A stretch of 41,251 nucleotides of DNA from Bacteroidales bacterium (GTDB lineage: Bacteria > Bacteroidota > Bacteroidia > Bacteroidales > ML635J-15): NCBI GenBank assembly GCA_027858835.1, contig JAQIBY010000046.1, positions 1-41,251 on the forward strand, written 5' to 3'. Made by a program: the position numbers and the translations under genes. Positions 1 to 41,251 of the stretch are shown one piece after another (positions within the stretch are counted from its first letter, which is position 1; each line of letters starts with the position of its first letter). The notes under the pieces were generated by a model that saw only the letters and a list, made by a program, of their open reading frames with translations, ran no database searches and was not told the DNA's origin.

Positions 1-2144
1 TCAAATGGACTGTACAAAAAATCGGTATTGCTAGCATATGCAATGGCAACAAAATACATTGCTTTATGATTTACTACGCTTTCCGATTCTCCCCATGGGA
101 AAGCATCCTTTGTCATCTCAAAACTGTGCTTTATGCCTTCATTTGCTGCATTTACTTCCAACTGATCACTAAGACTTGACCAATCAGCATTGTATTTATA
201 ATTCACGAGGTCTGAAACATCATCCCGAATATCGCATTGAAAAACTTCCTGCACTAAATCCGGATTGTATCTTTCCTCAAAGAAATCCACATCGGGAGAT
301 TTCAACTGAAAAATTTGATATCCTTGAAACCTATATTTCTTATCGCAATCATCGCATGCAAGGGATTCATCGGTTTCCACATATTGCTCTAAATAATTAT
401 TGGAAGCCGGAGCATTGTTAATATGAAAAATCAATTTTGAATCAAGCTCCACAATATTCAGCTCCGGATGATCTGGACCATCAAGCACACGAAAACATCT
501 GTCAAACATTGCTTGCACTGCATCGTCTACCTTCTTTAATTTAGCAACACTTGATTGTGCCCCATCATCACCTCTTGCCCATACGGCAGCCACCGTAAAA
601 TTATTCGTTTCACCAGGTTGTAAAGTAATTGCCTCCATACTCATTACAAAGCGTCGGTCATCCGAAGGATTCCCTTCAGACTGTTCAGACCATCCGCCCA
701 TGACTTGCCCATTCTGACCCCAACCACATTGATCCGTTGTAGGACTACCGGGAAACAGGAAATTTGCTTCTACAATAGTATCTGCACCTCCTGAATAATG
801 TCCAGTTCCGCCATAATACATAGGGGTATCATCTTTCCATACGCTTTGAAGATAGTTATAGTAGTCTTTGGCTGTTATTGGGTCTGTAGTCCAAGGTGTT
901 CCACCAGTTGATCCATTAAAGTAGATAAAATGGTTCATACCCCAACGTTCATTATCCACAATCCCATCTCCAAAATTTTGTCCATTGATGTTTCCATTCA
1001 TGAAATCTGCTTTGCTACAGTCTAATACACGCACTCCGGCAAGCGTATCCCAGTTGCTTGGGTCATCATTACTATTTACATCCTTAAACAAACCGGAAAC
1101 AAAATCAAAACCCACAGCAGGAGGATTCACACCATATCCAGACATACCCAGATAATCATCATCAAAATCATCTCCATTGTACATATAACCTAAGCCTCTT
1201 TCCACATCGCAGCCAACATAATCATCCATTGCACCACCAAGATCAGCATCTGTCCATAAGCCAACTCGAAAATCGCTATATATATTAGTGGAACGATTAA
1301 TGAAATTGTATTGATAAAAGGTTTGATCATTTAATATTCCCTGATCAGCATAAGCAAAAGCCTGAGCATGCACCTCCACACCAAGCGGCTCGCCACCTGT
1401 TTCGGTATGCTCGTTTCCGGCGTCATTATATACCCACCACAATGTTTGGTCACCATAAAGCTTAGGAGCTAAATCACGAGTATCCAAACAATCCGGGTTA
1501 TCGGTAATGCCATCCTCAGGAAACTCATAATAGGGAAAATCGCCATCGTAAGGATTGTAAAAGCCATCATCGTTCACATCATAAAATGGGGCAAGATAAT
1601 AAGAGTATCCGCCTTGTGGTCCATGAGCAGGCCAATCTAATATGGATTGAGGAACAACATAGCCGGGAAAGAAATCTTCTGTATTACAATCCGGATTTTG
1701 GGAACAATCCCACCAAGCACGAAATTCAATGACATCTTCACGAAAAAGTTCAAAAATTTGATCGTATTCCCTGCAAGTTGCTATATCGGTTGATGCTTGT
1801 TCCTCCCCGGAGACAATTAGCGGACCGGTGTAAATATCCTGACCAACTTGACGAAAACGTTGTGCCATGAGATGCAATTGATCATTACTGTCATAGCCTC
1901 CCATCCAAATAGCACCGGCAAAAATTGAATGGCTACCGCTGCCTTTGGGAATTTCGTATTTGGGGTCACCCTGTAAATCCCACCACATATCACCACCAGA
2001 ATGAATTCGTGCACGCACATTATTCACATGCAAATCGGCTGAAGCCATTGGTGGCTCACAAGACGCAACTTGACGATTATTTGATTGCGATAGTGCAATA
2101 AGCGAGAAACCGAGCAAATAGAGAAAGCTAAGTAGATATTTCAT
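1..2144 (-). CDS. Partial large secreted protein, paralogue of the 3448-7542 T9SS cargo
   Basis: The minus strand reads open from an ATG at 2144 through the left edge, so about 714 N-terminal residues are present and the C-terminus is missing. A signal peptide (MKYLLSFLYLLGFSLIALSQ) leads the protein. It aligns along its whole visible length with the neighbouring gene at 3448-7542: both share ARIH(T/S)GGDMWWDLQGDP, the Asp/Tyr-rich DVN(G/D)DG(Y/F)YNPYDGDFPYYE block, GGAMDDY and ERGLGYMYNGD. The two genes therefore arose by duplication. The Asp-rich DxNxDG block resembles a calcium-binding dockerin or EF-type loop, but that is a guess. By analogy with the full-length paralogue it should end in a T9SS sorting domain. 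No function is known to me. It lies beyond a terminator, so it is probably transcribed separately. Confidence 0.85.
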   Translation of the reverse strand, partial: MKYLLSFLYLLGFSLIALSQSNNRQVASCEPPMASADLHVNNVRARIHSGGDMWWDLQGDPKYEIPKGSGSHSIFAGAIWMGGYDSNDQLHLMAQRFRQVGQDIYTGPLIVSGEEQASTDIATCREYDQIFELFREDVIEFRAWWDCSQNPDCNTEDFFPGYVVPQSILDWPAHGPQGGYSYYLAPFYDVNDDGFYNPYDGDFPYYEFPEDGITDNPDCLDTRDLAPKLYGDQTLWWVYNDAGNEHTETGGEPLGVEVHAQAFAYADQGILNDQTFYQYNFINRSTNIYSDFRVGLWTDADLGGAMDDYVGCDVERGLGYMYNGDDFDDDYLGMSGYGVNPPAVGFDFVSGLFKDVNSNDDPSNWDTLAGVRVLDCSKADFMNGNINGQNFGDGIVDNERWGMNHFIYFNGSTGGTPWTTDPITAKDYYNYLQSVWKDDTPMYYGGTGHYSGGADTIVEANFLFPGSPTTDQCGWGQNGQVMGGWSEQSEGNPSDDRRFVMSMEAITLQPGETNNFTVAAVWARGDDGAQSSVAKLKKVDDAVQAMFDRCFRVLDGPDHPELNIVELDSKLIFHINNAPASNNYLEQYVETDESLACDDCDKKYRFQGYQIFQLKSPDVDFFEERYNPDLVQEVFQCDIRDDVSDLVNYKYNADWSSLSDQLEVNAANEGIKHSFEMTKDAFPWGESESVVNHKAMYFVAIAYASNTDFLYSPF

Positions 2145-2216
2145 GGCATTGGCTTTTAATCTATAACGTAAAAAGAGCAAAATCGTTGCAGAATTTGCAG
2201 AATTGCTATGCCAATA

Positions 2217-2251
2217 TACAAAAAACGCTGCTATTTTGCAATAGCAGCGTT
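2217..2251 (-). terminator. Rho-independent terminator after the PorV-like gene
   Basis: A perfect 12-bp stem (2224-2235 with 2240-2251) closes a 4-base loop. On the minus strand it is followed by a run of six T. It sits 25 bp past the stop of the PorV-like gene and ends the TonB receptor/cargo/PorV unit. Confidence 0.85.
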
Positions 2252-2275
2252 AAATTATATCATATTGTCTGTTAA

Positions 2276-3424
2276 TTACAAGGTCACACGAGCGCCGATA
2301 GTATGAATTCCTTGGAATGGATTTGTATCGCGATAAGAATAATCAATCGCAATTACAGAGCCATCTTTATTCATTGGAATATGCACAGAAAGTCCGGCAG
2401 TTGGACCAGTATAAACGGTAGTCCGTTCGGCGGTTTCAAAAATTCCATTTTCATAAACATATCCACCACGGAGGTAGAAAATGTCATTAAAACCGTACTC
2501 TACACCAAAATGAAATTGGTCTTTGGTAAATGAGTTTGACGTAAAGTTAGCAGCAAGAATCAACTTATGATTACTAATAAGCTCATCATCACCCACTTCC
2601 TCATCATCATCACCCATTCGTGCAGAAGATTTTGTTTTTGCATCCAGGTTGATGTAATAAGATGCCCCAATTTTAATCAAGGAAGGCAATTCAAACTCAG
2701 CAGAACGATGCTCAACAGTCATATCGGTACCAAATTGGGAAGCACCAATGAATGACATTCCGTCTCCAGTAAATTTCATAGTTGAACCAACATTTTGCAT
2801 GGTAATACCAAATCTCAGGTTGTCACGTTTACGATTTCCTAATTTGTCTTTACCAACGCCAGTAACATACTGAATACCTGCATCAAGCGCAAAACCTGTA
2901 GCAGTAGCATCAGGCAGACCTTCACTAATCAGTCTTACAGTCATACCTCCGTAAATACTGTTAGAAAACTCCTGAGCATATGCCAATGCGATATTGGAAT
3001 AACTCACGCGATACGTACCGAGCCCACCTTCCGGCAATTCTTCGGTCACAATATCGATTTCGCCGAAATCCATTGTCATCACACCAACGCTTAACACACC
3101 GGCGGGACCCACTTTTTGGCTAAACCCAAAATTATTCATAGTAACACCAGAACCAACGAGATACTGCGTGTTAGTAAAAATCAGTTCAGTTCGACGAGTA
3201 AAGGCAGTTCCGGCAACATTTTGGAACAAGCCTTCCAGTCCTTGCACAGAGCCCACATTTGCATTTCCCCATCCTGATGATCTGGCCCAGGGATTAATTA
3301 ATAATTCTGCGGCTCCTGCACTTCCGGCACGTTGTTCGTTCCCGGCAAATACAGCCGGGCTAATCAGAATAACTGCCAGGCTTGTTACTATCAGCTTATG
3401 AATTTTATTTTTCATGACGCTCAT
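2276..3424 (-). CDS. PorV/PorQ-family outer-membrane beta-barrel protein
   Basis: The protein has 382 residues with a signal peptide ending near VFAG (about residue 28). A mature segment follows with the family signature AGAAELLINPWARSSGWG, then NVGSVQGLEGLFQNVAG. This matches the PorV/PorQ (FadL-like, UPF0164-type) pattern in which an 'ELL-P-gAR--G-AnvA' segment precedes strands of a 14-stranded barrel. The rest alternates polar and hydrophobic residues and ends in an aromatic-poor barrel strand (GARVTL). PorV carries T9SS substrates from the translocon to the surface attachment machinery. Its position directly behind a T9SS cargo gene, 23 bp away, suggests a dedicated carrier for that cargo. 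The ATG at 3424 is used here; the ATG at 3415 (MKNKIHK) is equally possible. Confidence 0.8.
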   Translation of the reverse strand: MSVMKNKIHKLIVTSLAVILISPAVFAGNEQRAGSAGAAELLINPWARSSGWGNANVGSVQGLEGLFQNVAGTAFTRRTELIFTNTQYLVGSGVTMNNFGFSQKVGPAGVLSVGVMTMDFGEIDIVTEELPEGGLGTYRVSYSNIALAYAQEFSNSIYGGMTVRLISEGLPDATATGFALDAGIQYVTGVGKDKLGNRKRDNLRFGITMQNVGSTMKFTGDGMSFIGASQFGTDMTVEHRSAEFELPSLIKIGASYYINLDAKTKSSARMGDDDEEVGDDELISNHKLILAANFTSNSFTKDQFHFGVEYGFNDIFYLRGGYVYENGIFETAERTTVYTGPTAGLSVHIPMNKDGSVIAIDYSYRDTNPFQGIHTIGARVTL

Positions 3425-3447
3425 CTTATATAATTAACAAATCAATT

Positions 3448-6400
3448 TTAAAAATTCTGCAAGTCAATTGGTCGGAGTGATCCAAACCATTTCACTACTT
3501 TTTCACCAACACCGGGTGCATTCACATGAACAATATACATACCACTTGAAATGCTGATATTGTAAGAGTTTTTCAAATCCCAATCAACATAACTTGCATC
3601 ATTGTCCTTACTAAACTGTCGAACTTTACGTCCACTAACATTATAAATTGTGATTGTACATTTTCTCGGTAGGTTAGTAATTCTCACGGTATTATCCAAT
3701 TGTGTATTCTCATAGTATGAATGACCGTAATATGGATTTGGTACAACACGAATTAAATCCAAAGCAGATTCCGCCATTTCCACATCCTCGTTGAGTGTTT
3801 TAATATCATCTGTATTGAAGGTGTACATAGGCAAATTATTATTTACCGGATTATTAGCGGCATTTTGCTCTTGTGCTTCAAAATAAGGTGTAGCAACGCG
3901 GAGCTTAATTTTCACTTCTGTATCCAACAATTCAAAACGATTAGGAATAACAGGCATTGCAGTCCACTGGATGCCAGCCAATGCTTGTACTTTATATTTA
4001 TCCTGACCTGTTTCCTCGTATGCTCTCATCATGCTATAAGCGTACTGAGATTCATCGTAAGTGGTTTGCAATGCATCCAAGGTTGGATCAGGGCTTTCTG
4101 AGTTACTTCCATAAACATAAATAAAGTGTTTTCCACCAAGAACAGGACCATCCAGTGATGACCACTCATTCGTTGGATTCCAAATCAAATCATGTCCATT
4201 CGCACCAACGAGCCATGAATCCTCCCCATAAGCAATATTCAAACGTTCGCCTGTGCGAACATCGATTGCATATCCGGGAAACCAGCCTAAGCCGTGTGTT
4301 GTGTCTCCAGATATTTCATTACCATCTTTATCAATTGAAGGATGCTGACGTAAATCAAAACGTAGAGCACCACCTTGAGAGCGGAAATTTTCTAAAGGTT
4401 CAGCCTCTACCGGATAACCGGTTTCTTCGTCAGTAGTCCATTCATTTTCACACATTTCAAGCACAATAGCTCTTGACCACATATCTTTATCAGGAGTCAA
4501 TACAATATCAACACTTGATAAAGGATAAAACTTATGCATATTACTTCTTATATACGCTAGTTTTGAATTTGCAAATGAAGGACCGAATTTAAAAGTACTT
4601 GTAAATACATACGGCGCCCATGATCCACTAAGAATCTTTTCAAAATTTTGGTCAGGATCAAAACCAATATAATCATCATACGAGCGATCCGGATTTTCCA
4701 ATTCCTGAGTTTGGTAAGTTCCAAGACGAATCCAGTTATACTCATCCTGACCTTCACCATCAGGAATAAAATTTAACCATGGTTTAGTTTCATCAGCAAA
4801 CTCAAGACTTGCTTCAATGAATCCATTATTTTTATCATTTCTGTTTTTATATCCTGCAGGTTCAACTTGGGCATATTTAATCGAGAGTCCGTAATCAAGC
4901 AGAAGTTGCTCTTGTTCCACGAGACTTATTGGATAATCAGAATAAGTGATTTCACCTTCAGAGTTTATCAATTCCCAACTAGCACCGGTTTTAATCAAAC
5001 CGTAACTCCAAATATCATCAGCAATCATTCTAAATGTATAGCTATCTTGAGGAATACTCAAAGGATCAACCACTTTAACATCTAACGGACCACGTCCATT
5101 TTCATAGGTTGGATAATCAACTTTCCAAGGAGCACCTGCCATAATTTGGTCAATTACTTCCGGTTTGAGATCCACTGCATTATTTCCATTACCTAAACCT
5201 TCGACTTGGGTAATTTCAGGACCATATCCGTATTCAGACTGCAATATAGTTCCACCAGCTCCCGGATCCGAAATATGTGGGATCGCTTCGTATTTCTTAA
5301 TATTATTACGACCAGCGAGGTAAGGTTTTTTCTGTCCATTAAAAGTTTCCTGAATTTGCTGATTATAAAGCATTGAATTGTTGTAGCCATAAGCAAGTAC
5401 AGTGAAATAATATTCACGGTGATTAATCAATCGTTTATCACCTTTTGCAAATACATCTTCTGTAATTTCAAAACTATGTACGATGCCTTCATCAGTTCCG
5501 TTTACTTCTTCAACAGGAACATTCGCAGCAAGCTCATCAGAGAAGGTATAATTAACGATTTGATCAATCTCATCTTTCACATCACACTGAAATACCTCAC
5601 GTACCATGTCATCATCATAACGATCAGTAGCACCGGCATCTTCATTAATTAACTGAAAGACCTGATATCCTTGAAAGCGATAATACTCATCACAAGGATC
5701 GATATCCTCAAAACAAATAATTGAAGGATCTTTCTCTACGTATTGTTCTAAATAGTTATTTGAGCTAGGCTCATTGTAAATTTGAAAAATCAATTTTTTA
5801 TCCAACTCTACAATTTTCAATTCAGGAGCATCCGGGCCATTGAGCACACGGAAACAGTTTTCAAAAAGGATTTGCGCTTTATCATCCGCTTTTCTAACAG
5901 CCTCCACAGAAGCCCAGGCACCACCAGAGGATGCTTTAGCGTAAACGGCACCAACGGTGATATCATTTACAGATCCCGGAGTCAAAGTAAACGGACCGGC
6001 AGACTGAACAAAACGTCTATCATCAGCAGGATTATTTTCAGTCTCCTCTGACCAATCCTCCTGAGGAATTCCTCCTTGCCCCCATCCACAAGGGTCAGTA
6101 GTAGGATCTCCGGGAAACATAAAGTCTGTTCCCACATCGGAGGCGCCACCAGTATAGTGACCTGTTCCACCATAAGACAACGGTGTATTATCTTTCCAGA
6201 ATCCTGTTAAGTAATTATAATATTCAATTGCATCGTTCGGGTCAGTAGTCGCGGGGTTACCACCTGTTGAATTATTGAAATATAAGAAACGTCTCATACC
6301 CCAACGCTCATTATCTACTGTACCATCCTGATAATTCAATCCATTAATATTACCATTTAGGATATCACCCTTATCACAGTTCAAGACTTTAATTCCATTC

Positions 6401-7542
6401 ACAGTATCGTAACTGGTAGAATTGTCAAGTCCGTCAGGATCCTGATAAGGTCCTTCAAAGAAATCAATTCCGATAGCAGGAGGTTGAGCACCATATCCTT
6501 GGCTCCCCTGATAATCTTCATCAAATTCATCCCCATTATACATATAGCCTAAACCACGCTGCACGTCACAACCGGTATAATCATCCATTGCACCACCAAG
6601 GTCACCATCGGTCCAGACACCAAAATAAGTTTCGTAAAGAGTATATGTAGAACGATTAACAATATTATAATTATAGAATGTCATGTCATTCAACTCATCA
6701 TTAGTTGCAAAAGCGAATGCCTGAGCTCGAAATTCCATACCAATCGCTTCACCACCAGTTTCAGTGTGGATATTTCCTTTATCATTATACACCCACCACA
6801 TGGTTTCATCACCAAAAAGTTTTGGCATTCTGTCACGTGGTCTGATACAATCCGGGTCATCGGTAATTCCTTGATCAGGATATTCATAGTACGGAAAATC
6901 TCCATCATAAGGATTATAATAACCATCTCCATTTACATCCCAAAAAGGGGCAAGATAATAGTCATATCCACCGGCAGGACCATGAGCAGGCCAATTGAGA
7001 ATAATCTCCGGAATAGAATATGCTCCAAATTCTTCAGCAGTATTACACTCCGGATTATTCTGACATGCCATATACTCACGGAACATATCCACTTCTTCCT
7101 TGGTAATGTAAAAGTGCTCATCATACTCACGACAAATATCTTGAGTAACACTTGCAATCTCTGCTCCACTAGTAATCAGTGGTCCAGGCCAGTAATCAAT
7201 ACCAACCTGACGAAAACGCATTGCAGCGAGTTTAAGCTGTCCATTCGCATCTTTTCCACCAACCCAGATGGATCCGGCAAAAAGGGCATTTGTGCCTGCA
7301 CCTGCGGGTACTTCATATTTGGGGTCACCTTGTAAGTCCCACCACATATCTCCACCAGTGTGGATTCTTGCACGAATGTTATTCACCCATAAGTCCGTGG
7401 AAATTCTGCCAGGTTCACAACCAGCTGCCCGCACAGATTTTTCATTTGATCTGGCGCGGTCTGCCGGATTGACATCCGCAAATATCTGCAGTGACAGTAA
7501 ACTTAAAACACTGATTCCGATTAATAATTTAAGGCTTTTCAT
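3448..7542 (-). CDS. Large secreted protein with C-terminal T9SS sorting domain
   Basis: The protein is 1364 residues from the ATG at 7542. That start gives a clean signal peptide (MKSLKLLIGISVLSLLSLQI, then FA). An ATG at 7569 would add nine residues ahead of it. The body is Asp/Asn/Tyr/Gly-rich, with a DVNGDGYYNPYDGDFPYYE block near residue 220 and no catalytic motif I recognise. The last ~90 residues form a T9SS C-terminal domain: VVPNPYYG, then VRITNLPRKCTITIYNVSG, then SSGMYIVHVNAPG, then KVVKWFGSLRP. Such domains direct passage through the T9SS and surface attachment or release. It lies 37 bp after the TonB receptor gene and 23 bp before the PorV-like gene, so the three are probably co-transcribed. 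Function unknown; a surface adhesin or structural protein is possible. Confidence 0.85.
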   Translation of the reverse strand: MKSLKLLIGISVLSLLSLQIFADVNPADRARSNEKSVRAAGCEPGRISTDLWVNNIRARIHTGGDMWWDLQGDPKYEVPAGAGTNALFAGSIWVGGKDANGQLKLAAMRFRQVGIDYWPGPLITSGAEIASVTQDICREYDEHFYITKEEVDMFREYMACQNNPECNTAEEFGAYSIPEIILNWPAHGPAGGYDYYLAPFWDVNGDGYYNPYDGDFPYYEYPDQGITDDPDCIRPRDRMPKLFGDETMWWVYNDKGNIHTETGGEAIGMEFRAQAFAFATNDELNDMTFYNYNIVNRSTYTLYETYFGVWTDGDLGGAMDDYTGCDVQRGLGYMYNGDEFDEDYQGSQGYGAQPPAIGIDFFEGPYQDPDGLDNSTSYDTVNGIKVLNCDKGDILNGNINGLNYQDGTVDNERWGMRRFLYFNNSTGGNPATTDPNDAIEYYNYLTGFWKDNTPLSYGGTGHYTGGASDVGTDFMFPGDPTTDPCGWGQGGIPQEDWSEETENNPADDRRFVQSAGPFTLTPGSVNDITVGAVYAKASSGGAWASVEAVRKADDKAQILFENCFRVLNGPDAPELKIVELDKKLIFQIYNEPSSNNYLEQYVEKDPSIICFEDIDPCDEYYRFQGYQVFQLINEDAGATDRYDDDMVREVFQCDVKDEIDQIVNYTFSDELAANVPVEEVNGTDEGIVHSFEITEDVFAKGDKRLINHREYYFTVLAYGYNNSMLYNQQIQETFNGQKKPYLAGRNNIKKYEAIPHISDPGAGGTILQSEYGYGPEITQVEGLGNGNNAVDLKPEVIDQIMAGAPWKVDYPTYENGRGPLDVKVVDPLSIPQDSYTFRMIADDIWSYGLIKTGASWELINSEGEITYSDYPISLVEQEQLLLDYGLSIKYAQVEPAGYKNRNDKNNGFIEASLEFADETKPWLNFIPDGEGQDEYNWIRLGTYQTQELENPDRSYDDYIGFDPDQNFEKILSGSWAPYVFTSTFKFGPSFANSKLAYIRSNMHKFYPLSSVDIVLTPDKDMWSRAIVLEMCENEWTTDEETGYPVEAEPLENFRSQGGALRFDLRQHPSIDKDGNEISGDTTHGLGWFPGYAIDVRTGERLNIAYGEDSWLVGANGHDLIWNPTNEWSSLDGPVLGGKHFIYVYGSNSESPDPTLDALQTTYDESQYAYSMMRAYEETGQDKYKVQALAGIQWTAMPVIPNRFELLDTEVKIKLRVATPYFEAQEQNAANNPVNNNLPMYTFNTDDIKTLNEDVEMAESALDLIRVVPNPYYGHSYYENTQLDNTVRITNLPRKCTITIYNVSGRKVRQFSKDNDASYVDWDLKNSYNISISSGMYIVHVNAPGVGEKVVKWFGSLRPIDLQNF

Positions 7543-7579
7543 CTTTATGATCGCTTTAATATTGTTCAAAATTTATCCA

Positions 7580-10500
7580 TTAAAAACTAAACTGTACACC
7601 AAGTCGGATTGTACGAGGCAGACTATAATTATAAGGGCTATTATAATACATGGAATAATAATTCCGATAAGCCTCTTCATCATTTTGAGTAGAAATCGCA
7701 TCCTGATAATCTGCATATGTCAAATAACCATTGTCATCCGGGTTTCCGGTATAACCATAAACGTTCAAGACATTTTTGATATTTAACAAGTTAGATACTT
7801 CAAGATAAATATTTAAGAATGCAAGTTTTTCTTTGGTTCCTGCATCTGAATCCGCTTCTTTCATTGTCAATTTAATATCACGGTCTAATTTCATATTAAT
7901 TCTCGTACGCCATGGTTTACGTGACCCATTAATTGAACCAACAAGTACCCCATTTTGCGGACGACTCTCTTTAGTATAAGGTGAACCGGAACCGGCATTT
8001 ACAACAAAGTTTACACCCATGTTTTGTAAGATGTCCGCGCCGAATAGCTGTGGTCCATCATAGGGTGTTCCGTTTGCTTTTCCACCGAAACGATAATCGA
8101 CTGTAATTGCAAAATTATGGCGTTGGTCAAAATTCAATGGGATTGTCGTTCTCAAGTTCGGTTGATCTGACTTAATAATATTTACACCAGACTCAAAACT
8201 GGAACCTGTACCATTCGCAAACTGCAAAGTGTAGGAGGCACGCATAGAAACATTGCCCGTTCTTCTCAAATCGTAGGCAATTCCAAATCCTTTTACAGTA
8301 CCAAAATCGATATTTCCATATGTGTAGTAATTCACTGGATATGCACCAATGACCGCAATGGCTTGCTGCATATCACGCATTTCACGATAAAATGCAGAGA
8401 GTTTCAATGAGGAGGTATTACCCAGCTTTTGTTGAAAACCAAGCTCGTAATCAATTGTCTTCTCTGTGGTTTGATTTGGATTGTTAATTGGGTCATTATT
8501 CAATTGACGAATATAAAGATATTCAACAGGATTCAAACGCGCATTATATGTAGGACGTTTTGAGAGAATATCATAGTGGGCAAAGAATAATGATTCATCT
8601 GAAATTGGGAATGAGAATGCAACACGTGGCATAAAAGTAACCTGTGGAGTGTAATCTTCAAATGCATTCTGATTCAATTCGTCTTGCTCAATTAAATATG
8701 GTGCAATACCATTGGAACTAAAAATCACTTCAGGATTTTGAGTTTCTGTACCATCAGCAGTGTACCATGTATTTCCATCGCGGAAACCATTAATCATGGA
8801 TGGATTGCTAATATCATTTACATATACAACTGCTCCTTCGGGAATATTTCCAGGAATTTCGTTACCACCTAAAATACCTGCCGGATCAACATCACCTACA
8901 CGGTAAGCATTGCTGAGCAAATAAGGATCTTTCAGTACATCCTGATTGGCGTCAAAACGGTCAACACGAACACCAATGTTGAAAATCAAATCTTTAAAGG
9001 CAAATTTGTCCTGAATATAACCAGCCACATAATTCGGTTGGAATGCACCAACCGGACGTTCTAAACTTCCGTATTCATTGGTTTTTGTAAAGAAATCGTC
9101 AAGGCTTGGGTTATATGTTAATTTTTCACCGGTATGGTCATATCCATAATATGTAACATATGAATTTCCCTGATTGAACAATTCATCCGCTGAGAAATAA
9201 GAAACATCAAACTCACTAGGATCATATGAGTTAACATCAATCCATTCAAGCGAATTTTCTGAAATTCCGAGATGCTCTCTAAAGCTACGGTCAAACTGTG
9301 TTTGAGATTCAGCATTATATAATCTTGGATAATTAATGGTATCCTGAAAAACACCGTTTGCATCATAAACCGGATTCGGGTTATTCAAATCACGCTCTAA
9401 AATATGGAAGTTCATAAGATCTCTAGCAAGACTCCAAAGTCCAAAAGGAGCAAGCCCATAATAATTATCAATACGTTGTTCAAACTCAAAACCAATGGAG
9501 ATTTCGTGATCTTTCACATCGGCAACACCACTGGCAGACACGCGGAATTGATTGTTATTAGTCTTTGAATATGATGTGTAAGGAACGCCTGGATTCTGAT
9601 ATAATCCATAAATTGAATTTGGTGCACTACCATTCATCAAACCATTACCAAGGATAACTGCATCACGGTTAATTAAAGCATCTTTACCGACATAATCGAA
9701 AAATTGTGTTGTATATAAAGCAAGGTCAGGATTTACATTACCGGCTGAAAAGTCATCTATCGGATAAACAAAAGTTTCATGAACCCAGCCCTCTAAATTA
9801 GTAACTGTATCCTCGCCCCACTCATAAAAACGGATAGGATTAGTATTAAATTTACCAACATATCCGTAATCAAAGAAATTATCTTGATGGCGTTTATCTT
9901 GTCTAATACTATTTGTCTGAGAGAAGTCCGCCTGAATTGTATAATATGCATTTTTAATGAGGGACTCATTTTCCTGCTCATCTTCAGCACTTTGATTTTG
10001 GAATTTCTGTGTTACACGTGCATAAGCTCTCCAGTTAGTGTAAAGCTGTTGTCCATTATTTTCTGAGTTGAATAATGAATTTGAGTAATCATAAAGTCGC
10101 TGATTTCTGTGATCAAAAGTTCCTCCAAGTGTGAAATTCAAGTTTCTAATTGGCTGAAAATCGAGTTTACCAGCAACATTGATCATTAATCGCTCAGCAT
10201 TCGGGCGAGCATCTACATTCTGAAAAGCTTCTTCAGTTAAATAGTCAGCATTTTGGAAAACAACCTGATTGTTTTGGTTTGGAACAACACGTAAAGGATT
10301 ATTGCGGATTGAGTCCACAATATCATCCTTTGCCATCCAAACGCCAATTGCACTTGGTGAGGCATCCTGAACATAACTCCCTTCAGCAGAAAGGAGGAAT
10401 CCGGCAATTGTCCGTTTGCGATTCGATCCTGCTTCTTCTGTTGTCCAAATCGGACCTGACAACATTAACCCACCAAGATTGTATCCATAAGGATCCAGAA

Positions 10501-11218
10501 ACTGTGAAGTCACAAGTTCTGCACCGCCAAAATATTGACTTGTCGGTCCTTTTGTTGTTACAGAAATAATTCCACCGGTTGCATCTCCATATTTTGCAGC
10601 AACACCACCTGTTACAACTGAAACCTGCTCAATGGCTGATTTTGGCACAGAAGAAGTTCCACGAACTTTCACACCATCTACATAATATACAGTTGCTTCA
10701 GAACGAGCACCACGAATGGAACCAACCGTTCCGTCTTCGGAATAAACCCCACCAACTGTTGTCGCAACAGCATCAGCAGAACGTCCCGGCATTTTCGAGA
10801 TTTCTTCTGAAGTCACTGTACCGCCGGATTCGGTTTGATCTTTAGCAATCAAAGGCACCTTGTACTCTTTAATTTCAACCTCGCCAAGCACTTCTGCAGA
10901 TGCGCTTAATTTAAAATCCTGAAAAGTAATTTTGCCGGCTGGAATTTGCACACTGTTATATTGCAAAGGTGCATATCCAACATAAGATGCTTTCACATCA
11001 TACTTTCCTGCCGAAATCGGTTTAATTGTAAATTGACCGTCAAAATCGGTCATCCCTCCGGTAACCACGTTACCGTTCTCTTCAACACTCACGTTAGCGA
11101 ATGGCACAGGCTCTCCTGTTGATGCATCTGTCACCTTACCCTTTAACGTTCCGGACTGAGCAAATGCACTTACAGTAAAAAGTAGTGCAGTAAAACCTAA
11201 TAGTAATCTCCGTAGCAT
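7580..11218 (-). CDS. TonB-dependent receptor with CarboxypepD-regulatory-like domain
   Basis: The protein has 1212 residues. A signal peptide ends at SAFAQ. Residues ~23-110 form a carboxypeptidase-regulatory-like (CNA-B-type) beta domain (GTLKGKVTDASTGEPVPFAN). A plug domain follows at ~125-230 with SEEISKMPGRSADAVATTVGG, GSIRGARSEATVYYVDGVKV and YGDATGGIISVTTKGP. The rest is a 22-stranded-type barrel ending PRTIRLGVQFSF, with the terminal Phe typical of BAM substrates. There is no SusD partner; the next genes are a T9SS cargo and a PorV-like protein. This arrangement points to surface-protein handling rather than classical polysaccharide uptake. The ligand cannot be told from sequence. Confidence 0.92.
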   Translation of the reverse strand: MLRRLLLGFTALLFTVSAFAQSGTLKGKVTDASTGEPVPFANVSVEENGNVVTGGMTDFDGQFTIKPISAGKYDVKASYVGYAPLQYNSVQIPAGKITFQDFKLSASAEVLGEVEIKEYKVPLIAKDQTESGGTVTSEEISKMPGRSADAVATTVGGVYSEDGTVGSIRGARSEATVYYVDGVKVRGTSSVPKSAIEQVSVVTGGVAAKYGDATGGIISVTTKGPTSQYFGGAELVTSQFLDPYGYNLGGLMLSGPIWTTEEAGSNRKRTIAGFLLSAEGSYVQDASPSAIGVWMAKDDIVDSIRNNPLRVVPNQNNQVVFQNADYLTEEAFQNVDARPNAERLMINVAGKLDFQPIRNLNFTLGGTFDHRNQRLYDYSNSLFNSENNGQQLYTNWRAYARVTQKFQNQSAEDEQENESLIKNAYYTIQADFSQTNSIRQDKRHQDNFFDYGYVGKFNTNPIRFYEWGEDTVTNLEGWVHETFVYPIDDFSAGNVNPDLALYTTQFFDYVGKDALINRDAVILGNGLMNGSAPNSIYGLYQNPGVPYTSYSKTNNNQFRVSASGVADVKDHEISIGFEFEQRIDNYYGLAPFGLWSLARDLMNFHILERDLNNPNPVYDANGVFQDTINYPRLYNAESQTQFDRSFREHLGISENSLEWIDVNSYDPSEFDVSYFSADELFNQGNSYVTYYGYDHTGEKLTYNPSLDDFFTKTNEYGSLERPVGAFQPNYVAGYIQDKFAFKDLIFNIGVRVDRFDANQDVLKDPYLLSNAYRVGDVDPAGILGGNEIPGNIPEGAVVYVNDISNPSMINGFRDGNTWYTADGTETQNPEVIFSSNGIAPYLIEQDELNQNAFEDYTPQVTFMPRVAFSFPISDESLFFAHYDILSKRPTYNARLNPVEYLYIRQLNNDPINNPNQTTEKTIDYELGFQQKLGNTSSLKLSAFYREMRDMQQAIAVIGAYPVNYYTYGNIDFGTVKGFGIAYDLRRTGNVSMRASYTLQFANGTGSSFESGVNIIKSDQPNLRTTIPLNFDQRHNFAITVDYRFGGKANGTPYDGPQLFGADILQNMGVNFVVNAGSGSPYTKESRPQNGVLVGSINGSRKPWRTRINMKLDRDIKLTMKEADSDAGTKEKLAFLNIYLEVSNLLNIKNVLNVYGYTGNPDDNGYLTYADYQDAISTQNDEEAYRNYYSMYYNSPYNYSLPRTIRLGVQFSF

Positions 11219-11266
11219 AGCTTTATGTTTATATTAACTTATACTTAACCCATTTTAAACAAAGCG

Positions 11267-11298
11267 TAAATATAGGACACAAAATTTAGCAAGCCAAA
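11267..11298 (-). promoter_or_regulatory. Predicted Bacteroidota promoter of the TonB receptor unit
   Basis: On the minus strand a -33 TTTG (11295-11298) is followed by exactly 20 bases and TATATTTA (11267-11274). That is 7 of 8 against the phylum -7 consensus TAnnTTTG. It lies ~49 bp upstream of the receptor ATG. Predicted from sequence only. Confidence 0.5.
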
Positions 11299-11318
11299 AA
11301 AAAAGTGCAATTTTCCAA

Positions 11319-11762
11319 TTAAAAATATTTTGTGTTCAATATTTCAGAAAAAATCACAGCTTTTTTGATATCAAAACTTTTTGCGATGTCGCTTGCATTT
11401 TGATTTTTATTAACATTTTGTTTAAAAGATTCTCTTAAATCGTCAGCCGGAGAATCATTCGGCGTATTTTTGTTTGCAGCATTCAAATCATCATTCTCAT
11501 TTGTTAAAATTGCACTGTTTTGAATTGCATTCGGCGTATTATTCATCCGTTCATTTTCAAAAGCCTCTGCTTTTTCCCGACGCAATGCTTCAATTTCATC
11601 CGAAAAAGTCCCTAACAAACTTCCAAACCCTTGCGGGGAATCCTGAGATACATTCTGAACTCGTAACTTTTCCTTTTTATTTTTTGACAAAGCACGTATA
11701 ATTGGCCCGATGACAATAAAAAGTACTAGTAGCAATAAGTTAAAAAGATCTCCTAATTCCAT
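11319..11762 (-). CDS. Hypothetical single-pass membrane protein
   Basis: The protein has 147 residues from the ATG at 11762 (MELGDLFNLLLLVLFIVIGP). A GTG two codons upstream is a weaker start. Residues ~6-24 form one transmembrane segment followed by a basic stretch (ALSKNKKEKLR), so the rest should face the cytoplasm. The remainder is hydrophilic, Asn/Asp-rich and probably disordered, with a short helical Glu/Arg patch (FSDEIEALRREKAEAFENER). No family is recognised. It follows the 127-aa basic protein by 22 bp on the same strand, so the two may be an operon. Confidence 0.6.
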   Translation of the reverse strand: MELGDLFNLLLLVLFIVIGPIIRALSKNKKEKLRVQNVSQDSPQGFGSLLGTFSDEIEALRREKAEAFENERMNNTPNAIQNSAILTNENDDLNAANKNTPNDSPADDLRESFKQNVNKNQNASDIAKSFDIKKAVIFSEILNTKYF

Positions 11763-11784
11763 ATTCACTTGTTTTTAATTATAT

Positions 11785-12168
11785 TCACTTTTTCTTCTTA
11801 AAAATTCGTTTCCAGAAAGGCTTTTTACGACTACTGTTTTTCTCAGCTTCACGCTTTGAACGCTTCATGCGCTTGTGCACCTTTTTTCCGTCAACTAATT
11901 CAGTTCCCCCACCAGACACTTTTTTATTGTATTTCTTTTTATTTCGTTTATACGTTTTTTCCCTTTGGGCTGCGTCTTTCTCTTTTTTCTTAACCGCTTT
12001 TTTCACTAACTTATCTTCATAACGCTCTTGACGTGTTCTTCGATGCTTGCGTTTTTTTTCTTTTTTCTCAATGGAATACCTGTTTTTCGACTGGGCACTT
12101 ACAGGCATTGGTGTAAATCCTGCAAATAGCAAAACAAATAATATGTTGATAATGATAATTTTTTTCAT
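11785..12168 (-). CDS. Small, extremely basic exported protein
   Basis: The protein has 127 residues. A signal peptide (MKKIIIINILFVLLFAGFTP to about VSAQS) is followed by a mature chain in which about half of the residues are Lys or Arg (KKEKKRKHRRTRQERYEDK near the front, KKPFWKRIFKKKK at the end). No conserved fold is evident. If exported as predicted, it could bind LPS, DNA or other polyanions in the periplasm, but this is inference. It lies upstream of the membrane protein at 11319-11762 and is divergent from the Rieske-like lipoprotein with only 28 bp between them. Confidence 0.65.
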   Translation of the reverse strand: MKKIIIINILFVLLFAGFTPMPVSAQSKNRYSIEKKEKKRKHRRTRQERYEDKLVKKAVKKKEKDAAQREKTYKRNKKKYNKKVSGGGTELVDGKKVHKRMKRSKREAEKNSSRKKPFWKRIFKKKK

Positions 12169-12196
12169 AAATTTGAAACACTAAAAATAGTATTTT

Positions 12197-12631
12197 ATGA
12201 AACATAATGCAACAAATATATTAAAATTATTGATACCGACACTCCTGTTTTTTGTCATGTTTTCAGGATGCAAAGAAGATGATTATATTCCGGAGGTACT
12301 ATTCAATTATTATATTGATGTTAATTCAGTGGAATACAACTCAGTGAAAATTCCGGGAAACTCGGTTTATCTTAATGTTGCCGGATATAGTGGTGTAATT
12401 ATCCATTGCAATTACACAGACGAATACGTTGCTTTTGAAAGAGCTTGCCCTTATCATCCGGAAGAAGCCGGTGCAGTTGTTGAAATTGATGAATCAATGA
12501 ATGGAACCTGCCCAGTTTGTGAGTCGCAATTCAGTTTATACGATGGAAGTGTTATTTTCGGACCTGCAGCTAGACCGCTAAAATGGTATAATACCGATTT
12601 GCAAGGGAGCATATTATATGTGTATAATTAA
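12197..12631 (+). CDS. Rieske-like lipoprotein with altered cluster ligands
   Basis: The protein has 144 residues. A lipobox (FSGC, lipidated Cys25) places it in the envelope. The C-terminal two thirds match the Rieske [2Fe-2S] fold: AFERACPYHPEEAG, then CPVCESQF, then DGSVIFGPAARPLKWY, which is the usual 'DGsv--GPA-rPL--Y' ending. A classical Rieske protein uses CxH...CxxH. Here the candidate ligands are Cys84, His87, Cys105 and Cys108 (CPYH...CPVC), so the second motif has Cys where His is expected and the first His is displaced by one. The cluster may be absent, differently ligated, or replaced by zinc. Small Rieske-like lipoproteins of this type occur in Bacteroidota; their role is unknown to me. 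Confidence 0.7.
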   Translation: MKHNATNILKLLIPTLLFFVMFSGCKEDDYIPEVLFNYYIDVNSVEYNSVKIPGNSVYLNVAGYSGVIIHCNYTDEYVAFERACPYHPEEAGAVVEIDESMNGTCPVCESQFSLYDGSVIFGPAARPLKWYNTDLQGSILYVYN

Positions 12632-12671
12632 AAAGTATCATAACACAAACACATGAAACAAAAAATGCAAT

Positions 12672-12703
12672 AAAAAAAGAGAGACACAAAGCCTCTCTTT
12701 TTT
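12672..12703. terminator. Bidirectional terminator between Rieske-like gene and ahcY
   Basis: An inverted repeat pairs AAAAAAGAGAG (12673-12683) with CTCTCTTTTTT (12693-12703) around a 9-base loop. It has an A-run on one side and a T-run on the other, so it can stop transcription from both convergent genes (stops at 12631 and 12725). Confidence 0.85.
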
Positions 12704-12724
12704 ATTCGATATGATTTCATTCGA

Positions 12725-15104
<2,380 letters not shown>

Positions 15105-15171
15105 TGAACAATAATTCGTTTATATAGTTTAATTTCATTAATCAACTATTCACAAAACAGTTCTCAAAACT

Positions 15172-16374
15172 ATGAAAAAATTCATGATTCCGATCCTGAT
15201 ACTAAGTTTTGCACTTGTATCGGCTTGCAACAACACAGAAAAAGAAAGCGACTCAGAAGAAGCCAGCTCTCTAATGACAGTGAAAGGGCAGATTTCGAAT
15301 GCTGAAAATCAAACCCTGTTATTTCAAAAACTAACGCCAAGTAAATTGGTTTCCATTGACTCCATTCAACTTGATGCGGAAGGTAATTTTCATTTTTCCT
15401 ATGGAAATACAGTAACGGATTTCTATCGTTTGGTAATGGACAACAGCTCTATCTTTCTGATTGCTGATGAAAATGAAACCATAGAAATTAAGGCAAGTGG
15501 TCCACATATCGGAAGAGATTACACCATAAAAGGATCTCCGGAATCACTTTTGGCAAAAGAAATGAATGCTCAACTTGTGATTTCAGCTGATTCATTGCAG
15601 GCATTAAACCGCTATTATCAAAGTGAAAATGCAAAACCGGGTGTAAACACACAAGCACTATTCACAGAAGTAAACGAAATGGCAAACGGGTTGTTCGAAA
15701 GCAACAAAACGTATTTAAATAATCTGATAAAAGAACACAACGAATCACTATTTATTTATCTAGCCTTATATCAAACACTTGGAAACAATCCAATTTTCGG
15801 TTTCCCAGCAGATGAAGATTTATTTGATTATGTATTGGCACAACTACAGGAACATCATCCGGAATCAGCCTTTACGCAAAGTTTAAAATCTGATTTAAAC
15901 AAAATGCGCATGCAGGCCGAACAAGAACAATCAACACAGCAAGGTGGCATCGGAATTGACGATATTGCTCCAAATATTACCATGGAAAATCCCGAGGGTG
16001 AAGTAAAATCGCTACATGATTTACGCGGGCAATATGTACTATTAGATTTTTGGGCTGCTTGGTGTCGCCCTTGTCGCATGGAAAACCCCAACATTTTAGC
16101 AGATTACAATAAATATAAATCCGAAAATTTCACTATCTTTCAGGTTTCATTGGATAAAACGCATGAAGACTGGGTGAAAGGCATTCAGGATGACAATTTA
16201 TCACAATGGACACACGTTAGTGATTTAAAATACTGGAACAGTGAAGCTGCACAGATGTATGGTGTTCAATCAATTCCCGCAAGCTTTTTACTGGATCCTG
16301 ATGGAAAAATAATTGCAAAAAACCTGAGAGGACCTGCACTTGGCGCAAAATTGGAAGAAATATTCGGGCATTAA
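15172..16374 (+). CDS. TlpA-like thiol-disulfide oxidoreductase lipoprotein (DUF4369 + thioredoxin)
   Basis: The protein has 400 residues. A lipobox (LVSAC, Cys19) anchors it in the envelope. Residues ~35-135 fit the DUF4369 domain found in front of Bacteroidota thioredoxins (VKGQISNAENQTLLFQKL). A helical linker follows, then an AhpC/TSA-Redoxin domain from ~265 with the active site AAWCRPC (Cys298, Cys301) and the cis-Pro loop QSIPASFLLDPDG. It probably reduces or exchanges disulfides in periplasmic or surface proteins. Its last 35 bases overlap the start of the M1 peptidase gene, so the two are translationally linked. Confidence 0.9.
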   Translation: MKKFMIPILILSFALVSACNNTEKESDSEEASSLMTVKGQISNAENQTLLFQKLTPSKLVSIDSIQLDAEGNFHFSYGNTVTDFYRLVMDNSSIFLIADENETIEIKASGPHIGRDYTIKGSPESLLAKEMNAQLVISADSLQALNRYYQSENAKPGVNTQALFTEVNEMANGLFESNKTYLNNLIKEHNESLFIYLALYQTLGNNPIFGFPADEDLFDYVLAQLQEHHPESAFTQSLKSDLNKMRMQAEQEQSTQQGGIGIDDIAPNITMENPEGEVKSLHDLRGQYVLLDFWAAWCRPCRMENPNILADYNKYKSENFTIFQVSLDKTHEDWVKGIQDDNLSQWTHVSDLKYWNSEAAQMYGVQSIPASFLLDPDGKIIAKNLRGPALGAKLEEIFGH

Positions 16375-19252
16375 ACTGCTCATTTTAAGCCTGTTTCTGG
16401 GATTAACTGTCCGGGCACAAATACCGGACAGTTATTTCCAACAGGAGGTTCATACTAAAATTCATGTTTCGCTTGACGACAGCACACACTCGCTGCACGG
16501 CGAGATTTTCATTTCCTACAAAAACAACTCCCCCGACAGCCTTTCGAATATTTGGTTTCATTTGTACCCGAATGCATACAAAAATCAAGGAACTGCGCTC
16601 GCAGAACAAAAGCGGGAAATGCAACAATCAGACTTTTATTTTTCAAATGCTTCAGAAAGAGGATATATTGACAGTTTGCAATTTACCGTCAATGATGAAG
16701 ATGCACTTCTAATTCCACACGAAGCACATATTGATATTGCCAAATTGCGATTAAATAAACCGCTACTTCCCGGTGAAAAAATTGAAATCTATAGCCCATT
16801 TTATGTTAAAATTCCGGAAACATTTTCCCGCTTCGGACATTCCGGACAAGCATATTACATTTCGCAGTGGTACCCCAAACCCGCAGTTTATGATGCTTCC
16901 GGATGGCATGCATTTCCCTACCTTGACATCGGTGAATTCTACTCTGAATATGGAGATTATGAAGTGATTATTGATGTCCCGGCAAATTACAAAGTTGCAG
17001 CAAGTGGACAATTACAAACAAAATCAGAAAGAAGCTGGCTAGCAAAACTTCCGGATAGCAAAAGCATGGAGTTTCCGAAGTCAGACAGTGTGCGAAAACA
17101 ATTGAAATTTACCGCAGAAAATATTCATGATTTTGCCTGGTTTGCAGATAAACGTTTTTGTGTCAGACATGAACGATACGGAAATGATAAAGAAATTTGG
17201 ACTTATTTTTTACCCGACTCAAAAACATCATGGGAAAATTCAATAAACTACCTCCGTAGAAGCATGGATTTCTTCACCGCAGAAATTGGGGAACTTCCCT
17301 ACCCTTCAATTACTGCAATACAAGGAAACCTAGGAGTTGGCGGAGGCATGGAATATCCGGGAATTACACTGATAGGACACGAAGCCAGAGGGTCAGGCTT
17401 GGAATTAATCATAATGCATGAAGTGGGACACAACTGGTTTTATGGCGCATTAGGCTTCAATGAACGGGTGTTTCCATGGATGGATGAAGGATTGGTTTCA
17501 TTCTATGAAAATAAATACATGGAAAAACATTACCCTTCGCAACATGCAAATTATGGGATGAAACCTCTTGCAAGCAAAACTTGGGAGAAAAGCGAAGCGC
17601 ATTTCGAATCGGAATTTCAATACAACTTGCTTAAAAGTTTGGGTCTGTCCAGACCTGCCAATTTGCACTCCGAAGCTTATGACATGTTGAGCTATTATAT
17701 CTTAAGCTACAAAAAACCTGTCGCCGCATTTTACCACTTGCAAGCTGCTGTCGGTGAAGAAAAACTGAAAGCCATCATGCAGGATTTTTACAGTTTGTGG
17801 AAAAACAAACATCCCAATCCTGATGTTTTTCGCGAATTTTTAGAAACAGAAAGTGGGCAAGATTTATCCTGGTTTTTCGACGGTTTTATTGGCAGCACAG
17901 ATTATGCAGATTACACAATCAGAAATTACAAAAATGACAGCATAATACTTGCAAATAAAGGGAATATTAACCCACCTCTGATACTTAAAATTCGTGATAG
18001 CATTGCAAAAATTGATGGATTTTCGGAAAAACAAAGCATCTATTATCCGGGTTTGACAAAGGGAGACAGCATAATCATCGACCCAGAATTTCAAATGCTG
18101 GAACAAAATCGGATGAATAATACGTATCAAATTGGTAGTTTTTCAAAAAAATCACCGATAAAACTTCGATTTTTAGCAGGAATCAATGATTTTGACAGAC
18201 ACAATATTTATGTAAGTCCTGTTCCTGCATTTAACGGAGTCGATGGATTTATGCCCGGCATACTGATTTCCAACAGCTTCCTCCCTGTCAAATCATTAGA
18301 ATTCAGGTTAATGCCATTATATGCCGTAAAAACAAATCGTTTTACCGGAACCGGGCGCATTGACATCAGACATTGGACAGAAAAATCAGAATGGCTGAAA
18401 GGCATACAGTTTTCAAGTTACGCAAAGCGATTTTCTCTGAACGAAGATTTAGCATATCATAAACTTGAGCAAAACCTGCGCTTAATGTTTCGGACGGGCA
18501 GTTATAATCAAAAGCTCAGTTTAGAAACCCGCTTTATCAGCACAAGTGTTGCCGGCTTTGCACCTAAACACTATCAACAAATTGAGGTAAAGCTTACTGA
18601 GCTTAAACCTCCCTACCCGTTTGAAATATCAATAACTGTCGAACACGGAAAAGCATATTTTAAAACCTGGTTAGAAGCTTTTGCACACATCCCATATACC
18701 CAAAGACTAGGGCTTGACCTACGACTTTTTGCTGGACATTTACATTATTACGATTTTGAAAACCATCCAAATAATATCAATTTCCGTTTATCTGGCACAC
18801 ACACATCAAACGATTACCTATTTGAAATGAATGCCATAAACCGGGCTGCTACAATGAATTCACCAGAGCTTTTAGGCGCAAGACAAATGACACCGAATCA
18901 AGGCGGCTTTGTTTTATACAGCCCAATCAGCAGTAATAATCAAATGCTTAGTTTTAGCTTAAGCTCATCAACTTTTGTCAAATTTCTTCGTGTGTATGCT
19001 AATTTTGCCGCTTTCCCCGGATTGTATGAATCGGATTTCTACGATAGCAATTTACTTTTTGATAGTGGGATTGAGCTGCAAATTATTCCCGATGTATTTG
19101 AAATTTATTTCCCGATTCTCGCATCGGAATCAATTCAACAAATTAATGAAAGCATTTATTCGGAAAATTACTTCCAGAGAATCGGTTTTCGATTATCTTT
19201 GGATTTAATTAATCCATGGGATTTACGTTTTAAACCAGAATTACTATTTTGA
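16340..19252 (+). CDS. M1-family zinc metallopeptidase, secreted
   Basis: The protein has 970 residues from a TTG at 16340. There is no in-frame ATG before the signal peptide (IKLLILSLFLGLTVRAQ), so the start is non-ATG; an ATT overlapping the preceding stop at 16370 is an unlikely alternative. The N-terminal M1 beta domain is followed by a substrate-binding GGGMEYPGITLIG (the GxMEN region) and the zinc site HEVGHNW (His360, Glu361, His364) with Glu383 18 residues on (WMDEG), the HExxH-x18-E pattern of M1. The C-terminal ~370 residues have no recognisable domain and are beta-rich. It probably trims peptides in the envelope. It overlaps the genes on both sides. Confidence 0.88.
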   Translation: MAQNWKKYSGIKLLILSLFLGLTVRAQIPDSYFQQEVHTKIHVSLDDSTHSLHGEIFISYKNNSPDSLSNIWFHLYPNAYKNQGTALAEQKREMQQSDFYFSNASERGYIDSLQFTVNDEDALLIPHEAHIDIAKLRLNKPLLPGEKIEIYSPFYVKIPETFSRFGHSGQAYYISQWYPKPAVYDASGWHAFPYLDIGEFYSEYGDYEVIIDVPANYKVAASGQLQTKSERSWLAKLPDSKSMEFPKSDSVRKQLKFTAENIHDFAWFADKRFCVRHERYGNDKEIWTYFLPDSKTSWENSINYLRRSMDFFTAEIGELPYPSITAIQGNLGVGGGMEYPGITLIGHEARGSGLELIIMHEVGHNWFYGALGFNERVFPWMDEGLVSFYENKYMEKHYPSQHANYGMKPLASKTWEKSEAHFESEFQYNLLKSLGLSRPANLHSEAYDMLSYYILSYKKPVAAFYHLQAAVGEEKLKAIMQDFYSLWKNKHPNPDVFREFLETESGQDLSWFFDGFIGSTDYADYTIRNYKNDSIILANKGNINPPLILKIRDSIAKIDGFSEKQSIYYPGLTKGDSIIIDPEFQMLEQNRMNNTYQIGSFSKKSPIKLRFLAGINDFDRHNIYVSPVPAFNGVDGFMPGILISNSFLPVKSLEFRLMPLYAVKTNRFTGTGRIDIRHWTEKSEWLKGIQFSSYAKRFSLNEDLAYHKLEQNLRLMFRTGSYNQKLSLETRFISTSVAGFAPKHYQQIEVKLTELKPPYPFEISITVEHGKAYFKTWLEAFAHIPYTQRLGLDLRLFAGHLHYYDFENHPNNINFRLSGTHTSNDYLFEMNAINRAATMNSPELLGARQMTPNQGGFVLYSPISSNNQMLSFSLSSSTFVKFLRVYANFAAFPGLYESDFYDSNLLFDSGIELQIIPDVFEIYFPILASESIQQINESIYSENYFQRIGFRLSLDLINPWDLRFKPELLF

Positions 19253-20019
19253 AACAAAAAAAGACATATTTTATCTCAGATATCCATCTCGGCAGCCCGA
19301 ATTTTGAAGAAAGCCTTAAGCGAGAAAAACTGCTGGTGCAATGGATGAAAGAAAAATCAGAAAATGCAGAGGCATTTTATTTGCTAGGTGATATTTTTGA
19401 TTTTTGGTTTGAATACAAGCATGTAGTTCCCCGTGGTTTCACACGGTTTCTTGGAACGCTTTCTGAAATAACAGACTCAGGCATACCGGTTTACTTTTTC
19501 ACGGGAAATCATGACATTTGGATATTCGACTATTTATCAAAAGAAACCGGGGTTAGAATTATTAAAAAGCCCATTATAAAAAACATTTATGGCAAGCAGT
19601 TTTACCTAGCTCATGGTGATGGTTTGGGTCCTTATGATAAAAAATATAATTTTCTGAAATCCATTTTTACAAATCGATTTTTGCAATGGTGTTTTAAGCG
19701 CATTCATCCAAATTTTTCCATTGCTTTTGCCTTCCGTTGGAGTAAATACAGTCGCGGGAAACACGATTTGCCGGAAATTCCTGATTATGAAAAGGAATGG
19801 CTGATAAAATATGCACGAAATGTTTTGAAAGATGATGCGTCAATCAATTATTTTGTGTTTGGACACCGGCATATTCCCATTCATTATTTCTTAAATGAAA
19901 ATGCCGAATTTATTAATCTTGGAGATTGGCTGATAAACTTTACTTATGGAAGTTTCGACGGTGATAATTTTGAGCTTTACTCCTATCCGAATGAGATTAA
20001 AATAGAATCCGTCCGGTAA
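19249..20019 (+). CDS. lpxH: UDP-2,3-diacylglucosamine diphosphatase (LpxH-type)
   Basis: LpxH cleaves UDP-2,3-diacylglucosamine to lipid X and UMP at the inner membrane in lipid A synthesis. The calcineurin-like metal motifs are in order: FISDIHLGS, LLGDIFDFWFEYKHV, FTGNHDIWIF, LAHGDGLG and FGHRHIP, ending with NLGDWL. The 256-residue length fits. The start is a TTG inside the tetranucleotide TTGA, which also holds the stop of the M1 peptidase, implying re-initiation by the same ribosome. The 3' end overlaps the convergent gene at 19997 by 23 bp. Confidence 0.92.
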   Translation: MKQKKTYFISDIHLGSPNFEESLKREKLLVQWMKEKSENAEAFYLLGDIFDFWFEYKHVVPRGFTRFLGTLSEITDSGIPVYFFTGNHDIWIFDYLSKETGVRIIKKPIIKNIYGKQFYLAHGDGLGPYDKKYNFLKSIFTNRFLQWCFKRIHPNFSIAFAFRWSKYSRGKHDLPEIPDYEKEWLIKYARNVLKDDASINYFVFGHRHIPIHYFLNENAEFINLGDWLINFTYGSFDGDNFELYSYPNEIKIESVR

Positions 20020-20734
20020 AAACTACTCCGGTATCCTGATTTCTTAACTGATAAAGATAAATTCCCGAAAGTGCATTAAACTGTAATGTTTCGTTTTCTC
20101 GCAACACTGATTTCTTCACAACCCGACCATCTAAGCTAAAAACAGTAAGCTGATAAGCAGCCTTTGAAGCCTGACTTAATACTAATTGTTGATTTTGCAC
20201 AATTAATTCCGGTTCTAGAACAGACTCATCATCCACTCCAAGCATTGCAATACAAGAACCGATTGCTTGCGGAACAAGATCAACAGAAAAATTCCGATAT
20301 GATCCGTTAGGACAGATTACAAAATAATAAGGCGTATAAGTAATATTCATCAATTCTCTGACAGAATCCTGTTCGTTGAGATTAAAAAGAGGATAAAGTG
20401 TTCCATAATCCGTTGCAAAATCTCCCACAGCATCGTAATTTGAAAATTCTGAGACCTCAATTCCCCAAATAACAACATCTTCCTGATTTTCTCCATGAGT
20501 TGTGTACCAGTTATTTGCATTGGGAACATTCGTCCAACAAGATTCACAAGTTACGGAAAAAATAACCAACACCGCAGTTTTCCCTTGATCGAGAATGTCT
20601 TCATAAAGGAAATGTGTTTGTCCTGTTGAATCAGTAAGCCCAAAGTCAGGAGCTTCTGCACGACTTTGAGCAAACCCATAAATACCGGTTAAAAAAACCA
20701 AAATAATCAATATTGTGAATCTCAAGCGTTTCAT
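19997..20734 (-). CDS. Secreted thioredoxin-like protein with T9SS sorting tail
   Basis: The protein is 245 residues from the ATG at 20734, which starts a good signal peptide (MKRLRFTILIILVFLTGIYG then FAQ). An upstream ATG at 20764 would lie inside the terminator hairpin of the pyrophosphatase gene, so it is rejected. Residues ~20-155 fit an AhpC/TSA/Redoxin fold (APDFGLTDSTGQ) with a CxxC in FSVTCESCW. The last ~80 residues resemble a short T9SS type A tail (LVLSQASKAAYQLTVFSLDG, VVKKSV, LSGIYLYQLRN, FTGRILF). A redox protein displayed or released outside the cell is inferred. The gene is convergent with lpxH and overlaps it by 23 bp. Confidence 0.75.
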   Translation of the reverse strand: MKRLRFTILIILVFLTGIYGFAQSRAEAPDFGLTDSTGQTHFLYEDILDQGKTAVLVIFSVTCESCWTNVPNANNWYTTHGENQEDVVIWGIEVSEFSNYDAVGDFATDYGTLYPLFNLNEQDSVRELMNITYTPYYFVICPNGSYRNFSVDLVPQAIGSCIAMLGVDDESVLEPELIVQNQQLVLSQASKAAYQLTVFSLDGRVVKKSVLRENETLQFNALSGIYLYQLRNQDTGVVFTGRILF

Positions 20735-20745
20735 TCTGTAAATAT

Positions 20746-20780
20746 AACTAAAAAGGGATTCCAATGTTCAGAATCCCTTT
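20746..20780 (-). terminator. Terminator of the pyrophosphatase gene
   Basis: A perfect 10-bp stem (20752-20761 with 20771-20780) closes a 9-base loop. On the minus strand the stem is followed by a short T-run. It lies 43 bp past the hppA stop and ends just before the ATG of the thioredoxin-like gene. Confidence 0.8.
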
Positions 20781-20823
20781 CTAAATTAAATTCAATTATT
20801 TAGAATTCCTCTGTGAAAATCAT

Positions 20824-23283
20824 TTAGACTTTCAATTTTCCGGTTTTAATACGCTGACCGTAAAATGAGCGATACACAAAGATTAATCCAATCAGGAGAA
20901 AACCGACACCAATAATCCGTGCCAAACCTTGATTGCCTTGATTAATCATTTCCACAGAAATTTCTGCTGCAAGTAAGCCGAATAAGGTTGAAAATTTAAT
21001 GATAGGATTCAAGGCCACGGAAGTTGTATCTTTATACGGATCTCCAACAGTGTCACCTACGATAGTGGCTTCGTGCAAAGGCGTATTCTTTTCTTTCATA
21101 TCAACCTCCACTACTTTCTTAGCGTTATCCCACGCACCACCAGCATTTGCCATGTACAGTGCTTGAAAGAGACCGAAAACAGCAATTGAAATCAAATATG
21201 CAACAAAGAAGTTCGGATCAAGGAATGCGAAAGATAAAGTAAGCGTCAGAAGTACGATAAAAATATTCCACATTCCAGATTGAGCGTATTTTGTGCAGAT
21301 TTTCACGACCTCAATGGAATCTTTCGGATCTGCCTCGTCTTTATCAAGGTTGATGTTCTTTTTAATAAATTCGACGGCACGATATGCTCCGGTTGTTACC
21401 GCTTGCATAGATGCTCCCGAAAACCAAAAAATCACGGCCCCACCGGCAATAAATCCGAGAATAACAGGCGCATCTGTCAAAGAAATTGCCAACATTCCAT
21501 AGTTTTGCAATACCAGAATGATAGAGAAAATCATTGTCGTAGCACCAATAACCGCAGTACCAATAAGTACTGGTTTTGCAGTTGCTTTAAATGTATTTCC
21601 GGCAGAGTCATTTTCTTCAAGGAAATGTTTTCCTTTTTCAAAATCGGGTTTAAAACCATAATCTCTTTGAATCTCCTCCTCAATTCCGTCAATATGTTCA
21701 ATACGGGATAATTCAAAGACAGACTGAGCGTTGTCGGTAACCGGGCCGTAAGAATCAACGGCAATAGTCACAGGTCCCATTCCGAGGAATCCGAAAGCCA
21801 CTAATCCAAAGGCAAAAATTGAAGGATAAACCATAAACTCGGACAATCCTTGTGTGGAGATGAAAAATGCGACAAACATAAGTACTGCAATTAACATTCC
21901 TTTCCAGAATGCAGCAAAATTACCGGCTACCATTCCTGATAGAATGTTCAAAGATGCGCCACCTTCTTGTGAAGCTTTTACCACTTCTTTAACATGACGT
22001 GATTTTGAAGAAGTAAAGGCTTTTGTCAATTCAGGAATTAAAGCTGCGGCAAGTGTTCCTAATGAAATAATAGAAGCAAGTTTCCACCAAAGACCATCAC
22101 CGGCAACACCGCCGAGTCCATCAATAGTATCAATCATAAAATAAGAGACAACAAAAGTTGCAGCAATTGATATGATGGATGAAATCCAAACAAGAGAAGT
22201 TAGTGGATTTTCAAAATTAAATTTATCAGCATCTCTATATTTTGCAGCGGAAATTGCATTGTTAATCCAGTAAGCAATTACAGATGTCATCAGCATCATA
22301 AGGCGCATTGCAAAAATCCAGACAATGAATGAAGCCTGAAAATCAACATTTAGAACACCCAAAATGATGAAAGAAATCAATGCAACACCTGTTACACCAT
22401 AAGTTTCAAAACCATCAGCAGTTGGTCCAACAGAATCGCCGGCATTATCACCTGTACAGTCAGCGATTACACCCGGGTTACGAGGATCATCTTCCCCGAT
22501 ATTGAAAACGATTTTCATTAAATCGGCACCGATATCTGCAATTTTTGTAAAGATACCACCGGCAATACGCAAAGCAGATGCTCCAAGAGATTCACCAATC
22601 GCAAATCCGATAAAACAAGCGCCTGCAAGTTCTCCCGGAACGAAGAGTAAAATTGAGAGCATCATAAGTAACTCAACAGTAATCAGCAAAACACCGACAC
22701 TCATACCAGCCTGCAATGGAATATTTACAACATTCCAGGGTTTTGCACGAAGTGATGCAAAAGAAGTCCGTGCATTTGCAAGCGTATTCACACGAATACC
22801 ATACCAAGCAACAGCATAAGAACCAACAATACCGAGTATCGTCCAGATTAATACATTAATTACAAAACCACCTCGAGAAATAAGAGGAGCCACAATATCT
22901 CCATTTTCACTCACAGTCTCCATGGTGGCAGCAGGCTCACTAAGAAACCCAAAGTAAAAAGCAATTACAGAACCAATAATCGCCAAGAGAATCAGAAGAA
23001 ATTTTCCTTGTTGGAGCAGATATGTTTTACTGGTGGCATAAATAATTTTTGCAATATTCAACATGGATTTGTGTGCTTCCATTTTGCGTATCCGCGTAAA
23101 TTGCCACAATCCAAATGCAAATCCAAACGCAACAATCAAAAGCCCCCACATTAACAGGCTATGTCCATCTCCTAGCACAGAAATGCTTTTCTCTAAATCA
23201 GGCACTTTCAAATCGGCTTCGCTTGCCATTGTCAGCGAAGGCAGTGCAACGATTGCCGCTAAGGCATAAAACAGTTTTTTCAT
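20824..23283 (-). CDS. hppA: Membrane-bound, ion-pumping pyrophosphatase
   Basis: The enzyme hydrolyses pyrophosphate and pumps H+ (or Na+) across the inner membrane. It has 819 residues with ~16 hydrophobic segments, longer than the usual ~700 because of an extended N-terminus. Family motifs are EDDPRNPGVIADCTGDNAGD and SVGPTADGFETYGVTGV, then VDSYGPVTDNAQSVFELS, and near the C-terminus ANAGGAWDNAKK and GDTVGDPYKDT. The segment SAGNTFKATAKP carries Lys566, where potassium-dependent enzymes have Ala, so potassium-independent activity is predicted. The first catalytic loop reads GADLMKIVFN, where the common form is GADLVGKVE. Whether it pumps H+ or Na+ cannot be decided by eye. Confidence 0.93.
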   Translation of the reverse strand: MKKLFYALAAIVALPSLTMASEADLKVPDLEKSISVLGDGHSLLMWGLLIVAFGFAFGLWQFTRIRKMEAHKSMLNIAKIIYATSKTYLLQQGKFLLILLAIIGSVIAFYFGFLSEPAATMETVSENGDIVAPLISRGGFVINVLIWTILGIVGSYAVAWYGIRVNTLANARTSFASLRAKPWNVVNIPLQAGMSVGVLLITVELLMMLSILLFVPGELAGACFIGFAIGESLGASALRIAGGIFTKIADIGADLMKIVFNIGEDDPRNPGVIADCTGDNAGDSVGPTADGFETYGVTGVALISFIILGVLNVDFQASFIVWIFAMRLMMLMTSVIAYWINNAISAAKYRDADKFNFENPLTSLVWISSIISIAATFVVSYFMIDTIDGLGGVAGDGLWWKLASIISLGTLAAALIPELTKAFTSSKSRHVKEVVKASQEGGASLNILSGMVAGNFAAFWKGMLIAVLMFVAFFISTQGLSEFMVYPSIFAFGLVAFGFLGMGPVTIAVDSYGPVTDNAQSVFELSRIEHIDGIEEEIQRDYGFKPDFEKGKHFLEENDSAGNTFKATAKPVLIGTAVIGATTMIFSIILVLQNYGMLAISLTDAPVILGFIAGGAVIFWFSGASMQAVTTGAYRAVEFIKKNINLDKDEADPKDSIEVVKICTKYAQSGMWNIFIVLLTLTLSFAFLDPNFFVAYLISIAVFGLFQALYMANAGGAWDNAKKVVEVDMKEKNTPLHEATIVGDTVGDPYKDTTSVALNPIIKFSTLFGLLAAEISVEMINQGNQGLARIIGVGFLLIGLIFVYRSFYGQRIKTGKLKV

Positions 23284-23329
23284 AGTTTAAATTTTTATTT
23301 ATTGTCTTTAGTTTTCTATTTTGAATCGG

Positions 23330-23361
23330 CAAAAATATCTGTTACAAAACATAAAAACAAA
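23330..23361 (-). promoter_or_regulatory. Predicted promoter of hppA
   Basis: The minus strand has TTTG (23358-23361), 20 bases, then TATTTTTG (23330-23337), an exact fit to the Bacteroidota TTTG/TAnnTTTG pattern. It is ~47 bp upstream of the hppA ATG. Confidence 0.6.
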
Positions 23362-23483
23362 CAAAATCTAAAAAATTTGTGTTTTATTTGCTTGTGCATC
23401 ATATTAATATATTACTTTTGTAAGTTGCGAAAAAGTTTTTTACTTCAAATCAAGGGTTTTAACCAATTATTTTAAAAATTGTT

Positions 23484-23518
23484 CAATAAAAAAAAGGGAA
23501 TGCGTACACCCCCTTTTT
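23484..23518 (-). terminator. Terminator after clpX
   Basis: The stem AAAAAGGG (23491-23498) with CCCTTTTT (23511-23518) surrounds a 12-base loop. On the minus strand it is followed by a run of T, 22 bp past the clpX stop. Confidence 0.8.
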
Positions 23519-23539
23519 CAATATTTTATTACCCTTGAC

Positions 23540-24763
23540 CTATTTTTTCAATTGATCGACGTGAATTTTTGAAAGTTTTTCTAGGGCAAGTTTTTCGGTT
23601 AGTACGAACTTCTTTTTCGCCTGAGATGGCAAATCAAACATGGCATCAGTAAGAATCACCTCGCAAATACCACGCAGTGCTCTGGCGCCAAGCTTATTAT
23701 CGAAAGACACATCAACGATATAATCAAGCGCTTTGGGCTCGACGGTAAATTCAATGCCGTCAATTTTAAAGAGATGCGTATATTGTTTTATCAGTGCATT
23801 TTTTGGCTCTGTTAAAATTCGGCGCAATGCCTCTTTGGACAAGCTGCTTAAATAGGTAACAACAGGAAGTCGCCCGATAATTTCAGGAATAAGTCCATAT
23901 GCCCGTAAATCCTGAGCCGTTACATATTGAATCAAATTTTCCTTGTCAATACTATCACGTTTTTCCTGTGTGCCGTAACCAACAACTTTTGTATTTAAAC
24001 GGTTGGCGATATTTCGCTCAATGCCTTCAAACGCTCCACCGACCAAAAAGAGAATATTTTTGGTGTTTACCGGAATCATGCGCTGCTCGGGATGTTTACG
24101 TCCACCTTGTGGTGGAACATTCACAATCGAACCTTCCAGGAGTTTTAAAATAGCCTGCTGTACACCTTCTCCTGAAACATCACGAGTAATTGATGGATTG
24201 TCTCCCTTACGTGCGATTTTGTCAATTTCATCAATAAACACAATGCCTTTTTCGGCAGCCTGTACATCATAATCTGCTGATTGCAAAAGCCGTGTAAGAA
24301 TACTTTCAACATCTTCACCAACATAACCGGCCTCAGTAAGTACGGTTGCATCGACAATGGTAAACGGAACGTTCAACATTTTAGCAATGGTACGTGCCAT
24401 CAGGGTTTTTCCCGTTCCGGTGGGGCCGATAAGGATAATGTTGGATTTTTCAATCTCCACGCCCTCTTCATCTCCAAGCGGATCACTCAATCGTTTATAG
24501 TGATTGTAAACAGCAACTGACATAGAGCGTTTTGCAACTTCTTGGTCAATTACATATTGATCAAGAAATCGCTTAATATCAGCAGGTTTGTTATGTTTCA
24601 GCAATTCAGGATCAAATGTTTCTGACTCGCTCAATTCCTCTTTAACGATTTCCATTCCACGGACAACGCATTCATTACAAATGAATCCATCCGTACCTTG
24701 AATCAACATCTCTACCTGATCTCTCGGGCGTCCGCAAAATGAACAATGATCTATTTCTGACAT
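23540..24763 (-). CDS. clpX: ATP-dependent Clp protease ATP-binding subunit ClpX
   Basis: ClpX is the AAA+ unfoldase that feeds tagged proteins to ClpP. It has 407 residues. The N-terminal zinc-binding domain has Cys7, Cys10, Cys29 and Cys32. Walker A is GPTGTGKT, the pore loop is GYVG in [10 protein letters not shown], Walker B is [10 protein letters not shown], and sensor 2 lies in [10 protein letters not shown]. The ClpP-docking tripeptide, IGF in E. coli, reads VGY here. It is the last gene of tig-clpP-clpX, 18 bp after clpP. Confidence 0.97.
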
Positions 24764-24781
24764 TCTCTAAGTTTCCTTTTT

Positions 24782-25462
24782 CTATTTATTATTTTTACGA
24801 GAAAGCACTTCGTCAATCATTCCGTAATCTTTCGCTTCTTTTGCCGTCATCCAGAAATCTCTGTCAGAGTCTTTTTCGACAGTTTTCACAGTTCTTCCAG
24901 AGTGTTTTGCGATGATTTCATACAATTCTTTCCGTAATTTAAGAATCTCTCTGGCAGTAATTTCAATATCTGATGCTTGCCCTGATGCGCCACCCATCGG
25001 TTGGTGAATCATAACGCGAGAATGCTCCAAAGCCGTACGCTTACCGAAAGTACCGGCACAAAGCAAAACGGCTCCCATAGAAGCAGACATACCGGTACAA
25101 ATTGTTGCAACATCTGAACTGATGTACTGCATGGTATCATAAATACCGAGTCCTGCATGCACTGAGCCACCTGGAGTGTTGAAATAAATCTGAATGTCTT
25201 TATCCGGGTCACTTGATTCCAGGAAGAGCAATTGTGCCTGAATGATGTTGGCAACATAATCATCAATTGGTAAACCCAAAAAGATGATTCTATCCATCAT
25301 CAGACGTGAAAATACGTCCATTGTTGCAATATTCATCCGGCGTTCCTCAATAATTGTCGGAGAAATATAACTGGAAGTAATTTTCGCATAATCATCCATC
25401 GCTTGAGAATTCAATCCGAGATGACCCGTAGCGTATTTGTAAAATTCGTTTTTCTTATTCAT
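24782..25462 (-). CDS. clpP: ATP-dependent Clp protease proteolytic subunit ClpP
   Basis: ClpP is the serine protease core of ClpXP. It has 226 residues. Catalytic Ser128 lies in GMSASMGAV and His153 in VMIHQPMGGASGQASDIEI. FNTPGGSVHAGLGIYDTMQY is the conserved substrate-strand region. The ~30-residue N-terminal extension before SSYISPTIIEERR probably carries the propeptide. It is 11 bp downstream of tig and 18 bp upstream of clpX, a conserved order that couples folding on the ribosome with quality-control degradation. Confidence 0.97.
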   Translation of the reverse strand: MNKKNEFYKYATGHLGLNSQAMDDYAKITSSYISPTIIEERRMNIATMDVFSRLMMDRIIFLGLPIDDYVANIIQAQLLFLESSDPDKDIQIYFNTPGGSVHAGLGIYDTMQYISSDVATICTGMSASMGAVLLCAGTFGKRTALEHSRVMIHQPMGGASGQASDIEITAREILKLRKELYEIIAKHSGRTVKTVEKDSDRDFWMTAKEAKDYGMIDEVLSRKNNK

Positions 25463-25473
25463 AGTGATAGATT

Positions 25474-26826
25474 TTAGTCTTCAAATAGTGCTTTGAATTC
25501 TTCCCAACTCACTTCTTTTTCCTCAACTTTCATGCTTTCGCGGATAATTTCAAGCAATTTTTTCTCCATTACCTGATCAGCAATTCGTCTGGCTTCCTCT
25601 TCTTTTTTCAAAATTTCACCGGCGTAATTTTCCATGAATTCTTCAGGAATCTGACCCATTCCATATTGACGAAATTGAGCATTAGCATAAATTTTTGCCT
25701 GCTCCATCATTTCCTCATTTTCTACTTTAATATCATTTTCTTTTGCCAGCTGATTACTGATAATCTGCCATTTCATGTCATTTAGGAAGAGATTCCACTC
25801 TTTTTCAAGTTGTTCATCGGTAATTTCACGATTATTGGCTTTCACCCAACGTTTCAGGAACTCTTCCGGCAATTTAGGATCCACTTTATTGATGAGTTTT
25901 TCTTTGGCATCTATCAAAAGTTTGGTTTCTGATTGATCCCCGAAACCACCTTCAGCTTGTTCTGCAATTTTTTCGCGGAAAGCTTCCATGCTAGTCACTT
26001 CGCCTTCAGCATATACTTTATCCCACAGTTTTTGGTCAATTTCAGCTTCTTTAAAAGACTGAACTTCATGCACTGTGATTTGGAAATTTGCAGCTTTTAA
26101 CGCTTCTACCTCTTCTTTTTCAATTTCGAGCAAGCCTGCTATCTCAACTTCATTCGGGAATGCTTTCCAAAGGTTGAGCGTAATGATATCACCGGCTTTT
26201 AATCCGACAAGTGCTGCCTTTGCATCATCGTCTTTTGCCAAAGCAACGGAAATTTTCGCTTCTTCGTTGACAATTCCTTCTTCCATTGGTTTCTCGTCCG
26301 CATCAAGCTGCATAACTTTTGCAATGATAAAACTTTCTTCATCAGAAACCTCAGCATCGCTCATTTCACCAAAATTTTTGGCGTAAGATTCAATATACTC
26401 ATCAATGAGTGTTTCGTCAGCTTTAATTTTATAGTAAGGCAGTTTTTCACGTTTTGTCATATTCACTTCAATCGGACTTGACATTCCGATATCGAATTTG
26501 AATGAAAAATCTTCTTCTTTATCAAAATCGATTGCTTCCTGATTGTCATTTGGCAAAGGCTCACCAAGGATTTGCAAATCCTCGCTTTTCATGTAATCAG
26601 TCAAAGCTTCAGAAATCACATTATTGACTTCATCCATCAGGATTGCTTTCCCGTACATTTTTTTGACCAAACCCATTGGCGCTTTACCTGGTCTAAAGCC
26701 ATCAATATTTGCCTTTTTCCGGTAATCTTTAAGGACATCGTTTACTTTATCCTGATAATCAGCTTTTTCAACATTTACTGTAATGACTGCATTCAGTTCA
26801 TCAATTTGATCTTTTGTTACTTTCAT
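25474..26826 (-). CDS. tig: Trigger factor (ribosome-associated chaperone)
   Basis: Trigger factor binds nascent chains at the ribosome exit. The ATG at 26826 (MKVTKDQIDELNAVITVNVE) gives 450 residues; longer readings run back through a terminator and are rejected. The ribosome-docking signature GFRPGKAP lies near residue 40, in a typical N-terminal domain. The middle and C-terminal regions are helical and charged. A canonical FKBP-type middle domain is not obvious by eye. It begins 32 bp after the terminator of the upstream tRNA-Leu. Confidence 0.93.
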   Translation of the reverse strand: MKVTKDQIDELNAVITVNVEKADYQDKVNDVLKDYRKKANIDGFRPGKAPMGLVKKMYGKAILMDEVNNVISEALTDYMKSEDLQILGEPLPNDNQEAIDFDKEEDFSFKFDIGMSSPIEVNMTKREKLPYYKIKADETLIDEYIESYAKNFGEMSDAEVSDEESFIIAKVMQLDADEKPMEEGIVNEEAKISVALAKDDDAKAALVGLKAGDIITLNLWKAFPNEVEIAGLLEIEKEEVEALKAANFQITVHEVQSFKEAEIDQKLWDKVYAEGEVTSMEAFREKIAEQAEGGFGDQSETKLLIDAKEKLINKVDPKLPEEFLKRWVKANNREITDEQLEKEWNLFLNDMKWQIISNQLAKENDIKVENEEMMEQAKIYANAQFRQYGMGQIPEEFMENYAGEILKKEEEARRIADQVMEKKLLEIIRESMKVEEKEVSWEEFKALFED

Positions 26827-26853
26827 TCCTGATCTTTTAAACATTATAAATTT

Positions 26854-26897
26854 TAAAAAACCGCTTCCCCCACTCGGAAAACTGGGCAAAAGCGGTT
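26854..26897 (-). terminator. Terminator between tRNA-Leu and tig
   Basis: An 8-bp stem pairs 26859-26866 with 26890-26897 (AACCGCTT/AAGCGGTT) and is followed on the minus strand by six T. It lies 7 bp beyond the tRNA-Leu 3' end. It leaves only ~30 bp for a tig promoter, so some read-through into tig is likely. Confidence 0.7.
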
Positions 26898-26904
26898 AGT
26901 CTTG

Positions 26905-26986
26905 TGCGGATGAAGGGACTCGAACCCCCACGCCTTGCGGCACTAGATCCTAAGTCTAGCGCGTCTACCAATTTCGCCACATCCGC
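26905..26986 (-). tRNA. tRNA-Leu (anticodon TAG)
   Basis: The cloverleaf reads on the minus strand: acceptor GCGGATG with CATCCGC plus discriminator A, anticodon stem CTAGA/TCTAG around loop CTTAGGA (anticodon TAG), a class II variable arm (TGCCGCAAGGCGT), and T-loop GTTCGAGTC. CCA is not encoded. Length is 82 nt. Confidence 0.97.
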
Positions 26987-26998
26987 AAATTGGTGCTG

Positions 26999-27030
26999 CA
27001 AAGATAAGCATTTTTCATTTATTGCATAAA
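26999..27030 (-). promoter_or_regulatory. Predicted promoter of tRNA-Leu
   Basis: The minus strand has TTTA (27027-27030), 20 bases, then TATCTTTG (26999-27006), an exact TAnnTTTG. It lies 12 bp upstream of the tRNA 5' end. Confidence 0.55.
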
Positions 27031-27145
27031 GTTTTGAAAGATTTTTCAAATTTCTGTCATTCAAGTCATTGAAATGCTTGATAAAAGGAGGAATCAGTAT
27101 CGATAATTAAAATATCTGCACGAAAAAAGCAAATTGAGAACAATC

Positions 27146-27171
27146 TGGCAAAATTTTTCTTAATTTTGCCA
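27146..27171 (+). promoter_or_regulatory. Inverted repeat overlapping the tRNA-Lys promoter -7 element
   Basis: A perfect 10-bp inverted repeat (TGGCAAAATT / AATTTTGCCA, 6-base spacer) ends 7 bp before tRNA-Lys. Its right arm overlaps TAATTTTG (27161-27168), a TAnnTTTG match suitable as the tRNA -7 element. No well-spaced -33 TTTG is seen. It could be an operator or a terminator-like hairpin. Confidence 0.4.
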
Positions 27172-27178
27172 AGCAATT

Positions 27179-27251
27179 GGTCCTGTAGCTCAGTTGGCAG
27201 AGCAGCAGACTCTTAATCTGCGGGTCGAGAGTTCGAGCCTCTCCGGGATCA
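27179..27251 (+). tRNA. tRNA-Lys (anticodon CTT)
   Basis: The 73-nt cloverleaf has acceptor GGTCCTG with CGGGATC plus A (two G-T pairs), D-arm GCTC/GAGC, anticodon stem GCAGA/TCTGC around CTCTTAA (anticodon CTT), and T-arm GAGAG/CTCTC around TTCGAGC. CCA is not encoded. Accessory DNA begins right after it. Confidence 0.97.
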
Positions 27252-27252
27252 C
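27236..27252 (+). repeat. 17-bp direct repeat, copy 1 (tRNA-Lys 3' end)
   Basis: AGCCTCTCCGGGATCAC covers the 3' half of the T-arm and the acceptor strand of tRNA-Lys. An identical copy lies at 27812-27828. A duplicated tRNA 3' end is the usual trace of tyrosine-recombinase integration, so this is a candidate attachment site. No integrase gene is visible. Confidence 0.7.
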
Positions 27253-27256
27253 AAAA

Positions 27257-27327
27257 CAGTTTGGAGTGTGAGTATTGAGGGAAGAGGGCAAGACTATCCC
27301 TCGACGCTCACACTCGTCCTCAAACTG
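27257..27327. other. Long stem-loop between tRNA-Lys and the four-helix-bundle gene
   Basis: CAGTTTG-x2-GTGTGAG on the left (27257-27272) pairs with CTCACAC and CAAACTG on the right (27307-27327). An inner stem GAGGGA/TCCCTC lies between them. There is no T-run, so it is not a simple terminator. The left arm partly recurs after the gene (AGTTTGGAGTGTG near 27709-27721). The layout, a stem-loop beside an IVP-family gene, recalls intervening sequences of 23S rRNA. Confidence 0.6.
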
Positions 27328-27358
27328 AAAAGACTTAAAAGCTTAACTTTCATTACTT

Positions 27359-27709
27359 ATGTTTGACTTTGAAAATCTAACCGTTTATCAAAAAGCGAAA
27401 ACCTACAACAAAGAAATACACAAATTCATTGTGAAATCTGAATTGAATCGTACGATAAAAGATCAATTGCGTAGAGCTTCTTGCAGCATAATGCTCAATA
27501 TTGCAGAAGGCGCAGGTCGTTTTACAAATCCGGACAAACGAAACTTTTATGTTATTGCAAGAGGGTCAGTTTTTGAGTGCGTTGCCATTTTTGATTTATT
27601 GAAAGAAACTGAAGGGCTATCAGATCAAACACACTCAACGTTTTATAAACACCTAGAGGAATTATCAAAAATGTTGTTTTCGATGATACAAAACCTCACA
27701 AAGAAATAG
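27359..27709 (+). CDS. Four-helix-bundle protein (23S rRNA IVP / Avd-type family)
   Basis: The 116-residue all-helical protein has the family signature: DFENLTVYQKAKTYNKEIHK, DQLRRASCSIMLNIAEGAGR, then DKRNFYVIARGSVFEC. The family includes proteins encoded in 23S rRNA intervening sequences and the accessory variability determinant (Avd) that assists reverse transcriptases of diversity-generating retroelements. Which role applies cannot be told from sequence. A candidate DGR target gene lies ~0.7 kb away, but in the opposite orientation and without a visible reverse transcriptase. It sits between the two 17-bp tRNA-Lys repeats. Confidence 0.88.
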   Translation: MFDFENLTVYQKAKTYNKEIHKFIVKSELNRTIKDQLRRASCSIMLNIAEGAGRFTNPDKRNFYVIARGSVFECVAIFDLLKETEGLSDQTHSTFYKHLEELSKMLFSMIQNLTKK

Positions 27710-27960
27710 TTTGGAGTGTGGTCTGAGTATTGAGTGTGTGAGTAAAAACACGGTACTCACTTTTTTTTAGGAGAGGCGAGAAGTCTATCCCGATGAAGGA
27801 TGATTTCGGGAAGCCTCTCCGGGATCACTACAACGAACAAAGCCTTTGGCGTTTTTGTGCAAAGTGTAAATATTTCATTTGCACAAAATTTGCACGTTTT
27901 TATGTATTTAGCAATGAAAATATAAATGTTTTTTAAAGCTTATGATTTTTAGGTTTTTTA
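27710..27960. other. Non-coding interval with tRNA-derived repeat and folded segment
   Basis: No convincing gene is seen. The interval holds a partial copy of the stem-loop arm (near 27710-27745) and a folded segment in which GGAGAGGC (near 27770) pairs with GCCTCTCC (27813-27820), enclosing CCCGA/TCGGG. The second 17-bp tRNA-Lys repeat overlaps this fold. AT-rich sequence follows to the terminator. Confidence 0.5.
27812..27828 (+). repeat. 17-bp direct repeat, copy 2
   Basis: This copy is identical to 27236-27252, the 3' end of tRNA-Lys. Flanking bases on both sides differ. With copy 1 it brackets 576 bp containing the four-helix-bundle gene. Confidence 0.7.
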
Positions 27961-27965
27961 GGCAA

Positions 27966-27998
27966 AAAAAAAGAGACCTTTAAATAAGCCTCTTTTTC
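27966..27998. terminator. Bidirectional terminator between convergent genes
   Basis: AAAAAGAG pairs with CTCTTTTT around a ~12-base loop, with an A-run and a T-run on the two sides. It lies between the four-helix-bundle gene and the convergent DUF5681-like gene. Confidence 0.75.
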
Positions 27999-28031
27999 TC
28001 ACGTATGTAGTGACTTCAAAAAAATCTTCAA

Positions 28032-28346
28032 TCACTTGTTATCTGGTCGTTTTGGTCTGATAACTTTTATTTGAGGTTCTGTTTCAAATTCAAGAAAAGA
28101 TTTTGTTTGTGAAGGCAAAACGTATTTCAATACCTTTTCAAGAAAATACAGTTTTTTTTCTGAGTCCAGTTTATTGTACTCCGTCTGTATGTCCTCAACA
28201 TTTGTACCAACAAATTCAGCTAACAACTCTTTAATTTGTTTAGTGCTTTTGTTTGGAGTTCCGGCAGGTCTGCCCGGATTGCCCTTTGAAAATTTACCGT
28301 TGTTATCTCTGCCGTTTTTCCCCGTTGTTTTCGGTGTGTTTTTCAT
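28032..28346 (-). CDS. Small DUF5681-like, phage-type protein
   Basis: The protein has 104 residues. The N-terminal segment GKFSKGNPGRPAGTPNKSTK fits the DUF5681-type 'F-kGnpGRP-G--NKst' motif, a basic Gly/Pro-rich lead. The following helix (IKELLAEFVGTNVEDIQTEY) and EKKLYFLEKVLKYVLPSQ resemble small proteins next to phage terminases. A DNA-binding role is a guess. It lies between two hairpins, downstream of the FISUMP-type gene on the same strand. Confidence 0.65.
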   Translation of the reverse strand: MKNTPKTTGKNGRDNNGKFSKGNPGRPAGTPNKSTKQIKELLAEFVGTNVEDIQTEYNKLDSEKKLYFLEKVLKYVLPSQTKSFLEFETEPQIKVIRPKRPDNK

Positions 28347-28374
28347 TTCAATTTGATATTAGGTGTTAAAATAA

Positions 28375-28405
28375 ACCTGCCTGCACTGCGTTTCGGCAGG
28401 CAGGT
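28375..28405 (-). terminator. GC-rich hairpin just after the variable region
   Basis: A perfect 10-bp stem, ACCTGCCTGC (28375-28384) with GCAGGCAGGT (28396-28405), encloses an 11-base loop. It starts 10 bp beyond the stop of the FISUMP-type gene and is followed on the minus strand by TTTATTTT, so it can act as a terminator. DGR target genes also need a hairpin right behind the variable region for efficient homing, and its place and GC content suit that too. Confidence 0.65.
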
Positions 28406-28414
28406 CAAAAGTGA

Positions 28415-28540
28415 CTAATCCTTAATGCAACGCACAGAGAGACCGTTCGCTCGGGCGTAGCTGCTCATGCCGGCAGAGCTGCTGAAGAAGTATAGGCTGC
28501 GCGAACCGGCACCGCTAACCGCCCTTGACCAATAGTAGCC
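28415..28540 (-). other. Candidate DGR variable region (VR)
   Basis: This is the last ~40 codons of the FISUMP-type gene. Between the fixed flanks GYYWSRAV and RANGLSVRCIKD, most codons end in C with the first two bases varied (AGC, GCC, CGC, TAC, TTC, GGC). That is what adenine-specific mutagenesis of an AAC-rich template would leave. No near-identical adenine-rich template repeat was found elsewhere in the window. Confidence 0.6.
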
Positions 28541-29176
28541 GCTGGAACCCACAACGTCGAGCGAACCATTGCTGACGTCGCGGCCGCCTGCCACGGGCAA
28601 TTTAAGCGGAGAGGCAAAAGCACCGGCTGCATCATCGCTACTCCAGCTTTGGCGTTCGGCTTCCCACTCAGCTTCAGTAGGCAGGCGGTAACCACTTGGG
28701 CATGGATTGTTTATTCCGCTTACGCCCTGCCATAGATTGTCGTTTTGTGGGTTGCGCCAATCGTTAGGTGGATTATCAGCTACAATAAAATCTCCATGTC
28801 CAGGATTGTCGGTATTGCTCAATGTATGCGTCGTGTCTGATGTTCTGTTTTCATGTCCATCAGCGGATCTACCCCATTGGTATAAATCGCCGTAAGCAGC
28901 AGCATCGGTACTGCTTGTTGCAACCTGCGAAGCTCCCAGATTTCTGTCCATCCAAATTTCACCGGTAGTGGGATTTGTTACAATGTTTAGGCTATCTATG
29001 GTTGGACTGTAAAATATTACACTGTCAACCTCTGTATTAACATTGTACTGCCCTACTACATCTCCTGCTTTCATTATGTACATCGTGTCGTTTTGGGCAA
29101 AAAGAGTTGAAAGTGTAAAGGTGAAAATTAAAAGTGTTGCAGATACAATTTTGCTTAATTTATTCATTGTTTTCAT
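28415..29176 (-). CDS. Secreted FISUMP / C-type-lectin-like protein, probable DGR target
   Basis: The protein has 253 residues. A signal peptide ends at LFAQ (ATG at 29176; 29167 also possible). The N-terminal MYIMKAGDVVGQYNVNTEVD plus SVIFYSP segment recurs in Bacteroidota surface proteins. The rest is a FISUMP/FGE-like domain: GEIWMDRNLGASQVATSSTD, YGDLYQWGRSADGHE, NPCPSGYRLPTEAEWEAER, and a C-terminal YYWSRAV...NGLSVRCIKD. This is the C-type-lectin fold used by DGR variable proteins to bind diverse ligands. Its 3' end shows the codon pattern of a variable region. It is 17 bp downstream of a T9SS-tailed gene, so they form an operon. The gene is more GC-rich than its neighbours, suggesting transfer. 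Confidence 0.85.
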   Translation of the reverse strand: MKTMNKLSKIVSATLLIFTFTLSTLFAQNDTMYIMKAGDVVGQYNVNTEVDSVIFYSPTIDSLNIVTNPTTGEIWMDRNLGASQVATSSTDAAAYGDLYQWGRSADGHENRTSDTTHTLSNTDNPGHGDFIVADNPPNDWRNPQNDNLWQGVSGINNPCPSGYRLPTEAEWEAERQSWSSDDAAGAFASPLKLPVAGGRDVSNGSLDVVGSSGYYWSRAVSGAGSRSLYFFSSSAGMSSYARANGLSVRCIKD

Positions 29177-29193
29177 TGTTGTGTCCTCCTGGT

Positions 29194-29703
29194 TTATTGT
29201 TTAATGATTTTTACTGTTTTTACTTCGGTAGCATTACTGTAACGACACAGGTAAATACCTTCAGACAAGTGGGTAATGTCTAATGAAAGAACTCCTTCAT
29301 TACTTACTTGCCGGCTTACCAAAGTTTTACCTTGAACGTTGAGTATGCTCAGTGTACCTTCTGCTTTAGCTATTCCGGTTAAGTCGATGTTCAATGTATT
29401 ATTTACCGGGTTAGGATAAACATTTAACATTTGGTTTTGAACTGACAAGGGCTCGTTTAAACCTGATAAAGTATCCGAAAAATTCAGATATCTCAAATCG
29501 CTCAGAGCATACACACTGCTACTGTTGTCGGTTTTAGTAAGTGTGAGATTGCCCGACGCGAAACTTATTTTTTGTATGCTATTCAAAGTATATGCGGTTT
29601 GTGTTCCGCTACGTTCTTTTACATACATAGTTTGTGCTTGTAATCCTGTCAGTCCGAGACCTAACAAGAGTACTGCACTTATTTTTAATCGCTTTTTTTT
29701 CAT
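29194..29703 (-). CDS. Secreted protein with T9SS type A sorting domain
   Basis: The protein is 169 residues from the ATG at 29703 (MKKKRLKISAVLLLGLGLTG), which gives a standard signal peptide ending LQAQ; an ATG at 29736 would precede it. The N-terminal part (MYVKERSGTQTAYTLNSIQK, ALSDLRYLNFSD) resembles the lead segment of many Bacteroidota surface proteins. The C-terminal ~75 residues are a T9SS type A tail: LNVYPNPVNNTLNIDL, GTLSILNVQGKTLVSR, HLSEGIYLCRY and VKTVKIIKQ. Its partner gene, the candidate DGR target, follows 17 bp on, so the two may form one surface complex. Confidence 0.85.
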   Translation of the reverse strand: MKKKRLKISAVLLLGLGLTGLQAQTMYVKERSGTQTAYTLNSIQKISFASGNLTLTKTDNSSSVYALSDLRYLNFSDTLSGLNEPLSVQNQMLNVYPNPVNNTLNIDLTGIAKAEGTLSILNVQGKTLVSRQVSNEGVLSLDITHLSEGIYLCRYSNATEVKTVKIIKQ

Positions 29704-29800
29704 TTTTGACCTGTATTTTAATTGGTTAATATTCATTGTTTTTCTGTGTTGCTGTTTTTTTTATTCTGTTTGTCTGTGTTGTTTCGGGTTTTTCAATTAT

Positions 29801-29930
29801 CGCTAACGGTTCAAATATGGGGCGTTTGGCATTTCAAAGCTCCAACCTATCAAACCGCTATAGATTTTATTAAATATTACCATGCTCCAATTTAGCACTA
29901 TCTGCCAATTGACCTATATTTATTGTTGTG
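29801..29930 (-). repeat. attC-like imperfect palindrome A
   Basis: The left arm at 29801-29831 (starting CGCTAACGGT) is imperfectly complementary to the right arm at 29901-29930 (starting TCTGCCAATT). It lies 19 bp past the stop of the 349-aa gene. Its centre shares ACCTRTCAAACCGCTAT with palindrome D. It is the leftmost member of a family of six (A-F). Confidence 0.65.
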
Positions 29931-29949
29931 CTTTCGTGCTTTTTAACAT

Positions 29950-30999
29950 CTATTGTATCAAATTAATAATTATATGAAATATTTCTTTATTCTTTGAATG
30001 AATTGTTTTAGCGACTTTTAAATGTCCAACATTTCTGAAATCTGAAGTTACATCAACATAACCAATGGTTTTATCTAATTTAAAGTCACTGGGATAATTA
30101 ACACTTAAAATATGCTCTTTATATTTTTCACATTCCTTATCAAATATTTTGTTTTTACCTAATACATAAACTATCATAAAGTAAAGGTCAAGAGATTTTA
30201 TATATTTATGGCATTTTAAAATATGAGTTTCGGTATAGCCTTTATCTTTAAGTATTAAGCCTTCCCATAGAGCTATTTGCAAACCTGAAGATTGAATGAC
30301 AAAATCAGCCGAACCTGCATCTTTTCCTCCCTTTATACTACCATCTTTTTGTTTCTGAATAAGTGTTGTCCCAACTCTTGGTTGGTCTTCAATGCTCCAT
30401 CCCCATATTGGAAGTCTTAATTTTAGGATGGCTAATAATAGGTCATTAAAACGGTTTTCATGTGTAATTTGTCTTATAGCCTCAATCTTTGAAATCATAA
30501 TCTTAGAAGCTTGAATTAATTCATTTAAAATAAACTCACTAAGATTAGTTTTACCATTTAAATTATTTGGTAAAATTTTGGGAATATCTTCTTCTCTTTG
30601 GTTTGATAAATTACCTAAAATTAATTTTAATTTTCTTATTGTGTCTTCATCTGGATATTGTTTTTTAAGTTCCTCAACAATCGGAGGAATATTTAATTGA
30701 TTTTCCGAGTAGTATTTGTGTGCTTTATTTATGTAATCAAATGCCAATTCGTGTAAATCTCTTTCAAAATAATAGTTATAGATGACTGAAATTATTTCAT
30801 CATCATACAAGTAGCTTTTTGACAATCGATTAATTATTTGGTCAAATCTTGTTGCATCTTTTGATGCTATAAAATAATATAAATTGTTACTATCTATAGA
30901 TTCTGAAAAAAGAGATAATTCTTTCTTTTCTTCATTTGAAAGATTGTCGACAAAATTATCCCAATCCTGTTTCGCTTGATTTAATAATACTTGATTCAT
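29950..30999 (-). CDS. Unknown protein with PD-(D/E)XK-like C-terminal motif
   Basis: The protein has 349 residues and no named family I recognise. The N-terminal ~160 residues are helical and charged. A possible nuclease core is GGKDAGSADFVIQSSGLQIA followed by LWEGLILK: Asp232, a beta strand, then Glu246, with Asp and Glu 13 residues apart as in PD-(D/E)XK enzymes, and Lys251 near. Its ATG overlaps the stop of the 946-aa gene by four bases (ATGA), so the two are translationally coupled. The pair occupies one cassette between palindromes A and B. A nuclease effector with a large sensor partner is plausible but unproven. Confidence 0.75.
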   Translation of the reverse strand: MNQVLLNQAKQDWDNFVDNLSNEEKKELSLFSESIDSNNLYYFIASKDATRFDQIINRLSKSYLYDDEIISVIYNYYFERDLHELAFDYINKAHKYYSENQLNIPPIVEELKKQYPDEDTIRKLKLILGNLSNQREEDIPKILPNNLNGKTNLSEFILNELIQASKIMISKIEAIRQITHENRFNDLLLAILKLRLPIWGWSIEDQPRVGTTLIQKQKDGSIKGGKDAGSADFVIQSSGLQIALWEGLILKDKGYTETHILKCHKYIKSLDLYFMIVYVLGKNKIFDKECEKYKEHILSVNYPSDFKLDKTIGYVDVTSDFRNVGHLKVAKTIHSKNKEIFHIIINLIQ

Positions 31000-33836
31000 T
31001 TTGTTTGAATTGCTTTTAAAGTTTCAGCACGGTAGAGGTGAAAAGCATACCGTACATTTTTTACATCATTAGACAAAAGGGATTTTAAAATTTGAATAGC
31101 TTCATCATACTTTTTGTCATTGTAAAGTTTAAAGAGAGCAACAAAGAATTTTTTGAGACTTTCTCCTTTTTTATTTATAGGGGAATTAAAATGTTCTTGT
31201 TTTGGAATAGGGATACTATTGAGTTTATTCAAATCCTTTTCCTTAAATGCTAAAAGCAAGTTTATCTCAAATAGAAAGTTCTTTGTATTTTCATCATTAT
31301 ACTTAACCTTTTTGAAATGTTTTTGAATTCTTTCTACGAGAGGCTCTGATAACTCCCAATGATTTGTGGAATTTACTGCTTCAACTAATGCATATTTTAG
31401 TTCTGTTGTAGTGAAACTATTTTCAATAAAGTCCTCGATTTGCACATCACTTATTCGCTTTGAAATAATCGATTGGAGTTCTTTTGAATCTAAAATATTT
31501 ATTGCAGTCAACATTCTACCAATATCTGTGCTATGAGTAAAAAAAGCTTCAACAAAGTTGCTTTGCTTTTCTTTATTGAAGAAGTTAATACTTCTATATA
31601 GTAAAGATGTCAGATGTTGATAATACATATCATAACCAAATACACTAAACATTTCATTAAAAACATCTATTCTCTTTTGAGGAATATCGTCAATAGAATA
31701 CAATAAAGAAAACTCTCTTATCCATTTTTCAAGTTTATTTAATGTTGATTTTACAGGTAACCCATCTAATTCAAATGAGTGCTTTTTTTGATTGATTGAA
31801 ATAAAACCAAGCATCATTGATTTTAAATAAAGCTTTACCTTTTCAAATTGCTCTTTGTTTTGTTTATCGTATTTATCACTACTAATATTGAAATTCAATG
31901 CAGTAGAAAAACTACGATTGAACTCTTGAAGGACTGCGTTATCCTCAAAATGCAAATACAAATAACCCCAATCGATTATCTCAAAGCCGAATTCATTTAC
32001 ACCTCTTTTTGCCTCTCTTTTTTCAGTACCTGATGGACTATAAGTTTGAACATCAATATTTGTCACTAAATAGAATTGAGATAGATTGTCTTGCAATGAA
32101 GAAACTAAAGTCTTTACTGAAGTTTCACTTTTTTCTTTTTGTTCTTTTGATAACTCATCTTCTGAAATACGGAGATTACTTATCCGTAAAACCTCAATTG
32201 ACAAATCAATAAGTCCAGATTTAAGATGTAAGAACTCTGTATGATTCGAGTTTGTAGATTGAAATTTCTTCTTGATGTAATTTGTAATATGAGGCAGTAA
32301 ATAAGTTGCAAGTTTTGGGCTTATTGGCGGACTTGGGTATGTACTAATGTTTGTAATTCTTTTATTGCTTAATTTCTTTAGCACTTCATCATATCGTTTT
32401 TTTAATTCGTTATGGTTTATAATGCTGTTTCTGTTATTGGAGTTTATACTGAATACTTTTTCAGCTAAGTCAATTATAATTTTTGCTAAGAGCTCAGCTT
32501 TTTCATTGTCATAAGATGGTGTTGAAGCAAGTTGTTCTAATGTGAAATCAAACATCTCAAGCCATAGATGATTTTTTGTTTCACAACTTTCTTCAAATTT
32601 TCTATCATTGTTTGATTGCTCTGATAATAAAACATTATCAATTTCAATTTTATCAATTAACTTGAAAGCAATAGGTATTAATTCTGAATCTACAAGTAGG
32701 TAAGGGATTATATATGGGAATTCTTTCTTAATATCGTTGTATAATGTCCAAAGTAAAAACGGTCTTGATGTGTCTTTGATGATTTTTAAAATATTTTCAT
32801 ATTTCGTTGAATGTATTGTATCATTAATAGCAATAATTCTAAGTAATGAATGACAGAAACTTCTTGTTTTTTGATAATCAAATGTGTCACGGAATCTCCA
32901 CTTATGATAATTTACACTTTCAATAAAATCAAAGGCACTCTCATAATTGAATTCAACAACTGGAATTTCTGTTTTAATATCAATGTGTTGATAGCTGTTT
33001 GCATCAAGCCAAATTTTACTAAACTCATTATCTGATTTTAGTAAATCAATTTCGGAATTTAAAAATGACATTGCAAGTTCACACATCTTTGATGTGTTCT
33101 TGTAGCTTAAGTAACTTCCTAAATCATTAATCCAGATTTGAGTTCCTGAAATAAGTTTGTAATATTTTCTGAACTCTAAAATAGTAGCTTCTTCACCACC
33201 AACTAACAACCAAATTGTAGAAGCAATTTCATTTTTTAAATGTCTTGAATAATTGTTTCCTTTCCAATAATACAATCCAATTTTTGAATCAAGTCCGATA
33301 ATTTCTCTTTCAACAAGATTATCTATTGTTATATCTTTTGAAGCATGGGCATTTAAAACCTCTTCCAATTCATCATTTGTAATAGTGAGTTTCGAGTCTT
33401 CAAAACATCTCTGGGAATAAATTTGCAAGCAACGAATTAAATCATTTTTATCAGCAGGTATTTCAATAGATTTACCTTCATTTTCATAGTATCCAACTTG
33501 CCAAACAAAATGCCGAATTAATTCGGGCATTACAATTTCATCTGCAACTGTTCTTATCCAGTTAGTCTTTTCAAAGTCCTCAAATGTCAAAGTAGTTTTG
33601 TTTGCTTGATTGTATTCTTTAACTATTTCAAGAAACACCCTCTTGCTTCTTTCAATAAACTTCAAATTGAGAATGATATGAGAAATGATTAATGAAAAAT
33701 TGAATTGAAGATTTTCAGATTTTACTTTTTGGTCAATGTAATTTGTATAAGAATTATTATTACGAGCTAAATACTTTAATCGTTCACTTAATGACTTTAA
33801 TTTTTCTTCAATCGTATGTGTTATATTAAATTGCAT
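30996..33836 (-). CDS. Large helical protein of unknown function
   Basis: The protein has 946 residues, no signal peptide and no membrane segments. It is predominantly alpha-helical and rich in Lys, Glu, Asn and Ile. I see no Walker motif, protease triad or zinc site. The C-terminal ~100 residues (HFKKVKYNDENTKNFLFEIN, FFVALFKLYNDKKYDEAIQI) look like helical repeats of TPR type. It is the first gene of a coupled pair with the PD-(D/E)XK-like protein and starts 33 bp after palindrome B. Its size, solitary pairing and setting resemble defence-system sensors; this is inference. Confidence 0.75.
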   Translation of the reverse strand: MQFNITHTIEEKLKSLSERLKYLARNNNSYTNYIDQKVKSENLQFNFSLIISHIILNLKFIERSKRVFLEIVKEYNQANKTTLTFEDFEKTNWIRTVADEIVMPELIRHFVWQVGYYENEGKSIEIPADKNDLIRCLQIYSQRCFEDSKLTITNDELEEVLNAHASKDITIDNLVEREIIGLDSKIGLYYWKGNNYSRHLKNEIASTIWLLVGGEEATILEFRKYYKLISGTQIWINDLGSYLSYKNTSKMCELAMSFLNSEIDLLKSDNEFSKIWLDANSYQHIDIKTEIPVVEFNYESAFDFIESVNYHKWRFRDTFDYQKTRSFCHSLLRIIAINDTIHSTKYENILKIIKDTSRPFLLWTLYNDIKKEFPYIIPYLLVDSELIPIAFKLIDKIEIDNVLLSEQSNNDRKFEESCETKNHLWLEMFDFTLEQLASTPSYDNEKAELLAKIIIDLAEKVFSINSNNRNSIINHNELKKRYDEVLKKLSNKRITNISTYPSPPISPKLATYLLPHITNYIKKKFQSTNSNHTEFLHLKSGLIDLSIEVLRISNLRISEDELSKEQKEKSETSVKTLVSSLQDNLSQFYLVTNIDVQTYSPSGTEKREAKRGVNEFGFEIIDWGYLYLHFEDNAVLQEFNRSFSTALNFNISSDKYDKQNKEQFEKVKLYLKSMMLGFISINQKKHSFELDGLPVKSTLNKLEKWIREFSLLYSIDDIPQKRIDVFNEMFSVFGYDMYYQHLTSLLYRSINFFNKEKQSNFVEAFFTHSTDIGRMLTAINILDSKELQSIISKRISDVQIEDFIENSFTTTELKYALVEAVNSTNHWELSEPLVERIQKHFKKVKYNDENTKNFLFEINLLLAFKEKDLNKLNSIPIPKQEHFNSPINKKGESLKKFFVALFKLYNDKKYDEAIQILKSLLSNDVKNVRYAFHLYRAETLKAIQTK

Positions 33837-33869
33837 AGTTAAATTTTAGTGAGATTTTATTTGCATGAA

Positions 33870-33995
33870 GCACAACGGTGGCGGTATGAAACGTAGCCGC
33901 CTTCGGTCCGTAATATTGTAAATATCGTCATTTTCTTGGTTTCAAATTGTCTGGCCGTAGCAAGCGCGGCTATGTTTTATTACCGCGTGTTGGGC
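33870..33995 (-). repeat. attC-like imperfect palindrome B
   Basis: The left arm at 33870-33900 (GCACAACGGTGGCGGTATGA) and the right arm at 33964-33995 are complementary over ~30 bp with a few mismatches. The right end GTTGGGC is an exact GTTRRRY integron core (RYYYAAC on the minus strand). It abuts the stop of the helicase gene (34003). Confidence 0.7.
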
Positions 33996-34002
33996 ACAGT
34001 AT

Positions 34003-36528
34003 TTATTTCGTTCTCTTGTAATAATTTTCAGAATAATCTGATTTTAATGAATCTATATCAAGTTTATGAGTATTGATATACTCTTGAATCTTTTCATTCG
34101 TTAATGAGTCTAGTTCGTATTTGCTAAATTCTTTAAAAAAAGATTTTACATTATTTCTTAACAGACGTAATTTCCCCCTTTTAATAATTTCTACATGATG
34201 TGTAAAGTCACCATGGTAGGATAAGTTTCTAGTTGGAATTATTAAGAACCTCTTTACAGGTGAATCTCCATATTCTCCTTCAAACCATGCACAGTGCGTA
34301 TTCATTTGACCTGATTCATGTTTGTTTATCTCCTGTCTGTCAACATTTACTTCACTTTTGCATTCAAAAATGAAACATTGATTACTAACACCGCACCATA
34401 AATTATCTGGACCTTTTTTAAACTCTTTATCAGGTCGTTCGCTTAGAAAACCTAACATATGTCCTAAATCTTTCAAGGCAGATTCAAATTTATCTGAAGA
34501 TGTACCAAATTCTAAATCAGAAAGTACACCTTCAACAGAAATTATTAACTCTTGATAGTTATTATGGTTCTGTATCCAATCTCCGATTCTTTTTGTTCTG
34601 CTTTCATTTATAAATTCTAATTTACTATATACAATTCCTTCATTTGGTTTTAGGAGCTCATGATTTTTCAAAAAAGCACTTATTTGCAATTTGTTTGAAT
34701 CAGTTTTACTCTGTAAGTATTTATATCTTGCCATTAATTGAAGATACCACCCTTTTTCACTTTCCTCAGTACAATGGTCATCAATAATTTGCTGAATTAG
34801 TTCACTTGCTTTTTCATAATGTCCTGAGTAATTTAAAACTGCAGCCTGTCTTTCCAATACAAGGGTATCATAGATTTTACTCTGTTGAGTTGATTGTGCA
34901 ATTTTATCCATTTCTTCGACATAAAACTCTTTCCAGTCTTCATCACGTTTTAGGGATTGTCTCATTAATGATTTGACCACTTTGAAAGGTTCATTTCGAT
35001 CTGTAATTTCTTCAGATGCCATATCTGCTATCTCCAACCCAATTTCAATTTGTTTCTTTGTCTGTGGTGAAAAATACTTATTTGTTCTTGAACTCTTTAT
35101 AAATTTAATTAAATCAGCCCCAATAAGCAAGATTAAACTGTAGTCTTTTTCGCCTCGTACTGAACGACCTAATCCTTGTTCAATTTTTTGTGCAATCTTG
35201 ATATTCATTGAGTCACTTTCTATCCTGTTTGATTCTTCATATCTCTCAGCCAAAGAGAAAAAGAAAGGCTTGCCGTCAAAAATCAGAATTCTACAAGTTT
35301 CGTCAGGTAAGTCTATACCATCATATCGATTAGCAAAAACTACTGTTCGTTCAAAATTACATTTTTTCAAATGGTTAATAATAATTGGTACTTCATGTGA
35401 CTTAGGTACTAATGATCCAAGATGAAAATATAGTTCAGTCTTGCTAAATGATGAAACTAATGATACAATCCCATAATTTTTTTCTGATGGTTTTGCCAAG
35501 TGATTGACCATTGTAATCCTATCAAGAGTTTCGTCTATTAGGGAAGGAATTACAATCATCTTTTCACCTGACCATATTTGATCAGGGTTTGTTAATGGAA
35601 TCTTAATTGCATCTAGATTAAATCCTAGGCCTTTTATGAAAAAAGAATCATCCTGTGTTGTTGCGGACATTAATATTCTTTGGCTTGCTTTATTAAATGA
35701 TGAGAATTTTTCAATAGGTATATGTATTGGAGTGATTTCAATATTCTGACCAGAAATAAAAGCTTGACAGTTTTTTATGTTGTCTTTAATAAATGGCCAA
35801 GAGAACATAATCTCTGTTTCTTCCTTGTACTCCGATAATATCTGCAGAACTTCAGCCGATTTATCAATCCAATTCCAATACGGTATTGGAAGATATGAAT
35901 TATAGTCTCCGTTCTTAATCTCCAAAAATGTGCCCTCACCCTGTTCTGGTAATGCATCGCTAAATAACTCAATAAGTTTTTTGTAAACTAAATGGTCTTT
36001 GTTTAAATTTATGGTAAATGTATCTTTGATAGAATCTATACAAGCATGCGAATCGTCCAGAATAATATTTTCAACTGGTACATAATCATTATTCAATCCA
36101 AATATTGTTTTACCGTTAAATACTTTTTGTACGTGAGTTATTAATATTCTTTTACCATCGAGAAATTCATTAGGCAAAGAATTATCCTCATCAATTGAAC
36201 AATAAGGGATGCCAAACTTTTTAGCATCTTGTCTAACCTGTTGTACTAAATATTTATTCGGACAAATAAACAAGCAAGAGCCACTATTTGAGTTTATCTT
36301 TGACAATAAAATCAGCAAACCGATCAAAGTTTTTCCCTCTCCAGTATGAAGTTTGATGATTAGATCCTTTTCATTCACCTTCTTTTCAAACCATTCATTC
36401 AGAATATTTAATTGAGCAGGCCGTAACGGACCAGTTATACTTCTTCTATCAAGAGAATCATATATTTCAATTGGATTTGTTTTTTTCTCACTTGAAGTCT
36501 TCTTTAATCTTTTCCTGAAATCTACCAT
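34003..36528 (-). CDS. Superfamily 2 helicase fused to a C-terminal PD-(D/E)XK-like nuclease
   Basis: The protein has 841 residues. The N-terminal helicase has Walker A HTGEGKT (61-67), a DDSH box in IILDDSHACI, motif III SAT in ILMSATTQ, and motif VI QGLGRSVRGEK. This is closest to DinG/XPD-like or DEAD-family defence helicases. A helical middle contains TPR-like segments. Near the C-terminus, GPDNLWCGVSNQCFIFECKS gives Asp708, Glu722 and Lys724, the D-x13-E-x-K pattern of PD-(D/E)XK nucleases. A DNA- or RNA-unwinding, cleaving enzyme is implied, most likely anti-phage or anti-plasmid. It is alone in its cassette between palindromes B and C, with a 164-bp leader. Confidence 0.85.
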   Translation of the reverse strand: MVDFRKRLKKTSSEKKTNPIEIYDSLDRRSITGPLRPAQLNILNEWFEKKVNEKDLIIKLHTGEGKTLIGLLILLSKINSNSGSCLFICPNKYLVQQVRQDAKKFGIPYCSIDEDNSLPNEFLDGKRILITHVQKVFNGKTIFGLNNDYVPVENIILDDSHACIDSIKDTFTINLNKDHLVYKKLIELFSDALPEQGEGTFLEIKNGDYNSYLPIPYWNWIDKSAEVLQILSEYKEETEIMFSWPFIKDNIKNCQAFISGQNIEITPIHIPIEKFSSFNKASQRILMSATTQDDSFFIKGLGFNLDAIKIPLTNPDQIWSGEKMIVIPSLIDETLDRITMVNHLAKPSEKNYGIVSLVSSFSKTELYFHLGSLVPKSHEVPIIINHLKKCNFERTVVFANRYDGIDLPDETCRILIFDGKPFFFSLAERYEESNRIESDSMNIKIAQKIEQGLGRSVRGEKDYSLILLIGADLIKFIKSSRTNKYFSPQTKKQIEIGLEIADMASEEITDRNEPFKVVKSLMRQSLKRDEDWKEFYVEEMDKIAQSTQQSKIYDTLVLERQAAVLNYSGHYEKASELIQQIIDDHCTEESEKGWYLQLMARYKYLQSKTDSNKLQISAFLKNHELLKPNEGIVYSKLEFINESRTKRIGDWIQNHNNYQELIISVEGVLSDLEFGTSSDKFESALKDLGHMLGFLSERPDKEFKKGPDNLWCGVSNQCFIFECKSEVNVDRQEINKHESGQMNTHCAWFEGEYGDSPVKRFLIIPTRNLSYHGDFTHHVEIIKRGKLRLLRNNVKSFFKEFSKYELDSLTNEKIQEYINTHKLDIDSLKSDYSENYYKRTK

Positions 36529-36692
36529 TTTATTGCTTGTGGTTTAGTTAATATTCCAACTAACGTCAAAATTAGTTGTTGATTATCAATTGTTTATATT
36601 TCTGTTAAATTTTATCAATTTTCTATATTTTGCATTTCTTCTTTGATGTTATCGAAAATATTCATCGATATTTTTCATCGAAGGGGGATTGT
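36529..36692. promoter_or_regulatory. AT-rich leader of the helicase gene with small inverted repeats
   Basis: This is the longest leader in the array. It holds CAACTAA/TTAGTTG (near 36560-36582) and an imperfect palindrome around ATCGAAAATATTCATCGAT (near 36649). TAATTTTG on the minus strand fits the -7 consensus, but no properly spaced TTTG is found. It may carry its own promoter and operator. Confidence 0.35.
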
Positions 36693-36782
36693 GCACAACG
36701 GTATGCAAATATGTAGCGGCTGCGCTTCTCTGGCGCGTTAAACTCGCAGCTGATATATATTTGCTGTTCTAAGCTGTTATCT
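36693..36782 (-). repeat. attC-like imperfect palindrome C
   Basis: The left arm at 36693-36724 (GCACAACGGTATGCAAATAT...) is complementary to the right arm from 36745 (CGCAGCTGATATATATTTGC). The stop codon of the DUF6680-like gene (36777-36779) lies inside the terminal GTTATC, as in many integron cassettes. Confidence 0.65.
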
Positions 36783-37355
36783 CTTTTTGATTTCTGATTC
36801 ATAATATTCTTTCATAATCGCCTGTAGTTCTTGATTACTTTCTATTGTTTTATCGTCTTGATAAAGAAACATTGGTAATGCTTTTTCAGCTTCTAATATT
36901 TTTATCAATCCTTTTCTAATTCTATGATTTTCATCCTCAATATTTGCATGTGCAACAGGTATGTAAGCATTTCTCTTAATCTGAACTTTGTCAAAATTGT
37001 ATCCCAATGTTTTGGCCATCTCTACAAGTAAGTTTGCTAATAAATCCTCATTTTTTGAGAGCCAATTATCCGGATGTTCCTCATCTGGCTTCTGATTAAG
37101 ATTGTCAAAATACTCCTTCCATGCAGTTATCACATTGCTATATTTCTTATGCTTTGAAAATTCTAGGTCAATCCTGTTTAATGCTTCGACATGTTGATAT
37201 GACAAAGCTGTTCCTCTAGTTGCCATTAATATCTTAAAAATATTATGCTTTCTGTTTTTAGATTCTCTCATTCTTTGTAGGTACTTTTCAATTTGAACAG
37301 CAGCAATAGGGCCTACTATTATTGCAAATACTGTTATAATTTCAATTGTTTCCAT
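36777..37355 (-). CDS. DUF6680-like membrane-anchored protein
   Basis: The protein has 192 residues. An N-terminal transmembrane segment (IEIITVFAIIVGPIAAVQIE) is followed by a basic helix (KYLQRMRESKNRKHNIFKI) and the conserved LMATRGTALSYQHVEALNRI, then DLEF. These match what I recall of the DUF6680 family. The remainder is helical. Molecular function is unknown. It is the only gene between palindromes C and D. Confidence 0.75.
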   Translation of the reverse strand: METIEIITVFAIIVGPIAAVQIEKYLQRMRESKNRKHNIFKILMATRGTALSYQHVEALNRIDLEFSKHKKYSNVITAWKEYFDNLNQKPDEEHPDNWLSKNEDLLANLLVEMAKTLGYNFDKVQIKRNAYIPVAHANIEDENHRIRKGLIKILEAEKALPMFLYQDDKTIESNQELQAIMKEYYESEIKKR

Positions 37356-37387
37356 AAACTCTATTTTTTTGTAATACTTGTTAATAG

Positions 37388-37520
37388 CTTAGAACGGTAA
37401 ATTGTATGAGTAGTGGCAGATTGCGGGCTTCTTACCTGTCAAACCGCTATGCAGTTTGAGCGGGCTATGAAACCCCAAAACCAGTACCGAACCTGCCATT
37501 ACTTATACAAAATGTTGGCG
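37388..37520 (-). repeat. attC-like imperfect palindrome D
   Basis: The left arm at 37388-37420 (CTTAGAACGGTAAATTGTAT...) pairs with the right arm at 37491-37520 (...CTGCCATTACTTATACAA, ending GTTGGCG). It shares internal sequence with A (ACCTRTCAAACCGCTAT) and E (GATTGCGGGCT). It lies 11 bp past the stop of the protease gene at 37532. Confidence 0.7.
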
Positions 37521-37531
37521 GTATGTGCTTT

Positions 37532-39355
37532 CTATTTAATCCTTATTAATACGACATAATCAGAGATGATTTTAATTTTTTCAGTCAACGTAGTATTCAT
37601 TATTGACTTGTCATTTGGTAAATCCAATGTTGTTGGTAATACGTCTATTAAATTTTTTAAATAACTTGACTTAATAGCGTACGATACATTATCAGCAACA
37701 TCGGCTCTAATTTTTGCTGAATTTACTCCAATTAAGTTTCCATCAAAATCAAATAAAGGTCCACCACTATTTCCTGGCTGAATTGGTGTAGTCATTTGAT
37801 AAGTCGAGATGTCTCCTTGAAATCCTGTCTTCGAGCTAATTTTACCATCTGTAAATTTAATTTCTGTCCCCATTACAGTTAACGCCATCGGAAAACCTAA
37901 TGCGAAAACATTGGAACCAACATCTGTAATTGAGGTCTTAAAATTATAAGGTATTGTTGAGAAAGGGCTAAATGACATATCATCAACTTTTAATATAGCT
38001 AAATCATTAAATTTGTCGCTTTGAATTACTTTAGCTTTATAATTTTGTTTTTGACCATTTCGTATAAATTCAATTTCAATTTCAGAAGATTCAGCTATTA
38101 CGTGGTAATTGGTAGCAATATAGCCATCTTTACTAATAAAGAAACCTGTACCATTTCCTTTCCAATCACCAAAGTCAGAATTAGTATTGTTGTCAGCAAC
38201 TAAAGAACTTTCTAAATCTTGTTTTACGATTAAATTCTCAAATAGAACTGATTTTTTCCCAGAAAGGATAGAGAAGCCAATATAGTTCCCGCGAAAACCA
38301 TAAAATTCTTCAGAATGAACTAAACTACCATTAATAGAAAAATACATTTTGTCTTTCACTCTTAGAATTTTAACCTGATTTCTTTGGTAATCCTGATTAA
38401 TTGTATTTGACTCAGTCCATTCTACAATTTCAATATTAATTCCTTCTGTTTTGCCCCCGATAAGATAATATCCATTTGCACTTATGTAAAAATAATAGTA
38501 ATTGTCCCAGTCCTTAAAACCCCAAATTAAACCGTGTCCATTATTCTTTTCGCCAGATTTAAAATCAATTATCGTTTCAATTGAAAAATCTTCGGTAAGA
38601 CTAAGTGGTATATTTATAGTCTGCCTAAAACCGTTTTCAGTTTTGGTTTCCATTAAAAGTCCTTTTTCTGGCAAAATTGAACTTTTATAATCTTTTTCAC
38701 TTTCAACTAATTGCCAATCATTAATGTTTTCATCGTTTGCAAAACTTTCGTAGAAGACTTTTTGACATTTGCCAAACTCATCACATTCTATAAAGAATTT
38801 ATCAGTTAGAACTCCATTTTTAAAAACAAATTTTCTATACAACTTGCCTGTTTCATAATAATCAAGCCAAGTACCATCAAGAACTCCGCTACTGTATTCT
38901 ATTTCTCTCGCTTTATTTCCGTTTTCATAATAGGTTTTAAACAAACCATTGTAATCGCCGTCTTTATATGTAGCATCGTATCTTAAATTGCCATTCTCAT
39001 ACCAAATTTTATGTGTAAGAACTTGTCCATTTTTGTCGTGTAAGATTTCAAACTCCTTATTCCCACTTTTAAAGTAACCTTTGGAGAAACCTATAAATAT
39101 TGATTTTGAATCATCGTATTTATCAATGTACGAAGCTCCATCAATTCGAGATTGTAATTCGCCAGAAATAAAGTAATCTTTAACTTCTCCAACGGGGTCT
39201 CCATTTTCATTAGTCTTAAAAACCCTATAAAACTCGGCATTGTTCTTAGAAGTTCCTTTCCATTCGGAATCATAATAGAACTTCTGTTGTGTCTGGCTAA
39301 ATACTGAGATTGAGTATGAAGTAATTAATAACAGTATTAGTAGTTTCTGTCTCAT
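37532..39355 (-). CDS. Secreted MORN-type repeat / trypsin-like serine protease
   Basis: The protein has 607 residues. A signal peptide ends SVFSQ. Residues ~25-190 hold YwqK/MORN_2-type repeats (HKIWYENGNLRYDATYKDGD, GLFKTYYENGNKAREIEYSS, GTWLDYYETGKLYRKFVFKN). Residues ~200-375 are a LamG-like beta-sandwich. The C-terminal HtrA-like trypsin domain has His418 (IATNYHVIAES), Asp451 (NDLAILKVDD) and Ser530 (QPGNSGGPLFDFDG), so the triad is complete. No PDZ domain follows. The ATG is two bases after the stop of the next trypsin-like gene, so they form an operon in one cassette. Confidence 0.88.
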   Translation of the reverse strand: MRQKLLILLLITSYSISVFSQTQQKFYYDSEWKGTSKNNAEFYRVFKTNENGDPVGEVKDYFISGELQSRIDGASYIDKYDDSKSIFIGFSKGYFKSGNKEFEILHDKNGQVLTHKIWYENGNLRYDATYKDGDYNGLFKTYYENGNKAREIEYSSGVLDGTWLDYYETGKLYRKFVFKNGVLTDKFFIECDEFGKCQKVFYESFANDENINDWQLVESEKDYKSSILPEKGLLMETKTENGFRQTINIPLSLTEDFSIETIIDFKSGEKNNGHGLIWGFKDWDNYYYFYISANGYYLIGGKTEGINIEIVEWTESNTINQDYQRNQVKILRVKDKMYFSINGSLVHSEEFYGFRGNYIGFSILSGKKSVLFENLIVKQDLESSLVADNNTNSDFGDWKGNGTGFFISKDGYIATNYHVIAESSEIEIEFIRNGQKQNYKAKVIQSDKFNDLAILKVDDMSFSPFSTIPYNFKTSITDVGSNVFALGFPMALTVMGTEIKFTDGKISSKTGFQGDISTYQMTTPIQPGNSGGPLFDFDGNLIGVNSAKIRADVADNVSYAIKSSYLKNLIDVLPTTLDLPNDKSIMNTTLTEKIKIISDYVVLIRIK

Positions 39356-39357
39356 AA

Positions 39358-40182
39358 TTATGATTTTTTAATTTCATTAAACTTAAAGCCTTCAATTACC
39401 TTAAATGCCTCAATAAATAAATGAATTTTATTTGCAACTAAACAAAAATATTTTCCCTTTTTAAACTCGGTCATAATTCCAATTAATCTATAATTTAACC
39501 AATATTCTTTTGTTTGAGGGTCTTGGTTAAATTCGATGAACCATAAGCCGCAACCACTTATCCCATAGAAATGTGTATTTACTTTTTTCTTGTCTCCTGT
39601 TTCAATGTCAGTTCCTTTCCCTTTCATTTCTACCAAGAAAAAGTCGGATTTATTGTAACCATAGAAAGTATAAGGTTTCTCATTGGTTGCATTGGTCAGA
39701 TAAAATGATGCACCAGTATCTAATTTTCTATTATTAAACTTTATGTTATTTTCAGGAAAACCCAAAATACAATAATTTGCTGCATCTAGCATTTGATTAT
39801 GCTTTGATATTTTATCTAATGTCAGAAATTTGAATGGTTTAGATAATGGCTCAACCATTTCTGTTGCAATTTTAATATATGCCAAATCAACACCTTTACT
39901 TTTATCAATATCCGTGTATTTAATATCTCCGATTACATTAATGTATTTTTCTTTATCAACTCTGATAAATAATTGATTTTGTTCTTCAATTAAGTAATCT
40001 GCAATGTGAGAGGCTGTTAATATAAAATGTGTGTTATAAATCAAAGCAAGTACACCAGTCCCAAACGGTCTTAAACCTTCATCAGTCTTGTAAAAGAATT
40101 GCATTGTAAACCTGAGTAAATCTTTGTCGATTAACTCCTTTACTAATTCATCAGTTTCCTTATTTGATTCTGTTTTAATCAA
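39358..40182 (-). CDS. Cytoplasmic trypsin-like serine protease
   Basis: The protein has 274 residues from a TTG at 40182; there is no ATG before residue 27, and a stop lies just upstream. No signal peptide is present. The trypsin-like triad is visible: His59 (FILTASHIADYL), Asp99 (KGVDLAYIKI) and Ser209 (GISGCGLWFI). The motif GxSGCG replaces the common GxSGGP. Cytosolic trypsin-like proteases often accompany defence effectors, which fits the cassette context, but the substrate is unknown. It starts 25 bp after palindrome E and is two bases upstream of the secreted protease gene. Confidence 0.8.
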   Translation of the reverse strand: MIKTESNKETDELVKELIDKDLLRFTMQFFYKTDEGLRPFGTGVLALIYNTHFILTASHIADYLIEEQNQLFIRVDKEKYINVIGDIKYTDIDKSKGVDLAYIKIATEMVEPLSKPFKFLTLDKISKHNQMLDAANYCILGFPENNIKFNNRKLDTGASFYLTNATNEKPYTFYGYNKSDFFLVEMKGKGTDIETGDKKKVNTHFYGISGCGLWFIEFNQDPQTKEYWLNYRLIGIMTEFKKGKYFCLVANKIHLFIEAFKVIEGFKFNEIKKS

Positions 40183-40207
40183 TGTTCGTGTCGTTTTTTT
40201 GCATTAC

Positions 40208-40337
40208 CGCCAACGTTAAGTGTATGATTTTGTAAGGGATTGCGGGCTCAAATCTATCATTTTACCCACCAAATTTAATGCGGGTGATAACGCTCAAAAA
40301 CCACTGAAACCCTTATAAATTATACACATTGTTGGCG
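40208..40337 (-). repeat. attC-like imperfect palindrome E
   Basis: The ends are CGCCAAC (40208-40214) and GTTGGCG (40331-40337), perfect complements. The arms CCCTTA...TACAC extend the match ~30 bp. The interior shares GATTGCGGGCT with D. It lies 5 bp past the TPR gene stop (40343). Confidence 0.75.
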
Positions 40338-40342
40338 TGTCG

Positions 40343-41014
40343 TTATTTTTTACAATATTTTTCAATCATTTCTTTTGCATCTGGGTCTCCTAATTTTTCG
40401 GAATTCTCAAATGCTTTGCAAGCTTCGTCATTCATGTTATAGGCTAAATAAATTAATCCAATCCAGTAGTGACAAGCAGGTTTTTCATAATTTGCTTGAA
40501 TACAGAATTTAAAATCCTCAAAAGCCAATCTAACACTGTCAATATTATATCTTGCAATTCCTCTTTCAAATCTGATTTCTTCCATTCCGACATCAAATTC
40601 AAAACCATTATCAATGAATGAATTTTCAACTTTTTCCATATAAATCAATTCACCACCCTTGGTTTTAATTGCTTTTTCAAAATCCTCAATCGCTCCATTA
40701 TAATCCTCAAGTCTTTTCTTGTTTTTCCCTCTGTTTAAATATGCTAAAGCATTGGCAGAATCAATCTCAATAATTTTTGAATAATCCTCAATTGCACCTT
40801 TATAGTCTTCCAGAATTGACTTGTCAACACCTCTATTAATCAATGCGTAAATATTTTGTGGGTCTTTCTCAATAGCTTTATCCAAAAGAGGAATCGCCTC
40901 TTTATATTTTCCTTCTTTTTCAAATTTTTGGGCTTCTCCATTATAGTATTCCGAAGATTTGAAATCACAAGAAACCAAAGTCAAAATAATCAATATGTAT
41001 GTAATTGCTCTCAT
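40343..41014 (-). CDS. TPR-repeat lipoprotein
   Basis: The protein is 223 residues from the ATG at 41014 (MRAITYILIILTLVSCDF), which starts a lipoprotein signal with lipobox LVSC; an upstream ATG at 41035 would precede the signal. Tetratricopeptide repeats follow: EGKYKEAIPLLDKAIEKDPQ, LEDYKGAIEDYSKIIEIDSA, LEDYNGAIEDFEKAIKTKGG, and a later NIDSVRLAFEDFKFCIQANY. TPRs bind partner proteins, here in the periplasm or at the outer membrane. The gene starts 15 bp after palindrome F. Confidence 0.88.
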   Translation of the reverse strand: MRAITYILIILTLVSCDFKSSEYYNGEAQKFEKEGKYKEAIPLLDKAIEKDPQNIYALINRGVDKSILEDYKGAIEDYSKIIEIDSANALAYLNRGKNKKRLEDYNGAIEDFEKAIKTKGGELIYMEKVENSFIDNGFEFDVGMEEIRFERGIARYNIDSVRLAFEDFKFCIQANYEKPACHYWIGLIYLAYNMNDEACKAFENSEKLGDPDAKEMIEKYCKK

Positions 41015-41029
41015 GTTCGTTTTAATGCA

Positions 41030-41165
41030 CGCCAACGGTATGCGTGTAAGTTGCGTGCCGCTTTTCCACTACCCCGCCGAAAACTATTTCCACTGCAAGA
41101 TAATCAAATTATCTGTTTAGGGAAAAGCACTACACTGCGGCATGAAATTTACACGCTGTTACAGC
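41030..41165 (-). repeat. attC-like imperfect palindrome F
   Basis: The left arm at 41030-41061 (CGCCAACGGTATGCGTGTAA...GCCGC) is complementary to the right arm at 41137-41165 (GCGGCATGAAATTTACACGC then TGTTACAG). It separates the TPR gene from whatever follows beyond the window. The last 86 bases (41166-41251) show no supportable gene, only a 19-codon frame. Confidence 0.65.
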
Positions 41166-41251
41166 CTGGTGCTTCTGCTCCGACTTCGAGTTCCGATCTT
41201 CACTTGCGGAAAACGCATCCCCGTTCAAATGGTTTTTTTATTTATTTCTCT

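Follow-up and report, generated by a model that had tools for sequence, protein, structure and literature searches.

A very probable DGR variable region at the 3′ end of a FISUMP protein gene in a Bacteroidales genome where no DGR reverse transcriptase was found

Results

Gene organization at the locus

The DNA analysed in this study (hereafter the window) is a stretch of 41,251 nucleotides from a Bacteroidales bacterium (GCA_027858835.1, contig JAQIBY010000046.1), the genome of which comprises 3.6 Mb in 184 contigs and is 99.07% complete. The features relevant to the present analysis are listed below.

28415-29176, minus strand: variable-protein gene, 253 aa, with a FISUMP domain and a likely N-terminal signal peptide (open reading frame and homologs in relatives)
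28421-28960, minus strand: FISUMP (Fib_succ_major) domain, residues 73-252 (profile match)
29093-29176, minus strand: likely signal peptide (MKTMNKLSKIVSATLLIFTFTLSTLFAQ), as read from the translation
28418-28600 (about), minus strand: 183-nt variable region (VR), homologous without gaps to the template repeats (TRs) of L111, L182 and L128
28408-28413, minus strand: CACTTT motif right after the stop codon, common to many family members
28376-28404, minus strand: perfect 9-bp inverted repeat enclosing an 11-nt loop, located 10 nt beyond the stop codon and followed by TTTATTTT; candidate DGR target hairpin/cruciform
29194-29736, minus strand: upstream neighbour, 180 aa, with a type IX secretion sorting tail (PF18962, E 4e-14)

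An earlier note on this DNA had assigned a candidate VR to 28415-28540, and the open reading frame confirmed that this segment is the C-terminal end of the minus-strand gene at 28415-29176. The boundary placed at the stop codon held as well, while the other boundary had to be moved about 60 nt farther upstream, to about 28600.

The domain matches of the 253-aa protein to PF09603 (E 3e-6) and TIGR02145 (E 2.6e-9) were both below the curated cut-offs, and the protein is probably exported, judging from its N-terminus. The earlier note had named the C-type-lectin fold as the scaffold; two AlphaFold runs gave models of too low confidence (pLDDT 43 and 45) to confirm it, a profile search of the PDB returned a single weak and irrelevant match, and no protein-level match was obtained in phage and plasmid collections.

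Elsewhere in the window, the region 27179-27850 consists of a tRNA-Lys followed by a four-helix-bundle gene of the S23/IVP type, with the 3′ end of the tRNA (CCTCTCCGGGATCAC) repeated after the gene, suggesting that a small segment was inserted at the tRNA. The PF05635 four-helix protein encoded there (27359-27709) was considered as an Avd and rejected, being of the ordinary S23/IVP type and located beside a tRNA-Lys. An 841-aa helicase-like protein encoded at 34003-36528 matched the candidate defence family PDC-S28 (1057 bits), and two genes beside it (29950-33836) had no match in Pfam or PADLOC. Also near this candidate defence gene, at 37532-40182, are an unannotated gene and, adjoining it, a gene for a trypsin-like protease that carries MORN repeats.

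Adenine footprint of the variable region

Codons ending in C accounted for 22 of the last 46 codons of the gene as compared with 53 of the remaining 207 (Fisher P 0.004), an enrichment that alone is unconvincing evidence for a DGR. A comparative test was made between the window gene and its paralog on contig C153 of the same genome, which align ungapped over 183 nt (28600-28418), with the TR of Balneolaceae ANBcel3 as the template reference. The two VRs differed at 34 sites, 30 of which are A in the ANBcel3 TR (P 1.3e-16), although A occupies only 51 of its 183 sites over the compared region. The differences fell on codon positions 1, 2 and 3 in a ratio of 18/12/4, and all but three lay at sites where at least one of two external TRs has A. 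Upstream of the VR, in contrast, 107 of 420 sites differed over 140 aligned codons of the same gene pair (26/23/58 by codon position), and this predominance of third positions indicates ordinary divergence outside the VR. That two clearly diverged genes carry VRs nearly identical outside the template adenines suggests that both VRs were replaced from a shared source once the genes had diverged.

The VR holds about 17 AAC/AAT template codons. Across 53 homologous C-termini, entropy was close to its maximum at the first two positions of the variable codons, whose third position was mostly C; these codons alternate with invariant ones, and the VR forms the 3′ end of the gene. The template of the window gene itself is absent from the assembly and the TRs used for comparison belong to other genera; against the foreign TR of Flavivirga jejuensis (L128), for example, the window VR showed 43 mismatches, 12 of them at non-A sites. 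Mismatches of the latter kind would be expected from template divergence, although they do not prove it. The A-site-specific differences, together with the complete DGR cassettes attached to close homologs (see below), bear out the earlier proposal of a DGR variable region.

Motif and hairpin downstream of the variable region

The stop codon of the window gene is followed by TCACTTTTGA and then by the 9-bp perfect inverted repeat, and the fold of this 3′ flank was calculated at -21.6 kcal/mol. The CACTTT motif was present in 25 of 82 family 3′ flanks and in 24 of 626 control 3′ flanks (P 8e-13, an optimistic value since the sequences are related). A hairpin of at least 7 bp occurred in 325 of the 626 control flanks, and the hairpin by itself is therefore not diagnostic. 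The motif together with a strong hairpin, built from different stems, was found in several flanks such as those of L111, L164, L092 and L128, while the flank of the L111 TR had neither. The possibility that the window hairpin is a dispersed repeat was rejected, as it is present in a single copy in both the window and the genome. It may be a transcription terminator; in phage BPP-1, a hairpin/cruciform at the corresponding place is required for efficient homing (Guo et al., PMC3240598).

The hairpins after two Flavivirga targets in L128 (about 7780-7815 and 10590-10630) have identical outer stems, and their inner parts (CCGCCGAAAAGGCGGA) are mutual reverse complements. An inversion of the stem-loop, possibly a trace of cruciform cutting, could account for this arrangement.

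DGR cassettes in related genomes

In Balneolaceae ANBcel3 (L111, JASCXY010000031.1), a target 71% identical to the window protein is followed in order by an accessory gene, a reverse transcriptase (RT) gene, an avd gene and a TR. The accessory protein showed a weak match to MutS domain I, the RT carries the motifs IGNLTSQ and YVDDM, and the Avd is of the bAvd type (PF22296). The TR and VR of this cassette differed at 25 of 167 sites, 23 of which are A in the TR. TRs of the same FISUMP type were also found beside DGR RTs in genomes G042, G391 and G449, as well as in G008 and G010, two members of the window genome's own family. Remote targets occur in this FISUMP family: G449 has a contig (L141) carrying three targets whose matching TR lies on a different contig (L182), with 25 of 35, 30 of 39 and 28 of 42 mismatches at A.

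Of the homologous targets, 58 are followed by 400 nt or more of sequence; a recognisable part of a cassette adjoins 12 of these, and the cassette is complete only in L111. Fragments of RT were identified at L107, L119 and L146, and a TR is kept without RT at L128 and L144. A search of 50 genomes with family members revealed a DGR-like RT in 13, several of these being fragments. In the cultured isolate Flavivirga jejuensis (L128, NZ_JAUOEL010000009.1), the region 10001-11417 contains a target, an accessory gene and a TR, with neither RT nor Avd in between. All 21 mismatches between this VR and the adjacent TR are at A, and no RT was detected either locally or in the assembly with the ANBcel3 RT as query (E 1e-15). 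Loss of the RT with retention of the target thus looks recurrent in this family, although most of the genomes are draft MAGs.

A second copy of the Flavivirga target, 2.8 kb away, has 4 differences over 122 codons of the upstream domain and 28 differences in the VR. In L144 (10668-11254, a Saprospiraceae assembly), a target is followed by a C-terminal fragment of Avd and a TR with no RT, which looks like an internal deletion of a cassette.

Search for the DGR machinery in the window genome

The earlier note had found neither RT nor TR within the window, with which our analysis agreed, and had proposed looking through the genome for an adenine-rich near copy of the VR beside an RT. When the whole genome was searched with the VR and the inferred TR as queries, only other VRs were matched. 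A PF00078 (RVT_1) profile search of the contigs for a DGR RT gave as its sole match a group II intron maturase on contig C100, which was rejected as a DGR RT on the basis of its TIGR04416 score (400.9 bits, group II intron), and a whole-genome search with the ANBcel3 DGR RT found nothing beyond this group II intron RT. The best match to the ANBcel3 Avd in the whole genome had an E value of 0.34.

With the ANBcel3 accessory protein as query, a single place in the genome was recovered, namely a 48-codon remnant that immediately follows the C153 target and shares 79% identity with the N-terminus of the Flavivirga accessory protein. The gene breaks off in the interior of the contig rather than at its end, with 2.4 kb of unrelated sequence following. 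Such a truncated gene makes loss of the cassette at least as likely as a remote DGR. Of the earlier description of the window gene as a remote target, the lack of RT and TR nearby stood, whereas the whole-genome searches turned up no DGR RT, Avd or TR elsewhere in the genome. Alternatively, the remnant could have arisen when part of a cassette was duplicated, the cassette itself persisting unassembled. The C153 paralog resembles the window gene on its upstream side as well, being preceded by a gene whose N-terminus is similar to that of the 180-aa neighbour.

Besides that of the window, the genome contains five closely related FISUMP domains (six in all), one on C153 and four in a single protein encoded on contig C93. 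In pairwise tests, the adenine bias of the C93 domains was weaker, and their VRs appear to be older or to derive from another template. Downstream of the C93 target lies a thioredoxin-like gene resembling the gene after the ANBcel3 TR, with a DUF1016 gene in between; the position of the cassette would here have been occupied by something else.

The C93 protein itself (L009, 3332-8974) is 1880 aa long, its four window-like FISUMP domains, each with a VR-like end, alternating with PKD-like repeats, and a similar multi-VR protein is encoded on contig C103 of genome G034. DUF1016 genes are located at the expected cassette position downstream of both the C93 and the C153 targets (L009, 2537-3145; L010, 2668-3732), and that of C93 matches the candidate defence family PDC-S02.

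Discussion

The error-prone copying of TR RNA by the RT, with replacement of adenines and substitution of the product for the VR, is the established mechanism of DGRs. We consider it very probable that the VR of the window gene originated in this way, the mechanism at this gene being inferred from its footprint. A TR rich in adenines would have been transcribed into RNA and copied into cDNA by an error-prone DGR RT together with Avd, adenines being swapped at random during the copying. Directed by the 3′ terminus of the VR and the downstream hairpin, this cDNA would then have replaced the existing VR at the gene's 3′ end. Such mutagenic retrohoming would alter about 17 codons of the probably exported FISUMP domain, presumably on its ligand-binding face, while the fixed codons would hold the scaffold.

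An exported protein with a plausible binding domain could also have a binding loop under ordinary positive selection, the C-ending codons then arising from codon bias. Such selection predicts neither the A-site specificity (P 1e-16) nor frozen third positions beside saturated first and second ones, nor the DGR cassettes and remnants beside homologs, and is very unlikely, the least credible of the explanations considered. Scarcely more credible is gene conversion, in which the C-terminus would be shuffled among the FISUMP copies (the four C93 domains and C153) with no need of a retroelement. Six related copies, including that of the window, are indeed available in the genome, but conversion is unable to restrict differences to template adenines; moreover, no exact block common to the window VR and a C93 copy is longer than 19 nt, and of the 18 template-AAx codons in the window gene just 8 are found at the same place in another copy.

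A different question, which concerns the fate of the cassette and leaves the DGR origin of the VR untouched, is whether the system still operates. The non-A differences between the window and C153 VRs (three) are about as few as those between VR and TR in the intact ANBcel3 cassette (two), suggesting that the rewriting was recent, and both copies appear to have been last rewritten from one common template. This low divergence would suit an intact and active DGR, whose RT, Avd and TR would be unassembled or carried by a mobile element while the window gene served as a live remote target, as would the existence of remote targets in the family (the L141 targets of the L182 TR) and the motif and hairpin kept at the window gene. 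That reading is a serious contender, though we hold it to be somewhat short of probable, given that the whole-genome searches of a 99% complete assembly yielded no DGR RT, Avd or TR and that the C153 accessory gene is cut off within its contig rather than at the end. Loss of the cassette from this lineage since the last rewriting is the reading to which we lean, ranking it ahead of absence from the assembly.

A broader proposal, which we regard as rather unlikely, is that non-autonomy is frequent among the cassettes of this Bacteroidota-centred FISUMP family, with repeated deletion of the RT, and often of Avd or TR, and persistence of the target, the hairpin and sometimes the TR. If so, a rare RT would diversify the targets in trans, or else the targets would have become frozen once a burst of diversification was over. 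Two stages of this process would be represented by the window genome and by Flavivirga, in which the TR is kept, the VR is mutated purely at A and no RT was found. RT-first DGR surveys of assemblies overlook targets that have no adjoining RT, and these can be located by their adenine footprints, their homology to TRs and the motif and hairpin behind the VR. As loss of the RT with the target kept appears to recur, even in a cultured isolate, the question is raised whether orphan-target proteins are frozen or still diversified in trans.

Orphan targets are already known, and the recurrence of RT-less cassettes in this family is the part worth following. Isolates of Treponema denticola that lack RT and TR carry orphan DGR targets interpreted as leftovers of lost DGRs (PMC4891356), and the window gene resembles these in combining a target with an adenine-footprint VR and a genome in which neither RT nor TR was found. 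The species and protein differ, and the T. denticola templates came from sister strains with intact systems, whereas those used here came from other genera. Fib_succ_major is among the listed DGR target domains of human microbiomes, and unlike those targets the window gene has no cassette (PMC4159848). Balneolaceae ANBcel3 shares with the window a homologous variable protein, the same adenine pattern of the TR, and the motif and hairpin after the VR, but has the accessory gene, RT, Avd and TR all beside its target. Flavivirga jejuensis (L128) likewise has a homologous target and no RT found, and differs from the window genome in keeping its TR. The variable protein Mtd of Bordetella phage BPP-1 also has an A-specific footprint at the 3′ end of its gene and a hairpin shortly past the stop codon; it is a phage tail protein with a complete cassette, and its hairpin has an 8-bp stem and a loop of GRNA consensus, as compared with the 9-bp stem and 11-nt loop of the window gene (PMC3240598).
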